Assembly: GCA_030824515.1 (NCBI GenBank)
Contig: JAVBXN010000017.1
Span: forward strand, 1 to 64,000
Length of the DNA: 64,000 nucleotides
Direction: 5' to 3'
From: Pelobacter sp.
GTDB lineage: Bacteria; Desulfobacterota; Desulfuromonadia; Geobacterales; Pseudopelobacteraceae
This document shows, piece by piece, positions 1-64,000 of this stretch (positions are counted from its first letter, which is position 1; each line of letters starts with the position of its first letter). The notes beneath the pieces are model-generated. The model was given only the letters and a program-made list of their open reading frames with translations. It did no database searches and was not told where the DNA came from. Made by a program: the position numbers and the translations under genes.

Positions 1-512
1 ACGTTGCCCACCTGGTGGCACTGGCCTTTGCCGTTGCTTCCTCCGGCAACCTGCCGGTCGTATTCCTGTCGCTGTTCTGGCGCAAATTCAACACCGCCGG
101 CGTCATCTCCGGCCTGGTGATAGGTACGGTCGCCTCGATCGGCCTGGTTATGGTTTCCCCTAACATGACCTATCCCAAGGTTGTGGCCGCCGGCGCTCAG
201 AAGGTAATCACCGCCATGGAGAAGAAGCAGGCTGAACTGCCTCCGGGAGCAGCTCTGAGCGAACTGGACGCCAAGGCATTGACAACAGCCAAGGCCGACT
301 TCGCGAAGAACAAGGACGGCAAATCGATCATGGGTCTTGACAAACCGATCCTGAAACTGAAGAACCCGGGCATCATCTCGATCCCGCTGGGTTTCATGGC
401 TGCAATCTTCGGCACGCTGCTGTTCCCGAGCAAGAGATCCGAAGAGATGTTCGACGAGATCTACGTCCGTCAGAACACCGGTCTCGGCATGGCCAAGGCC
501 ATTGATCACTGA
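1..512 (+). CDS. Cation/acetate symporter (SSS family, ActP-like), C-terminal part
   Basis: The reading frame is open to the left edge, so only the last ~170 residues are present. It begins inside a membrane segment and contains two further hydrophobic helices (the stretch around GVISGLVIGTVASIGLVMV, and IPLGFMAAIFGTLLFP near the end). Between them is a polar ~80-residue loop rich in Lys and Ala. The segment 'LSLFWRKFNTAGVISGL' is typical of the last helices of ActP-type sodium:solute symporters, which take up acetate and other short monocarboxylates with a cation. Acetate uptake fits a Geobacter-like host. The long polar insertion before the last helix seems characteristic of the deltaproteobacterial branch. 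A terminator follows 30 bases after the stop. The substrate cannot be fixed from this fragment. Confidence 0.8.
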   Translation, partial: VAHLVALAFAVASSGNLPVVFLSLFWRKFNTAGVISGLVIGTVASIGLVMVSPNMTYPKVVAAGAQKVITAMEKKQAELPPGAALSELDAKALTTAKADFAKNKDGKSIMGLDKPILKLKNPGIISIPLGFMAAIFGTLLFPSKRSEEMFDEIYVRQNTGLGMAKAIDH

Positions 513-541
513 TATTATTGCAAGTTGATATGCTGTACGTT

Positions 542-577
542 AGCGGTGAGGGAGTAACTTTCCTTCACCGCTTTTTT
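542..577 (+). terminator. Rho-independent terminator after the symporter
   Basis: An 8-bp perfect stem (AGCGGTGA / TCACCGCT), extendable by three pairs including a wobble, is followed directly by six T residues. It ends the symporter transcript. Confidence 0.85.
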
Positions 578-753
578 ATGTGTGTGGCGGCAGGATGAAC
601 TTGAATTGATATCCCGGGAATTTGCTTAATTAAAAAAGTGTGGACCGGTCAAAAAGCCATTGTAGCTGTCGTGGAACGCGTGATATACACAAAGTACATC
701 TGAACCATAGGAAATACCCTGTGGTTGTTTATTCGATGAGAGAGAAAGCCGCG

Positions 754-1470
754 ATGCTTGGAACCAAACGTGCTCCTGCTAAATATCAGCCCAAGGGACT
801 GACGATCGTTTACGAGGACAGGGATGTCATCGTTGTGGAAAAACCGTGCGGACTTCTTTCGGTCGGGACCGACCGGGACAAATCAAGAACGGTTCATACC
901 ATCCTCAATGATTACGTCCGCAAGGGAGACCCCCGTTCACGAAACCGGGTATACATAGTGCACCGGTTGGACCGGGATACTTCCGGTCTGCTGATCCTTG
1001 CCAGGAGTGAACCGGCCAAGCTCTTTCTGCAGGAACACTGGCAGGAGACAGAAAAACATTACCTGACGGTAGTACATGGTACGCTTAAGCCGGCAGAGGG
1101 AACAATCAGCAGTCATCTGGCCGAGAACAGTGCTCACAGGGTCTATTCGACCTCCGATGCGGCATCGGGAAAGCTGTCCCATACAGGGTACAGGGTTCTG
1201 AAAGAGGCCAAAGGGTTCAGTCTGCTGGATATTCACCTGTTGACCGGCCGCAAACACCAGATTCGGGTGCATATGTCGGAAAACGGCCACCCGGTTGTGG
1301 GGGACAGGATCTATGGCAAGAGGAATGATGCCTGCGGCACACTGGCGCTGCACGCCAGGTCAATCTCTTTCACTCACCCAGTGAACGGGAAGCGCCTGGA
1401 TTTTACAACCGGCATCCCGGATATCTTTACGCGACTGATAGGTAAAATAGACGACCCGGCCGTCATGTAA
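754..1470 (+). CDS. RluA-family 23S rRNA/tRNA pseudouridine synthase
   Basis: The protein is an RluA-type pseudouridine synthase that isomerises uridine in structured RNA. The family signature HRLDRDTSG, which carries the catalytic Asp, is intact, and the 'LLTGRKHQIRVH' and 'GHPVVGDRIYG' blocks follow in the usual order. No S4 RNA-binding domain is present, as in the short RluA/RluC-like subset. I chose the ATG at 754 (238 aa) because GAGAG lies about ten bases upstream. The frame is open to a GTG at 640, but that extension is basic, shows no family similarity and has no ribosome binding site. The exact target uridine cannot be inferred. Confidence 0.85.
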   Translation: MLGTKRAPAKYQPKGLTIVYEDRDVIVVEKPCGLLSVGTDRDKSRTVHTILNDYVRKGDPRSRNRVYIVHRLDRDTSGLLILARSEPAKLFLQEHWQETEKHYLTVVHGTLKPAEGTISSHLAENSAHRVYSTSDAASGKLSHTGYRVLKEAKGFSLLDIHLLTGRKHQIRVHMSENGHPVVGDRIYGKRNDACGTLALHARSISFTHPVNGKRLDFTTGIPDIFTRLIGKIDDPAVM

Positions 1471-1581
1471 CAGGCGAAGCAGGCAGTTCTGACTTGCATG
1501 GATGGGCTTTCAGGCTTTGCTTAGACTGGATTCCAAACCAGCTGATACGACTTTGATTATTTTGTATTCAGGAGGTGCGAT

Positions 1582-1878
1582 TTGAAAAAGCTGGTTATGA
1601 TTTTGCTGCTGATTTCGTCAAGTGCGGCTGCATCCGATATCGTTAATTTCAAGAACGGCATGGTTTTTAATCACAAGGGGCATCAGACGGAACGGGTCGG
1701 CAAGTGCTACGTCTGCCATGACAATGTTTCCGTCTCGGCGGATGGGAAAAATGTTACCACAACCGCACCTGGAAAAATAAAGGGATTCGGCAAGGAGTGG
1801 GCACACAAATACTGTACCGATTGCCATGAGTTGTTCGGCGAAGGCCCGGTGGAATGCAAGGACTGTCATCAGAAGTAG
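1582..1878 (+). CDS. Periplasmic triheme cytochrome c7 (PpcA family)
   Basis: This is a 98-residue protein with an N-terminal signal peptide ending near SSSAAA and three CXXCH heme sites (CYVCH, CTDCH, CKDCH). The mature part follows the PpcA layout: an FNHKGHQ segment supplying distal His ligands, 'PGKIKGFGKEWAH' before the second heme, and the final heme close to the C terminus. PpcA-type cytochromes shuttle electrons through the periplasm between inner-membrane quinol oxidases and outer-membrane conduits in Geobacter. Compared with PpcA it has roughly ten extra residues (VSVSADGKNVTTT) between hemes one and two. Start is a TTG with a strong GGAGGT six bases upstream. A hybrid histidine kinase follows 63 bases downstream on the same strand. 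Confidence 0.92.
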   Translation: MKKLVMILLLISSSAAASDIVNFKNGMVFNHKGHQTERVGKCYVCHDNVSVSADGKNVTTTAPGKIKGFGKEWAHKYCTDCHELFGEGPVECKDCHQK

Positions 1879-1941
1879 CCTCCCGGATCACTCATCCACT
1901 CAACCTGTAAGAGACAGGATGCATCCGGACCGGAAAATTCC

Positions 1942-4917
1942 ATGAAAAAATTTTTCTCGCTACCAATCAGGTTGCAATTAAACTTTATCGCGCTGCTTAT
2001 TTCACTGCCTGCAATTGCTATCATCGTCTTCACCGGCGTGCAACAGCGTGAACGTGCCGTCAGGGAGGCGTACTCCCAGACCCGCCAGCTTGCGGAAAGA
2101 GTGGCGACGGATCAGAAAAATACCGCTTCCAACATAGAACAGTTACTCGTAACCCTGGCCCAGCTGCCTGATGTCAAGCAACAGGACAGGTCCTGCATCC
2201 AGCCGCTGCTGCTGCAGCTCAGGGAGCTGAATCCGGAGTATGCCAATATTCTGGTGGCTGACCTGACCGGCAAGGTGTGGGCAGCCGCCTCCATGCCTCC
2301 TCCTCCATCCATGATTAGCGACCGCCGCTACTTCAAAAACGCGATTGCAACCGGCCGGCTCTCCTCCGGGGAGTATGTCATCAGCAAGAGCATCGCCAAA
2401 CCGGTTTTCCACTTTGCCTACCCGTACCGCGATCCGTCAGGCAGGATCAGCGGCGCCATTGTCGTGGCGCTGAGTCTGGAAAAATATTTCGGTGTAGTGA
2501 AAAAAAAGACCCTGACCGATGGCGGCAATATTCTGCTGCTTGATCACAGTGGGTTCATTCTCAGCCGTGCCGTGGAGCCGGAGAAGGCGATAGGCAGGAA
2601 ATATCCCGAGAAGTCACTGCAGGAGATGTTTGCGGGGCCGGAAGAGTATTCGTATCGAGGGGTGGGGTCGCTGGGTGACGAACGCTTTATCAGTTACCGC
2701 AAGATCCGTCTGGAAGGGGAGTCGACTCCTTACATGTACGTGCGGGTGGGGATCCCGGTCAAGCCGGCTCTGGCAAAGGCCGACCGTTTCATGGCAACCA
2801 ACATCGCATTCTTTTCGGTCTTTCTTTTTGCTACCCTGTTGCTGGCCTACCTGATCGGTAAGCGCTCCATAGCCGACCGCATCGATCTGCTGCAGCAGGC
2901 CTCGAACCGCTTTGCGGAAGGCGATCTGCAGGCAAGGGTGACCGGCTTGGTTGAAGGAGGGGAGTTGGGGGCGCTGGCGCGCAGCTTTGACTCCATGGCC
3001 GACAGGCTGGCCGAGCGGGAGAAGATCATACAGGAAAGTGAAGTCCGGCTGCGGAGCATTACCGATTCGGCAAATGATGCCATTCTGATGGTCGATCCCG
3101 CTGGCGCAATCTGCTACTGGAACCCGGCTGCCGAAACCATACTTGGTTACCGTGCGGATGAGGTGCTGGGAGAAAACCTGCACCGGTTGCTGTCACCACA
3201 GCGCTATATGGATGACCATAAGGCTGCATTCCACGATTTCGTACATACCGGAATCGGGGCCGTTGTAGGGAATACGGTGGAGCTGTCCGCCATTCGCAAG
3301 GATGGACAGGAGATACCGGTTTCGCTCTCGCTGTCATCGGTGCAGCTGAACGGGGAGTGGCACGCCGTCGGCATACTCCGCGACATCAGCGAACTCAAGC
3401 GCGCCGAGAAGGAACTGCGTGAGAGCGAGGAACGTTTCAAGGCGCTCAGCGAGGCCTCCTTTGGCGGGATCATCATTCATGACAAGGGCCTTATCCTGGA
3501 ATGCAACCAAGGGCTTTCCGGTATTACCGGATTCAGTTACGCAGAGCATATCGGCATGAACGGCCTGGAACTGATTGCCCCGGAATCCCTCGATACCGTG
3601 CTTGCCAATATTCGCAGCGGATATGATCAGAGTTATGAAGTGGAAGGGGTTCGCAAGGACGGTTCAAGGTATCCTCTGGCAATCAGGGGGAAAAATGTCA
3701 CCTACAAAGGCCGTGATGTTCGTGTCATCGAATTTCGTGACATAACCGGCCGCAAGCGGGCCGAGGCCGAACACGAAAAACTCCAGCTCCAGTTGAATCA
3801 GGCCCAGAAGCTGGAATCGGTGGGACGGTTGGCCGGAGGGGTGGCCCACGAGTTTAACAACAAGCTGATGGTGATCATGGGAAGCGCCGAACTGGCTTAC
3901 ATGAATATGCATGATCATGAACGCCTTTCCAGGTATCTCAACGAAATAACCAGGGCCGCGGAATACTCACGGGACATAGCAGCCCAACTGCTGGCGTTTT
4001 CACGAAAAAACCTGACTATCGCCCGGGTTGTCAACCCGAACCGGATTATCGAGGAAACCGCAAAGACCCTGCCAAGGCTGATCGGTGAACACATCCGCTG
4101 CACATTCCTGATGGCGGATAATGTCTGGAGTATCCGCATCGATCCGGTTCAGCTCGACCAGATCATCATGAACATGGCTGTCAATGCCCGCGATGCGATG
4201 CCTGACGGCGGTGAATTTTCGATTGCCACCGGTAACTGGACGCTGGATAAAACCGAATGTGAGTCGATCACCGATGCGGTTCCGGGAGAGTACGTCCGGA
4301 TATCTTTCAGGGATACCGGTGTTGGAATGGACAGTGAGACCATTTCCAGGATCTTTGAACCGTTTTTCACGACCAAGGAGATCGGGAAGGGCACGGGACT
4401 CGGGCTTGCAACCATCTACGGCATTGTCCGGCAGAACGACGGATATATTCAGGTAGTGAGCGAGCCGGGGGCGGGGGCGGAATTTCTGGTATACCTGTCC
4501 CGGCATAAAGATGCGCCGCATGTAAAGCCTGAAGAAGATTGTGTGCCGTTGTCCGGCTCAGGATCAATTCTGCTGGTGGAAGATGAAGAGGCGGTCAGGA
4601 AGATGGTGCTGATCTTTCTGCAGACCCTCGGCTATAACGTGCATGAGGCGGTGTCACCCATGCATGCAATAGAGCTGGCCTCGGACCCCTCAATCGCGAT
4701 CGACCTGGTAATAACCGACGTGGTCATGCCGGAGATGAACGGTAAGGTGATGATGGACAGGATCGGGGAAATAAGGCCCGGGATCCCTTCAATCTACGTT
4801 TCCGGCTATTCCTCGGATGTGCTGCCGATAGATGGAGAGTGTGACGGGCTGCACTTCATCCAGAAGCCATACAACATGAAGCTGCTCAGCGAGTATATCA
4901 GGAAGGTTATGAAGTAG
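1942..4917 (+). CDS. Hybrid sensor histidine kinase (Cache-HAMP-PAS-PAS-HisKA-HATPase-REC)
   Basis: A 991-residue membrane kinase. TM1 is at about residues 13-33, an extracytoplasmic Cache-type sensor at 35-275, TM2 near 284-306, HAMP at 307-360, two PAS domains at about 366-490 and 495-615, then HisKA with the phosphorylatable His at 636 (VAHEFNN). The HATPase_c domain has N and G boxes (DTGVGMD, GKGTGLGLAT). A C-terminal receiver domain has its phosphoacceptor Asp near 926 (VITDVVMPEMNG). It would sense a small periplasmic ligand or redox signal and relay phosphate through its own receiver to an unlinked partner, since no response regulator or phosphotransfer gene is adjacent. It lies just after a triheme cytochrome, but a shared operon is not proven. 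Confidence 0.93.
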   Translation: MKKFFSLPIRLQLNFIALLISLPAIAIIVFTGVQQRERAVREAYSQTRQLAERVATDQKNTASNIEQLLVTLAQLPDVKQQDRSCIQPLLLQLRELNPEYANILVADLTGKVWAAASMPPPPSMISDRRYFKNAIATGRLSSGEYVISKSIAKPVFHFAYPYRDPSGRISGAIVVALSLEKYFGVVKKKTLTDGGNILLLDHSGFILSRAVEPEKAIGRKYPEKSLQEMFAGPEEYSYRGVGSLGDERFISYRKIRLEGESTPYMYVRVGIPVKPALAKADRFMATNIAFFSVFLFATLLLAYLIGKRSIADRIDLLQQASNRFAEGDLQARVTGLVEGGELGALARSFDSMADRLAEREKIIQESEVRLRSITDSANDAILMVDPAGAICYWNPAAETILGYRADEVLGENLHRLLSPQRYMDDHKAAFHDFVHTGIGAVVGNTVELSAIRKDGQEIPVSLSLSSVQLNGEWHAVGILRDISELKRAEKELRESEERFKALSEASFGGIIIHDKGLILECNQGLSGITGFSYAEHIGMNGLELIAPESLDTVLANIRSGYDQSYEVEGVRKDGSRYPLAIRGKNVTYKGRDVRVIEFRDITGRKRAEAEHEKLQLQLNQAQKLESVGRLAGGVAHEFNNKLMVIMGSAELAYMNMHDHERLSRYLNEITRAAEYSRDIAAQLLAFSRKNLTIARVVNPNRIIEETAKTLPRLIGEHIRCTFLMADNVWSIRIDPVQLDQIIMNMAVNARDAMPDGGEFSIATGNWTLDKTECESITDAVPGEYVRISFRDTGVGMDSETISRIFEPFFTTKEIGKGTGLGLATIYGIVRQNDGYIQVVSEPGAGAEFLVYLSRHKDAPHVKPEEDCVPLSGSGSILLVEDEEAVRKMVLIFLQTLGYNVHEAVSPMHAIELASDPSIAIDLVITDVVMPEMNGKVMMDRIGEIRPGIPSIYVSGYSSDVLPIDGECDGLHFIQKPYNMKLLSEYIRKVMK

Positions 4918-5059
4918 CGGGCGCGGGACTTAGGCGGCAAGGTGGTTTATAAATCCTGCACGGCACCCGGACCGCCTCCCCGGCGGTGCCGCTTAAGTTG
5001 ATACCGGAGATGTTTCCAGACTTTAATCCAACCGCATAATTTTCAAAATATTCACCCGT

Positions 5060-5093
5060 CTGCAATATGCATGTAACCTGACAATGCTAGGAT
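5060..5093 (+). promoter_or_regulatory. Pho-box-like element and -10 before the hydrolase/GH3 pair
   Basis: Two seven-base half-sites, CTGCAAT at 5060 and ATGTAAC at 5071, are spaced 11 bases apart, as in PhoB boxes. A -10-like TAGGAT starts 17 bases after the second half-site. The 18-base block matches the block before pstS at 14957 in 14 of 18 positions, and the distance to the -10-like hexamer is the same. PhoB control is inference. Confidence 0.5.
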
Positions 5094-5120
5094 GCCCTCC
5101 AAACGATGACTGGAGGGCAT
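5092..5120 (+). promoter_or_regulatory. Perfect 10-bp inverted repeat covering the ribosome binding site
   Basis: ATGCCCTCCA (5092-5101) and TGGAGGGCAT (5111-5120) are exact reverse complements with a nine-base loop. The right arm contains GGAGGG, the Shine-Dalgarno of the ATG at 5121. As RNA it would hide the ribosome binding site. If transcription starts near 5100, most of the left arm would not be transcribed, and the repeat would act instead as a DNA operator. Confidence 0.6.
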
Positions 5121-6197
5121 ATGCTCGACAAGGTGTCAAGGCTTCAGGTTGTGAAGGATATCCGTCCGGTGGTGTCGGCATTCACTGCCGCCGCCGGATT
5201 CATGCGCGGCATGTCGATCAAGCACCACGCGCCGAAATCCCGTCGCCGGGAATTTGCGCTGCTGGAACAGAATCACGACTCCTACCGGACGCGCTGCAGC
5301 CTCTTCCGCGAAAAAGGCCTCGGCAATGCGCCCACAATTGTGCTGGGCGGCTTTGTCCCGGACGCCACCGAGACCGTCGAGTTCCAGCGTAAAATACTGC
5401 GGCAGCACGGCTCAATCTACTACATCAACTATTCCCGCAACGGCTTCTGCCTGGAGATGTTCAGCGCCCAGCTTACCGACCTGATCGAAGACCTGGCCCG
5501 CAAAGGACAAAAACCGCTGATCATGGCGGTCAGCTTCGGCTGTGGCCTGCTCTCCGGTTTCCTGCGTCATGCCGACGAACAAATGCATCAAAGCATCCGC
5601 GGTCTGGTGCTGGTAAGCCCGGTCCTCACCACCGACGACCTGATCCGGAGCGCCGACCGGAAACGTGACGGAGTGAGAATGCTGGAAAGCAATCTCAGGA
5701 AAATCGTGGCCGCCGACCCGGTCAACGAAGCCGGCATAGCAAAACATATCGAACGATCACGGCGCTGCTTTCAGGCGCTGTTCAATGCCGGAGCCGAAAA
5801 CCGCACCCTCGGCGTACGCCACCTGGCCATCCGGAAAAAAATCAACGATGTCATCGAATACACCACCGCCCGGGGCGGCTTTGAAAGGGTTTCGGCGCTG
5901 CGTGACTTCCACTTTCCGCAGCTTGCCAGCTCGCTCTTCTCGGGTCCGGTGCTGGCGTTGCTGGCCGAAAACGAAGCGGACATACTGGTGCCGTCGTCGC
6001 CGACCCTGCTGCTGTTCAGTAACCCCTCCCTCTACAACCGGATATTCCCCACCTGCCGTGTAAAGACGGTAAAATCCAAAGTTGCCGGTGACGGAGTCGC
6101 CCACGCCTCGCTGATATTCCACCATGAAGCCTACAACACGATGCTGGAGGGGTGGTATGACAAGCTGCTCTACCCGCGGCTGCAACTGGCGGTATAG
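5121..6197 (+). CDS. Alpha/beta-hydrolase-like protein linked to GH3
   Basis: A 358-residue soluble protein with alpha/beta-hydrolase features. A strand leads into 'IVLGGFVPDATE' (oxyanion region). A nucleophile-elbow-like AVSFGCG sits near residue 140; it has Ala where the first Gly of GXSXG is usual. An acidic stretch ENEADILVP and a late GVAHASLIFH could supply the remaining Asp and His. No signal peptide or membrane segment is seen. I chose the ATG at 5121 because GGAGGG precedes it; an in-frame ATG at 5106 lies inside the inverted repeat. Its stop codon abuts the start of the GH3-like gene, so the two are almost certainly co-translated, perhaps acting on the same acyl substrate (for example thioesterase or acyltransferase plus ligase). 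The family assignment is by motif only. Confidence 0.7.
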   Translation: MLDKVSRLQVVKDIRPVVSAFTAAAGFMRGMSIKHHAPKSRRREFALLEQNHDSYRTRCSLFREKGLGNAPTIVLGGFVPDATETVEFQRKILRQHGSIYYINYSRNGFCLEMFSAQLTDLIEDLARKGQKPLIMAVSFGCGLLSGFLRHADEQMHQSIRGLVLVSPVLTTDDLIRSADRKRDGVRMLESNLRKIVAADPVNEAGIAKHIERSRRCFQALFNAGAENRTLGVRHLAIRKKINDVIEYTTARGGFERVSALRDFHFPQLASSLFSGPVLALLAENEADILVPSSPTLLLFSNPSLYNRIFPTCRVKTVKSKVAGDGVAHASLIFHHEAYNTMLEGWYDKLLYPRLQLAV

Positions 6198-7793
6198 ATG
6201 ACCTTGACGAGCAGGATTCAGAACGCCGGACTGCTTCAGAAAATGCTGCGACAGCAAGCCGTAAGGCGGGCCGGGCAATTTGAACGCCGTGACCCGCACA
6301 AGGAACAGCGGCGGATATTGGCAGAACTGCTCCAGACGGCAGCGGAAACCGAATTCGGCAAGGACAACGGCTTTGGCCGGATGAAAGGCGCACCGTTCGA
6401 GACCGCCTATCGAGACTACAAAAACCGGATCCCGATCCGTTCGTACCAGGAATTCATGGCGGACTATTTCTACCGTGACCAGCCGGACGCAAGCAGCGGT
6501 TGCACGGCCCCCGAACTGGACAACATGACCTGGCCGGGCAGGATCGGCCTGTTCTGCGAAACATCCGGAACCACGGCTCCCACCAAATTCATCCCCTTTT
6601 CCGAACAGATGTTCGCGGAAAACCGCCGGGCGGCCCTCGACATGATCTCCTGCTATCTGGCCGCCAGACCCGAATCACGGATACCAAACGGCAAGATCCT
6701 CTACATGTCCGGCTCAACCACCCTGAACAGGGACAAGCACGGAGCCTGGTCCGGCGACATGAGCGCCCTGACGCTCCGTTTCCGCCCCTGGTACCTGACG
6801 CCATTCGTGGAACCGCAGGCGGAGATATCGGCTCTTCCCTGGGAAAAAAAGCTGCAGGCCATGGCGGAACTGTTGCTGTCTGATGACCGTATCCACGTCA
6901 TCTCCGGAGTCCCGCCCTGGATCATCCTGCTGCTGAAACGCTGCCTGGAGCTCGGCGGCCGGCCACTTAAAGAACTGCTGCCGAACCTTGAACTGATAAT
7001 CCACGGCGGCACCAGCCTGGAACCATATCGCAGCGAGTTCGACAACCTGTTCGACGGCCGGCTCCCCGACCTGCTGGAACTGCTTCCCTCATCCGAAGCC
7101 TTCATGGCATTCCAGCAGCCGGACGAAGCGCGGATGCGGCTGACACCCTACTACGGCGTCTTTTTCGAATTCGTCCGGTTCGAAGAACTGGACCGGAAGG
7201 GGCGGCCGGCGCCCCATGCCGAAGCGATCCCGCTGGAACAGGTCGAAACCGGACAGCGCTATGCGGTCATTCTCAGTACCTGCTCCGGATTGTGGCGCTA
7301 CCATATCGGCGATACGATCCGCTTTACCTCCACATCGCCGCATCTGATCGAATTCACCGGCCGGGACCGCTTTCTGGACAAGCTGGAGGAGAAGGTCACC
7401 CAGGGCGAGGTCGAACAGGCTGTGGCCAACCTCAACCGGAACGTCAGCTGGAATGTGCGCGAATTCATGGTGGGAGCGGATATCCGCAACCGGCGTCATC
7501 AGTGGGTGCTGGCGGTGCGAAATGCCGGCCCTGATCTTTGTGAAGCATCACAAGCATTGGACAGGGTACTCTGCAATCTCAACGCCGACTATGCCACCTT
7601 CAGGGGGCAGGGCCGCATCAACGCGCCGGATGTGCTGCTGGTGCCGGAGGACGGCATCTACCAATGGTCGCGGGTGGAGCGGGGCAAGCTGGGCGGGCAG
7701 AGCAAGATACCGCACATCGACCCGACCCCGGACTCATCCATGATCGCCAGCCTGCGTGATTTCCATGCGCATTCGGGTATCCCGGCGACGTGA
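6198..7793 (+). CDS. GH3-family acyl-acid adenylating ligase
   Basis: This 531-residue protein matches the GH3 (auxin-responsive promoter) family, which belongs to the acyl-adenylate superfamily and, in plants, conjugates amino acids to acyl acids. Visible motifs are the ATP-binding ETSGTTAPTKFIP, YMSGSTTLN, the motif-II-like YYGVFFEF, the LSTCSGLWRYHIGDTIRF block, the hinge-region EFTGRDRFLDKLEEKVT and a C-terminal Lys-containing 'GKLGGQSKIPHI'. Length is close to the usual ~550-600. The ATG starts directly after the TAG of the hydrolase gene. Bacterial GH3 substrates are mostly unknown. The Pho-box-like element upstream suggests phosphate-limited expression, which would fit an acyl or lipid modification role, but that is inference. 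Confidence 0.85.
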   Translation: MTLTSRIQNAGLLQKMLRQQAVRRAGQFERRDPHKEQRRILAELLQTAAETEFGKDNGFGRMKGAPFETAYRDYKNRIPIRSYQEFMADYFYRDQPDASSGCTAPELDNMTWPGRIGLFCETSGTTAPTKFIPFSEQMFAENRRAALDMISCYLAARPESRIPNGKILYMSGSTTLNRDKHGAWSGDMSALTLRFRPWYLTPFVEPQAEISALPWEKKLQAMAELLLSDDRIHVISGVPPWIILLLKRCLELGGRPLKELLPNLELIIHGGTSLEPYRSEFDNLFDGRLPDLLELLPSSEAFMAFQQPDEARMRLTPYYGVFFEFVRFEELDRKGRPAPHAEAIPLEQVETGQRYAVILSTCSGLWRYHIGDTIRFTSTSPHLIEFTGRDRFLDKLEEKVTQGEVEQAVANLNRNVSWNVREFMVGADIRNRRHQWVLAVRNAGPDLCEASQALDRVLCNLNADYATFRGQGRINAPDVLLVPEDGIYQWSRVERGKLGGQSKIPHIDPTPDSSMIASLRDFHAHSGIPAT

Positions 7794-7871
7794 TTAAAGG
7801 GTGTCATGTCCCTCCGCAACACATGCCCTGTCTATTTGTCCCGTAATTCCAGAAAGTTGCCGGAGATTATC

Positions 7872-10547
7872 ATGCAAACCGCCGATCGGGTTTTTTCCTC
7901 GCCTTATGACCATCTCTCCCCCGCCCGGATCGTATTGCTGTATGCCTGCATCGGTATCGGCTGGATACTGTTCTCGGACTCGCTCACCTCCAGGTTGATC
8001 CTGGACCGGCACCAGCTGGAACATGTCGCCTTTGCCAAGGGGAGCCTGTTTATCCTTGCCACTGCCGTCCTGCTTTACCTGTTGATACGCTCCTATACCC
8101 GGCAGCTTCGCTCATCGCAGGAGACCTATCTGCTGGCCGAGCGCGAGATAAACAATCTGGCCTACTATGACCGTGAAACCGGCCTGCCCAATCACAACCT
8201 GTTGCTGGACCGTTTGAACCAGGTGATCGCCTTCAACAGCCGCAAGCGCAAGAACACGGCCGTGATCTACATCAGCCTGACCGGCTTCAAGGCCGTTGTC
8301 GATGCGCGGGGGCACAGCGGCGGCGGCGAGGTGGTGCGCGGCATCGCCCAACGGCTGGCTTCAACGCTGCGAAAGTATGATACAATCGCCCGCATCCACC
8401 GCGATGAATTCGTACTGGTGCTGGGTGGGACCGTGCTGGCCGGTGATGTTGCCATGATCCTGAACAAGCTGCAGGCGTTGTTCTCGGAACCGCTGCTCCT
8501 GGGGTCGGACGAAGCGATTGTACCGGCCTGTTTCGGAATCGCCTGTTTTCCCTCCGACGGCGTGACCAGTGAAGCTCTGCTCCAGAACGCCCACATCGCG
8601 ATGAACCAGGCCCGTCAGAACGGCGTGCCGTTCCAGTACTATTCCGAGTCGCTCAACCAGAAAGCCGTCGAGCGCCTAAGTATCGAGACCGGATTGCTGC
8701 GAGCCATCGAGGAGAATGAATTCTATCTCTGCTATCAGCCCAAGATGGCCATCAACGGCCGGGACATCATCGGCATGGAGGCGCTGGTGCGCTGGCAACG
8801 CCCCGGCCACGGCACTGTCCCGCCCGACAGGTTCATCGCGGTGGCCGAAGAGAACGGTTTGATCGTGAGATTGGGGACCTATGTTTTAAAGGAGGCCTGC
8901 CGGCAGAACAAGGCCTGGCAGGATGCCGGCATGCAGAAGCTCAAAGTGGCGGTAAATCTGTCCGCCCGCCAGTTGCGCGACAACGCCTTTGTGCCGCTGG
9001 TCACGCAGATCCTTGCCGAAACCGGCCTGGACCCGCGCTGCCTGGAACTGGAGCTGACCGAGAGCGCTCTGATGGGAGATTCCAGCGACACTGTCTGCAA
9101 ATTGCTGCGTCTGAAGGAAATGGGCATCGGCATCTCGGTGGATGATTTCGGGACCGGCTACTCCTCGCTCTCATATCTCAAACATCTGCCGATCGATACG
9201 ATCAAGGTGGACCGCTCCTTTGTGCGTGATATCGTAAACGACCCGGATGATGCCGCGATCGTGGATGCCATTGTGGCCATGGCCCATTCGCTGAAACTGA
9301 ACGTGATTGCCGAGGGGGTGGAAACCGTTGAACAGCTGGAGTTCCTGCGTCAGCGCAAATGCCAGCAGGCTCAGGGCTACTATTTTGCCCGCCCGCTGGA
9401 TCCGCAGCAGTTCGAAGCATTCATCTCCCAGGGCCGGTCGCTTGGGGATATGACGGTTTCCACTCCCGAAGCGTCTTCCGGGCCGGTCGCGGAGAGTGTG
9501 TTTCCTCGTCCGGTGGAAGACCCGGGGAACAATAAAATTGCAGAACCGGCAACGGAAACTCTCGGCGCGGAATATATCGGCGACATTTCCAGCGCGGTTC
9601 CACCGGCTAATCCGGGAGACAACCTGGCTGCCGTCCTAAAACGATTCCAGGGTGATCCGGCACTGCAGGTGCTGCCGGTGGTGGATAACGGACAAGCGGT
9701 AGGCATAATTAACCGCTCGACCTTCCTGGAAGAACACGTGATCGGCATGAACGGATTTGCCTTCCACATCAATCATTCCAGGAAGATGCGCGACCTGATG
9801 GTGCCGATCAGGCTGGTGCTGGAGGCCGATGTCAGGATCAGGGACGCAGCCCGGGCCTTCCAGTCGCAGGAAGCGGACGTGCGGGTGGATAATATCTGTG
9901 TCACCAGAAGCGGGATCTACCATGGCATCGTGGACGTCAACCGTTTCATCAGCGCCATTACCGATATCAACCTGACCCTGGCCAAGGGCGCCAACCCGCT
10001 GACCGGGCTTCCGGGCAACGAGAGCATCCAGCGCGAGATAAACGAGCGGCTAGCCTCGTGTGAAGACTTCGACATCGCCTACATCGACATCGATAACTTC
10101 AAGCCGTTCAACGATTATTACGGATTCCAGCGGGGTGACGTGGTCATCAAGACAATCGGGGAAATCGTTTCGGCGGTGACGGAATCGTCGGGTGAGGGGT
10201 TGCGCTGCTTTTGCGGACATATCGGCGGTGACGACTTCATTATCATAAGCGGTCCGCACCATGCCGAGTACATCTCGTCACGGGTGATCAATTCTCTCGA
10301 AAGACATTTGCCGTTTTTTCACGGTGAAGAGGATTTTGCCGCGGGTTGTTACAGTGCGGTAAATCGCAAGGGGGATGAGGAGACATTCGGACTGCTCTCG
10401 ATATCGATCGGCATCGTTAATACCCGGCTGACGCCGGTTTCCTCGTACGCCCAGCTGGCCTCGGTTTCCACCGAGGTCAAGAAGGCCGCCAAGAAGCTTC
10501 CGGGATCATCGGTGGTTATCAATCGCAGGGCGGGCGGGGAAGTTTGA
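7872..10547 (+). CDS. c-di-GMP protein: TM-GGDEF(degenerate)-EAL-CBS-GGDEF
   Basis: Two N-terminal membrane helices (about 17-35 and 52-72) anchor the protein. A GGDEF-like domain follows at ~105-260, with IHRDEF in place of GGDEF, so it is probably not a cyclase. An EAL phosphodiesterase domain at ~280-525 has EAL at 303-305, DDFGTGYSS and AEGVE, so it is likely active. A CBS-like pair spans ~565-690, and a second GGDEF domain carries GGDDF at 785-789. EAL-CBS-GGDEF is a recognised bacterial layout in which one domain often regulates the other. I preferred the ATG at 7872 (891 aa) for its GGAG six bases upstream. An earlier ATG at 7806, preceded by AAGGG, is possible and would add 22 residues. 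It follows the GH3 gene closely on the same strand. Confidence 0.9.
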   Translation: MQTADRVFSSPYDHLSPARIVLLYACIGIGWILFSDSLTSRLILDRHQLEHVAFAKGSLFILATAVLLYLLIRSYTRQLRSSQETYLLAEREINNLAYYDRETGLPNHNLLLDRLNQVIAFNSRKRKNTAVIYISLTGFKAVVDARGHSGGGEVVRGIAQRLASTLRKYDTIARIHRDEFVLVLGGTVLAGDVAMILNKLQALFSEPLLLGSDEAIVPACFGIACFPSDGVTSEALLQNAHIAMNQARQNGVPFQYYSESLNQKAVERLSIETGLLRAIEENEFYLCYQPKMAINGRDIIGMEALVRWQRPGHGTVPPDRFIAVAEENGLIVRLGTYVLKEACRQNKAWQDAGMQKLKVAVNLSARQLRDNAFVPLVTQILAETGLDPRCLELELTESALMGDSSDTVCKLLRLKEMGIGISVDDFGTGYSSLSYLKHLPIDTIKVDRSFVRDIVNDPDDAAIVDAIVAMAHSLKLNVIAEGVETVEQLEFLRQRKCQQAQGYYFARPLDPQQFEAFISQGRSLGDMTVSTPEASSGPVAESVFPRPVEDPGNNKIAEPATETLGAEYIGDISSAVPPANPGDNLAAVLKRFQGDPALQVLPVVDNGQAVGIINRSTFLEEHVIGMNGFAFHINHSRKMRDLMVPIRLVLEADVRIRDAARAFQSQEADVRVDNICVTRSGIYHGIVDVNRFISAITDINLTLAKGANPLTGLPGNESIQREINERLASCEDFDIAYIDIDNFKPFNDYYGFQRGDVVIKTIGEIVSAVTESSGEGLRCFCGHIGGDDFIIISGPHHAEYISSRVINSLERHLPFFHGEEDFAAGCYSAVNRKGDEETFGLLSISIGIVNTRLTPVSSYAQLASVSTEVKKAAKKLPGSSVVINRRAGGEV

Positions 10548-10944
10548 GTTTTCGGGCCCACAAAAGACACGAAACATCACGAAAAATCAGCGGTGCCAGG
10601 TTTGGTCTTTGCTTTAAGCCTCCCCTACCGTGCAGGTCAGCCTCCTGCTGGTTTGTCGAGCAGAACAGCCGGGCATAATGAAATTCCGGAGCTGGCTGGA
10701 ACGGTTTGGCAAAGGTGTGCGGCAATTCGGAGAACGGGGTGGCGGCGGGCATCCCGGTAGGGCAATAGCAGCAGCGAAACCGGCAGCCGTTGTATAGCGG
10801 TTCGGCAACGTTCCGGTTACAAAATCCCCGTCGTCAATTACGTCATGAATTGTGACAAAGATATTTCAGAGTTGGCACCCCGTTGTAATCAAACATTTGA
10901 TACTTATGATCAACTTTTCATAATTCAACAAAGGGGGAGTTCTG
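10548..10944. other. 397-base gap with a decayed radical-SAM-like frame on the minus strand
   Basis: No intact gene is visible. On the minus strand the frame from 10833 down to 10519 has no usable start codon but carries PLYNGC followed by a CX3CX2C cluster (CRFRCCYC, at 10785-10762) and then PTGMP, which resembles the SAM-binding [4Fe-4S] loop of radical SAM enzymes. After ~60 codons the similarity fades. I read it as a remnant. The right end (10860-10944) is AT-rich with short inverted repeats such as TTTGAT/ATGATCAA and probably carries the promoter of the alkaline phosphatase gene, whose ribosome binding site AGGGGGAG is at 10931-10938. Confidence 0.4.
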
Positions 10945-13900
10945 ATGTTAAACGGTATCAGAAAAATCAGGTCGGCAATCGCACTGGTGTTGATTGCCCA
11001 ATTTGTCCTGTCACTTTCGGGGTGCTCGACAAACACATCAACCACGTCATCGGCAAAAAACGTGATCCTGATCATCGGCGACGGGATGCAGCTGGAACAT
11101 GAGCGGGCGGGCAGCAATTACCTGTTCGGCAATTACTCCAGCGGACTTTCGTTCCGGAAGTTTCCTTACAAAGGGCAATCGACCACCTGGGATGTGAGCG
11201 CTTACAATACGTATGCGACCGCGGCCGGCAAGGCTGCCTGGAATGCTTCCGGCTCAACGGCCGAAGACACTGCGACTTTTGAAACAACCCTGGGTTATGA
11301 CCCCGCCAGGGGGGGCAAGCAGCCCTATCCGCTGGATATGACCGGAGACGTTACCTATCTCAATACCGCGGCCACCGACTCGGCCTCGGCGGCTACCGCC
11401 ATGGCAACCGGCTACAAGACCGATGGCGGCAACATCGCCTGGAAAACCGCTGATCCCGAAAACGGCCGCCTGCTGACCATCGCCGAGATGTACCGCTTCC
11501 AGAAGAAGGCGGCCGTCGGCGTCGTCACCACGGTTCCGTTCTCCCATGCCACACCGGCGGCATTCGTAAGCCACAACAAATCCCGCAACAACTACAAGGA
11601 CATCGCCTACGAAATCATCAACGTGGTCAAGCCGGAGGTGGTGATCGGCGGCGGGCATCCTTCCTACAGCACGAGCTACATGGACAGCATCGACTACAAC
11701 ATCCTGAAGGGTTCCGGCGAGTATGTGCTGGCCGAACGCCAGACCGGTGTGGACGGCAACACGACTATTGCCGCCAAGGCGACCGAAGCGGTTACCGGCG
11801 GCAAGAAACTGTTCGGACTGTTCGGCAACAGCGGCGGTCAGTTTGATTATCCGGTTCCTGCCAACATTCCCGGAGTTCCAAACGTAGTGCGCGGCAACAT
11901 CGAGAATCCGACTCTGGCCGAGGCTTCCAAGGCCGCTCTCAAGGTGCTGAGCCGGAACAAGAACGGTTTCTTCCTGATGGTTGAACAGGGAGACATTGAC
12001 TGGGCCAACCATGCCAATGATTTCAAGAGCATGGTCGGTGGCATATATGATCTGAATGAAACGGTAAAATCGGTGGAAGCCTTCATCGACCAGCCCGGTG
12101 ATGACATCGACTGGAACAATACCATGGTGATCGTCACCTCCGACCATGGTAACAGCTACATGCGTATCAATACCGCGAAACAGCTCCAGAAGGGTGAACT
12201 GCCGCGGCAGGATGCCAACACACTCCCGGTTGGACCGTATACCCCCGGATTTGTCTATCCCAACGGCGAGGTGAGTTACGCTTCTCCGAACCACACCAAT
12301 GAGCTGACCCGCGTCTACGCCAAAGGAGCAGGCACGAGCCTGATCGGTTCATACGAAGGTTCATGGCATGTCGGGACAAAGATCATCGATAATACCCACC
12401 TGTTCAAATCGATGCTCGGATTCCTCGGCCTGACGGACCAGAACAAACAGGGTTCGATGGCCTCCATGGTGGGGCGATTCGTTACCGGCACCTACGGAAC
12501 CGCCGCAGCTGAAATCGTCGCCTTTCACCAGTCATCCAGGACAATTTATGTTGTCAACGGCGCGGCCAATCGCCTGGAAATCCTCGACGCTTCCGGGCTG
12601 GGCACCACCGCCATTGCCAACCCGCTTACGGCCAGCAACCTGACCGGAACCCAGCTGACCTTTCCAGCCACTGCAACCGTGAAGGTGGCCGGTATTGATA
12701 CGAACGTGAATATCGGCGGCGGAGCCAACAGTATCGCGGTTCATGGCGACCTGCTGGCGGTTGCAGTCGGCAATTCCATCAAAACCGAAAAAGGGGTGGT
12801 GATGTTCTACAACATCGCCGGCGCGAATGCCCGCAACCCGCTCTTTGTCAAGGCGGTACAAGTCGGCAGCCTGCCGGACATGGTGACCTTTACACCCGAC
12901 GGCAGCAAGGTCGTGGTTGCCAATGAAGGCGAACCGAGTGACGATTATCTGACCGACCCGGAAGGCTCGGTGGCGATTATCGATGTGGTATCCGGTGTGC
13001 CGGCCGACACGGCAACTCTTGCCGGTTTCAATACCTTCGACTCACAGAAGGCCAGCCTTGCGGCAGCAGGAGTAAAGTTTGCCAACCCTGGCACATCAAG
13101 CGTTTCCCAGGATCTTGAGCCTGAGTATGCGGCCATTTCCGATGACAGCAAGACCGCCTATGTGACCCTGCAGGAAAATAACGCCATTGCTGTGGTTGAT
13201 CTGGTCACGAAAACGGTGACAAGCATCAAACCCCTGGGTTTCAAGGATTACAGTCTTGCCAAAAACGCCCTGGACGTAAGTGACAGGGATAGCAGCACCG
13301 GTTCCGCCAGCGTCAAGTTCGTCACGGTTCCCGGACTGTACGGCATGTATCAGCCCGACACCATCGCCACCTATACCTCTGGCGGCGCGACCTATCTCGT
13401 CACCGCCAACGAGGGAGACGCCCGCGCCTACGCAGGCTACACGGAAGAGTTCAGAGCGAAGGATCTTTTCCCGAAACTGAATCCGTCCTTGTTGACAGCC
13501 TATGCAGCTGCCGGCGGAGATAACGGTCTTGGCCGTCTGCGGGTGACCAATGCGATCGGACTTGACAGCACCGGCCTGCTTTACGACAAACTGTTTGCCT
13601 ATGGTGGCCGTTCCTTCAGCATCCGGGATGTCAACGGGAACCTGGTGTTCGATTCCGGCTCGATGCTTGAAAGAATGACCTCGGCCATCTTTGGCAGCAA
13701 ATTCAACACCAATTCGACCGAAAACAAGGGCGACAGTCGCTCCGACGACAAGGGGCCGGAACCGGAAGCGCTCGCCATCGGACAGGTCGGCAGTCGCACC
13801 TATGCCTTTGTCGGTCTGGAGCGCATGGGCGGCTTCTTCATCTTCGACATAACCGACCCCAAAGCACCGGAGTTTGTCGAACACGTGATCAACAGGGACC

Positions 13901-14094
13901 TGTCCGCAACCTTTACCATAGATGATACCGGGGCCGCTCTTCATACCGGCAGCTACGCCAGCGCCGGCGACCTGGCGCCGGAAGGGATGAAATTCGTACC
14001 CGCGGCGGCCAGCCCTACCGGTAAGGCGCTGTTGATGATCGGCAACGAGACCAGCGGCACTTTAAGCGTCTACCAGATCAATGAAAGAAAATGA
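10945..14094 (+). CDS. Lipoprotein alkaline phosphatase fused to a choice-of-anchor-I propeller-like domain
   Basis: A 1049-residue secreted protein. The signal peptide ends in a lipobox (LSGC, Cys27), so it is a lipoprotein. Residues ~35-510 are an alkaline phosphatase of the PhoA superfamily: GDGM (metal Asp46), TDSASAATAMATGYKTDGG with nucleophile Ser146, EQGDIDWANHANDF and TSDHGNSY. Residues ~530-1045 form a second module with propeller-type repeats (LPDMVTFTPDGSKVVVANEGEPSDDY, YAAISDDSKTAYVTLQENNAIAVVDL, DKGPEPEALAIGQVGSRTYAFVGLER), matching the choice-of-anchor-I/LVIVD-like domain, sometimes found in extracellular nuclease or phosphatase proteins. It would release phosphate from organic phosphate outside the cell. 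A strong terminator follows. No Pho box like that before pstS is evident upstream. Confidence 0.88.
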   Translation: MLNGIRKIRSAIALVLIAQFVLSLSGCSTNTSTTSSAKNVILIIGDGMQLEHERAGSNYLFGNYSSGLSFRKFPYKGQSTTWDVSAYNTYATAAGKAAWNASGSTAEDTATFETTLGYDPARGGKQPYPLDMTGDVTYLNTAATDSASAATAMATGYKTDGGNIAWKTADPENGRLLTIAEMYRFQKKAAVGVVTTVPFSHATPAAFVSHNKSRNNYKDIAYEIINVVKPEVVIGGGHPSYSTSYMDSIDYNILKGSGEYVLAERQTGVDGNTTIAAKATEAVTGGKKLFGLFGNSGGQFDYPVPANIPGVPNVVRGNIENPTLAEASKAALKVLSRNKNGFFLMVEQGDIDWANHANDFKSMVGGIYDLNETVKSVEAFIDQPGDDIDWNNTMVIVTSDHGNSYMRINTAKQLQKGELPRQDANTLPVGPYTPGFVYPNGEVSYASPNHTNELTRVYAKGAGTSLIGSYEGSWHVGTKIIDNTHLFKSMLGFLGLTDQNKQGSMASMVGRFVTGTYGTAAAEIVAFHQSSRTIYVVNGAANRLEILDASGLGTTAIANPLTASNLTGTQLTFPATATVKVAGIDTNVNIGGGANSIAVHGDLLAVAVGNSIKTEKGVVMFYNIAGANARNPLFVKAVQVGSLPDMVTFTPDGSKVVVANEGEPSDDYLTDPEGSVAIIDVVSGVPADTATLAGFNTFDSQKASLAAAGVKFANPGTSSVSQDLEPEYAAISDDSKTAYVTLQENNAIAVVDLVTKTVTSIKPLGFKDYSLAKNALDVSDRDSSTGSASVKFVTVPGLYGMYQPDTIATYTSGGATYLVTANEGDARAYAGYTEEFRAKDLFPKLNPSLLTAYAAAGGDNGLGRLRVTNAIGLDSTGLLYDKLFAYGGRSFSIRDVNGNLVFDSGSMLERMTSAIFGSKFNTNSTENKGDSRSDDKGPEPEALAIGQVGSRTYAFVGLERMGGFFIFDITDPKAPEFVEHVINRDLSATFTIDDTGAALHTGSYASAGDLAPEGMKFVPAAASPTGKALLMIGNETSGTLSVYQINERK

Positions 14095-14174
14095 TGGTGC
14101 GGCCAGAGAGACAGTTACGCGGATATTGAAGCTGTCTGACGGATCGCAATTTTTCTGACAATCCTCCATGCGAT

Positions 14175-14216
14175 GGCGCGGGGAACCTGGGAGGCAGGTT
14201 TCCCGCGCATTTTTTT
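14175..14216 (+). terminator. Strong terminator after the alkaline phosphatase gene
   Basis: A 14-bp stem (GCGCGGGGAACCTG / CAGGTTTCCCGCGC, with one G-T wobble) and a five-base loop is followed by a run of seven T. The bases from 14217 to 14386 hold a run of ten C near 14256 and no gene. Confidence 0.93.
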
Positions 14217-14386
14217 ACACGGATTTGCACAGTTCGAAAGGTCCTGTTCAGATCCCCCCCCCCGTTACGCACTTTTTGCCAACACGACACACTACCGTAA
14301 CCGCCGATTTGGTATGATTTTGTCGTTGGAATCATTAACACGGGACAGTGGCGCGTATATGCCCGGCTGTCCGAAAGGAAAACAAA

Positions 14387-14611
14387 ATGGACATTTCACA
14401 TTTCAAGACCAACATGCTGACCCAGACAGCCATTGCCGCCCTGAAGAATGCCTATGATCAATGCAGCGACAAGGCGGCAAAAGAATCGATCATTGCGGCC
14501 TTCAAGGCGATAATCCAGCTGCACCATGACCTTGGCAGGGATTACAACTCTGACAGGAAATCCGAAACAGACAGTGACTATGACCCGAGCGAGTACTGTG
14601 CCGCAGTGTAA
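14387..14611 (+). CDS. Small hypothetical protein (74 aa)
   Basis: The frame starts at an ATG with AAAGGAAA seven bases upstream. The product is a soluble, mostly helical 74-residue protein with a hydrophobic middle (AIAALKNAYDQC, SIIAAFKAIIQLHHDL) and a polar, acidic tail (SETDSDYDPSEY). No signal peptide or known motif is recognised. A second small gene with a clear ribosome binding site follows 25 bases later, suggesting a two-gene transcript. Function unknown. Confidence 0.6.
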   Translation: MDISHFKTNMLTQTAIAALKNAYDQCSDKAAKESIIAAFKAIIQLHHDLGRDYNSDRKSETDSDYDPSEYCAAV

Positions 14612-14636
14612 ATGGTATAAAAGTGGAGGGTCAGCC

Positions 14637-14846
14637 ATGACGGACACATACAAGAGCCGGTATGCTGAAATCGGACGTAAAATAAGAGAAATCCCGACGG
14701 AGAAACCGGCTGTCAGTTACGAATGGGAAGAGCTGGTGCAGAAGCTGTGTGCGTCGGATGATGCGGGGTTGCACGGTATCGGGGTCCGTGAGTTGGAACT
14801 TTTGCGACTTAAATGCCCCGACTGCCCGGCGTTCAAAAACAGCTGA
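14637..14846 (+). CDS. Small hypothetical protein (69 aa) with CPDC motif
   Basis: The ATG at 14637 is preceded by GGAGGG with an eight-base spacer. The 69-residue product is charged and soluble, with a helical first half (YKSRYAEIGRKIREIP, YEWEELVQKLC) and a C-terminal 'LKCPDCPAFKN' that could bind a metal or be redox active. No family is recognised. It is probably cotranscribed with the preceding small gene. Confidence 0.6.
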   Translation: MTDTYKSRYAEIGRKIREIPTEKPAVSYEWEELVQKLCASDDAGLHGIGVRELELLRLKCPDCPAFKNS

Positions 14847-14956
14847 GCAACGAGCCCGGTTCATCCTGATGACAGATATCATTGGTGGTCACACGGAATG
14901 GCTCGGATCAGGCCGTCCCGGACTTGAACCGAAAATTTAACAGAATGTTTTCCGGG

Positions 14957-14990
14957 CTGTAATATCGCTGTAACAGTGATCTGATATAGG
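14957..14990 (+). promoter_or_regulatory. Pho box and -10 of pstS
   Basis: CTGTAAT at 14957 and CTGTAAC at 14968 form two half-sites 11 bases apart, matching the spacing of PhoB boxes (E. coli half-site CTGTCAT). A -10-like TATAGG starts at 14985, 17 bases after the second half-site. Position in front of a phosphate-binding protein gene makes this a likely PhoB site. Confidence 0.75.
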
Positions 14991-15031
14991 TACCGAAGTA
15001 TTCAGAAACATTAAAACAGGAGGAACATTAA

Positions 15032-15997
15032 ATGTTCAAGAAGTCAATCCTGACCGCGGCGCTGCTGCTGGTCACAGTAGTTGCATCCCAGGCCGCCCCT
15101 ACCAAGGTCGATCCCAAAATCAAGAAATATACCCCGGCAGCCGGAGTGGCCGGCAACCTGAGCAGCATCGGTTCCGATACCCTCAACAACCTGATGACCT
15201 ACTGGGCCGAAGGCTTCAAGAAGAAATACCCCAACGTCAACATCCAGATCGAAGGCAAGGGCTCCAGCACCGCTCCTCCCGCCCTGATCTCCGCCACCGC
15301 GCAACTGGGACCCATGTCGCGCGAGATGAAGAGCTCCGAGATCGAGCAGTTCGAGAAGAAGTTCGGTTTCAAACCGACCAAGATCGGCGTGGCGCTGGAT
15401 TCGCTGGCGGTCTACGTCAACAAGGACAACCCGCTCAAGAGCCTGTCGCTGGACGAAGTTGACGCGATCTTCTCCAAGACCCGCAAGCGCGGTGTGCCCG
15501 AGATCATCACCTGGGGACAGTTGGGTGTAACCGGCAAGCTGGGCGAAAAGCCGATCAGCCTCTACGGCCGTAACTCCGCTTCCGGCACCTATGGCTACTT
15601 CAAGGAGCATGCGCTCAAGAACGGCGACTACAAGAACAGTGTCAAAGAGCAGCCCGGATCGGCTTCGGTGGTGGAAGGCGTTGCCCACGATCTTGCCGGC
15701 ATCGGTTACTCCGGAATCGGCTACGCCACCTCCGGTGTCCGCGCTCTTCCGCTCTCCGACAAGAAAGGCGGTTCGGTACAGGAAGCCAACTATCAGAATG
15801 TCCTTTCCGGAAAGTACCCGCTTGCCAGGATGCTCTACATCTATGTCGCCAAGAAGCCGGGCGAGCCGCTGCCCAAGGTTGTGCAGGAATTCCTGGAATT
15901 CGCCCTGTCAAAGGAAGGGCAGGAAATCGTAGTCAAGGACGGTTACGATCCGCTGACAGCCCAGATGGTGGAAACTCAGCTGAAAACCCTGAAGTAA
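15032..15997 (+). CDS. pstS: Phosphate ABC transporter substrate-binding protein PstS
   Basis: A 321-residue periplasmic protein with a Sec signal peptide (MFKKSILTAALLLVTVVASQAA). It has the PBP-like fold signatures of PstS: IGSDTLNNLMTYWAEGFKKKYP near the N terminus, the 'EGKGSSTAPPAL' phosphate loop, PMSREM, and YGRNSASGTYGYFKEH in domain two. It binds phosphate and delivers it to the PstCAB transporter. No pstC, pstA or pstB is adjacent, so this is an orphan or detached copy. Ribosome binding site AGGAGGAA precedes the ATG. A Pho box lies upstream and a terminator downstream, so it forms a single-gene unit. Confidence 0.92.
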   Translation: MFKKSILTAALLLVTVVASQAAPTKVDPKIKKYTPAAGVAGNLSSIGSDTLNNLMTYWAEGFKKKYPNVNIQIEGKGSSTAPPALISATAQLGPMSREMKSSEIEQFEKKFGFKPTKIGVALDSLAVYVNKDNPLKSLSLDEVDAIFSKTRKRGVPEIITWGQLGVTGKLGEKPISLYGRNSASGTYGYFKEHALKNGDYKNSVKEQPGSASVVEGVAHDLAGIGYSGIGYATSGVRALPLSDKKGGSVQEANYQNVLSGKYPLARMLYIYVAKKPGEPLPKVVQEFLEFALSKEGQEIVVKDGYDPLTAQMVETQLKTLK

Positions 15998-16025
15998 ACT
16001 TTTCCTGAATTGCCATGCTATTTGC

Positions 16026-16059
16026 AGCCCCTTCCCTTCCACGGGGAAGGGGCTTTTTT
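16026..16059 (+). terminator. Terminator of pstS
   Basis: An 11-bp perfect stem (AGCCCCTTCCC / GGGAAGGGGCT) with a seven-base loop is followed by six T. Confidence 0.93.
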
Positions 16060-16393
16060 GTGGGTAAAACCGGGTGGAGAGCGCCCCGTCAGACAGCTGT
16101 CGGTATTGGCGGATCAGTCTGGTGTATTCACTCTTCTATCCCCGCTTGCCGGGTCTCTCCTCGACGCAGTCTCAACTCATCATTCGATCAGAGCGTGATC
16201 AACTCATACCGGCAGTTGCCCATTTACAGGATATCTGTGGAAGCCAGAATCCCCAGATTGCGCGCTTTGACCGGCGCCTGTTTGCAGGAATTTTCGACGT
16301 GAAATGTTGTTTGCCGTGTAACCATCCTTGGGGATTGAGACGTTGTGTCAGCTTTGGCTGGTCGACCCGCATCGACCAGCCTCTGGTTCGCCT
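16060..16393. other. Gap without recognised gene
   Basis: About 330 bases lie between the pstS terminator and the 3' end of the alcohol dehydrogenase gene. Open frames here have no convincing start, ribosome binding site or protein-like composition. No strong hairpin for the convergent dehydrogenase gene was seen. Confidence 0.5.
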
Positions 16394-18556
<2,163 letters not shown>

Positions 18557-18679
18557 CTACCCCTGAAATCTCAAGGACAGATAGAACGATCCTGTCGATT
18601 TATTGCCTGATTCTGTTAATCATTGAAATAAGGTTGTAACAATAAAAGTCGTACGCTAGTATTTCATCAGGAGGATGCT

Positions 18680-19618
18680 ATGGAAATCAATGCAGTTTCA
18701 GAGGTTGGTGTGGAGAATAGCCTGGAAATAGGGGTTGCAGCGCTAGCTGATCGTATTGCCCGATGGACTGAAAATGGCGAGTTACACACAACTGTCGTAC
18801 CTGGTTTGTCACTGTTCCGTCGGAATGAAGCAACCGAACCGATCAGTGGCATGTACGAACCAAGCATTTGCATGGCAGTACAGGGGGCAAAGCGCGTCAT
18901 TCTTGGAGAAGAGACCTATGTGTATGACGCCCACCACTATCTGATTACATCAGTACATCTCCCCACGATCGTACAGATTATTGACGCAAGCCCGGAAAAA
19001 CCGTATCTGGGGCTCAGGTTGAAATTGGATCTGCGTGAAGTTTCGCAACTAATGGTGGATAGCAACCTTCCTCAGCCACGCCCGCAAAAATCGAGCCGGG
19101 GCATGGCGACAGGTGAAATGACCCTGCCGTTAATAATGGCATTCCAGAGATTGATTGATCTGCTTGGCGAAACACAAGACGTTCCTATTCTTGCGCCGAA
19201 CATCCAGAGAGAAATCATTTATCGCTTATTGGTGGGAGAGCAAGGGGAACGGTTGCGGCAGATAGCGACGGCAGGAAGTCAGAGTCAGCAGATTGCAAAG
19301 GCTATCGGCTGGCTGAAGAGCAACTACTTCCTGGCTATCAGCATGGATGATCTTGCCGCGCAGGCCAACATGAGTACGTCAACGTTTCATCATCATTTCC
19401 GGTCGCTGACAGCCCTAAGTCCGTTGCAATTCCAGAAGCAGTTGCGACTGCAGGAAGCCAGGCGACTCATGCTGGCAGAACGGATGGATGCGGCAAATGC
19501 AGCCTTTCAGGTCGGCTACGAAAGTCCATCGCAGTTCAACCGCGAATACAACCGCCAATTCGGTGCTCCACCTTTACGGGATATCACGAAACTCCGTCAG
19601 ATGTCTGCTGCGGAATAG
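18680..19618 (+). CDS. AraC-family regulator (YqhC-type N-terminal domain)
   Basis: A 312-residue regulator. Residues ~25-185 match the AraC_N domain of YqhC-like proteins (GLSLFRRNEATEPISGMYEPSICMAVQGAKRV, then YLGLRLKLDLREV). Residues ~205-305 form the paired HTH DNA-binding domain (SMDDLAAQANMSTSTFHHHFRSLTALSPLQFQKQLRLQEARRLM, AAFQVGYESPSQFNREYNRQFG; quoted in parts). In E. coli YqhC activates an alcohol dehydrogenase and an AKR in response to aldehydes. Here a similar regulator is divergent from the same two enzyme types, so it is probably their activator. CAGGAGG precedes the ATG. The shared 168-base intergenic region should hold its binding sites. Confidence 0.9.
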   Translation: MEINAVSEVGVENSLEIGVAALADRIARWTENGELHTTVVPGLSLFRRNEATEPISGMYEPSICMAVQGAKRVILGEETYVYDAHHYLITSVHLPTIVQIIDASPEKPYLGLRLKLDLREVSQLMVDSNLPQPRPQKSSRGMATGEMTLPLIMAFQRLIDLLGETQDVPILAPNIQREIIYRLLVGEQGERLRQIATAGSQSQQIAKAIGWLKSNYFLAISMDDLAAQANMSTSTFHHHFRSLTALSPLQFQKQLRLQEARRLMLAERMDAANAAFQVGYESPSQFNREYNRQFGAPPLRDITKLRQMSAAE

Positions 19619-19689
19619 GCAACAACTTCCGCATTTAACATTTGATATGAACGGCTTTGAACAATTGGAAATCAACAGAGAAGCTGGAT

Positions 19690-20292
19690 ATGAACGAGAA
19701 AATGGACATTGCAGAGCATTTACTGAGTGGTGCTGCTGTTGCAGAGGCACTGGATGATCTGGCGACGCTACGCCTCGCCATCTTCCCGGAATATCCCTAT
19801 CTGTATCAAGGGAGGAGGGCGGATGAACTTACATACCTGGCAAGCTATGCCGAGGCGCCTGATGCTTGCGCCATTCTCGTCTGTGATGGGTTAACGGTTA
19901 TCGGGGCGGCTACCGGCATGCCGCTTGTCCATGAAGATACCCGGATACTTGACGCCTTTAGCGGGACAATATTTCCGCTCAACGAGATATATTACGTGGG
20001 GGAACTGCTGTTTCGCCCAAACTACCGCAATTGCGGACTAGGCCAGAAGCTGCTTGACCGATTGGAAAGCCACATCCGTTCTCTCGGCCGCTACCGCAAG
20101 CTCACCTGCGCCACGGTTGAGCGGCCCGAGGATCACCCCTTGCGCCCGCGTGACTACATCCCCATTTCAAGATTCCTCGCCCGGACCGGTTTCGCCCGAC
20201 TCTCCGGTGTGACAACCAGCTTCATCTGGCGTGAGACAGATGGTGTCAAACGAAATCACCCCATGCAATTTTGGATCAAGAGTCTAGATTAA
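19690..20292 (+). CDS. GNAT-family N-acetyltransferase
   Basis: About 200 residues with a GNAT core: ILVCDGLTVIGAATGMPL (beta strands before the acetyl-CoA site), EIYYVGELLFRPNYRNCGLGQKLLDRLESHI (motif A, with the RNCGLG pyrophosphate loop), and a late 'FLARTGFARLSG' block. The start is uncertain: ATG at 19690 and 19702 and TTG at 19657 are in frame, and no strong ribosome binding site decides. It follows the AraC gene by ~70 bases on the same strand. The substrate is unknown. Confidence 0.75.
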   Translation: MNEKMDIAEHLLSGAAVAEALDDLATLRLAIFPEYPYLYQGRRADELTYLASYAEAPDACAILVCDGLTVIGAATGMPLVHEDTRILDAFSGTIFPLNEIYYVGELLFRPNYRNCGLGQKLLDRLESHIRSLGRYRKLTCATVERPEDHPLRPRDYIPISRFLARTGFARLSGVTTSFIWRETDGVKRNHPMQFWIKSLD

Positions 20293-20508
20293 TGATGGCG
20301 GTTGACGGTTCCCAAACCGGGACTCGAGTCATCTTGTAATTCGACAGTTCGATTATGCTGCGATATACCTGGATTGATACCACGCTAACTGACAACCAAC
20401 TGGCCTAGTGCCCGGCGAGATTACACAGCCGTTGGCCCTGCATAATTTGGCCGAAATTTCATGTTTATTGTCATTGTGCCAAGAATTCTTCTGAGCTAAA
20501 GTCGAAAT

Positions 20509-21519
20509 ATGAAACATCAGCGCCGCACAACTGACGACATCAACGTGCCACGGCTCGTAACGATGGCCGCCTACAATGGTGCCGAAATCCTTGATATAAC
20601 CGGCCCATTGGACGTTTTTGTTATTGCCAACGCCATACACCTGGAAAAGGGCGGCCAGAAACCACTCTATCGGGTCGAAATAGCTGGTGAGGCAAAAGAT
20701 GCTGTGGTGGTAACTTCATCAGGAATCAGGCTCCTGGCAGACACGTCCTGGTCCGACTGCTCCGGAACCGATACGCTTCTGGTGGCCGGTGGTCCTGCAG
20801 CAGAGCAGGCGCCGGAAGAACTGGTAAACTGGTTGCGCCGTACAGCCCCCACCGTGCGGCGAGTCGGGTCAATATGCACCGGCACCTTCATCCTTGCAAG
20901 GGCAGGACTGCTGGAAGGAAGGCGCGTGACAACCCATTGGTTAGGGGCTGACCTGCTTCGCCGTCTTTATCCTCACATTGATGTTCATGAGGATGCCATC
21001 CACATCAAGGACGGCTCCGTCTACACTTCGGCCGGGGTGACAGCAGGAATTGATCTGGCGCTAGCGCTACTGGAGGAGGATTTCGGTCGCGTGCTGGCGC
21101 TGAATGTCGCCAGACTGATGGTACTCTATTTCAAACGCCCGGGTGGGCAATCTCAATTCAGTACCGATCTTTTGGCCCAATTTCATGAAGGAGGCTCTCT
21201 TGCTCCGACCATTCAGTGGATACGCAACAACTATCGACGCAATTTGAGCAATGAAGCACTGGCCGAACATGCGTCCATGAGCCTGCGCAATTTTGCCCGC
21301 GTCTTCAAGCGGGAAACCGGAACTACTCCGGCCCATTTTATTGAACGAGTACGCCTTGAAGCAGCGGTCAAGTTCCTTGAAGAAACGTGTCATGCACTGG
21401 AAGCCATCGCCCGGGAGTGCGGCTTTCAGTCAGGTGAACACTTTCGATTGGCTTTTGTACGCTACTTCAGGATCACTCCCGGTCAGTACCGGGACCGGTT
21501 CCGATCAGGAGCCGAATAA
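20509..21519 (+). CDS. GlxA-family regulator (DJ-1/PfpI domain plus AraC HTH)
   Basis: A 336-residue regulator. The N-terminal part (~15-200) is a DJ-1/PfpI-like domain: ILDITGPLDVFVIANAIH, DTLLVAGGPAAEQAPEE, and the nucleophile-elbow-like GSICTGTFILARAGLLEGRRVTTHW (shown in two parts in the protein). The C-terminal part (~225-330) is an AraC-type double HTH (NEALAEHASMSLRNFARVFKRETG, IARECGFQSGEHFRLAF). Such GlxA/FtrA-like proteins usually activate catabolic or stress operons and the amidase-like domain is thought to sense rather than catalyse. No obvious target gene is divergent from it; the rhodanese gene starts 19 bases after its stop and may be cotranscribed. Confidence 0.88.
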   Translation: MKHQRRTTDDINVPRLVTMAAYNGAEILDITGPLDVFVIANAIHLEKGGQKPLYRVEIAGEAKDAVVVTSSGIRLLADTSWSDCSGTDTLLVAGGPAAEQAPEELVNWLRRTAPTVRRVGSICTGTFILARAGLLEGRRVTTHWLGADLLRRLYPHIDVHEDAIHIKDGSVYTSAGVTAGIDLALALLEEDFGRVLALNVARLMVLYFKRPGGQSQFSTDLLAQFHEGGSLAPTIQWIRNNYRRNLSNEALAEHASMSLRNFARVFKRETGTTPAHFIERVRLEAAVKFLEETCHALEAIARECGFQSGEHFRLAFVRYFRITPGQYRDRFRSGAE

Positions 21520-21538
21520 TCACTCATTGGAGAATACC

Positions 21539-22591
21539 ATGAATCAACTTGACTTACGGGGTATCGTGCTGCGCTTACTGTTCATATCGGTGATACTTGC
21601 TACGGCTTTGCCCGCTGCCGCCCAGGCTGATATGGCTGCTGATAGTTACTCCTCTTCAGCAAAACAACAAATGGCAACCAGCAGGGAGTCAGTTTTAGAC
21701 GAAATTCTTCAGGTTAGTAATAAGTACTTCAGCACCTTTCCCTTTATGCGGGCTGAGGATGTCTATGAGAAGATTGTTAAAAGTGGAGACAGCTCCTACT
21801 TGCTGGTGAGCGTGCAAACTCCTGATGACTATGCCAAGGGGCATATCCCGGGAGCTATCAATATTCCTTTTCAGGAGATTGCCGAAACGGCATCTTTATC
21901 TCGGTTGCCACGAGATAAAAAAATTGTCTTTAGCTGTGAAGACGGTCATAGCTCCATGGCTGCTGCCCTTTTTCTGGGACAGCTTGGTTATGACACCAGA
22001 GTTGTATCCATGGGTCTCAGTTACTGGAACAGGACGGGGGCAGATATCGCATCCCCTTATCCTGGCTCTGCCGGATACCCTGTCAGTACAACTGAAAGTG
22101 TTCTGCAAGAACGATACAATCTGCCGGTTATTGAAGATATTGGCAAAGATGGCCGTGGTGTCATTGTCGAGCGCACCAAGACAGCTTTGGCTCAGAAACG
22201 TGGTCTACTCATAACCCGGAATGAGGTTTATGAGAATGCAGTCAAGGGAACAGATAAGAAATATTTACTGGTCAGCCTCCAGAGGCCGGAGGATTATGCA
22301 AAAGGGCATGTCCCAGGAGCTATCAATATTCCTTATAGTGAAATTGCCAAGGCGGATACCCTGCGTAAACTCCCACGTGATAAAAAAATTGTGCTCATGT
22401 GTTATGTAGGTCATTGGGCAGGTTCTGCGGCACTTTTCCTTAATCAATTGGGGTATGAGGCGTATGACATGCGTTTTGGCACTCTTGGTTGGAACGATGC
22501 GACAGATGGGCTTGGGGAAGCTAAAGGCTATCTGGTTGCTCTTGGAGGGTCTTTGTCATTGCCGGTAGAAAGCGGAAAGTACAAAAAATAA
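21539..22591 (+). CDS. Secreted tandem-rhodanese protein
   Basis: A 350-residue protein with an N-terminal signal peptide (hydrophobic 8-29, ending PAAAQA). It has two rhodanese domains, each with a cysteine in the active-site loop: Cys133 (CEDGHSS) and Cys288 (CYVGHWA). The two domains share long nearly identical blocks (YAKGH-PGAINIP and LPRDKKIV), so they arose by internal duplication. Rhodaneses carry a persulfide on the Cys and move sulfane sulfur. The periplasmic location suggests extracytoplasmic sulfur handling. ATG at 21539 has TTGGAG upstream. A palindromic hairpin follows the stop. Confidence 0.85.
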   Translation: MNQLDLRGIVLRLLFISVILATALPAAAQADMAADSYSSSAKQQMATSRESVLDEILQVSNKYFSTFPFMRAEDVYEKIVKSGDSSYLLVSVQTPDDYAKGHIPGAINIPFQEIAETASLSRLPRDKKIVFSCEDGHSSMAAALFLGQLGYDTRVVSMGLSYWNRTGADIASPYPGSAGYPVSTTESVLQERYNLPVIEDIGKDGRGVIVERTKTALAQKRGLLITRNEVYENAVKGTDKKYLLVSLQRPEDYAKGHVPGAINIPYSEIAKADTLRKLPRDKKIVLMCYVGHWAGSAALFLNQLGYEAYDMRFGTLGWNDATDGLGEAKGYLVALGGSLSLPVESGKYKK

Positions 22592-22594
22592 TCT

Positions 22595-22620
22595 CCTGAA
22601 TCTAAAAAATTAGATTCAGG
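22595..22620 (+). terminator. Hairpin after the rhodanese gene
   Basis: An 11-bp perfect inverted repeat, CCTGAATCTAA / TTAGATTCAGG, with a four-A loop lies just after the stop. There is no immediate T run, though CTTTTT occurs ten bases later, so termination efficiency is unclear. Confidence 0.5.
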
Positions 22621-22652
22621 CTACATTAAGCTTTTTAGATACCTGTAGATTG

Positions 22653-22808
22653 ATGAAGTACATCATCGTGAGCGTAATGAGCATTGTGCCGGTTGTAGCG
22701 TACGGCAAGGATATTGCCGCCTGGCTTGAACGTGTCACCGAGTACGATGCGCATCGCGATCCTTCGTGGGGTCCTTTGCTGTTAAGGCTGGACTTGTGGA
22801 GTAGTTAA
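22653..22808 (+). CDS. Possible small secreted peptide (51 aa)
   Basis: A short frame encodes 51 residues. Its start (MKYIIVSVMSIVPVVAYGKD) looks like a signal peptide with a possible cleavage after VAYG, followed by IAAWLERVTEYDAHRDPSWG. The ribosome binding site is weak. It could also be the decayed 5' end of a larger gene. The rest of the 22621-23137 interval holds a hairpin and the operator cluster of the Fic gene. Confidence 0.25.
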   Translation: MKYIIVSVMSIVPVVAYGKDIAAWLERVTEYDAHRDPSWGPLLLRLDLWSS

Positions 22809-22885
22809 TCCCAAACCTTGGTAATGGACCTGTCTATCGATATAAGGGCGACAGGCCAGTGCCTGTAAAATAAGTCGTTTTAATA

Positions 22886-22924
22886 AAGACGGGAAAACGG
22901 GAAGTACCCATTTTCCCGTCTTTG
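22886..22924 (+). terminator. Long hairpin (possible bidirectional terminator)
   Basis: A 13-bp perfect stem, AAAGACGGGAAAA / TTTTCCCGTCTTT, encloses a 13-base loop. The A- and T-rich arms would give short U tracts on both strands. Confidence 0.6.
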
Positions 22925-23055
22925 CATCGATGAATCATTTTTCTTAATCAACGGGGTTGAGGCTACCTATGCAGGTTCTCGAAGTATTTTATATTTCGAC
23001 GGGTCGATTATCAAAGCCATTTGAAATCTGTCCCCGACGTACTATTGCCGGTTTT

Positions 23056-23127
23056 TTTGTGTCACAAATATTGATTTTTGTGACGAATAGAGTATTATTC
23101 TGTCACGAAACTCTTTTTGTGACGGAA
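23056..23127 (+). promoter_or_regulatory. Four GTGAC operator-like sites before the Fic gene
   Basis: Four copies of a TTTGTGAC-type site lie in the last 80 bases before the start: a perfect palindrome TTTGTGTCACAAA (23056-23068), TTTGTGACGAA (23077), the inverted TGTCACGAAA (23101) and TTTGTGACGGAA (23116). Their spacing is about two helical turns and orientation alternates. The last abuts the ribosome binding site. This looks like an autoregulatory operator, possibly bound by the N-terminal winged helix of the Fic protein itself. Confidence 0.6.
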
Positions 23128-23137
23128 AGGATATCCT

Positions 23138-24511
23138 GTGCCAAAGCAAATCGATGAGCAAGATCTTAAGATCATAGAGCAGCAGATAGCGGTCTACAGC
23201 AAAGGGATTGGCATAACTGAGCTGGAGGCAGCTCTTTCGGCGACCGGAATCATCATGAACCGGCGCTCGCTGTTACGGCGGATTAGTACTCTCATTGAGA
23301 GCAACCGTATTCGTGCTACCGGTGCCTTCAAAGGGCGTGTGTACTGGCCGCTTGCTTCGCAGGTCTCTGATGATCAGGATGCAGAGGAATCGGTCATTCC
23401 TCTTTCAGTGGCCGGACGTGCGATTCGTGGTTACGTCAGTCAACCAATCCAGCGTCGTGAGCCAGTAGGGTACCGGCGTGATTTTCTGTTGTCCTACCTG
23501 AAAACCGGACCGTATCTGGATGATGCCACGCGTAAGCATCTGCACCGGATTGGTCGCGCCCATCAAGAGAATATTCCTGCTGGCACCATGGCTCGCCAGG
23601 TCATGGGCAGGCTGCTGATTGACCTCTCCTGGGCCTCCAGCTATCTGGAAGGCAATACTTACTCGCTGTTGGAAACAGAACGCCTGATCTCCTTCGGTCA
23701 GGCAGCGGAAGGGAAGGATGCACTGGAAACCCAGATGATCCTGAACCACAAACAGGCTATTGAGTTTCTTGTTGAGTCTGCCGATGAAATTGGCTTTAAC
23801 AGATATTCCATATTGAACCTCCACGCCATTCTGTCGGACAACCTCCTGCCAAACCCGGAGGCCTGTGGGCGTCTCCGTCAGATTGCTGTCGGTGTCGGCG
23901 GATCAGTCTACTCGCCATTGTCCACACCTCAACTCCTGAATGAATATTTTCAGATTGCTCTCGATACAGCAGCGGCCATTAACGATCCTTTCGAGCAATC
24001 CTTCTTCGCATTAGTGCATCTCTCCTATCTGCAACCTTTCGAAGACGTCAATAAGCGGGTGGCTCGACTGGCCGCCAACATACCGTTGGTCAAACATAAT
24101 CTCTGTCCACTCTCTTTCATAGATGTGCCTAAAAAGTCATATGTGGAAGGAATACTCGGAGTCTATGAGCAGAATCGCATCGAGCTCTTGCGCGATATAT
24201 TCGTCTGGGGGTATGAGCGCTCCGTTAAACGCTACCTGAGTACACGGGAGGAGCTGGGTGAGCCCGATCCTTTCCGGATGAAATACCGTACATTACTGAC
24301 CGAGATCATACGTGAGGTGGTTCTCCGGAGTACTGTACCAGACCAAAATGTAGTAGAAGCTTGGGTCGCAGAGCGCCTGCCGGAGGTTGATAGAACGCGA
24401 TTTATAAATCTGGTGGAAGCTGAATTGCAGGGTCTGCACGAAGGGAATATTGCCAGGTTTCGTCTGCGACCCAAGGAGTTTGCCGCATGGCAAGGAAAGA
24501 AAGGAATATAA
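23138..24511 (+). CDS. Fic-family protein with Gln at the catalytic His position
   Basis: A 457-residue protein. Residues ~15-72 resemble a winged helix (ITELEAALSATGIIMNRRSLLRRI). The Fic domain spans ~155-345. The inhibitory helix motif SXXXEGN is at 167-173, N-terminal to the Fic core (class II, self-inhibited). The catalytic loop, normally HPFXXGNGRXXR, reads QPFEDVNKRVAR at 299-310: Asn305, Arg307 and Arg310 stay but the catalytic His is Gln and the first Gly is lost. A C-terminal winged-helix-like tail follows. The His normally activates the target hydroxyl for AMP transfer, so canonical AMPylation is doubtful. Start is GTG with GGAAAGG upstream. Confidence 0.87.
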   Translation: MPKQIDEQDLKIIEQQIAVYSKGIGITELEAALSATGIIMNRRSLLRRISTLIESNRIRATGAFKGRVYWPLASQVSDDQDAEESVIPLSVAGRAIRGYVSQPIQRREPVGYRRDFLLSYLKTGPYLDDATRKHLHRIGRAHQENIPAGTMARQVMGRLLIDLSWASSYLEGNTYSLLETERLISFGQAAEGKDALETQMILNHKQAIEFLVESADEIGFNRYSILNLHAILSDNLLPNPEACGRLRQIAVGVGGSVYSPLSTPQLLNEYFQIALDTAAAINDPFEQSFFALVHLSYLQPFEDVNKRVARLAANIPLVKHNLCPLSFIDVPKKSYVEGILGVYEQNRIELLRDIFVWGYERSVKRYLSTREELGEPDPFRMKYRTLLTEIIREVVLRSTVPDQNVVEAWVAERLPEVDRTRFINLVEAELQGLHEGNIARFRLRPKEFAAWQGKKGI

Positions 24512-24546
24512 ATTGCCTCTAAGAAGAATCCTTGATCTGCGTAAAC

Positions 24547-24586
24547 AAAAAAACGGCCACAAACGAGGTTAGTCGTATGTGGCCGT
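24547..24586 (-). terminator. Terminator, minus strand
   Basis: A 9-bp stem (ACGGCCACA / TGTGGCCGT) is followed, reading leftward, by a run of seven U. It would serve minus-strand transcripts, for example that of the gene at 24804-26129. Confidence 0.75.
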
Positions 24587-24590
24587 CTTA

Positions 24591-24616
24591 TTGTGTGCAG
24601 GGACGATATCGAACTG
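24591..24616 (-). other. Degenerate tRNA 3'-end copy (possible attachment site)
   Basis: Read on the minus strand this resembles the T-arm and acceptor 3' side of a tRNA. It matches the 3' end of tRNA-Phe (35618-35643) in 20 of 26 positions, including CAGGGACG and ATCGAAC, in the same orientation, and it too is followed by a terminator hairpin. No full tRNA can be folded here. Confidence 0.4.
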
Positions 24617-24803
24617 ATTTTATAACTATCTGTTTTGCAAGTATAATAATTCGCGTCAATTCGATAGATACCTCTAAAAAAACCTCAATAAGTTGTTTTG
24701 CCCACACTTTGAGTTCAAATTTTAGGCCATGTCGAGACATCTCCGATTTATCGAAAGGACTGATCGTTTCGCAGATCTTTCAGTGCTCTTTTCTTATGCC
24801 GAT

Positions 24804-26129
24804 TTACCAAATATTGCAACTATAACCTGCTGCATCTGATGCAGCATTTCTTTCCTCCGGTGTTTGCCATGATGCAAGCCAGCTCAGAGCATCTGTAGTA
24901 TCAACCATTGTCCGAGCAAGTGCCAATCGCTCCAGAACAACAGCTTTCTGCTCTGCTTCCAGATTGGCAGCCCGGCGTTCGACGTCGGTAAAGAAATCCT
25001 CGATTCGCTTTGCCTTCGCCCATGCCTTGATGATTTCAGCCAGCTCTTCCCGGCTATCCTTGATCGCTTTGATGCGTCTACGTTCAGCCGCTTCCCGCGC
25101 CTGCGCACGCCGTTCCTCCTCCCGTCGCTGCCTCTCGATCTCAGCCTGGCGCTCTCCTTCTTCAAAACGCTTGACGATGTTTACTACCTCAGCCTCTACC
25201 TCCTTCACCAGTCCTGCAAGCTTCTGCGGGAAGTCGCCTGCTTTCGACTCGCGCCACTGCCGCATCCATGCGACTCTGTGATAGGGAGAATAAATCTGCA
25301 CGCACAATCGTCCGCTCGGCAGGTCCTGCATACTCCTCCATGAGTAGGATTCATAGCGTCTCGATTTTTTTACGGGCAGTTCCGATACACGGGTGTACTT
25401 TCCATCCTGGTACTCTACCTCGACATTCTCGCTCATTTCGTAGATTGTCACGCCAAAGGCGACAGTACCAATAAAGGCGGCGGTAGGCCGTGCCGGGCTC
25501 CAGAGATCTGTAGTGTAATACCGCTCTTTCCGTCGCCCGCCCTTTTCACGTTCATCTACGGCCTGACGTTGCATACCTTGTCCATACGGCACAAAGACAA
25601 CGGAATGGCCGCCTCTTTCAAAGGTCAGGTACAACATGTTCGCTACCTCGATTGCGCGATCGATGGTTTCTTTCGAACTGATAATATCTGGCAGCAGGTA
25701 TTTTCTGGGCTTGAGAAAACCCTCGCGTGATTCTCCAGCCCCGGTCATCTGGTCCTTAAATCCTACGAGTAGCGGGTGCTGTTTTGGCAGTCCTCTGCTC
25801 CGGCGTTTGGTGACGCTACTGTCTTGAGGTGCCTGCGGCGGAGGCAATTGTGCAATCCTGGCATAGCCGCTGCGCGCCCATTCCAACTCATCGCCAGGAC
25901 AAGCTTCCGGCAAAGGTTGACGCTTGGGGCGTTTTCCGGTCGCATACATGGCCCAGTAGCCTCTTTGGGGACGAGGAACCTTCAGTCGAGTGCAGATACG
26001 AGCCATGAAACTCGATGAGACCTCGTACTTCAGGGCAACGGTGGTCATCGGTTCTGCCCAGACTTCTTCATACAACTGTTCACGACTGACTCTGGTATCC
26101 TTGTTGCTATTTGCTTTGTTTTCTCCCAT
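24804..26129 (-). CDS. Hypothetical protein with HTH-like start and long coiled coil
   Basis: A 441-residue cytoplasmic protein of unknown function. Its first ~60 residues (VSREQLYEEVWAEPMTTVALKYEVSSSFMARICTRL, in parts) look like a helix-turn-helix segment. A beta-rich middle domain spans ~140-300. Residues ~305-405 form a charged coiled coil (VKRFEEGERQAEIERQRREEERRAQ and onward). There is no signal peptide or membrane segment. GAGG precedes the ATG with a seven-base spacer. It lies at the edge of a block of defence-type genes and may be part of it. I do not recognise the family. Confidence 0.7.
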   Translation of the reverse strand: MGENKANSNKDTRVSREQLYEEVWAEPMTTVALKYEVSSSFMARICTRLKVPRPQRGYWAMYATGKRPKRQPLPEACPGDELEWARSGYARIAQLPPPQAPQDSSVTKRRSRGLPKQHPLLVGFKDQMTGAGESREGFLKPRKYLLPDIISSKETIDRAIEVANMLYLTFERGGHSVVFVPYGQGMQRQAVDEREKGGRRKERYYTTDLWSPARPTAAFIGTVAFGVTIYEMSENVEVEYQDGKYTRVSELPVKKSRRYESYSWRSMQDLPSGRLCVQIYSPYHRVAWMRQWRESKAGDFPQKLAGLVKEVEAEVVNIVKRFEEGERQAEIERQRREEERRAQAREAAERRRIKAIKDSREELAEIIKAWAKAKRIEDFFTDVERRAANLEAEQKAVVLERLALARTMVDTTDALSWLASWQTPEERNAASDAAGYSCNIW

Positions 26130-26399
26130 TGAAGTGCCTCTCCAATTTGATGTTGTACACCATAGGTGTTCCGGACAGCATAATATTGCAATGACATAAA
26201 TTGCATGTCAATCAGACTGCTTACAGCACTACGCAACGGTCAGTACTACATTCAAGAAAAACGGATTGAGAACTGGTATTGGCCGTCAATGAAGTTTTTA
26301 TGAGAAAGGAACAGGCACTTTTCGAGGGTTAAAATACGGGGAGTGCTTGATTGTCCCGGTTTCACCCCGAACGATGCTTTACAGGTTCCAGCAGACACA
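26130..26399. other. Intergenic region between divergent transcripts
   Basis: This AT-rich stretch separates the minus-strand coiled-coil gene from the plus-strand AbiE pair and should hold both promoters. No gene is supported. The only strong structure is the inverted repeat at its right end. Confidence 0.5.
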
Positions 26400-26435
26400 T
26401 TTTGTTAAAAAAATAAGCTTGTTTTTTTAACAAAA
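26400..26435 (+). promoter_or_regulatory. Perfect 14-bp inverted repeat before abiEi (likely AbiEi operator)
   Basis: TTTTGTTAAAAAAA and TTTTTTTAACAAAA are exact reverse complements separated by eight bases, ending 18 bases before the antitoxin ATG. AbiEi antitoxins are known to repress their own operon by binding inverted repeats upstream. The position and symmetry fit that role. Confidence 0.7.
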
Positions 26436-26453
26436 TTGACGGAAACTGCTGCC

Positions 26454-27059
26454 ATGACCGTAAGCAAGCAAATTGAAAACAGAATTCACGAGCACGGCCC
26501 AGGGTGGGTTTTTTCTCCAGCCGACTTTCTTGATCTCGGCTCCCCGCATACCGTAGGAATGGTGCTGATCCGCCTGGTTCGCGGGGAAAAAATTCGACGC
26601 CTGGCCAGGGGGCTGTATGATTTCCCGCGCAAGCATGAGCATCTGGGGCTTTTATCCCCCTCAGTGGACATGATTGCCGAGGCGTTGGCTCGCCGTGACG
26701 GTGTGCGTATCCAACCGTCAGAGGCGACAGCAGCCAATATGCTGCATCTTTCCGAGCAGGTTCCGATGCGGGTTGTCTATGAGACCGATGGCCCTGCCCG
26801 AAAGATCAAGGTCGGAACACTAACCATCCAATTCCGTCGACGGGCACCTCGCAAAATGGCAACCGCCGGAAAGATGAGCGGTCTTGTTTTCGCCGCGTTA
26901 CGGGGGATGGGTAAACGCTATGTAACTCAAGATCAGGTCGCTCACCTACGCCAGCTATTGACACAAGAAGATCGCAAACTACTGTTACTTGATCTGCCAC
27001 AGGCACCAGCCTGGATGCACCCCTTCCTGAGATATATTGCCGGAAATGAGGACAAATGA
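26454..27059 (+). CDS. AbiEi-type antitoxin/transcriptional regulator (DUF6088-like)
   Basis: A 201-residue protein with an N-terminal winged helix (KQIENRIHEHGPGWVFSPADFLDLGS, TVGMVLIRLVRGEKIRRLARGLYDFP; shown in parts), the 'RLARGLYDFP' turn being typical of AbiEi/DUF6088 antitoxins. A C-terminal domain follows. It pairs with the AbiEii-like gene by a four-base ATGA overlap. The ATG at 26454 is favoured; a TTG at 26436 is in frame but sits at the edge of the operator. It would repress the operon and counter the toxin in a type IV system. Confidence 0.85.
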   Translation: MTVSKQIENRIHEHGPGWVFSPADFLDLGSPHTVGMVLIRLVRGEKIRRLARGLYDFPRKHEHLGLLSPSVDMIAEALARRDGVRIQPSEATAANMLHLSEQVPMRVVYETDGPARKIKVGTLTIQFRRRAPRKMATAGKMSGLVFAALRGMGKRYVTQDQVAHLRQLLTQEDRKLLLLDLPQAPAWMHPFLRYIAGNEDK

Positions 27060-28084
27060 TGATCAGTTTTGAACAACTGTCCACGGAAGAGCGGGCCTTA
27101 TATCTGCGTGAGGCAGCGGTGCGGCTTAATATGCCGCCGGTAATCGTTGAAAAGGATTATTGGGTCTGCTGGACGCTGCGCGAACTCTTTTCCCTGCCGG
27201 ATATAGGGGGAGCACTTACCTTCAAGGGCGGAACGTCATTGTCGAAGGTTTGGGGACTGATTGAAAGGTTTTCGGAAGATATCGACCTTACTATTGATCG
27301 GGACTTTTTGGGGTTTGGCGGCGATAGGAATCCGGAAACTGCTCCATCAACCAAACAACGCAACAACCGACTTAAAGAGTTGAAAACCGTCTGTCAAGAG
27401 TATGTTGAGCTGAAGCTGCTGCCGCTTCTTGAAGCCCGTATCCGTTCCGTATTGCCGGCAGGCGACAGTTGGTTGCTTCGTATGGATGAAGCCGATGTGG
27501 ATGGTCAGACGATTCTGTTCCAGTATCCCGCCAGCCTGCAATCAGAAGACGGATTTTATGTGCAGCCTATCGTCAAAATAGAACTTGGTGCGCGATCAGA
27601 TACCTGGCCATCGGAAGCGGCAATCATCAAGCCATTTCTGGTTGAGGTATTGAACGCGGTAGTTGCCCCGTTGGATTGTTCTGTCCAGGTACTGTCTGCC
27701 GAGCGGACCTTTTGGGAAAAGGCGCTTCTGATACATGAGGAAACCTTCCGACTGGTGGATAAACCCCGTCGAGCCCGTATGGCCAGACACTATTATGACC
27801 TGTGGTGCCTCATCCAAAAGGGTATTGCCGCCAGGGCGGCAGAGGATAAGGCTCTGTTTGACCGTGTAGCTGCGCACCGTCAGGTGTTTTTTCGCTTGAA
27901 CTGGGTGGATTATAGCACGGTACATAAAGGGAATTTGCGGCTGATGCCTGTAACGGGTGATGTACAGGCCTGGAAGCAGGATTATGAATGGATGCAGACA
28001 GCTATGTTTCTTGATGACCCACCACCGTTTGAACAAATACTCGATGGGGTGCGCCAATTTGAAGAGGATTTCAACAGGGTGTAA
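27056..28084 (+). CDS. AbiEii/AbiGii-type nucleotidyltransferase toxin
   Basis: A 342-residue protein of the AbiEii family. The nucleotidyltransferase core is evident: the FKGGTSLSK motif at ~57-64 and the metal-binding DIDLTI with Asp75 and Asp77. These toxins modify tRNA or related targets and cause abortive infection or growth arrest. The ATG overlaps the antitoxin stop (ATGATGA), so translation is coupled; GAGG lies upstream. A conserved 'ERTFWEKALLIHEE' block in the C-terminal half is typical of the family. Confidence 0.9.
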   Translation: MMISFEQLSTEERALYLREAAVRLNMPPVIVEKDYWVCWTLRELFSLPDIGGALTFKGGTSLSKVWGLIERFSEDIDLTIDRDFLGFGGDRNPETAPSTKQRNNRLKELKTVCQEYVELKLLPLLEARIRSVLPAGDSWLLRMDEADVDGQTILFQYPASLQSEDGFYVQPIVKIELGARSDTWPSEAAIIKPFLVEVLNAVVAPLDCSVQVLSAERTFWEKALLIHEETFRLVDKPRRARMARHYYDLWCLIQKGIAARAAEDKALFDRVAAHRQVFFRLNWVDYSTVHKGNLRLMPVTGDVQAWKQDYEWMQTAMFLDDPPPFEQILDGVRQFEEDFNRV

Positions 28085-28227
28085 GTATTTCGTTGTTATT
28101 CAAGCGTGATGGCACAGTGTTGTCCTCTGAAAACAGAGTTCAACGAAAATGATGTATAAGGACTGATGGGGAGTGAGGGCAGGTTGATTTTGTGAGATAG
28201 AAATTCATAGGTACAAGAGGCAATAAC

Positions 28228-31200
28228 TTGATCAACCTGATTCCACCTGGCATATACGAAGCACTCCTCGACGAGTTCCTGCGCGAAACCCTGGCGCGGC
28301 ACCCGGAACTGCGGACCGTCTTCGGCAAGATCGACCCGGAGGAGCAGCCGGCCCGCTATGCTGCATTCGTCGCCAAGGTCCTTGAACAGGCGCTGCGCGA
28401 AGAGTCCGACCCGGAAAAGCGTCTCGCTCTCTGTAACCACCTGCTCGACCAGGTTGCCGGCGAACCGGGCAGGGGGCACCTGGAAAAACACCGGCTGATT
28501 CAGCAGCAAAAGCCACTACTCCTGGAAATCACCCCGCCGAACTACAGCACGTCACACATCCCCCGTCCGCACACCTCACTGTCCGAAAGCTCTCTCTTCA
28601 CCGGTTCCGACAAGGGACCGCAGCTGGTTCATGAACTGCTGGAAGAAATGCGTTCCGCCGATGGGGTGGATATCCTGGTGTCGTTCATCAAATGGCCGGG
28701 CCTCAGGCTGCTCATGCCCGGCTTTGAAGAGCTGCGTGACCGGGATATACCGGTGCGGTTGATTACTACCTCCTACATGGGGGCCTCCGATGCCCCGGCG
28801 GTGGAGTGGCTGGCAAAGCTGCCCAACGTCAAGGTCCGCGTCTCCTACGATACCGAGCGAACCCGCCTGCATGCCAAGGCCTACCATTTCAAGCGGGGCA
28901 GTGGCTTCGCTACGGCCTACATCGGCTCATCCAACATGTCCCAGGCTGCCATGACCAGCGGCCTCGAATGGAACCTGAAAGTAACTGCCCAGGACATGGG
29001 CCATATCATCGAAAAATTCACGGCAGAGTTTGATACCTACTGGCACAACCGGGAGTTCATTCCCTTTGATCCGCAAGAGCCGGAAATATTACGGGCAGCC
29101 ATAGCCCATGGCAAAGATCGTCGAACTGGACCGACAGTATTCTTCGATCTCCGTCCCCACCCGTTTCAGGAGCGTATCCTGGAGGCACTTGATCGGGAGC
29201 GAACTGCCCATGATCGCTGGCGCAACCTGGTAATTGCCGCTACCGGTACCGGTAAAACGGTGGTCGCCGCCTTCGATTTCAAACGCTTCTTCGAACAGAA
29301 GCAGAAGCAGGCCAAACTTCTCTTCGTAGCCCATCGACAGGAGATTCTTCAACAGGCCCAAGCCACCTTTGCCAATGTCCTTCGCGACCAGAACTTCGGT
29401 GAACTGCTGGTCGGACAGTTCCAGGCCAACCGTCTGGAACACCTCTTCTGTTCCGTTACGATGCTCACCAATCGTCGCCTCTGGGAGCAGGTCGGGAGCG
29501 GCTTCTATGATTACATTGTGGTTGACGAGGCCCACCACGGCGTAGCTAGCAGCTATCGGCCGCTCTTTGATCGCTTTACGCCGCAGATTCTCCTCGGCCT
29601 GACCGCCACCCCGGAGCGGATGGATGGTGACAACGTGGCTGCCGACTTTGGCAATCGCTTTGCCGCCGAGATTCGTCTCCCGGAAGCTCTGGAGGAAAAG
29701 CTCCTCTGCCCCTTCCACTATTTCGGTGTTGCTGATCCGATCGCCATCAATGGGGAACAGTTCTGGCGCAATGGCAAGTACGATGCCTCGGCTCTGGAAA
29801 ACGTCTATGTTCTGGATAACATCCGCGCCAAGCAGCGCGTCGATGCCATCGTCGCGGCGCTCTATCGCTATGAACCCGATCTCACAGCCATCAAGGGGAT
29901 CGGTTTCTGTATTTCCATCAAGCATGCCGAGTTCATGGCAAATACCTTCACCAACCTAGAAATCCCTGCCGCTGCCTTTGTTTCCGGGGTAGATGGTGAT
30001 CGTTGCAGTGAGCTCCTGGCTGACCTAAAAAACGGCCAGATTACCTTTCTCTTTACCGTGGACAAGCTGAGTGAAGGGGTGGACGTCCCGGAAATCAACA
30101 CGGTGCTGTTCCTCCGCCCTACCGAGAGCTTAACCGTCTTCCTCCAGCAACTCGGGCGCGGCCTGCGCCATGCACCGGGTAAGGATTGCCTTACCGTACT
30201 CGACTTCGTCGGCCAGACCCACCGCCGCTACCGGGTCGATACCAAGCTGAAAGCGCTCCTCCCCCGGCACCGCTTTTCCATCGACAAGGAAGTGGAGCAG
30301 GATTTCCCCCACCTCCCGGCCGGTTGCTCTATTCAGCTTGATCGTCTCTCACGGCAGTATGTGCTGGAGAACATCAGGGAGAACCTGGGTCGCCTAGCTG
30401 TGCAGGTACCCGAACGGATGCAGACTTTCACCAGCGAAAGTGGCCTGGAGCTGACCTTCGGCAATTTTATCCGCTATCACGACTACGAGCCGGAAGTGCT
30501 GCTGGCCAAAGAGTCTTGGTCAGAGTGGAAAGCTAAGGCACTGATGGCAGCGATCCCCATCGACCCTGATCTGGCGCGGCTGAAGAAGACCTTGCTGCGC
30601 GCCACATTTATCAACGGTCCGCAGGAAGTTACCCTCTTGCGGCAGGTTCTTGCCACGGTTGCCCAGGGTGACATTGACGAGGCGTTGACACTGGCAGGGG
30701 ATGCCGTCATGGCTGTGTACTACCGGCTTTGGGGAGACAAGGCGAGCAATCTCGGTATCACCTCTCTGGACGATGCCTTCCGCCGCTTGGCACGCAACCC
30801 ATCGATCCTGGCCGATCTGGACGAAATCCTGGCCTGGTCGCAGGATACCACCGAGGTCAATGGTTTGATTCCGCGGCTTCCCTTTGACTGCCCGTTGGAG
30901 CTTCATGCCCATTATAGCGGCAAAGAGATTCAGGCGGTCTTTGGCCGGGCAAATCTGGAGACTGCAGGCCAGACAGGTGTGGGCTTATTCCATTTTGCTG
31001 ACGTAAAGACCTATGTGCTGCTGGTCACCTTTCAGAAGACCGAAAAGGAGTTTTCACCCAGCACCATGTATGCTGATTACCCTATCAGCAGGGAGCTGAT
31101 GCACTGGGAGTCACAGGCGAATACCGCGCAGCATCACACCGATGGGCAGAACCTGATTCACCATCAGGAGCGGGGCTACACGATCCTGGTCTTTGCCCGC

Positions 31201-31356
31201 GATCAGAAAAAGCGGAACAATGTCACGGTGCCGTTTACCTATCTGGGGCCGGCGGATATGGTCAGTTACGAGAGTGAGCGGCCGATCAAGGTTGTGTGGC
31301 GGTTGCGGCATTCGATGCCGGTGGAGATGTTTGAGGATAATCGAAGGGGTGGGTAG
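28228..31356 (+). CDS. PLD nuclease-SF2 helicase-DUF3427 protein
   Basis: A 1042-residue protein. Residues ~125-280 form a phospholipase-D-like nuclease domain with one HXK motif (H215, K217) and downstream GSSNMS. An SF2 helicase core follows: Walker A AATGTGKT at 337-344, DEAH at 433-436, motif III LTATPERMDG and motif VI QQLGRGLRHAPGKD. The C-terminal ~250 residues match the DUF3427 region often attached to such helicases. It probably processes foreign or damaged DNA. Start is TTG at 28228 with AGAGG upstream. Two small genes follow within 3 and 14 bases on the same strand and likely share its transcript. Confidence 0.85.
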   Translation: MINLIPPGIYEALLDEFLRETLARHPELRTVFGKIDPEEQPARYAAFVAKVLEQALREESDPEKRLALCNHLLDQVAGEPGRGHLEKHRLIQQQKPLLLEITPPNYSTSHIPRPHTSLSESSLFTGSDKGPQLVHELLEEMRSADGVDILVSFIKWPGLRLLMPGFEELRDRDIPVRLITTSYMGASDAPAVEWLAKLPNVKVRVSYDTERTRLHAKAYHFKRGSGFATAYIGSSNMSQAAMTSGLEWNLKVTAQDMGHIIEKFTAEFDTYWHNREFIPFDPQEPEILRAAIAHGKDRRTGPTVFFDLRPHPFQERILEALDRERTAHDRWRNLVIAATGTGKTVVAAFDFKRFFEQKQKQAKLLFVAHRQEILQQAQATFANVLRDQNFGELLVGQFQANRLEHLFCSVTMLTNRRLWEQVGSGFYDYIVVDEAHHGVASSYRPLFDRFTPQILLGLTATPERMDGDNVAADFGNRFAAEIRLPEALEEKLLCPFHYFGVADPIAINGEQFWRNGKYDASALENVYVLDNIRAKQRVDAIVAALYRYEPDLTAIKGIGFCISIKHAEFMANTFTNLEIPAAAFVSGVDGDRCSELLADLKNGQITFLFTVDKLSEGVDVPEINTVLFLRPTESLTVFLQQLGRGLRHAPGKDCLTVLDFVGQTHRRYRVDTKLKALLPRHRFSIDKEVEQDFPHLPAGCSIQLDRLSRQYVLENIRENLGRLAVQVPERMQTFTSESGLELTFGNFIRYHDYEPEVLLAKESWSEWKAKALMAAIPIDPDLARLKKTLLRATFINGPQEVTLLRQVLATVAQGDIDEALTLAGDAVMAVYYRLWGDKASNLGITSLDDAFRRLARNPSILADLDEILAWSQDTTEVNGLIPRLPFDCPLELHAHYSGKEIQAVFGRANLETAGQTGVGLFHFADVKTYVLLVTFQKTEKEFSPSTMYADYPISRELMHWESQANTAQHHTDGQNLIHHQERGYTILVFARDQKKRNNVTVPFTYLGPADMVSYESERPIKVVWRLRHSMPVEMFEDNRRGG

Positions 31357-31359
31357 AAT

Positions 31360-31671
31360 ATGACGGCTATTGACGGAAATTACGAAATCGTTGAGATGGA
31401 AGTCTGGAGCAAGGAAGCAATTGACCTTGTAGAATCAGGCTACATTCGTATCAAAGGGAACAGGGGAACTTTGCATTTCATTTGTGTAGATGGTGATATG
31501 GACATCCGTTGTGACAAGTTAGGCTGCTACAGGTTTTCCTGGGACGGTAGCGATGAATGTGATCCTGCCAGCGGTTTCGGTGAGTTTGTCTGCAACAGTG
31601 ATATCTTGACTGGCAGCATCTATATTCACGATGGTGACGACAGTTCGTTTGTAGCGAGGAAAACGACTTAA
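31360..31671 (+). CDS. Small hypothetical protein (103 aa) coupled to the helicase
   Basis: A 103-residue acidic, beta-rich protein (IVEMEVWSKEAIDLVESGYIRIKGNRGTLHF, in parts; four Cys near 43, 51, 56 and 67). No family is recognised. The ATG lies three bases after the helicase stop, so expression is probably coupled. A role with the helicase, for example as inhibitor or partner, is only suggested by position. Confidence 0.65.
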   Translation: MTAIDGNYEIVEMEVWSKEAIDLVESGYIRIKGNRGTLHFICVDGDMDIRCDKLGCYRFSWDGSDECDPASGFGEFVCNSDILTGSIYIHDGDDSSFVARKTT

Positions 31672-31685
31672 AAAGGATCATCCTC

Positions 31686-32264
31686 ATGACGACAAAAACT
31701 ACCAAACTAGGGACTTCCGGTAAGTCTCACAAAAAGAAACCGTCTTGGAGCGATGTCAAAACAGCCATTGCCAAGTTTGAACGCCCGGCACTGATCGGAC
31801 TCATATCCGACCTGTATGCCTATAGCACGCCGAATAAAAACTTCCTGCATGCCCGTTTTTCGCTCGGCAGCGATTCACTCAAGCCGTACAAGAAGATCAT
31901 AGAAGATGCTCTCTTCCCGGATGTTATGTCCAATGACGATGTTGAAATAGGCACTGCGAAAAAAGCTATATCCGACTATGGCAAAGCGGTGGGTGACCCA
32001 AAAGGCATGCTGGAACTGATGGTGTACTTTGTTGAGTGCGGCGCCAATTTTTCTCTCGATGTCGGTTATGGCGATGAGGATTTTTTTGTAGCTCTGGAAA
32101 GGATGTATGAAAAGGCAATCAAACTTTTGCTCACGCTTGATGAGGCAACCATTGACGATTTCTATGACCGGTTCGAGGATCTGGTGACTTCTACCCGAGA
32201 TATTGGCTGGGGATTTCACGATACGTTGGGCGATATTTTCTCGGAGGCCTTCCCGGAGGAGTGA
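31686..32264 (+). CDS. DUF6155-like protein
   Basis: A 192-residue helical protein with a basic N terminus and the block 'ALIGLISDLYAYSTPNKNFLHARF', which I associate with the DUF6155 family, a group of unknown function common in accessory regions. It follows the 103-residue gene by 14 bases with AAGGATCATCCTC upstream. It converges with the TOTE-type gene, leaving only six bases between the two stop codons. Confidence 0.65.
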   Translation: MTTKTTKLGTSGKSHKKKPSWSDVKTAIAKFERPALIGLISDLYAYSTPNKNFLHARFSLGSDSLKPYKKIIEDALFPDVMSNDDVEIGTAKKAISDYGKAVGDPKGMLELMVYFVECGANFSLDVGYGDEDFFVALERMYEKAIKLLLTLDEATIDDFYDRFEDLVTSTRDIGWGFHDTLGDIFSEAFPEE

Positions 32265-32270
32265 GATGGT

Positions 32271-34679
32271 TTATGTTTCCTGCTCATACCCCATCGTCTT
32301 AAATCCCTTCATCCGCTTCTCATGCATCTTTGCCAGCATCGGCACAGAACTGTCCACATAGTCATAGACCTGCACCTCCACCTTGCCGGGATGGAGTCGA
32401 TGCAACCTGCCGGCGTACTGCACCAGCATTCCCTTCCATGAAAAGGGCAGCGCCAGAAAGAGGGTGTCCAACCTGGCATCGTCGAATCCTTCACCGATAT
32501 AGCGGCCGGTGGCAAGGATCAGTCTTTCTTCGTCATCGGGGATGGAAGCCAGATGTTCCATGACCTTGCGCCGTTGCTTTACTCCCATCCCCCCGTGGAG
32601 AACCACCAAGTGTTTCACCGTGTCACGTAGTTCTCCGGCAAGATACTTTAAATGATCCTTCCGCTCAGTCAGAAGGATCGGTGATCTCCCTTCGGCGAGT
32701 GACTGTTTGATATCGCCCAGAATGAGATGATTCCGTTGCCGGTCAGCTGTCAACCTGGCATAGATCTCTTGGATTGTTATCCCGCTGTCCGTATCCGACA
32801 GGCTGAAGCCGGTTTCGCGAAGGATCAACCGGCGGGTGAAATCTTCATCTGTCGCCTGCTGTTTACGGTTCAGTAAAAATCTGGTCGGACCGCACTGCAG
32901 GTGGATGATCGGTTGATGACCGTCTCGCCGGTACGGAGTGGCGGTGAGCCCTACCACGTATTTTGCCTTGACCTCGCCCAGTACACGCTCGAAGGAAAAT
33001 GCCGGCAGGTGATGACATTCATCCACAATAATCTGACCGTAGTTGGCAACAAGGTCAGCGACCTCATCTTTCCTGATAAGGCTCTGCAACATGGCTACGT
33101 CCAGGACTCCGCTAGCCTTGTTCTTGCCGGAACCTATGGTGCCGATCTCCTTTGGCGGCAGATCGAGAAAGCGTGAGAGCTGGGCCACCCACTGATCAAG
33201 GAGTGGCTTACGATGCACCAGGACAAGAGTTGAGCAGTTCCGGGCCGCGGCCAGCCACGCACCGACCACAGTCTTGCCGGAACCTGGTGGCGCAACGAAA
33301 ATACCGATGTCATGAAGCATAAGTTCATCGACAGTCTGTTGCTGGATGTCGGAAAGCGTTCCGTGAAAGCTGAATGCGGTCGGTGTGCCGGCGTTTCGTT
33401 TGTCGTCGAGGTGCAACGCGATACCATATCCGTCCAGGAGTAACTGAAGGGCATCACGGCACCCCCTTGGCAGGGCCACATGTCCCGGCAGCTCCTCAAA
33501 ACAGGCGATCACCCGTGGGGTATTGTGGGTGGAAAGGCGCATCTTCTGCTTCTTGAAGAATTCCGGATTCTGGAAGGCAGCCAGCCGTTTGATCCGGTTC
33601 AACAGTTCCGAGGGAATTCCTTTCGTCTCGACAAAAATTCTTTGGGCAAATACCGCCTTGATCTTTTTCGGCAGTTTTCCATTTATCCGCTGTTCCGGCA
33701 ACCTGCCTGATGGTGAACGTTCCCACGGGGCCTGCTCTTCGTCAGCATCGGATGGCAGTTTCAGGCCGATTACCTGGCCCTTGCGCACAGCCCGATCAGC
33801 GATTGCCTGCACTTCTTGCGAAGAGAGGTGCTTGAGTGAGGACAGATAGCCCCACTGATCGGGATAAGGAATGAATACTTCATCAACAAAGACTGAATTC
33901 TCCAGCTTACGGGGCTCCAATTGCAGCGGCAGGGCGATCAGGTTGCCGAAACCGCCACGGGGCATGGTGTCCTGACTGGGAAAGAGCCGGTCATACGATT
34001 CCATGCTGAGTTGATGACGCCGGGACATGGTCTCGGTGATCAGAAAACAGCCCATGACCCTGGCGACAGCCGCCATGACCGGCTCGGTGAAGAAAAACCA
34101 GGCGTGAGCGCCATTGCCGGAACGGGAGCGTTCCACTGCAACAGGGATGTCAAGAGAGGAACAGGTTTCCCGGAAGGCGGCTACATCCTCCTGCCAGGTT
34201 GTCTTGTCAAAGTCGACAGCCAGGAACCGGCAGGTATCGTCCGGCAGCAGCGGATAAACACCGATGGTCTGTTTGCCCTGGAGATGCTCCCGAATCACCT
34301 CGTCACTTACCGGCAGGTATGCTTGATGGTTGCAGTCACCACACTTGACGCGGGGAAACTTGCGTTTCCCGCAAAGTGAATAGGTGCCGTCATTGCCGCA
34401 GGCCGGCATATAACCTTTACGGTCACCATTCTTGCTGATCCAGAGTTTTGGATAGACATCTTCCCGTCCTCTGAAAAGAGAGCGAAACAGGATAATCTTT
34501 GCTGTTGAAGATAAAGTGGACGTTTCTTGGGCAGGGGAAGCGGCTACATTAATGGCTGTAAGCTGCTGCCGTAGATCATGAAGGCTATCAAGGAGCACCT
34601 GGCGTTCAACATCGAGCCGGATAAGATGTGCTTCTTTCAGGGTAATGGCCTCTATGAGTATTGCCCTGTTATGGTTCAT
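32271..34679 (-). CDS. TOTE-type primase-helicase
   Basis: An 802-residue fusion. A short coiled coil (~10-42) leads into an archaeo-eukaryotic-primase-like domain (~62-330): the KLWISKNGDRKGYMPAC entry, a possible zinc site (Cys94, 103, 113, 116), catalytic DFD at 156-158, and SRSGNGAHAWFF near 185-197. An SF2 helicase follows with Walker A APPGSGKT at 463-470, DECHH as motif II, LTATPYRRDG and a C-terminal RLHR block. This pairing defines the TOTE conflict systems, described as likely anti-selfish-element devices. It lies 43 bases downstream of a metallophosphoesterase gene on the same strand. Whether that enzyme is part of the system is open. Confidence 0.82.
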   Translation of the reverse strand: MNHNRAILIEAITLKEAHLIRLDVERQVLLDSLHDLRQQLTAINVAASPAQETSTLSSTAKIILFRSLFRGREDVYPKLWISKNGDRKGYMPACGNDGTYSLCGKRKFPRVKCGDCNHQAYLPVSDEVIREHLQGKQTIGVYPLLPDDTCRFLAVDFDKTTWQEDVAAFRETCSSLDIPVAVERSRSGNGAHAWFFFTEPVMAAVARVMGCFLITETMSRRHQLSMESYDRLFPSQDTMPRGGFGNLIALPLQLEPRKLENSVFVDEVFIPYPDQWGYLSSLKHLSSQEVQAIADRAVRKGQVIGLKLPSDADEEQAPWERSPSGRLPEQRINGKLPKKIKAVFAQRIFVETKGIPSELLNRIKRLAAFQNPEFFKKQKMRLSTHNTPRVIACFEELPGHVALPRGCRDALQLLLDGYGIALHLDDKRNAGTPTAFSFHGTLSDIQQQTVDELMLHDIGIFVAPPGSGKTVVGAWLAAARNCSTLVLVHRKPLLDQWVAQLSRFLDLPPKEIGTIGSGKNKASGVLDVAMLQSLIRKDEVADLVANYGQIIVDECHHLPAFSFERVLGEVKAKYVVGLTATPYRRDGHQPIIHLQCGPTRFLLNRKQQATDEDFTRRLILRETGFSLSDTDSGITIQEIYARLTADRQRNHLILGDIKQSLAEGRSPILLTERKDHLKYLAGELRDTVKHLVVLHGGMGVKQRRKVMEHLASIPDDEERLILATGRYIGEGFDDARLDTLFLALPFSWKGMLVQYAGRLHRLHPGKVEVQVYDYVDSSVPMLAKMHEKRMKGFKTMGYEQET

Positions 34680-34722
34680 GAATGGTTTTCATGTCGAGCC
34701 GCCACGAAGCGTATTTTATCGA

Positions 34723-35514
34723 TCATAGTTCAATCAGCAGCTGCCTGTCGTACTGCGGATTGACCTCCACATCCTTGTAACCGTAGGGATTTACAACCAC
34801 CCGGGTTTTGCCGAGTGGATAGTCGAACGAGTTGTGCGTATGGCCATGTACCCAGAGATCTGGGCCATGGTCGATGATCTCGTTGGAAATATCGGTCATG
34901 AAGGCACAGTTGAGACTGTCTCCCCGAAACCGCTCATGGATGGACAGGGGAGATACACCATGGTGTGTCACCGCGACGGTCTTCCTGCCGCCGGCGGTTG
35001 CCAGCATCTCGAAAATGTAGCGTTTCGATTCCTGGAATAGGTCGACTGTCTCTTCCGGCATGAGCTGCGTTCCATCAGCCTTTTTGATCAACACAAAGTC
35101 GTTCATATTCTTCCGGGCATACTGCATCTTGAAGAAATCCTTCCCCAGAAAATCCGTCCAGAGAGTTGCTCCGATAAACATGATGCCGTTGATGTCGACG
35201 GACTCGTTTTCAAGAAAATGGACATTCTTGGGAATCGACAGTTTGGTTTTCAGCTCCTGGATGCGCCCAAAGCAGTCGTTGTGGTAGAAAAAGTGATTCC
35301 CCTCAATATAGATGACGGCCAGGAAGCGCTTGGCCAAGAGGCTGATTACCTTGAGCCAGGTCTCCTGGCGGTGAGCCAGCCCGATGTCACCTGCAACTAC
35401 AGCAATGGTATCTTGGTCTGTCGTCAGCGGCGGAACCACCATTTCCAGAATGCGCGGTATTTTGTTGGGCTGCCAGAACTCGGCATGAAAATCGGAAAAT
35501 GGGCGGGCAAGCAT
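34723..35514 (-). CDS. Calcineurin-like metallophosphoesterase
   Basis: A 263-residue metallophosphoesterase with all metal-binding motifs: SDFH near the N terminus (DXH), VAGDIG (GD), IEGNHFFY (GNH), VTHHGVSP and VHGHTHNS. It hydrolyses phosphomono- or diesters using two metals; the substrate is not evident. The ATG at 35514 is chosen for its GGGAG five bases upstream; a GTG two codons earlier is in frame. It lies between tRNA-Phe and the TOTE-type gene and is transcribed toward the latter. Confidence 0.88.
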   Translation of the reverse strand: MLARPFSDFHAEFWQPNKIPRILEMVVPPLTTDQDTIAVVAGDIGLAHRQETWLKVISLLAKRFLAVIYIEGNHFFYHNDCFGRIQELKTKLSIPKNVHFLENESVDINGIMFIGATLWTDFLGKDFFKMQYARKNMNDFVLIKKADGTQLMPEETVDLFQESKRYIFEMLATAGGRKTVAVTHHGVSPLSIHERFRGDSLNCAFMTDISNEIIDHGPDLWVHGHTHNSFDYPLGKTRVVVNPYGYKDVEVNPQYDRQLLIEL

Positions 35515-35574
35515 GTACACTCCCGGACAAAGTCTCTAGCGATAATAAGAAGGGAAATTGTACATTAATCCAAT

Positions 35575-35607
35575 AAAAAAAGCACCTACGATCTCTCGTA
35601 AGTGCTT
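35575..35607 (-). terminator. Terminator downstream of tRNA-Phe
   Basis: On the minus strand AAGCAC(TT)ACGA and TCGT(AG)GTGCTT form an interrupted stem with a four-base loop, followed by a run of U. It ends the tRNA transcript. Confidence 0.85.
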
Positions 35608-35617
35608 GATGTTTAAG

Positions 35618-35693
35618 TGGTGCCCAGGGACGGAATCGAACCGCCGACACGAGGATTTTCAATCCTCTGCTCTACCGACTGAGCTACCTGGGC
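35618..35693 (-). tRNA. tRNA-Phe (anticodon GAA)
   Basis: A 76-base cloverleaf is complete: acceptor stem GCCCAGG/CCTGGGC, D arm GCTC/GAGC, anticodon stem GAGGA/TCCTC around TTGAAAA (anticodon GAA), T arm with TTCGATT, and encoded CCA. Confidence 0.97.
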
Positions 35694-35753
35694 AAAAGGA
35701 TTTCCCTTATAACCCGCAGTGCCCCGGCTGTCAACAGGAATTTTCGAATATTG

Positions 35754-36830
35754 CTATTTTGTTGATTCCCGCTGCATCTTGATCGGGACATAGTTGCAGA
35801 ACGGTTCCTCTTCCATGTAGTCGCCGTGAACCGCGTCGGCCCGGGCGCGACAGCCCCCGCAGACGTTCAGGTATTCGCACTGTCCGCATTTGCCCTTATA
35901 GGATTTGAAATCCCGCAGATCATTGAAAATCTTCGAATTTTCCCAGATTTCCCGGAATGGTGTCTGTTTGACATTGCCGGCGGTGCGGTGGAAATACGAA
36001 CAGGGCTTAACGTTTCCGAAACAGTCAATCAGGCAGATGGTCTGGGCGGCGATACAGCCCTTGCCGCCGCCGGTGGAGAAGGTCAGTGAGCGTCGCTCGA
36101 ATTTGGTCCCCTCGGCTTTTGCTTTCTGAGGTACTATCCGGTAGTAGTGCGGCGCGCAGGTTGGGCGCATCAGGATGTCGTCTTCGGTCTTTTCCTGCTG
36201 ATAGTGCCAGTCCAGGATCTCTTCGTAATCCTCCTTGGATATCAGCTCGCTCATGATATCTTCGCCGCGGCCGGTGGGGACGATCATGAACATGTACCAG
36301 GCGGTGGCGCCGAGGGATTTTGCCAGTTTGAAGGTGCTGGCGATGTCGTTCTGGTTGCGTTTGGTGAATGACGAGTTTATCAGGAACTTCTGGCCGTTCC
36401 TGCGGAATGCTTCCGCTGCCCGGATAACGCCGTCGAAGGAACCGGGGGATTGGCGGAAATTGTCGTGGATGTCGGCCGTGGAGCCGTCCAGCGACAGCGA
36501 GACCATCTTTATGTCGGCCTGTTTCATCTTCCGGCAGATTTCGTCGTCAACCAGCGAGCCATTGGTTGCCATGCACATTCTCAGGCCCAGCGATGTTCCG
36601 AATTCGGCCAGCTCGAAAATATCTGGTCTCAGGAGCGGTTCGCCGCCCGAGAGCACGACAACCGGTTTGGAGAAGTCGGCTATGTCCTGAAGGAGTTTCT
36701 TGCCTTCCTCGGTGGTGAAGTCGCCTTCGGATGATGTTATCTCCGAGGAACAGCGGCAGTGTACGCAGTGCAGATTGCATCTTTGCGTGGTTTCCCATGC
36801 TACCCATTTGGGTATGAATTCGGTGTTCAT
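35754..36830 (-). CDS. Radical SAM/SPASM protein, AhbD-like (alternative heme synthesis)
   Basis: A 358-residue radical SAM enzyme. The SAM [4Fe-4S] loop is RCNLHCVHC (Cys18, 22, 25), followed by the [12 protein letters not shown] glycine-rich motif. A C-terminal SPASM-type set of Cys ([19 protein letters not shown], in parts, then [13 protein letters not shown] and a last Cys) binds additional clusters. The layout fits AhbD/NirJ-type enzymes, which decarboxylate the propionates of iron-coproporphyrin in the siroheme-dependent heme route used by many deltaproteobacteria. The frame is open far upstream, but ATG at 36830 has GGGAG five to six bases before it. It is divergent from ppiD, and no other heme gene is adjacent, so a different peptide-modifying role cannot be excluded. 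Confidence 0.75.
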
Positions 36831-37061
36831 AGTGCTCCCGTGCCCAGAATATGCGGTGTGGTTATAATTAAAATAGCGGTAAATCAGAAGCGTACCTGAA
36901 TGGCTGTCTAAACTCAAGAGTATATTGAGGCAGCTGTTTATGTGGGCTGCAGCCGTTATCAAACAAGCGCTTGCAATCAAATAAGACGTATAGTAGTATG
37001 ACGCTCCCGCCGCCGTCAGCGGCGTTTTGCATGCACAACAGCTATTAAGGAGCATCAACTT

Positions 37062-38645
37062 ATGTTGGATATCATCCGCAAGCAGAAAGAGTCGATTATT
37101 GTCAAGCTGGTTTTTGTAATAATCGTGCTCTCCTTTATCGGGACTATTTTCCTGGTATGGGGCAAGGGCAGTGATGGAGTGGGCGGTTCGGGCGGTTATG
37201 CCGCCAAGGTGAACGGCAAGAAAATCACGCTTGAGCAGTATCAAAATGCCTATCAGCGCATCAGGAGCATGTACCAGCAGATTTATGGCCAATCGATCCC
37301 TCCCGAGATGGAGAAGATGCTGGGGCTCAAAAAGGTCGCACTGGACGGGTTGATCGACAACCTGCTGGTAGCCAGGGAAGCCAAGTCGATGGGCATAAAG
37401 GTTTCCAAAGAGGAAGTCTCCGGATCGATCGAGGCGATGCCGATGTTTCAGAAGGATGGCAAGTTCAGCTTTGAGCAATATCAACAGCTGCTCAAGTCGA
37501 ATCGCATGACCGCCAATGACTTTGAAGAAGGGCAAGAGGCGGAGCTGATTCTCAAGAAGGCCCGTCAGTCGATCAAGGACAAGGCCACCGTTTCCGATGC
37601 GGATGCCTTGGCCCAGTTCAAGAAGAATAACGACAAGATCGAACTTGAGTATGTTGCCTATTCGCCTTCTGATGTGATCGCGGAAGTGAAACTGAGTGAC
37701 GCCGAACTGAACGACTATCTGCAGAAGAACCATAATGAGTTCAAGACCCAGGAGAAAGTCGCACTTTCCTACGTTCTGATGGACATCTCTTCCCAGGTTG
37801 CCAAGGTGACTGTCAGCGACGAGGAGATTCAGACCTTCTATCAGAAAAATATCGATCGCTGGCAGGGCAAGGACGGCATCATGCCGTTGAACGAGGTCAG
37901 AGAGAAGGTCAAGTTGGATGCCGCCAGACAGAAGGCTGCCAAACAGGCTTACGAGTTGGCTGCCGATACGCTCTACAAAGATATCAAGTCAGGCGATCTG
38001 AACCTGATAGCAGGGAAGCTGGGACTCAAAATCCAGGAGACTCCGCTGTTCCCGGCCAATAATCCGGTTGCCGCATTGGCCGGTGAGGCTGCGGTGCTTA
38101 AGAAGGCGCTCGAACTGAAACAGGGCGAACTTGGCGGACCGGTTGAGACCGCAAAGGGGATTTATATCCTGAAAGCCAAGGAGCGCAAGGCCGCATCTGT
38201 CCCGGCTCTGTCCGAAATCAAGCCGACTGTTGAGGAAAAGGCCAGGGTAGCAAAATCGATCGATCTGGCCAAACAGAAAGCCGAGGAAGCGGCCAAGCAG
38301 CTTTCAGCTAAAGCGAGTCTCAAAACGCAATCCACCGGCAGCTTCGGCTATTCTGCAAAGGGAGATATCCCGTCGGTCGGGGTTTCGCCCGAGATGGCCG
38401 ATGCGGTGTTCAAGCTGACGGCGGGGCAGGCTCCTGCCACTCCATTCAAGGTTGGAAACCGCTGGTTCGCGGTTCGCGTTAAAAACCGCCTGGAAGCTCC
38501 GCAGGCCGACTTCCAGAAAACAAAAGAGGAACTGAAGAAAAACATGCTTCCGAAACAGCAGGAAGAAGCCTTGGCCGCCTGGACCAAGGGGTTGCGCGAA
38601 AAAGCCAAGATCGAGATCAATCAGGCGCTGGTCGCCGAAAAATAG
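37062..38645 (+). CDS. PpiD-like periplasmic folding chaperone (SurA_N/PPIase)
   Basis: A 527-residue inner-membrane protein with one N-terminal TM helix (about 14-36) and a large periplasmic part. A SurA-N-like chaperone region ([23 protein letters not shown]) is followed by a parvulin-type isomerase-like domain and long Lys/Glu-rich helices. PpiD assists outer-membrane and secreted protein folding at the Sec exit. AAGGAG precedes the ATG. purC follows nine bases after the stop, so the two are cotranscribed despite unrelated roles. Confidence 0.85.
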
Positions 38646-38654
38646 GAGAGAGTT

Positions 38655-39545
38655 ATGTCACAGCTTATCATGCAGACAGATCTTCCCGGTTTAAACCTGG
38701 TAGCCCGCGGCAAGGTTCGAGATATCTATGATCTGGGGGAGACCCTGCTGATGGTGACCTCTGACCGTATTTCCGCTTTCGATGTAATCATGAACGAGCC
38801 GATTCCGGACAAGGGTTTTGTTCTGACCCAGATTTCGGCCTTCTGGTTCCGCCAGATGGAGGATATTGTGAAGAACCACATCATCTCCACCGATGTGGCC
38901 GATTTTCCGGCTGTCTGCCAGCCGTATGCAGAAGTGCTCAAAGGGCGTTCAATGCTGGTAAAGAAAGCGACACCGCTTCCGGTTGAATGCATCGTTCGCG
39001 GGTATGTCTCCGGTTCGGGCTGGAAGGATTACAAGGCCACCGGTTCCATCAGCGGTATTCAGCTGCCTGCCGGTCTCAAAGAATCGGACCGTCTGGCGGA
39101 GCCGATCTTTACCCCTTCAACCAAGGCGGAACTGGGGCAGCATGACGAAACCATTTCTTTTGATAAGATGGTTGAAATTTGTGGACGCGAGCTGGCTGAA
39201 AAAGCGCGTGACTACACCATCAAGATCTACTGTCGCGCCCGTGACTTGGCTGATAAAAAGGGTATCATCATTGCTGATACCAAGTTTGAGTTTGGCGTCT
39301 ATGATGGCGAGCTGATCATCATCGATGAGTGCATGACGCCTGATTCCAGCCGTTTCTGGCTGAAGGACGAGTACCAGCCCGGCGGTCCCCAACCCAGCTT
39401 CGACAAGCAGTTCCTGCGCGACTACCTGGAAACGCTCGATTGGGGCAAGACAGCACCGGCGCCGGCGTTACCGCAGCAGATCCTGGAGAAGACTGCCGAC
39501 AAGTACCGTGAGGCGCTCTATCGCATAGCCGGCATCTCTGTCTGA
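38655..39545 (+). CDS. purC: SAICAR synthase PurC
   Basis: A 296-residue phosphoribosylaminoimidazole-succinocarboxamide synthase, step seven of IMP synthesis: CAIR plus aspartate plus ATP gives SAICAR. Motifs include [12 protein letters not shown] (ATP loop), [26 protein letters not shown] (in parts; the family PS signature region), [18 protein letters not shown] and the substrate-binding 'TPDSSRFW'. It is of the longer type found in many bacteria and yeast. GGAGAG precedes the ATG. A terminator lies 25 bases after the stop. Confidence 0.95.
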
Positions 39546-39570
39546 CAGGTTTTTCCGGCTAGCTTGATCA

Positions 39571-39605
39571 GGGGCGGGTCATATCTCATGATTCGCCCTT
39601 TTTAT
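39571..39605 (+). terminator. Terminator of ppiD-purC
   Basis: GGGCGGGTCAT / ATGATTCGCCC pairs through G-T wobbles, with a five-base loop, and is followed by TTTTTT. Confidence 0.85.
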
Positions 39606-39744
39606 TTGCCGGCCGCCTGGCGTTCACGATAACTTCCGGCAAATCGTTATTGCCTTTTTTTAAGAAGCAAGCTTGACTGTTGCCAGTTGTACGGTAAACT
39701 GTGTGGAGTTCAGCATCCAATTCAAAATGCAGGAGATACGTGAT

Positions 39745-39924
39745 ATGAAACTCGAAGAAATCAAGGAAATCGCCAAACAGCATCAGATCAAGGTCGGGAA
39801 ACTAAAGAAGGCGGAGTTGGTCCGGGCCATCCAGATGGCGGAGGGCAATGACGCCTGTTTTGAAAGCGGCCGCTCGGCCGATTGCGGTCAGGATTCTTGC
39901 CTGTGGAGGAGTGACTGCGACTGA
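39745..39924 (+). CDS. Small SAP/Rho-N-like protein with Cys-rich tail (59 aa)
   Basis: The first ~33 residues (MKLEEIKEIAKQHQIKVGK, LKKAELVRAIQMAEG) are a SAP or Rho-N-terminal-like helix-extended-loop-helix, a nucleic-acid-binding module. The tail CFESGRSADCGQDSCLWRSDC contains four Cys and may bind a metal. AGGAG with a nine-base spacer supports the ATG at 39745. Similar short SAP proteins with this tail occur in Geobacter relatives, from memory. A terminator follows. The target is unknown. Confidence 0.7.
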   Translation: MKLEEIKEIAKQHQIKVGKLKKAELVRAIQMAEGNDACFESGRSADCGQDSCLWRSDCD

Positions 39925-39956
39925 TAGCGGTGTCTGAACGGTTTTGAAAATAATCG

Positions 39957-39999
39957 ACAGCAGGGTGCGGTGGAATTGCGCCCCTGCTGTTTGTTGTTT
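39957..39999 (+). terminator. Terminator after the SAP-like gene
   Basis: ACAGCAGGG / CCCTGCTGT forms a 9-bp stem, extended by inner GC pairs, and is followed by TTTGTTGTTT. Confidence 0.8.
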
Positions 40000-40075
40000 A
40001 GTAAGTTAGAAGATGTTTTCTGCTGTTTTCAGGCAGAAAATAGCTTCGTTAACGCACTTATCCTGTTTATCAGGG

Positions 40076-40483
40076 TCAGGGCGTGCCAGAGTTGAGATAT
40101 GCTCCCAGTTTGGTGTCAACTTTGGAGATATGGTTCAACAACCACTTCAAAAGCATGTTGTTGGTCTCAAGTACATGGTGGGTTGAAATGCCGTCTCTAT
40201 CGGTTTCTTCACGCAGCTCTTTAATCCTGGACACAAAAGACGCATGCTGGGCGCGATGCTCTTCATATCCCGGATAGCGACGGAGCAGCTGAAGCGCCTC
40301 TTCATCCTTGAAATGTGTCACCACATACTCTTCAAGAAAGGACAGCAGCTTCTTGAGTTCCGCTGTTCCCTTGCCCTCCTCGCAAGCAGTAAGCAGCCTG
40401 TCAAACCGCATCAGCAGTTCCTTGTGTTGCTTGTCGATAACTTCAACTCCCACTGATAGCGAATCTCTCCACTGGATACCCAT
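40076..40483 (-). CDS. Bacteriohemerythrin
   Basis: A 135-residue single-domain hemerythrin with the diiron ligand set: His in IDKQHKEL, HFKDEE, YEEHRAQHASF and the C-terminal LLNHISKVD. It binds oxygen reversibly and in microaerophiles or anaerobes may deliver, sense or buffer it. AAGGAG precedes the ATG. It lies 30 bases downstream of the Lon-like protease gene on the same strand and may share its transcript. Confidence 0.93.
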   Translation of the reverse strand: MGIQWRDSLSVGVEVIDKQHKELLMRFDRLLTACEEGKGTAELKKLLSFLEEYVVTHFKDEEALQLLRRYPGYEEHRAQHASFVSRIKELREETDRDGISTHHVLETNNMLLKWLLNHISKVDTKLGAYLNSGTP

Positions 40484-40513
40484 GACGCACTCCTTTGATG
40501 CTGGCTGCCGGTT

Positions 40514-42949
40514 TTATTGCGGTTTTTTTGCAACCGTCTTTTTCTTTGCTTTTGCTTTTCCGCTCTGCTCCTTGAGCCGTTCGGCCATGATGCGCAAACG
40601 GTCATCGGCCAATTGGAAAACAGAGCCCTTGGTAAATCTGCCGTTCTTTGCCCTTGTGCCGGCCTTGATCCCGGTAAGAATCTCGACGCCCTGTTCGATG
40701 GTCTCGACGCTCCAGATATGGAACTGTCCCGCGTTGACGGCCTTCAGAACATCTTCGTGCAGCATCAGGTGTCGTTCATTGGTTTTGGGGATCATCACCC
40801 CCTGCTCTCCGGTCAGCCCCTGAGCGCTGCAGACCGCGAAAAAGCCCTCGATCTTGTGATTTACTCCGCCGATGGGCTGTATCATTCCGCGCTGGTTGAC
40901 GCTGCCGGTTACTGCTATGCCCTGTTTGATCGGTACGCCCGAGAGCGAGGACAAGAGTGCGTACAGCTCGGTTGACGAGGCGCTGTCGCCCTCGATGCCG
41001 TCATAGGATTGTTCGAAGCAGATTGAGGCGGACAGGGACAGGGGGCGTTCAGTGGCAAAGGTGGCTCCCAGGTAGCCGGTCAGTATCAGCACGCCCTTGT
41101 CATGGATCGGTCCGGAGAGCTTTACTTCACGCTCGATATTGACCATTCCGGCCTGGCCGGTATAGACGCTGGCCGTGATGCGGGCAGGCCTTCCGAAAGT
41201 ATGGTCACCCAGTCCGATCACAGACAGGCCATTGATCTGGCCGATTACGGAGCCGGAGGTGTCTACCATGATGGTGCCGTCTTCGTACAGTTCCTGCATC
41301 CGTTCCTCGATGCGGTTGACCCGGTAGAGGTTCTCCTCGGCCGCCGACCGCACGTCGTCGCCATCGATTACCGTACGGCCGTTCTTGCTGGCCCAGAAAC
41401 TGATCTCGCGAATAAAATCGGAAATTTCCATGAATTGCGAAGAAAGCTTGTTCTGGTCGTCGGCCATGCGGGCGGTATGCTCCAAAAGTGCCGCCACGCC
41501 GCTTTTGTGGAAGGGAAGCAGGCCTTCGGAACGGCAGTGGCTGGCGACGAAAAGCGAATAGTCGTGCATGATTTCCGGAGTGCGCGCAACCCGGCTGTCA
41601 AACTCGGCCTTGACCTTGAAAAACTTGCGGTAATCCGGATCAAGGTGGAAGAGCAGGTAATATATCCAGGGGGTGCCGATCAGGATGACCTTGGAGCGCA
41701 TCTGCACCGGCTCCGGTTTAAGCGAAACCATTGTCATGAAGCGATACTGCTCCAGCACATCCTCGATCCTGATCTCGTTGTTGCGGATGCAGCGCTTCAG
41801 CGAATCCCATACGAACGGATTCAGGAGGACTTCGCGGGCATCGATCACCAGGTAACCGCCGTTGGCTCGATGCAGGGCTCCGGCGCGGATCATCGTGAAG
41901 TCGGTCACGGCGACTCCGCCATACTGCATCACATGCTCGATCCGTCCGAAGAGGTTGTTGTAGGTCGGATTCGATTCGAAAACCACCGGCGCACCCTCGG
42001 TGTTTTTGTTGTCAACCAGGACATTGACCTGGTAGCGGTCGAAGGTTGGCTCCTGGCGGGGCATCTTGATGCCCGGGATCTGCGGCTGGGGGGACTGGGG
42101 CTTGAAATCATCCAGCGTGTTAAGGATGTCTTCCTGCACCGATTCCAGATAGGCAAGAACCTTGTCCAGGCCTTCATATTTCTCGCGGAGCGGGTCGAGG
42201 CGATGCCCCAGGCAGGACATGCCCAGCTCCCGGTCCGCCAGCGACAGTGCTTCCTTGGTGGCCTTTTCCTGTTCGCGGACCTGGCGCAGCACCTCGTTCA
42301 GCCGCTCCGTCAGTTCCTTGCCCTGTTTTTCGAGTTTCAGGCGCCTTTTCTCGTTCAGCGCATCATATTCTTCCTGGGTATAGTTGCGCCCGGCTTTCTG
42401 CGGTACCACCACCAGTCCGGAGACGGTCCTCTGAAGCGCGAAACCGAGCTTTTCGGCTGCTTTTTCAAGATCCTGGAACAGGTTGTTGGTGGCGGCCTGG
42501 TAGCCCTCCAGCAGTTCCGCACGCCTGTTCTCATATTCGCTGCTTTCGAGCGCCTTGGGTATGTCCTTGCGGAAGGCTTCTATCAACTCTTTCATATCGG
42601 TTGAGAGTTCACTTCCCATGCCGGCCGGCAGATCCAGGGAGATGGCGGAGTCGTTGTCCTTGAAGTTGTTGACGTAAACCCAGTCGTGGGGTTTTGGCTC
42701 GTTTTTGGCGCGCTTGCTGAGGATGCTGGCGATGGTGGTGGTCCGGCCGGTTCCGGTCTCGCCGGAGATATACAGATTGAAGCCGGGCGCATCAACGCCC
42801 AGGCCGAAATCAATCGAACGCAGGGCCCGTTTCTGACCGATCGCGTCATTAAAGTCGGGCAACTCCTCGGTCGTTTCAAAACCGAGCAGTTCCGGATCGC
42901 AATTCCAGCGCAGTTTGTCAAATGGTACCAGGCAGGCGTGAGCAGACAT
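40514..42949 (-). CDS. Lon-like ATP-dependent protease (AAA_32/YcbZ type)
   Basis: An 811-residue protease. An AAA_32-type N-terminal ATPase has a Walker A-like SGETGTGRTT, with Arg where Lys is usual; to my memory this substitution is common in this branch. A long coiled-coil insertion spans ~170-290. The C-terminal Lon proteolytic domain has the Ser-Lys dyad in EGDSASSTEL and GGVNHKIEGFF. It degrades or processes proteins in an ATP-linked way; specific targets are not evident. AGGAG precedes the ATG with a six-base spacer. The last ~40 residues are basic (KAKKKTVAKK). Confidence 0.9.
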   Translation of the reverse strand: MSAHACLVPFDKLRWNCDPELLGFETTEELPDFNDAIGQKRALRSIDFGLGVDAPGFNLYISGETGTGRTTTIASILSKRAKNEPKPHDWVYVNNFKDNDSAISLDLPAGMGSELSTDMKELIEAFRKDIPKALESSEYENRRAELLEGYQAATNNLFQDLEKAAEKLGFALQRTVSGLVVVPQKAGRNYTQEEYDALNEKRRLKLEKQGKELTERLNEVLRQVREQEKATKEALSLADRELGMSCLGHRLDPLREKYEGLDKVLAYLESVQEDILNTLDDFKPQSPQPQIPGIKMPRQEPTFDRYQVNVLVDNKNTEGAPVVFESNPTYNNLFGRIEHVMQYGGVAVTDFTMIRAGALHRANGGYLVIDAREVLLNPFVWDSLKRCIRNNEIRIEDVLEQYRFMTMVSLKPEPVQMRSKVILIGTPWIYYLLFHLDPDYRKFFKVKAEFDSRVARTPEIMHDYSLFVASHCRSEGLLPFHKSGVAALLEHTARMADDQNKLSSQFMEISDFIREISFWASKNGRTVIDGDDVRSAAEENLYRVNRIEERMQELYEDGTIMVDTSGSVIGQINGLSVIGLGDHTFGRPARITASVYTGQAGMVNIEREVKLSGPIHDKGVLILTGYLGATFATERPLSLSASICFEQSYDGIEGDSASSTELYALLSSLSGVPIKQGIAVTGSVNQRGMIQPIGGVNHKIEGFFAVCSAQGLTGEQGVMIPKTNERHLMLHEDVLKAVNAGQFHIWSVETIEQGVEILTGIKAGTRAKNGRFTKGSVFQLADDRLRIMAERLKEQSGKAKAKKKTVAKKPQ

Positions 42950-43006
42950 TAAGAGCTCCTTCGAATCAGAGTGAGTGTGGCATTGTGTGGAGCAGTCACG
43001 GATATG

Positions 43007-45923
<2,917 letters not shown>

Positions 45924-45935
45924 AAGGACAATGCT

Positions 45936-46835
45936 GTGGATAAAGTTTCAATGATGATAAAAGCCCGTAAACTGTTCAAGGAAATCAGCGATCTTCCGAC
46001 TATTCCCGCGATCGTTTCCAAGGTGATATCGCTTTTGGACAACCATGATGCCGATCCTGACGATATTGCTGATATGATTCTTTCGGATCAGGTGCTGGCG
46101 GCCAGGGTCATCAGAGTCGTCAACTCACCTCTATATCGCTCCAGCAGCGAGATCAGTTCGGTCAAGCGGGCCCTGCTGTATCTGGGCTTCAAGAGCGTTC
46201 GGGAAATGATTCTTACAAGCTATTTTATCGAAGGATTCAAGCAGAAAGAGCAGCCATTCGATATCAAGACTTTCTGGATGCATTCGTTCAGTGTGGGCGC
46301 CATATCACGCCGCATCGCCACTATGGTCGGATACGAAGATGTGGAAAAAGCTTACCTGGTCGGGATAATTCACGATATCGGCAAGGTGTTTCTTGGGCAT
46401 TACTGCAGGGAAGAGTATGGTCGCATGCTGGCCGGAATCAACAATACGAGTTACACAACCTACGAAGCCGAATATGAATTTTTCGGCACCACCCACAGCG
46501 AAGTCGGCCTCTGCCTGGCCCAGCGCTGGAACTTCCCCGCATCGTACTGCGATGTGATCTCTTATCACCATGCTTCGGAGATGGCTACCGAAGACCCCCT
46601 GCTGACGGCAATCGTGTCTCTGGCTGATTTCTTCTGTCTTTCGCATGTCACTGCCGGCAGCCTGGCGCAGGCCAGTATACCGGGCATGTCCGAGGAAAAT
46701 GCCTGGAAAGTGCTCAAACAGTTGTCGAAAAAACCGATTGCGCCGGGACTGGAAAGCTTCCTGTCCGACATGTTCGACACCTATGAAGATGTCAGCCGCG
46801 AAGTGGATCTGCTCTTTAATTCCTTGATTACCTGA
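45936..46835 (+). CDS. HDOD-domain signalling protein
   Basis: A 299-residue protein consisting of an HDOD domain: LPTIPAIVSKVISLLDNHDADPDDIADMILSDQVLAARVIRVVNSPLY (in parts) and the degenerate HD-like VGIIHDIGKVFLGHY. HDOD proteins act in c-di-GMP, chemotaxis or stress signalling, usually without catalysis, although here an HD pair is kept. Start is GTG with AAAGGA upstream. It follows ligA closely. Confidence 0.9.
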   Translation: MDKVSMMIKARKLFKEISDLPTIPAIVSKVISLLDNHDADPDDIADMILSDQVLAARVIRVVNSPLYRSSSEISSVKRALLYLGFKSVREMILTSYFIEGFKQKEQPFDIKTFWMHSFSVGAISRRIATMVGYEDVEKAYLVGIIHDIGKVFLGHYCREEYGRMLAGINNTSYTTYEAEYEFFGTTHSEVGLCLAQRWNFPASYCDVISYHHASEMATEDPLLTAIVSLADFFCLSHVTAGSLAQASIPGMSEENAWKVLKQLSKKPIAPGLESFLSDMFDTYEDVSREVDLLFNSLIT

Positions 46836-46877
46836 ACTTTTTTACAATTCGTGAATAATGAAGCGGGAGATGCTCTC

Positions 46878-47603
46878 ATGTCGGAGAAAACAACCGTAAC
46901 CTGTTCCAAGTGCAGCAGCGTATGGCAGAACCGGGGCACCACCAACTGCTGGAGCGGTGATCCGGCCCAGGCGCCCCCCAAACCCGGCAATTGCCCGTCC
47001 GAAGCATATGAAGACGTGGTCAGAAGCTCTTTCGCCCAGTATTCCGGAGAGAGCGAAGATGCCAGGATCGCTTTTGTCGCTGCCCGGGTAGAGGGGCTCT
47101 GCTACCAGCCGGTTCCCGGCAGCGATGCCGTCAACGCCCGCTGGACAAGGGTCGAGGATACGATTGCCTTTGCCAAGCTGATGGGGTACAGGAAAATCGG
47201 CATGGCGACCTGCATCGGACTTCTGGACGAATCGGAACGCCTGGCTAAAATTCTTGCGGCCCAGGGTTTTGAACCTGTCAGCGTCTGCTGCAAGGCCGGT
47301 AGTATCGACAAGCTGGAGCTGGGATTGAAGGAAAGCGATAAAGTCAGGCCGGGAACCTTCGAACCGGCCTGCAACCCGATCGCACAGGCAGAAATCTGCA
47401 ATCAGCTTGCTACCGATATGAATATAATCGTGGGGCTTTGTGTCGGTCACGACATGCTCTTCAACCGACACTCCAAAGCGCCGGTGACTACACTGGTGGT
47501 GAAGGATCGGGTTACCGGGCACAACCCGGTCGCGGTGTTGTACGGGCAGAACTTTTATTACAAGCGGCTGCAGAAACAGCAGGTGTTGACCGGTCTGGAA
47601 TGA
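46878..47603 (+). CDS. DUF1847 protein (Cys-rich, putative metal-binding)
   Basis: A 241-residue protein of the DUF1847 type. The N terminus carries CSKCSSVW and two further Cys (NCWSG, NCPSEAY), likely a metal site. Further conserved Cys are in LCYQP, ATCIGLLDE, VCCKAG, PACNPIAQAEICN and LCVGHDMLF. The large number of Cys suggests bound iron-sulfur or zinc. ATG at 46878 has GGGAG upstream. Function unknown; the family is common in anaerobes. Confidence 0.8.
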   Translation: MSEKTTVTCSKCSSVWQNRGTTNCWSGDPAQAPPKPGNCPSEAYEDVVRSSFAQYSGESEDARIAFVAARVEGLCYQPVPGSDAVNARWTRVEDTIAFAKLMGYRKIGMATCIGLLDESERLAKILAAQGFEPVSVCCKAGSIDKLELGLKESDKVRPGTFEPACNPIAQAEICNQLATDMNIIVGLCVGHDMLFNRHSKAPVTTLVVKDRVTGHNPVAVLYGQNFYYKRLQKQQVLTGLE

Positions 47604-47766
47604 GGATTTACAAAGACCCGGTTTTTTTACGCCATGGACGAATGAGGGCTGCGTATCATGTTGTTTACATGAAAAAAGCTGGACATTTTTCATAATATGC
47701 TGGAAAATGAATAATTATATAAAGCCGGCTGGCCGGCATACCTCTTTAGTAAGGAGAATGGACAAT

Positions 47767-47985
47767 ATGAAAAAGATCGTGGCGATGATGGTGGCGGCAA
47801 TGATGGCACTCAGTTTCTCGATGGTGGCGGTAGCAGAAGAGAAGGCTGCTGAGAAGCCTGCTGCTGAAAAAGCGGAAAAAGCAGAAAAGAAAGACGCCAA
47901 GAAAGTCAAGAAAGAGAAAAAAGAGAAGAAAGCGGGCGAAGCCAAACCTGCCGCCAAGGGCAAAAAAGAAGTTTCCGGTTGTTGA
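47767..47985 (+). CDS. Small secreted Lys/Ala/Glu-rich protein (72 aa)
   Basis: A 72-residue protein with a signal peptide (MKKIVAMMVAAMMALSFSMVAVA) and a low-complexity mature part of alternating AEK/EKK runs ending in VSGC. AAGGAG lies 11 bases before the ATG. The unpaired C-terminal Cys is notable. A terminator follows. It may bind polyanions or the cell surface; the function is unknown. Confidence 0.65.
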   Translation: MKKIVAMMVAAMMALSFSMVAVAEEKAAEKPAAEKAEKAEKKDAKKVKKEKKEKKAGEAKPAAKGKKEVSGC

Positions 47986-48008
47986 TCCAGGCATAATATA
48001 TGAAAACG

Positions 48009-48039
48009 GAGGCATGAGCAACGGCATGCCTCTTTTTTT
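48009..48039 (+). terminator. Terminator after the small secreted protein
   Basis: GAGGCATG / CATGCCTC forms an 8-bp stem with an eight-base loop, followed by seven T. Confidence 0.92.
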
Positions 48040-48142
48040 ATTTGTATGATCTTGCTCCCGGTTTGTTGGGAGCTGGATCAACAATATGGATGATCAGAGC
48101 TGCTCGAATACGGTTGAATCAATTTTACTGGGGAGAGTGTGC

Positions 48143-49780
48143 ATGCAGATCAAAACAAGAATAGTGGTCGGTGTAGCCTTCATGTCGCTGTTGATGATTG
48201 CCATCGGAGCTATCGGTCTGTTTGGCTTTCGCGAGAATGGCCGCGCCCTGGAGGAAGTTCATTCCGTCAATATGAAAAATATCGGGCTGCTGAACAAGAT
48301 TGACGGCCTGATGCGCGCCAATCGTATTCAAATGTTGCTCTCCCTGCAGCACGATCCCAAAAATGAATTCAGCGCGATGCATGAGCATCCCACCAGCGCC
48401 CATACCGATCTGGCAAAGAAATATATCGAAGAAATCAACCAGGTCTGGAAAGAGTACGCCGCTTCCATTACCGACAAGGAAGGGCGTGATCTGGCCGAAA
48501 CCTTCCAGAAAGAGCGTGACAAATACGAGAAGGATGGGCTGGAGCCGGCCATGAAAGCCGTCCTGGCAGATGATTTTCACCAGACCTACCGCATCACTTT
48601 CGACGCGATCAACCCAATCATCGTAAAAGCAAACAAGGCAATGGATGCGCTGATAAACCATGAGGTTGCCATTGCTAAGGCCGCGCATGAAAAGAGTGCC
48701 TCCAGGTCGGCCCTGTTTCGCAACCTGATCCTGGCGGCAATTATCTTTGCAGTGCTGATCGGTGGCTCGATCGGTCTCATGATTGCCCGTTCCATCAGCA
48801 GATCAGTGGCAATGCTGAAACAGACCGCCGCCTATCTTGCGGATGGCGATCTGAGCAAACGCTCGACGGTAACCAGTCGTGATGAGCTGGGCGAGATCAG
48901 CAACTGTTTCAACCAGGTTGCCGATACCCTGCACGATCTTGTGGAGCGCGTTCGCGCCAGTTCTCACAGCGTCTCCGGAGCTGCCGTGGAACTGCGCGCC
49001 AATGCCGAGCAGATTGCATCCGGTTCGGACCATATGGCAGCGGAGGCGGTTACGGTGGCAACGGCCAGTGAGGAAATGGCGGCCACTTCCAACAACATCG
49101 CTTCCAACTGTTCGCTGGCGGTTGAAAGCGCCAACCAGGCCTGCAATGCCGCCACCAGCGGCGCCGCCATCATCCAGCTGACCGTGGAGGGGATGGCGAG
49201 GATCGCCGCCAAGGTCCAGGATTCAGCCCGTACCGTGGAAAAACTGGGTGTCAAATCGGAGCAGATCGGTGCGATTATCGGCACAATCGAGGATATTGCC
49301 GACCAGACCAACCTGCTGGCGCTGAACGCCGCCATCGAGGCTGCCCGGGCCGGTGAACAGGGGCGGGGCTTCGCGGTCGTTGCCGACGAGGTGCGGGCAC
49401 TGGCCGAGCGAACTACCCGGGCGACTCGTGAGATCGGGGATATGATCAAGTCGATCCAGGGCGAAACCCGCAATGCTGTTTCAGCTATGGAAGAGGGCGT
49501 CAGCGAGGTCGAGAAGGGCACTTCCGACGCGGCCCGTTCCGGACACGCGCTCAGCGAGATTCTGGAACAGGTCAACGAGGTTACCGGCCAGATCAACCAG
49601 ATTGCTACCGCAGCCGAGGAACAGACCGCCACCACCAACGAGATCAGCGGAAACATGCAGCGCATCACCGGGGTTGTACAGCAAACCGCTTCCAGCTCGC
49701 AGATTACCGCGGATGCGGCGGCCCGCCTGTCCGGTCTTGCCCAGGAGTTGCAACAGATTGTTGACCGGTTCCGGCTGTGA
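48143..49780 (+). CDS. Methyl-accepting chemotaxis protein
   Basis: A 545-residue receptor: TM1 (~7-29), a periplasmic four-helix-bundle sensor (~30-190), TM2 (~190-215), HAMP (~215-270) and the signalling hairpin, whose tip has the conserved [20 protein letters not shown] and [21 protein letters not shown]. It signals to CheA/CheW, which are not nearby. ATG at 48143 is chosen for its GGGAGAG; the frame is open from 48086. It lies in front of the multiheme cytochrome genes but has its own layout. Confidence 0.93.
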
Positions 49781-49806
49781 CTACAATGACCGTAAAATAG
49801 CCGACA

Positions 49807-51681
49807 ATGCGTATCAATCCAGAATTTCCGGTATATGATCAGGGTTGCCGATTGGCAGCCCTCTTCTTTTTCATGCTCCTGTTGAGCTTCCTTAACGGTT
49901 GCGCCGCGGATAAAGACAGCTCCAGCTGTGTTGCCTGCCACGGCGGAATCGAGCATGTTTCGGCTACGCATGGCGACTGTGTTTCCTGCCACGGCGGTGA
50001 TCCCGGAACGGACGACAAGACCAGGAGTCACGCTACAATGCGTGGTAGCGAAAACCCGTCGTCGCCGGAAACATGGGAAGAGAGCTGTGGCGGCTGCCAT
50101 CGTTACCAGCTGGAGCGGGTCAAGACCACGATCATGCAGACCAATGCCGGCATGATCCGCAATGTCCAGCTGACCTGGGAGGGGGAGGACGGCCGCGATT
50201 ATTCCGTCCGTGGCGGCAAAACCTTCGATTCCTCAGGCAATTCGCTGGAACTGCAGCCGGTGGAGGATCTGGACAATCTCTCCGGAGAGCTGTACCGCAA
50301 GTTCTGCTCACGCTGCCATATCGGGATCAGCAATGCCGTCTCCTATGGCGCTGCCCATGCATCCGGCTGCGCCGCCTGTCATTTCCCCTGGAACGACACC
50401 GCAACCTATCAGGGTGGCGATAAAAGCATGCGGGGGAGGGCCGGCCACTCCGCCAGCCACAAGATGGACGCGCTGCCCGATACCATGGTCTGCACCCGTT
50501 GCCATAACCGCAGCGGCCGGATCGCCTTTTCGTACCAGGGGCTGTACGATGGCAATAACAGCCTGGTCCCGACCAGGGGGGGCGAGGGCGGGCCGTTCAT
50601 GACCAGCGGCGCCCGCAATCTGACCAGCATCACAGCGGATATCCACTTCGCGGCCGGGATGGAGTGCATCGACTGCCACACCTCGCGGGACGTAATGGGA
50701 GACGGTTTTGCCTACCGCAACATGTACCTGCAGACGGAAGTCACCTGCGAGGATTGCCACGGCAGCGCCACCGAACCGCCGCACTACCGGGAGATAACCC
50801 GCGAGAACGACGAGGTGCTGCGGGAGTCAAAATCGTATAAAATTCCTGCCAAATCCGGGATGCGCATGATCCAGACCGCCCGGGGGCGCAGCTATTCCAA
50901 CGTATTTTACAGGGACGGCGCCATCTGGCTGCAGGGCAAGCGCAGCGGCAAGCTGCATCGCAGCAAGGTCATTACCGGAACACCGGAACACACGATTGTC
51001 GGGCATGGCCGCCTGGAATGCCATGCCTGCCATTCACGAACCTCGGTGCAGTGTTATGGCTGTCACACCCGCTACGACAAGGGCCAACCGGGGATGGATT
51101 TTATCAAGGATGAAGAAACAGCGGGCGCTTTCAGCGAGACCGAAGACTATCGCATGCTGTACCCTTTCCCGTTGGCGCTCAACCAGCGCGGCCGTATTTC
51201 GCCGGTGACGCCCGGTTGCCAGACCTTTGTCACGGTGGCCGAGGAGGACGGAACTCTCTCCAAGACAGAATACATCGCTAAATTCAAGGGAAAGCAGCAG
51301 CTGCGCTTTGCGCCGTTCTACTCGCACAACACCGGCAAAAAGGCGATCGGCTGTGCCGAATGCCATGGCAATCCGGCCTTCCTGGGGTTTGGCCAGCATG
51401 TGGTCGATGGCAACAACATCAGGGGCACCCTGTTGTGCGAGCGTTCCGACAGCAAACCCCTGGACGGTTTTCTGACAATGAACAAGGGCAAGGTCAAGGC
51501 CTTTTCAGCTATTACCAGGGAAAAGGCCCGGCCGCTGAACGGAGCCGAAGTGAAACGGGCGCTGGCGGTCAACCTGTGCCTGCCTTGCCATGGCCTGGCC
51601 AGGGATCCCATCTACCGGAAAGGACTGGATCATCGTGCGCTTGATGATGCTTTACATCGCCGCAGCCTTTCTGGCCGCTAG
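49807..51681 (+). CDS. Dodecaheme c-type cytochrome lipoprotein
   Basis: A 624-residue exported protein. The signal peptide ends in a lipobox-like FLNGC, so it is probably a lipoprotein. I count twelve CXXCH heme sites: CVACH, CVSCH, CGGCH, CSRCH, CAACH, CTRCH, CIDCH, CEDCH, CHACH, CYGCH, CAECH, CLPCH. It would conduct electrons at the outer face of the inner membrane or at the outer membrane. The next cytochrome gene overlaps its 3' end by 47 bases and a Rieske gene overlaps that, so all three are translated together. The family name is not recognised. Confidence 0.92.
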   Translation: MRINPEFPVYDQGCRLAALFFFMLLLSFLNGCAADKDSSSCVACHGGIEHVSATHGDCVSCHGGDPGTDDKTRSHATMRGSENPSSPETWEESCGGCHRYQLERVKTTIMQTNAGMIRNVQLTWEGEDGRDYSVRGGKTFDSSGNSLELQPVEDLDNLSGELYRKFCSRCHIGISNAVSYGAAHASGCAACHFPWNDTATYQGGDKSMRGRAGHSASHKMDALPDTMVCTRCHNRSGRIAFSYQGLYDGNNSLVPTRGGEGGPFMTSGARNLTSITADIHFAAGMECIDCHTSRDVMGDGFAYRNMYLQTEVTCEDCHGSATEPPHYREITRENDEVLRESKSYKIPAKSGMRMIQTARGRSYSNVFYRDGAIWLQGKRSGKLHRSKVITGTPEHTIVGHGRLECHACHSRTSVQCYGCHTRYDKGQPGMDFIKDEETAGAFSETEDYRMLYPFPLALNQRGRISPVTPGCQTFVTVAEEDGTLSKTEYIAKFKGKQQLRFAPFYSHNTGKKAIGCAECHGNPAFLGFGQHVVDGNNIRGTLLCERSDSKPLDGFLTMNKGKVKAFSAITREKARPLNGAEVKRALAVNLCLPCHGLARDPIYRKGLDHRALDDALHRRSLSGR

Positions 51682-52891
51682 CCTGCTTTCAAGCGACGGT
51701 CTGGCCGCCGAGAACTGCACGGTCTGCCACAGGTTGTCGCTTGGTGGTATTCATGCCGCGCTGCCCTGCCTCTCCTGTCACATTAGTGAAGGCAAGAGCG
51801 AGGCAAGCCCGGCTTCTGCCAGGAACCGCGCCGTTGGCTGTCGTGGCTGCCATGTCGGGCACGAGCGCATCTTTGACCATGCCATGTCCAGGCGTGACGG
51901 AGAGCGTCGTTTCGTCGAGCGCAGTTACGCCAAGGTGGATTCCGGTTTCTGGGAGAAGAATTGCAATTCCTGCCATGTACAGGACTGTCTCGATTGCCAC
52001 GGTTCCGGGCATGCGCTGGCAAAGCCGAAGGTCGCCGATTGCCAGAGCTGCCATCGCGGCTACTATACCGGTTGGGATTACTCGGGACGGGCGCCGCGCG
52101 AGGACAATATGCGTTACCAGCGCGGCATCGCTGTCAATGGCGAGACCTTCCTGAAGATGTTGCCGGACGTGCATTACCGGGCCGGACTCACCTGCGGCGC
52201 CTGCCACTCGATGAACAGCCTGGCGCAGGGGAAAAAGTCGTCCAAGGGGTGCCGCGACTGCCACAAGCCGGACCCGAAGGTTGTCGAACACCGCATTCCG
52301 GCCCACATGGAGCGACTGGAGTGCTATGCCTGCCATTCGTCCTGGGCGCCCCAGGAGTACGGCACCTTCTTCCTCCGTTTTCGTGATTCGGCCCTGAAAG
52401 AGGATTTTGATCTGAAAGCGCTGGAAAATCCGGAGTATCTGCGCAGCGCCTACCTGAAGAGGCAGGACGCTCCGCCGCTGGGGGTGAATGCCGCCGGCCG
52501 GATCAGCCCGATCCGCCCGATGTTCATCGCCTACTATACCGATATCCAGTCGGCCAGAAACGGCGGGCCGGAGAATACTCTGCTGGCCGCCGAATGGCGG
52601 GCCTGGTTTCCGCATACGATCCAGCGCGGCAGCGTGACCTGCGAGGGGTGTCACGACAACCCGGCCCGCTTCCTGCTGGAGCCGGAAACGCAGCGCATCC
52701 ATCAACTCGGCCGTGACGGACTGGGGCTGGAGTCCTTTTGGCTCCAGCAGGGTCAGCGCGCGGTCAACGGCGATTTCATCGCGGCCGGACGCTACCTGCG
52801 CATGAGCAGCAAAAGCCCGGCCTATACAAAGGCGTACATCGAAAAATGGAAAACGTTCCTCAATCGCGTCGAAGCTTCATCACGACCCTAG
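51635..52891 (+). CDS. Decaheme c-type cytochrome
   Basis: About 418 residues with a Sec signal peptide (LYIAAAFLAASLLSSDGLAA) and ten CXXCH sites: CTVCH, CLSCH, CRGCH, CNSCH, CLDCH, CQSCH, CGACH, CRDCH, CYACH, CEGCH. The start is uncertain: GTG at 51635 has AAAGGA upstream, ATG at 51644 or 51647 is also possible. The gene overlaps the end of the dodecaheme gene and itself overlaps the Rieske gene by 46 bases. Together they look like a periplasmic electron-transfer module. Confidence 0.9.
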   Translation: MRLMMLYIAAAFLAASLLSSDGLAAENCTVCHRLSLGGIHAALPCLSCHISEGKSEASPASARNRAVGCRGCHVGHERIFDHAMSRRDGERRFVERSYAKVDSGFWEKNCNSCHVQDCLDCHGSGHALAKPKVADCQSCHRGYYTGWDYSGRAPREDNMRYQRGIAVNGETFLKMLPDVHYRAGLTCGACHSMNSLAQGKKSSKGCRDCHKPDPKVVEHRIPAHMERLECYACHSSWAPQEYGTFFLRFRDSALKEDFDLKALENPEYLRSAYLKRQDAPPLGVNAAGRISPIRPMFIAYYTDIQSARNGGPENTLLAAEWRAWFPHTIQRGSVTCEGCHDNPARFLLEPETQRIHQLGRDGLGLESFWLQQGQRAVNGDFIAAGRYLRMSSKSPAYTKAYIEKWKTFLNRVEASSRP

Positions 52892-53244
52892 CTCTTTTGC
52901 TCGGATCTGCCGGCCTGCTCTGGCGTTATCTGACGCCGCGCACTGTGAAACGCCGCAAGGTGGCGGTGCGGGTGGCCCGGAGCGAAATTCCGCCCCGGGG
53001 AGCGCTGGTCTACCGCGAAGCGCGGGTGGTTTTGCTGCGCGAAGCTGAGACGATATATGCTCTGGACCTTGTCTGCACCCATCTGGGGTGTACCGTCACG
53101 GTAACATCCGACGGGCTTTCCTGCCCCTGCCACGGCAGCCGTTTCGACCGTCAGGGAAAGGTTCTGCAGGGTCCAGCCGATAGGCCGCTACGGAGGCTGG
53201 AGCTTGTCGAGGCCGATGGAATCGTGGAAGTGCTGGAAGGGTGA
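52846..53244 (+). CDS. Rieske [2Fe-2S] protein with Tat-type anchor
   Basis: A 132-residue protein. The N-terminal SRRSFIT followed by a hydrophobic stretch is a twin-arginine signal or anchor, usual for Rieske proteins. The cluster ligands are in CTHLGC and CPCHGS (two Cys, two His, with the additional disulfide Cys pair). It carries electrons from a quinol site to c-type cytochromes in bc-type complexes. No cytochrome b gene is adjacent; the partners here are two multiheme cytochromes. ATG at 52846 lies inside the end of the decaheme gene. Confidence 0.9.
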   Translation: MENVPQSRRSFITTLALLLGSAGLLWRYLTPRTVKRRKVAVRVARSEIPPRGALVYREARVVLLREAETIYALDLVCTHLGCTVTVTSDGLSCPCHGSRFDRQGKVLQGPADRPLRRLELVEADGIVEVLEG

Positions 53245-53276
53245 ACTACTTTCCTTTATCCGCCTTAGCTTATAAT

Positions 53277-53298
53277 AGCACTCGTTGTAGAGAGTGCT
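53277..53298 (+). terminator. Possible terminator hairpin after the Rieske gene
   Basis: AGCACTC / GAGTGCT forms a 7-bp perfect stem with an eight-base loop, 33 bases after the stop. There is no T run, so this is weak. Confidence 0.35.
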
Positions 53299-53398
53299 GC
53301 CGGGCGTCATCTTTAAGAGACTGAACGAATCAGTTTGTTTGCCTGCTGGCTATTTTGGGCACGGTGCTTTCCCGGTGCTGGCACAAAGACAAAGATTA

Positions 53399-56029
53399 TC
53401 ATTCTTTGCTTTCGAGAGACTGAATCCGCTTCCTGGTGTTGATCGTACCCGGATGGTTCGCGCCGAGCACCCGCTCCAGGTCGGGCAAGAGCTTGCGAAA
53501 GAGTCGCAGAGCTTCGGGCGTGTCGCCGCTTAGTTCAGTGCTGAAGGCAATACACTTACGGGTTATGAGCGTATCTGGATGATCCGCGCCGAGCACACGC
53601 TCCTGAACGGGTAAAAGCTCTTGAAAGAGCCGGGTCGCTTCGCGCGGATAGCCGCATTCTCTGGTCCAGTCGGCGATATTGCTGCGGGTTTTGAGAGTGT
53701 AGGGGTGTTCCGCGCCGAATACCCTCACACGATCGGGTAAGAGTTTTTTAAAGAGCTTCAACGCTTTGTGCGGATTGCCGCTCTTACCGGTCCATAGTGC
53801 AATGTTGCTGCGGGTCTTGAGAATGTCGGGATGGTCCGCGCCAAGAATCCGCGTCCGATCAGGCAAGAGTTTTTGTAAGAGCTTCAGCGCCTCGCTTACG
53901 TTCCCTGTTTCACCGGTCCAGTGGGCGATGTTGCTGCGAGTTATGAGAATGTCGGGATGGTCCGTGCCAAGAATCTGTGTCTGGTCATGCAAAAGCTCTT
54001 GAAAGAGCTTCAGAGCATCGTTTACTTTGAATGTCTCCCCGGTCCAGGTGGCGATGTCGTTGCGGGTTTTTAACGTGTAAGTGTGTTCCGCGCCGAACAC
54101 TCTTGTCAGCTCTGGCAGCAGTTCCATGGAGATCTGCAGAGCCTTGCGATAGTCGCCTGACTTTCCGGTGTATGAGGCTATGTTGTAGCGGGTGGCGAGG
54201 GTGTCCGGATGGTTTGGGCCGAGCAGCAGCTCCTGATTGGGCTGAAGTTTATGAAAAAGCCGCAGAGCCTCGCGGTAGTTGCCGCGCTCACCTTCGAAAC
54301 GGGCTATCCTGGCTGCAAGCACGGCCTCTTCGGCAGAGTGGGGTTCCGGTGTCAAATGCCGTGCATGGGGGAGTTCGAATTCCAGCCCGGCGTGTTTTCG
54401 GATGTCGGTCACATCCTCCAACAGGCTGACAAGCGCTGTGACCGCAGCAGCTCGCACAGTTCTGCGCAGCGCAATTGCATCATTTTCAGCCGGATCGCCG
54501 TGAATCATGGTGTAGCGTACCAGGGCGTGAACTGAGAGCGTGTCGCCGGTCGCCTCCCCCAGCGAGACGGTGGCCAGTGAGTGGGTTTCAAGCTGGTTGA
54601 TCGCCTTGGCAAAACAGGCCTCTGAGCCGGCTTCGTCCAGCAGCAAGGCCCGACCCAGGGCCGCCTTGGCCAGCCTGAACGAAATGGGGGCGCCGCCGTG
54701 CAGCTCTCCGGCAAGACGCAGAAGATTCAATCCTTCCTCTCCGAGCAGTCGCACGCTCTGTACAAGGGTGACTACGATGCTCTTCTCATGACCTCCGGGA
54801 AGCTGTCCCGCCAGTCCGGCGATCAGAGCACCCAGCGGATCGGTTTGCGTCTGTGCCAGATCGGCCCGCATCGCCGCGAAACTCCTGGATTTGAGCAGGA
54901 AGTGTCCGGTCACATCCAGCGCCAGGGCGTGGCGTCCGAGATCCTCGGCAAGGCCTAGGGCGTCGTGCCGTTCCAGATCGGACCGGGGCTTGCGTTCCTG
55001 TGTAAGCAGTTCAAAGGCCGGTTCCTGCTCCAGCACATCGATCTCAACCGTAACGCCGATCCCATCGTACTCCTTGCAGCGGGTGGTGACCAGGGTGCGA
55101 CCGTTGGCGCCGGGCGCAAACCATCCCGGCAGGCCCTGCTCCTGGTCCAGGCCAGGAGGTAAGTCGTCAACAATCCAGAGATACGGCTCTAAGTCAGCAA
55201 GTTTCTGCACGAGTAGATGGTAGATAACCCGGAAATCAAGTCCGGTGATGTCAATGTCCAGATTGATCGCCAGCCCTTCGATCTGTTGTTTCCTTACTCC
55301 TTCGCGCCTTTCGGGATCCATCGGTTTATGGGGATCGAAGCCGTAGGCGCGCAACCAGTAGATACCGCCGGGGTAAGCCGCGCTGAAACGCCTGGCATAC
55401 TCGATTGCCAGCAGGCTCTTGCCCACGCCGCCCAATCCGGTGAGCTGCGCCACGACAGCGGGGTTCTCGCAGTCGGAAATCCCGACCGGGTTAAGGGCGG
55501 TGTGGATGCGCCACAATTCGCGCAGTCGGCCAACGAAGCGTGTCGAGCCCGGTTGTGCGGAAGGGCGCCATGCCGGCAGCTTGAACTGGCGCAGTGCGGC
55601 AAAATCATCGTCCAGCCCGGCCAGCTTCTCGCCCAGCAGCCGAATGCAGGCGTCCAGGCTAGTCTCGTCCTTTGGCGCGGTCAGATAGTTCTGCCGCTCC
55701 ACGTCGCCCAGGGCAATATGGGCCACGTTCTCCAGGGGGTTGAGGATCAGGATACGCGACAGAACGTCGCGGGTCAGCCGCTGTGTGCAGATCCAGGCGG
55801 CGGTCAACTCTTTCTGGCAGTAGCTTGATTGGGCGTATTCAGGGGAATACCAGGCAAGCAGCGCGTGGGAGCGGGCCAGGCCATCACGGATACGGGCCGG
55901 GAAAGCATCGAGCGGATCGATCTCCTCGCGGTCGATCCATATATCGACCCCCGCTTTGGCCAGGGCTTCGGCAAACGGATAAACCTGCTCTTTATTCTTG
56001 CGTGAATAGCTGATGAACAGCTTGGCCAT
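53399..56029 (-). CDS. TIR-NB-ARC-TPR protein (STAND-type, candidate immune sensor)
   Basis: An 876-residue protein. The TIR domain (~1-135) starts KLFISYSRKNKEQVYPFAEAL and keeps the catalytic-type Glu in SSYCQKELTAAW. An NB-ARC/STAND ATPase follows (~165-500) with the P-loop GLGGVGKS near 198-205 and LWIVDD as Walker B. The C-terminal part is a chain of 42-residue TPR repeats (see repeat). Such proteins sense a ligand with their repeats, oligomerise via the ATPase and activate the TIR, which usually degrades NAD or makes a signalling nucleotide. ATG at 56029 has AGAGG eight bases upstream; an ATG at 56035 is too close to it. It is the last of several codirectional genes. Confidence 0.9.
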   Translation of the reverse strand: MAKLFISYSRKNKEQVYPFAEALAKAGVDIWIDREEIDPLDAFPARIRDGLARSHALLAWYSPEYAQSSYCQKELTAAWICTQRLTRDVLSRILILNPLENVAHIALGDVERQNYLTAPKDETSLDACIRLLGEKLAGLDDDFAALRQFKLPAWRPSAQPGSTRFVGRLRELWRIHTALNPVGISDCENPAVVAQLTGLGGVGKSLLAIEYARRFSAAYPGGIYWLRAYGFDPHKPMDPERREGVRKQQIEGLAINLDIDITGLDFRVIYHLLVQKLADLEPYLWIVDDLPPGLDQEQGLPGWFAPGANGRTLVTTRCKEYDGIGVTVEIDVLEQEPAFELLTQERKPRSDLERHDALGLAEDLGRHALALDVTGHFLLKSRSFAAMRADLAQTQTDPLGALIAGLAGQLPGGHEKSIVVTLVQSVRLLGEEGLNLLRLAGELHGGAPISFRLAKAALGRALLLDEAGSEACFAKAINQLETHSLATVSLGEATGDTLSVHALVRYTMIHGDPAENDAIALRRTVRAAAVTALVSLLEDVTDIRKHAGLEFELPHARHLTPEPHSAEEAVLAARIARFEGERGNYREALRLFHKLQPNQELLLGPNHPDTLATRYNIASYTGKSGDYRKALQISMELLPELTRVFGAEHTYTLKTRNDIATWTGETFKVNDALKLFQELLHDQTQILGTDHPDILITRSNIAHWTGETGNVSEALKLLQKLLPDRTRILGADHPDILKTRSNIALWTGKSGNPHKALKLFKKLLPDRVRVFGAEHPYTLKTRSNIADWTRECGYPREATRLFQELLPVQERVLGADHPDTLITRKCIAFSTELSGDTPEALRLFRKLLPDLERVLGANHPGTINTRKRIQSLESKE
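53402..54223 (-). repeat. Six exact 126-base TPR repeats plus a partial one
   Basis: Six consecutive 42-residue units of the form LGADHPDTL-TR-NIA-WTG-SG---EALKLF--LLP---RV, then a 22-residue partial unit at the C terminus. All six are exactly the same length. This is the kinesin-light-chain-like TPR type. Confidence 0.9.
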
Positions 56030-56088
56030 CTGCATGACCTCTCATTTTTTTCCGGCGATGTGCGCCTTGCAAATAAGGCCGCGCGCCG

Positions 56089-57456
56089 CTATCGGGCGCG
56101 TTCCCAGGTGATGTAACTTATTTTCATTACGCCGGGACTGGGGCCGACCGGCTCCCGGAGCTTGAAGGAGCCCAGGTTGCCGCGGCTGGTCCGGACGCAG
56201 GCGTAGTAGCTCTCCGCTATTCTCTGGATGGGGATGCGCCGTTCCGTCATCTTTACCTGGGAGCAGCTCTCGTAGGTGGTTTTCTCCCGTGTCAGGCCGA
56301 TGGCCGCCCCGTTCCTCGGCGTCAGGTAGCGCTCCGTCTCCGTCACCGCCTCGAACCAGAAATCCGCATCTCCGTTACGGACAATTTGGCCCGAATCCAG
56401 GTCGAACAGATAGGTCTGGTGAACCTCCAGGTTCCCCCTGGCGAGCACTTTTTGAGCCGCTGGCATATCACCTGACGTGTCGCCGGCAGCCGGTGGCGCG
56501 GATACCAGCAGGTCCACCGCCGTACCGCGTCTGGCCGTGGTGCCTGCTTTGAGTTTCTGGTTGAGGACCATCCCGGGGGGAGTCTTGTCAGTCGCTCGAA
56601 GAGTCTCGGCCCCCGGTCGCAGTCCTGCCTCGGTCAGCAACTTCACTGCGCGTTCCAGCGGTTGCCGCACCACGTTCGGCACGGTGACAAGTCTGGGTGG
56701 GGCAGGTTCCTGTTGTGTGCCGTTCGCTGGCGCAGAATCCGTTGCCGCTATCTTTGGTTCCCGGTCGGTCGGGTGGGTGCTGCTTCCGGTAAAAGTGGAG
56801 CCGGTGGTGGTTGTGACCTGTGGCGATCCCTTGAACAGCCTGACAAAGCTGTTTCGGAACGACTCGACGCCGGTCAGCAGTCCCGTCAGCGCCAGCAGCA
56901 GTGCGGTGACGGAGCTGATCAGCCAGGTAAGCCGGTTTTTTTGCACACCGGACAACGGGTTTGTGTTGGTGCCGCCCGTGGGGACCGTTCCTGCCGTTCC
57001 TAGAATCCGCCCCAGGGTCTCGACCAGTTGCGCCAGGTCCGTGTCCCAGTGGGTATCGTTGATCTCGATGGCATGGCGGCGGGCCAGCAGCTTCAGATCC
57101 TCGGGGAGGTCCGCCTCTCCTGGCATGTCCGCATCCTGGACCAGCACAGGAATCACCCGGATGTTTCGCTTCAGGGCCGTGCCGACTTCAAGGCGGATGA
57201 AGTCCGCAGTGTCGTCCAGTCGCCGCCGGCCGGCCGCGTCGCTGCAGTCAAGCCACTTCCGGCCGATAATAACCAGAAGCACCGCGCAGGAACCCACGGC
57301 CAGGTCGATGGTCTCTACGAAATCAACTCCCGGCTCGATGGCGGAGACATCCATGAAGACCCGCTCCCTGCCGAAGCGTTCCCGCAAGCGGTCGTAGATC
57401 CGACCGGCGTGTCCGGCGCTTTCTTCACGGCGGTAGCTGATGAATATCCCTTCCAT
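56089..57456 (-). CDS. TIR-TM-PASTA protein with novel C-terminal domain
   Basis: A 455-residue protein. The TIR domain (~1-150) starts GIFISYRREESAGHAGRIYDRL and has Glu90 in FIRLEVGTAL at the catalytic position. One TM helix at ~176-196 is followed by a Thr/Pro-rich linker, a PASTA domain at ~257-319 (VPNVVRQPLERAVKLLTEAGLRPG, in parts) and a ~115-residue C-terminal domain (LFDLDSGQIVRNGDADFWFEA) with no family I know. The topology would place the TIR in the cytosol and PASTA outside. PASTA binds peptidoglycan or beta-lactam-like ligands in kinases, so this may be a surface sensor with a TIR output. It lies 33 bases after the next TIR gene. Confidence 0.87.
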   Translation of the reverse strand: MEGIFISYRREESAGHAGRIYDRLRERFGRERVFMDVSAIEPGVDFVETIDLAVGSCAVLLVIIGRKWLDCSDAAGRRRLDDTADFIRLEVGTALKRNIRVIPVLVQDADMPGEADLPEDLKLLARRHAIEINDTHWDTDLAQLVETLGRILGTAGTVPTGGTNTNPLSGVQKNRLTWLISSVTALLLALTGLLTGVESFRNSFVRLFKGSPQVTTTTGSTFTGSSTHPTDREPKIAATDSAPANGTQQEPAPPRLVTVPNVVRQPLERAVKLLTEAGLRPGAETLRATDKTPPGMVLNQKLKAGTTARRGTAVDLLVSAPPAAGDTSGDMPAAQKVLARGNLEVHQTYLFDLDSGQIVRNGDADFWFEAVTETERYLTPRNGAAIGLTREKTTYESCSQVKMTERRIPIQRIAESYYACVRTSRGNLGSFKLREPVGPSPGVMKISYITWERAR

Positions 57457-57489
57457 GACAGTGTCTCCTTATCAGATTTCAGACTCATC

Positions 57490-58731
57490 TTAGCCCTTTC
57501 TACCGGACAACCACTCCAAAAGTCGAGCAATGAGCTTTACATTATCACCTCCGAATGCCTGGTGGCGCCCAAGCAGGTCCCATGAGCCAATCATCTGCAC
57601 CTCACCAGACCCGCAGAGGCCCTTCGGTGCTTCAACTGCCGCCGCGAGCCAGCCAGCCTGACTGTTTGTTTCAAAGGCGGTTCCGCCCGGCGTCGTCATG
57701 GTGCCATTACGATAGAGGACACTTTCCCGGCGAGGCCGATAGACTACATTGTCGCCGACGCGCAGCCACTCCACTCCTCCAGGCGCAACGCGAACCGTTT
57801 GCACATTTGCAAGCCGGATAGTCGTCAGTCCTTCTGTAAATGGATGAGGAACGCCTTTCGCAATGTCGAAATCGACGGGAATGTCGTACGGCTTCCTGTC
57901 TCCAAATCCTGGCGGGCCAACGATGTTGGCATCAGGGTCGATTCCAAAGTGATGGCTGAGTTCCGCCAAATTGGCGTCGTGGTGGCGATCACCAAGCTCG
58001 AAGCCAAGCAGCAGCAGGCGGCCACCCCTCCGTACCCATTCTACCGTCGCCGAAATTGTTTCCGGCTCAAGTTTGGCGCGCCAGGGACTGGAAAAGATTA
58101 AGCCCGAAAGCTTGTGAAGATCCGTTGACAGAAAAGGCCTTTCGTCCGCGAGAGTCTGAAAGCTCCAGTCACCTTCCAGCCCTGCGGGAAGCGAGTTTGC
58201 AAGAGAGAACAGTGACTGGCCTCCCCCGTCCCACTGGTTCTGCTGGTGACTAAGAACGATCCCTATCGCCTCAGACCTGGTTGGACGCTCGCTTTGAAGG
58301 TCATGAAACATCTGCTTTGGATCGAAACTGATTGCGGGTTGAAGTCCAAGCTTCAGGGCGAGCTGTTCCACAAGCAGCCTGCATGAATCGGGTGTGTCCA
58401 GTTCCAGGGCCTGGAAGATGTTCAGTGGGTCGGGTAGTCGATCCTTCCGTAATCCATGATGGCACACCGGTATCACCGGCAGATGTTTTGCCCAGCAACT
58501 GCCGCTTTCAAAATTTAGCCAGGGCCGGCGAATAGAACCCGGACTGCACAAGGTCAGCACCGCCTTTGCGCAACAGATGGCTTCGTCGATTTCCTTGAGC
58601 CACGCATCACCCAAATGGATATCAGTCGCGCTGACAAAGACATCCAAATCAGGCAGCGCGCTCTCAAGTGCTTTCTTAAGTGCCCGTGCTTCAGACGCCT
58701 CTTCTGATATGTGACTTAAAAAAACATGCAT
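57490..58731 (-). CDS. TIR protein with GATase/DUF4350-like C-terminal domain
   Basis: A 413-residue protein. The TIR domain (~1-140) starts MHVFLSHISEEASEARALKKAL and has Glu75 in the WLNFESG motif. Residues ~165-413 look like a class I glutamine-amidotransferase/ThuA-like Rossmann domain: IGIVLSHQQNQWDGGGQSLFSLA, then LHKLSGLIFSS, VEWVRRGGRLLLLGFELGDRHHDANLAEL (in parts) and GVEWLRVGDNVVYRPRRES. This domain usually senses or hydrolyses a small ligand. GGAG precedes the ATG with a six-base spacer. It is codirectional with the CHAT-type gene. Confidence 0.82.
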   Translation of the reverse strand: MHVFLSHISEEASEARALKKALESALPDLDVFVSATDIHLGDAWLKEIDEAICCAKAVLTLCSPGSIRRPWLNFESGSCWAKHLPVIPVCHHGLRKDRLPDPLNIFQALELDTPDSCRLLVEQLALKLGLQPAISFDPKQMFHDLQSERPTRSEAIGIVLSHQQNQWDGGGQSLFSLANSLPAGLEGDWSFQTLADERPFLSTDLHKLSGLIFSSPWRAKLEPETISATVEWVRRGGRLLLLGFELGDRHHDANLAELSHHFGIDPDANIVGPPGFGDRKPYDIPVDFDIAKGVPHPFTEGLTTIRLANVQTVRVAPGGVEWLRVGDNVVYRPRRESVLYRNGTMTTPGGTAFETNSQAGWLAAAVEAPKGLCGSGEVQMIGSWDLLGRHQAFGGDNVKLIARLLEWLSGRKG

Positions 58732-58927
58732 ACGTCACTCCGTGGGGGAAACCTGCCTTCATATTAGCCTTTTCGGTCCCCGTTCCCGCAAGGCCGGTAG
58801 GAGTGCCAAAGTGCCGCCACATGACCCCGACACAGATATCGTAATCACCGATTAGCCTGTTGATATTCTGCTGGCGGCGCCAACTCACGGGGTTACGTGG
58901 GCCTCCCGCCGCTATCAAGAGATTCAT
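58691..58927 (-). pseudogene. DUF4062-like fragment
   Basis: This 78-codon frame starts with an ATGA overlap at the end of the CHAT-type gene. Its first ~50 residues contain 'QNINRLIGDYDICVGVMW' followed by FGTPTGLAGTGTE, which resembles the central strand and GTPTG-XSGTE turn of DUF4062 proteins. The match is then lost, and the frame runs into the start region of the TIR gene. It looks like the remainder of a deleted gene, but translation as a short peptide is possible. Confidence 0.5.
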
Positions 58928-61900
58928 TCCCCCAGCGGCGCCAGCTGCTCCACGATTTCCCTCAACGCCGCGGCCTGCTGCTTGACCTCTTTCCGTTTAC
59001 TGCCGTCTGCAGCCATATCCGCCAGGAACTCCAGGTGATCGATCACTGAACGGAACTCACGCGGGCTTGCCCCGCGTGTTTTGGCATGTCGATATGCATC
59101 CACGACCGCCTGCTTCTGTTCATCAAGGGTGCTGCCTGCAAGCGCCTGAAGCAGATCGCATTCAGGTTTGACGACGCTGTTCCAGAAGCTCGGGTTCTGC
59201 CGGTCCTGTTCCTCCGCAAAGCCCCGCGCCTTTTCACACCACTCTCCGATCTTGGCCGGAGTAACATCCGCTTTCTCTCCGTACCAGCCCAGCAGGACTT
59301 CGGCGGCCAGCCAGTTGAGGAGCGGATAGGTTTCCAGCTTGTTGCGCTTCTCGTCGAACTTCTTTTCGTGCGCTTTCCGGTAATACTCAGCCATCTTCGA
59401 TAAGGCATCTTTCCGTTGAGTCCCTTGTGCAATCCAGGCCCGTCGTTTGTGGGCGCTTCCCATCAGGCTCAGGCGTTCTGAGGTCTCATTGAACTTTAAA
59501 AGTCTGCCTAGATCATCGATTGCCTCCTGAATTAGCTGCTCTGGGGATGGTGTTCCGGTTGTTACGATCCCGCCGCGCAGCAACTCCACCGCCCAACGGC
59601 TTTTGAAGTTGGCCCGCTGCTCCACGATACGCATCGGATACTCGGCTTTATCACTAGCAATGGCCTTGTTCAGGTGCTCTATCGCCTTTTCGAATAGGTC
59701 GAGTTCACCAAAGGTTATCCCAAGGGCTGCCGCTACTTCTGGTCGTCCGAGCCAGCTCTCGTCCTTGTCCTTAACCGATTGCACGATCGCTTCCACCTTC
59801 TCCTTCTCTTTGTTGTAGAAGTAGACGCCAAGCCGGGCACGACTCGCCAGATTCTCCAGATCTGCTACTACCTGCATTGGCGAGTTCGGTTCACTCTTTT
59901 TGCCCTGATCGTCGGAAATTAGACAAAATTCTGGATCGCCGTAACATTGGTAGGCACCCCAAGTATTGGTGTTGTTATGCTGTAAGTAAGTTTCTTCGCG
60001 GGCGGCGCGCACTGCCTCGCCAAAATTGTCGCCGGCCAAAAGGTGACGGTAAAAGCTGATGGCAAATGTTTCGGCAGCGGAGTCGTCCACGGCCCAGCCG
60101 GCGGCTACGACGGCTTTTACTCCCATTCGGATGAATTGAGCCGCAATGTTGGCGGCGAGACGGTTGACGAACTTGGTGCCATCTGTCGCATTACCAGTGG
60201 CCACGCTTCCCAGGTGGCAGCAGTTAATGAAGACCAGTTCCGGCACCCAGCGCATCTGCTCCACGTCCCCCGACGTCAAGAAAACCTTGTCGCCGATGAC
60301 CATCCCTGAGACCTTCTTGGTTTGCGGTGGGGGAGTCTGTTCGCAGCACTCGCAGGGGGCAGGTATATTGATAGGAAGTTCTTCCTCATGCACTCCATGG
60401 CCGGCAAGGTGCAAAAGCCGGTAGCCGTCGGCATGGAGTCCCGCCAGGATCGCCCGTGCATCAGAACGGATCTGGCGGGTGACAGTGAAGCCGTTTTGCT
60501 GCAGGAAGTCGGCTACGGCCATGCACTCTTTGCGGGCACCTTCCAGGCTTGGGAACATACTGGCGGTATCTCCTGTTACGAGCGGGTCGCCCACCACGTA
60601 TACCTTGTTCTCCAAGGTGGTGGACGGCCGCTCGCGGAAGACCGCGGTCTTGAACTGGCGCAACAAACCGGAGGTGACGGCCACTGGTTGTTCGTGGTTG
60701 CTCCAACGGTCCTCCAACAGCTCCCATGGATAGCTACCAGACACCTCGTCCACCACCAGCACCCTGCTATACTGATTGCGAGTCAACTCCTTAAGTCGGT
60801 TGGGGTATAGCATTTCGAATAGGGCGTGTGTGACTTTAGGGTCGCGGCGGGTATCGGCAATGGATTGCCGGATCAAGTCTTCTGCCAGTCTTAACTGACC
60901 GGTCACCAGGCTTTCTTCGGCCCGGGCCCGGTCGGTGAGAGCAATGAAGCGGAGTTCGTCTTTCTTCTTGTCATGGATGATCTCCAGTCTGTGCCACCAG
61001 TAGGGGGCCTCTTCGAACTGGATCCTTCGTTGCCCACCTTGACCGGTTTTCATGCTACCCTCATGCCAGTAGAAGAAATCAGATAGTTCTCCATCCAGGA
61101 GAATTCGCTTCAACTCGATCGTCGCGAGGATTGCCTTATCCTGTAATAGCTCCATAAAATCTACCGCATTGATAAGGACCTTGTTGCTCAGCTTTTGGAT
61201 TTCGAGGATCCGATAAGCGTCTTTTATCCCTCTCAAGATTGCCACGAGGGAGTCGTGAATAGTCAGATTGCTAAAGCCTGTGCCGATTAGTAGGCAAGTG
61301 ATCTTCGCGGAACGAGGTACCCCGGAAAGGGTATCGAACCTTTCATCCTGACATTCAGCTACATGGATCGCGTACTGCAAAGACGCCAGGGTGATGGCCG
61401 CCTGCAGGCCGCCTGGAGACAGTTCGCCGACCTGTCCCAGTCCGATTACAATGGCTCCGGCCGGTTTGCCATAACGGTCGGGGTTAAGCACCACTTCGCA
61501 AGTCCCAATATAGCCTGGATAGAGCCACAGTCGGTGCCGCTCCCGCAGTCGTCCATCGAGGGCCATGTCCAGGTAGTCCTCGGCGCCAACAATGGGATCG
61601 CCTGCGTAGTGGCCGACGATGACCGGATGTCGTGCGTAGCCCAGGTCACCATGGGTGATTGAAACTGTAATCTTCGGCAGACGAACCTTAGTTTTCTTTC
61701 TCTTTCTGCTGCTGCCGGCTCCCAGAATGCTGCCGGCCAGTTCCCGCTCGTCAGGAAGGGTCGGAGGTGTTTCACGGGCCATAATCGTCCGCTGCTCCAG
61801 TGCCGCAGCCCTGACTCCGGCAGGTGGCGAAGTGGCAAGGCGGGTCGTGGTTCCGTTCTGCAGAAGTTCCAGATAGGCCGGGAATGCTGCCTCGTGGGCT

Positions 61901-64000
61901 GGCAGGTCGCCATGTTCCACATCCGGCAGATACCAGGTCCTGACGTTCTGCGGAATACCGGTATCCCAGGGCACCTTGCCGTCTCCGCGGGCGGTGGCTT
62001 CGAAGACGATCACATGACGGTCCGGCTGAATGTGTTCCGGGTCCTGTTCCGTTTCCAGGCACCAGGCGATGGGAGTCTCTCTGGCCTGGCCGGCGACATA
62101 GAGGGTGCGAACGGGGTCTAGAGGCGTCGCCAGGATCGTCTCCCAGGTGCGCCGCGCCTGTTGCAGTTCGTTAAGATTCGGCAGGGGTGACTTCATCAGC
62201 TGCATGTCGTCGTCATTTTTCTGAAACTCCTGCCAGATATCCATGTTGAAAAACTGAAAATCGTTGTCGATGGGTAGCAGCTCCAGCACTCCGGGGAAGC
62301 GGACGATAAGTTCCAGCAGCTCGGCCCAGTTGCGGGTGAAGTCCAGCAGCGCCAGTTGCTGGAGTGTCGTGGTATAACCGGACAGCAGCCGGACGATTTC
62401 ATAAGAGCCGCCGTTGGGGGTGCCTAGCATGACCAGCCGTGCATCGACGTGGGCTGTCATGCGTTGCCATACCTCGGGCTTCCGGGCGATCATGGCCCGC
62501 GCCACCAGGCCTCCCATTGAATGGGCCAGGATCTGCACCGGTTGGTTTGTTCGTCGTTGTTGGATCTCGTCCAGCTTGGCGTTGACCTGCTTCGCTAGGG
62601 CCTCTCCCGCTTTCAGGATCGAGCGGCGCCAGTCATAGGGGAAGGGGACTACCTCGTGTGTTTCCCGCAGCCGGTCTATAAGTTCGCCGTAATATTCCTC
62701 GAAGGGTTCCTTGGGTGTCACATCCCGGTTAATCTCCAGTTTCCCGAACTTACCCAGCATCAGATTGAGCTTGCCGAGCCAGATTCTTTCGCTGCCCACC
62801 TCCAGGGTACTTCCCATGATGCCGGGAAGCACGAAGACCACCGGCAGGTGGCCCTGTGGAGCACGGCTCAGGATAGCCCGTGCCGGTTCCTTCTCCGGGG
62901 CCAGAGTTATGGGGCTGAAACCGGCATCCGTACCATCGCTTCGCAGCAGGCCCGCAGCCAGCATCCGCACCGTCACTTCATTGTTGAAATAGCTGAAATG
63001 ATTAACATCGTTTCCGCTGTTCAGATAAAAGCGGCCGCCATCCGCCCGCTTCAGCCCGCCGAACATGGCACCGGTGTTGACCACGATATCGCACTCGTCC
63101 TCAAAAAACCGGTCCAGCATCAGCTCCTTGAGCCGGCCGAAGATGCCTTTTCCTTCCGTATCGCCGGAGATGACCGATAGGTCGGACTTGACCTGCAGCG
63201 CCGGGTAATTGAGAATTCGCACCAGCGGCGAGCCGGGCATCATCGCCTCCAGCCCCGGTAGCTGGCTGGGGTCGTCATGTTCGGCGATCAGGGCGATCAG
63301 CAGCTGCAGCGGGAAGTTATAGGGCAGGACCAGGTCGTTCAGTAGTTTCACCACCGACAGCCAGCGGTCAAGTTTCCCGGAAGCCAGGGTCGTCCCGCGG
63401 GACGGGCTGGCAACCCGCACGAAGCGGTCCACGGTGACCTTCTTCTTTTCCAGTGTCTCAATCAACTTGCGCAGCTGCGCCGCCTGTTCCTTTATTGCTT
63501 GGTCCTGTTTGCCCGGCTTGCCCAACCCGGCCGCCAGCTCGAAGATTTCCCCGATGCGGGCTGGCGACAGCGGTTCGGTCCCCTGAACCTGTTGTCCTAG
63601 ACAGAGCAGGTCCCCCACCAGCCCGCCCCGCGAGTGGCTCACCAGGTGCAGCCGCACTCCGTCCGGCATTTTATCGACCAGGTCCAAGGCATTCTTGATC
63701 GGGCTCTCGGTCAGGGTGTAATGCTCCCAGGCGTAGGCCTGGCCGTAACGGCGGGCAAACTGGCCGCGGGCATCGCTGCCGGCACTGTTTTTCGCGTCCC
63801 AGAGCCCCTTGAAGCTCCCCTCGAAGCTGGACATGGTGCCGTGCAGGAAGAGCAGGATTGGACCCTCGGTTTTTAATTCTTTGGTGAAGGTCATTTTGAA
63901 ATCACCTTCAAGATCCACCCGGTAGAGGCCCGGCTTGTTTTCCTTGCTTCCCTTGAGCTGGTGCAGCTCCACCGCGCGCCCCACGGAACCGGCGATCTTG
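58924..64000 (-). CDS. Giant double alpha/beta-hydrolase-CHAT protease protein (5' end beyond window)
   Basis: At least 1691 residues; the frame is open to the right edge, so the start is unknown. Numbering from the first in-frame GTG (63984): first lipase-like alpha/beta domain at ~40-345 with HSRGG (Ser118); second, LCAT-like, at ~378-700 with PGIMGS and AHSMGG (Ser489); an unassigned region ~765-1060; a CHAT caspase-like domain at ~1075-1355 with catalytic-type His1196 (LHLAGHG) and Cys1255/1256 (INCCHLG); and a helical TPR-like tail to the end. CHAT proteases are common effectors in bacterial cell-death and defence systems. The combination with two lipase-like domains is unusual. It is the first of the codirectional group with three TIR genes. 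Confidence 0.87.
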   Translation of the reverse strand, partial: KIAGSVGRAVELHQLKGSKENKPGLYRVDLEGDFKMTFTKELKTEGPILLFLHGTMSSFEGSFKGLWDAKNSAGSDARGQFARRYGQAYAWEHYTLTESPIKNALDLVDKMPDGVRLHLVSHSRGGLVGDLLCLGQQVQGTEPLSPARIGEIFELAAGLGKPGKQDQAIKEQAAQLRKLIETLEKKKVTVDRFVRVASPSRGTTLASGKLDRWLSVVKLLNDLVLPYNFPLQLLIALIAEHDDPSQLPGLEAMMPGSPLVRILNYPALQVKSDLSVISGDTEGKGIFGRLKELMLDRFFEDECDIVVNTGAMFGGLKRADGGRFYLNSGNDVNHFSYFNNEVTVRMLAAGLLRSDGTDAGFSPITLAPEKEPARAILSRAPQGHLPVVFVLPGIMGSTLEVGSERIWLGKLNLMLGKFGKLEINRDVTPKEPFEEYYGELIDRLRETHEVVPFPYDWRRSILKAGEALAKQVNAKLDEIQQRRTNQPVQILAHSMGGLVARAMIARKPEVWQRMTAHVDARLVMLGTPNGGSYEIVRLLSGYTTTLQQLALLDFTRNWAELLELIVRFPGVLELLPIDNDFQFFNMDIWQEFQKNDDDMQLMKSPLPNLNELQQARRTWETILATPLDPVRTLYVAGQARETPIAWCLETEQDPEHIQPDRHVIVFEATARGDGKVPWDTGIPQNVRTWYLPDVEHGDLPAHEAAFPAYLELLQNGTTTRLATSPPAGVRAAALEQRTIMARETPPTLPDERELAGSILGAGSSRKRKKTKVRLPKITVSITHGDLGYARHPVIVGHYAGDPIVGAEDYLDMALDGRLRERHRLWLYPGYIGTCEVVLNPDRYGKPAGAIVIGLGQVGELSPGGLQAAITLASLQYAIHVAECQDERFDTLSGVPRSAKITCLLIGTGFSNLTIHDSLVAILRGIKDAYRILEIQKLSNKVLINAVDFMELLQDKAILATIELKRILLDGELSDFFYWHEGSMKTGQGGQRRIQFEEAPYWWHRLEIIHDKKKDELRFIALTDRARAEESLVTGQLRLAEDLIRQSIADTRRDPKVTHALFEMLYPNRLKELTRNQYSRVLVVDEVSGSYPWELLEDRWSNHEQPVAVTSGLLRQFKTAVFRERPSTTLENKVYVVGDPLVTGDTASMFPSLEGARKECMAVADFLQQNGFTVTRQIRSDARAILAGLHADGYRLLHLAGHGVHEEELPINIPAPCECCEQTPPPQTKKVSGMVIGDKVFLTSGDVEQMRWVPELVFINCCHLGSVATGNATDGTKFVNRLAANIAAQFIRMGVKAVVAAGWAVDDSAAETFAISFYRHLLAGDNFGEAVRAAREETYLQHNNTNTWGAYQCYGDPEFCLISDDQGKKSEPNSPMQVVADLENLASRARLGVYFYNKEKEKVEAIVQSVKDKDESWLGRPEVAAALGITFGELDLFEKAIEHLNKAIASDKAEYPMRIVEQRANFKSRWAVELLRGGIVTTGTPSPEQLIQEAIDDLGRLLKFNETSERLSLMGSAHKRRAWIAQGTQRKDALSKMAEYYRKAHEKKFDEKRNKLETYPLLNWLAAEVLLGWYGEKADVTPAKIGEWCEKARGFAEEQDRQNPSFWNSVVKPECDLLQALAGSTLDEQKQAVVDAYRHAKTRGASPREFRSVIDHLEFLADMAADGSKRKEVKQQAAALREIVEQLAPLGE

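Follow-up and report, generated by a model that had tools for sequence, protein, structure and literature searches.

In Thoeris, a SLOG domain reads the product of the TIR protein, according to the abstract of PMC11204291. A 2020 paper (PMC7159879) treats a transmembrane (TM) segment with PASTA, PEGA, or OmpA domains as effector domains of iSTAND systems, possibly touching the wall. Apart from it, we found no paper that mentions TIR and PASTA domains together, and none describing the TIR-TM-PASTA layout turned up in a literature search that covered few subscription papers.

Here, we describe a protein of this layout encoded in the window, that is, the whole 64,000-nucleotide stretch of Pelobacter sp. 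DNA that was analyzed (genome G000). We propose, with a probability of roughly 0.4, that it is a membrane-bound, SARM1-like TIR enzyme whose wall-facing ectodomain serves as a receptor for the state of the envelope within a SLOG/TPR-S conflict island.

Domain layout and predicted topology

The minus strand from 57456 to 56089 is a single 455-aa ORF from ATG to stop, with AAGGAG at ribosome-binding distance ahead of the ATG as read in the sequence; the plus strand of this interval is interrupted by stops. The preliminary description does not give the strand. The preliminary description had proposed a TIR domain, one TM helix, and a PASTA domain, and this layout was borne out by Pfam and hydropathy (Table 1). 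TIR_2 scored 49.9 bits (cutoff, 28; E, 5.5e-13) and PASTA 49.8 bits (gathering cutoff, 23.2; E, 3.4e-13), and the single hydrophobic segment past the TIR has a mean Kyte-Doolittle value of 2.03. An AlphaFold2 model built with 7 sequences (mean pLDDT, 56) was good over the TIR and PASTA and poor (pLDDT <50) over residues 155 to 253 and 324 to 455.

Table 1. Features of the TIR-PASTA gene and its neighbors; positions are those of the window unless a contig handle is given
Feature	Position	Strand	Basis
Whole gene, TIR-TM-PASTA-CTD, 455 aa	56089..57456	-	ORF, Pfam, alignment A1, dN/dS
TIR_2 domain, residues 4-145, SARM1-like fold (modeled)	57022..57447	-	Pfam, Foldseek, VIA-align, phmmer
Glu90, candidate catalytic residue, paired with the catalytic Glu of SARM1 (presumably Glu642)	57187..57189	-	A1, A2, phmmer, VIA-align
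Predicted TM helix core, residues 179-197	56866..56922	-	Hydropathy; low-confidence model helix 175-195
Thr/Ser/Pro-rich linker, residues 198-253	56698..56865	-	Sequence; pLDDT <50; dN/dS
PASTA domain, residues 257-319	56500..56688	-	Pfam; PDB relatives
C-terminal domain (CTD), residues 331-455	56092..56466	-	Unassigned by Pfam and PDB; model pLDDT <50
Cys398, invariant in 6/6 Geobacterales-type sequences of A1	56263..56265	-	Alignment
Cys420, invariant in 6/6 Geobacterales-type sequences	56197..56199	-	Alignment
SLOG-type protein P0002, ~10 kb upstream	C49:67609-68283	-	
Upstream neighbor, DUF7379 + LCAT hydrolase-type + CHAT + TPR-S, 1870 aa	58924..64000, on to C49:64536	-	Pfam
Upstream neighbor, TIR_2 protein	57490..58731	-	Pfam; weak PADLOC TIR-TM match
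Downstream neighbor, TIR + STAND-like ATPase + TPR repeats	53399..56035	-	Sub-threshold AAA_16/NB-ARC matches

The nearest solved fold to the modeled TIR is that of the SARM1 TIR (Foldseek, 9.1e-9); SARM1 is an NAD hydrolase that brings about the death of damaged nerve fibers. VIA-align likewise placed SARM1 first (Z, 18.5 over 136 residues; 2.0 Å), followed by other SARM1 entries, and phmmer with an E limit of 10 hit no PDB sequences other than those of SARM1 (7 in number; best, 7.6e-4). For the whole model, the Foldseek and VIA-align lists were filled by TIR chains, so that the non-TIR parts were barely tested by structure search. The phmmer alignment pairs Glu90 with the Glu of SARM1 DWVHKE, which we take to be Glu642 from chain counting and the title of PDB entry 7cm7 (E642A). 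Glu90, correctly numbered in the preliminary description, is invariant in alignments A1 and A2, and a Glu occupies the catalytic place (DxxxxE) in all 54 distinct TIR ORFs of the subfamily (47 by motif script and the other 7 by eye in the script output). Fold and catalytic Glu together point to a TIR of the SARM1-like type, in agreement with the enzyme-type TIR suggested earlier, with NAD cleavage as its putative activity.

Many animal TIRs act by assembly, and two more TIR genes flank this one, so that the window encodes three consecutive TIR proteins. A non-enzymatic TIR that just assembles with the other TIRs of the island would suit this arrangement; the uniformly retained glutamate and the likeness to SARM1 argue against such a scaffold, which we consider highly improbable.

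The preliminary description's PASTA match was also upheld by a family profile, which hit the extracellular PASTA domains of PrkC (4.2e-21), PknB (1.9e-9), and StkP (0.0064) in the PDB. Membership in the PASTA Ser/Thr kinases (Stk1/PknB) was rejected, with no Pfam kinase match and 30.7 bits to NCBIfam PknB_PASTA_kin against a cutoff of 450. The PASTA model matches two places in the genome of the window, the TIR gene and a penicillin-binding-protein-like (FtsI/PBP-type) ORF adjoining a MurE-like ORF, both of these ORFs being named by reading and not by profile.

The C-terminal domain, which the preliminary description had left unassigned, is indeed without a family: the window protein has no Pfam match there, with DUF6169 at E 0.15 for only 1 of 5 members. 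Comparison with the PDB gave chance-level matches only (best, 0.069), and AlphaFold2 with 7 sequences did not fold the domain. Neither G237 nor the frameshifted copy of G146 is included in the CTD alignment (A5). Among 271 genomes of the class, the sole outside relative found for the domain is a weak one in G139 (8.9e-7; pairwise hhalign, 96%), and the G139 domain has further relatives in Sinorhizobium and Streptomyces. This distantly CTD-related "FDLxxG...D.WWE" domain (L100:2480-3502, L101:3303-4862, and L099; Streptomyces, Sinorhizobium, and G139 proteins) is doubled in Sinorhizobium.

We predict a single-pass inner-membrane protein with PASTA and CTD outside and the TIR inside. Several features indirectly favor an outside ectodomain: there is one helix, a leaderless TIR precedes it, PASTA has its customary position behind a TM segment, and the invariant CTD cysteine pair, Cys398 and Cys420, provides the only cysteines after the helix in 6/6 Geobacterales-type sequences. 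The four-PASTA proteins of G277 and G1039 have a different C-end with four clustered cysteines. Lys/Arg counts beside the helix (2 before and 3 after in the window protein; 2 to 5 before and 3 after in Geobacterales-type proteins) do not favor N-in, and the charge rule points to neither orientation. Cysteines of the Cys398/Cys420 type are absent from three distant CTD relatives, and the proteins carrying such relatives have no visible signal peptide; because of the latter, an outside location cannot be concluded from the CTD.

Distribution, phylogeny, and selection

A search for homologues of the same layout, which the preliminary description had suggested as a check, found TIR-TM-PASTA at nine loci, in 7/277 genomes of the class and 2/399 of a betaproteobacterial order; these and the following genome counts are lower bounds because only part of the candidates per genome were scored. 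In the class, at least 18 genomes have a match at 1e-20, among them the 7 with TIR plus PASTA/CTD (G000, G211, G224, G237, G247, G145, and G146). The phylum search (395 genomes) gave at least 3 matches at 1e-40, with the layout in G000 and G145 only, and the order of Sulfurimicrobium (399 genomes) at least 22 at 1e-40, with PASTA in 2, G277 and G1039. The relatives are 44 to 91% identical over the aligned protein (A1). PASTA is present once in G000 and G211, twice in G224, G237, G247, and G145, and four times in G277 and G1039; G146 has two copies, with the frame broken after the second begins. The break in this locus (L038) may be an assembly error or decay.

In a TIR tree of 54 rows with midpoint root, the nine PASTA proteins form one side of a branch with support of 91/73, which is below the starred level; the branch appeared in 92% of 200 bootstrap trees and in 0/500 shuffles. 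By this tree, the TIRs of the nine proteins form one clade with moderate confidence. A hydrophobic segment follows the TIR in 47/54 distinct subfamily ORFs and PASTA is found in 9/54, in a set biased toward TM proteins because the queries included the TM region, and with a PASTA profile built from the TIR-TM-PASTA family itself; thus, PASTA is one of several parts found behind a membrane TIR. L055, one of the 7 ORFs without a TM call, resembles L007 and L054, which have the segment.

All 20 dN/dS comparisons (G000 versus five relatives for four parts; Geobacterales-type pairs) lie between 0.09 and 0.45, and by this measure, TIR, linker, PASTA, and CTD are all under purifying selection. These values and the identities among relatives mark the layout as more than a chance arrangement. 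The TM/linker value is highest in 3/5 pairs and second in 2/5; PASTA exceeds it versus G211 and G237. These patterns bear on whether PASTA/CTD could merely hold the TIR at the membrane or wall, with a cytoplasmic sensor (TPR-S, STAND/NLR-like, or other) activating it and the TIR being one of several killing outputs. A PASTA number ranging from 1 to 4 and a C-end that differs between the two taxa would suit a tether under loose constraint; conversely, in most pairs, constraint on the CTD matches that on the TIR (dN/dS, 0.09 to 0.34).

No phage relatives were found in 50,697 phage records, and viral contigs gave no confirmed match to the TIR-PASTA alignment, to the SLOG protein, or to the CTD; on these grounds, a phage origin was rejected. 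These searches also gave no link to phage, which the preliminary description had named as a possible cause of the envelope damage. Among plasmids, 6 records have TIR-only matches, with coverage up to 33%.

Gene neighborhoods of the family

The order in G000, all on the minus strand, is SLOG-type P0002, P0003, C11 peptidase, hydrolase-CHAT-TPR-S, TIR, the TIR-PASTA gene, and TIR-STAND-like-TPR. P0003 is of the PG_binding_1/M15 type, with two Pfam matches just below cutoff (24.4 bits against 25 and 21.5 against 23); in its G224 relative, M15 is above cutoff (25.9) and PG_binding_1 below. An opposite-strand ORF lies between the P0002 and P0003 orthologues in G211, and probably in G000 as well, so that the genes may not share an operon or transcript. 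A search of the window's genome for the patatin seen in the relatives, run without a positive control, gave no hit.

TPR-S, for which another 2020 paper, a survey, is reportedly the source, scored 52.5 bits versus 27.6 in the G000 cluster. It also occurs at G224, G247, and G1039 and was not seen among the scanned ORFs (a subset) of the G277, G145, and G146 loci; the scan left out G211 and G237. The 1870-aa protein that carries it (window 58924-64000 plus L033:2-1537) has only ~41% identity with the hydrolase-CHAT proteins found in relatives, and its place is on the opposite side of the TIR genes; the G224 and G247 relatives have an extra terminal TIR. The C-terminal half of the TIR_2 neighbor has weak DUF4350/GIFT matches only, and tblastn found no relative of this protein in the other loci. 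The TIR-STAND-like-TPR protein, with 270.5 bits to FxSxx_TPR versus a cutoff of 300, is kept beside TIR-PASTA in G211 and G237 at 92 to 94% identity. Two cytochrome-type genes and a Rieske protein gene (window 49807-53244) lie beside the island and are 93 to 98% identical beside the G237 island.

Neighborhoods of relatives were examined by tblastn with 12 partner proteins and by ORF reading. G211 has SLOG, patatin, PGB-M15, C11, TIR-PASTA, TIR-NLR, and hydrolase-CHAT, the last cut by the contig end. The G224 order is SLOG, patatin, PGB-M15, C11, SIR2, nSTAND1, CAP12-TIR, TIR-PASTA, and hydrolase-CHAT-TPR-S-TIR, and that of G247 is PGB-M15, C11, alpha-amylase (L037:15966-17849), SIR2, nSTAND1, SLOG, patatin, TIR-PASTA, and hydrolase-CHAT-TPR-S-TIR, with SLOG-patatin directly upstream of TIR-PASTA. 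An amylase-like ORF is also found in L109 (G233). TIR-PASTA of G237 stands at a contig end, where the upstream side is not visible, and is followed by TIR-NLR and hydrolase-CHAT. G277 has SLOG directly upstream of TIR-4xPASTA and then caspase; G1039 has a TPR-S protein ending in SLOG (this domain 56% identical to P0002), TIR, TIR-4xPASTA, and a caspase-like ORF named by its likeness to that of G277.

A SLOG-fold gene is thus near 6/9 TIR-TM-PASTA loci, and at 7/9 loci, the gene is surrounded by genes with a predicted killing function (CHAT/hydrolase/TPR-S, patatin, SIR2, C11, caspase, NLR-like, and peptidoglycan hydrolase). As judged from predicted gene content, the neighborhood is supported as a conflict-type island. 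None of the 12 partner proteins was found around the G145 gene (~9 kb on each side) or the G146 gene (9 kb on one side); in both genomes, TIR-PASTA adjoins an rsgA-like gene (Pfam in G146 only), with the ORFs overlapping. This pairing, free of the killing genes searched for, would fit a regulator of envelope stress or growth, not of defense, in which the TIR product would tune the physiology of the cell itself upon wall disturbance. The predicted killing and conflict genes at the other seven loci argue against it, and we regard it as improbable.

In G145 and G146, moreover, none of the other island genes tested accompanies the protein, which argues against the mere tether. In favor of the tether, TPR-S or STAND-type proteins are encoded beside the gene in G000, G224, G247, and G1039, and PMC7159879 lists PASTA, PEGA, and OmpA preceded by a TM segment as iSTAND effector domains. 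We view the tether as rather unlikely, although the receptor role is favored over it only narrowly.

P0002 has no Pfam family match. Its G211 orthologue, 86% identical, was modeled by AlphaFold2 with three sequences (pLDDT, 77.5; pTM, 0.77), and the best PDB match of the model is YpsA (Foldseek, 1.3e-5, the sole one below 0.001; Z, 16.6 over 167 residues, 3.5 Å), followed by DprA, ShosA, and LOG proteins. P0002 is therefore predicted to have a SLOG/LOG-type Rossmann fold. The ThsA SLOG is not among the listed structure matches of this orthologue, which excludes nothing. At 1e-15, the SLOG domain is found in at least 11/271 class genomes. In G256 and G192, it makes up the C-terminal end of a TPR-S protein, and patatin comes next; G203 has a CHAP-PG_binding_1 protein, SLOG, patatin, and a TIR-TM protein with a different ectodomain; and on a Rhizobium leguminosarum plasmid, TPR-S, SLATT, muramidase, patatin, and TPR-S genes come after the SLOG domain.

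The starts of the peptidoglycan hydrolases have hydropathy values of at most 0.97 (M15 types), 1.15 (muramidase), and -0.63 (CHAP, with GTG at the ORF 5' end taken as the start codon and the true start unsure), compared with 2.35 for two secreted cytochromes; by hydropathy, none of the hydrolases tested has a signal-peptide-like start. Three unrelated types of this kind are found in SLOG/patatin clusters of different bacteria (L033:2932-3747, L041:6651-7559, and L091:9092-9943).

Proposed function and comparison with known systems

Domains, Glu90, the single helix, conservation, gene neighborhood, and the SLOG fold were obtained by computation; the membrane orientation, the NADase activity, the ligand and trigger, and the messenger with its target are inferred, as follows. 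The cytoplasmic TIR would cleave NAD in the manner of SARM1, with PASTA and CTD held outside the membrane against peptidoglycan. A change in the wall or envelope seen by the ectodomain would be signaled through the helix, probably by clustering, and turn the TIR on; NAD loss or an ADP-ribose-type messenger would then act in the conflict-system island. The nearby SLOG-fold protein is the most likely messenger reader, and the candidate executioners are CHAT/hydrolase/TPR-S, patatin, C11, caspase, or peptidoglycan hydrolase.

A damage receptor could also drive programmed lysis: PASTA/CTD would read the wall, an NAD-derived messenger made by the TIR would be read by SLOG, and two-step lysis as in phages would follow, in which patatin (or hydrolase-CHAT where patatin is missing) opens the membrane for a leaderless peptidoglycan hydrolase. 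In Geobacter relatives, this hydrolase, encoded in the same cluster, would be of the M15 type; in G203 it would be CHAP and in Rhizobium a muramidase. We hold this scheme to be very doubtful.

If, as in the envelope-state receptor that we favor, the ectodomain gates the TIR, this would be a one-protein bacterial membrane receptor that converts wall state into an NAD-based death or alarm signal. A comparable plan has so far been tied to PASTA kinases, in growth control, and to animal TIR receptors, in immunity. The gating question is directly testable, given the close match to the SARM1 fold and the different ectodomains attached to a single TIR subfamily.

Thoeris membership was rejected in a comparison centered on the SIR2-SLOG effector: the SLOG gene is separate, no SIR2 is fused in G000, an SIR2_2 gene is found only in G224 and G247, and NCBIfam ThcB4 scored 37.9 bits versus a cutoff of 220. 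PADLOC matches to PD-T4-6 (1e-8, over the PASTA part) and ThsB (1.9e-7, over 60 TIR residues) cover single domains and were not taken as membership. No MoxR, vWA, or iSTAND genes were found among the neighbors scanned with Pfam.

The locus shares features with several known systems. In Thoeris (ThsB TIR plus ThsA SIR2-SLOG), a TIR likewise occurs near a SLOG-fold protein, as at six of our loci; here, however, the TIR is predicted to be membrane bound with an ectodomain, and SLOG is separate or fused to TPR-S and not to SIR2. The PASTA, PEGA, or OmpA proteins of the iSTAND MoxR-vWA systems similarly combine, within a conflict system, a TM segment with a peptidoglycan-associating domain behind it; section 20 of PMC7159879 sets TM-PASTA in MoxR-vWA-iSTAND systems, with no TIR-TM-PASTA protein among those described. 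With the PASTA kinases PrkC, PknB, and StkP, the window protein shares homologous PASTA and the plan of cytoplasmic signaling domain, TM segment, and extracytoplasmic PASTA (predicted here), but it has a TIR in place of the kinase, fewer PASTA copies, and an extra CTD. SARM1, the nearest solved TIR by fold and sequence and with the catalytic Glu in common, has ARM and SAM, both absent from the window protein, which has TM, PASTA, and CTD instead. SARM1 is under allosteric control by NMN and NAD, for which no counterpart was seen in the window protein. Finally, Toll-like receptors have the same plan of ectodomain, one TM segment, and cytoplasmic TIR (predicted here), but their chain order is reversed, their ectodomain is unrelated, and the TIR of the window protein is of the enzyme type, so the likeness is one of plan only.
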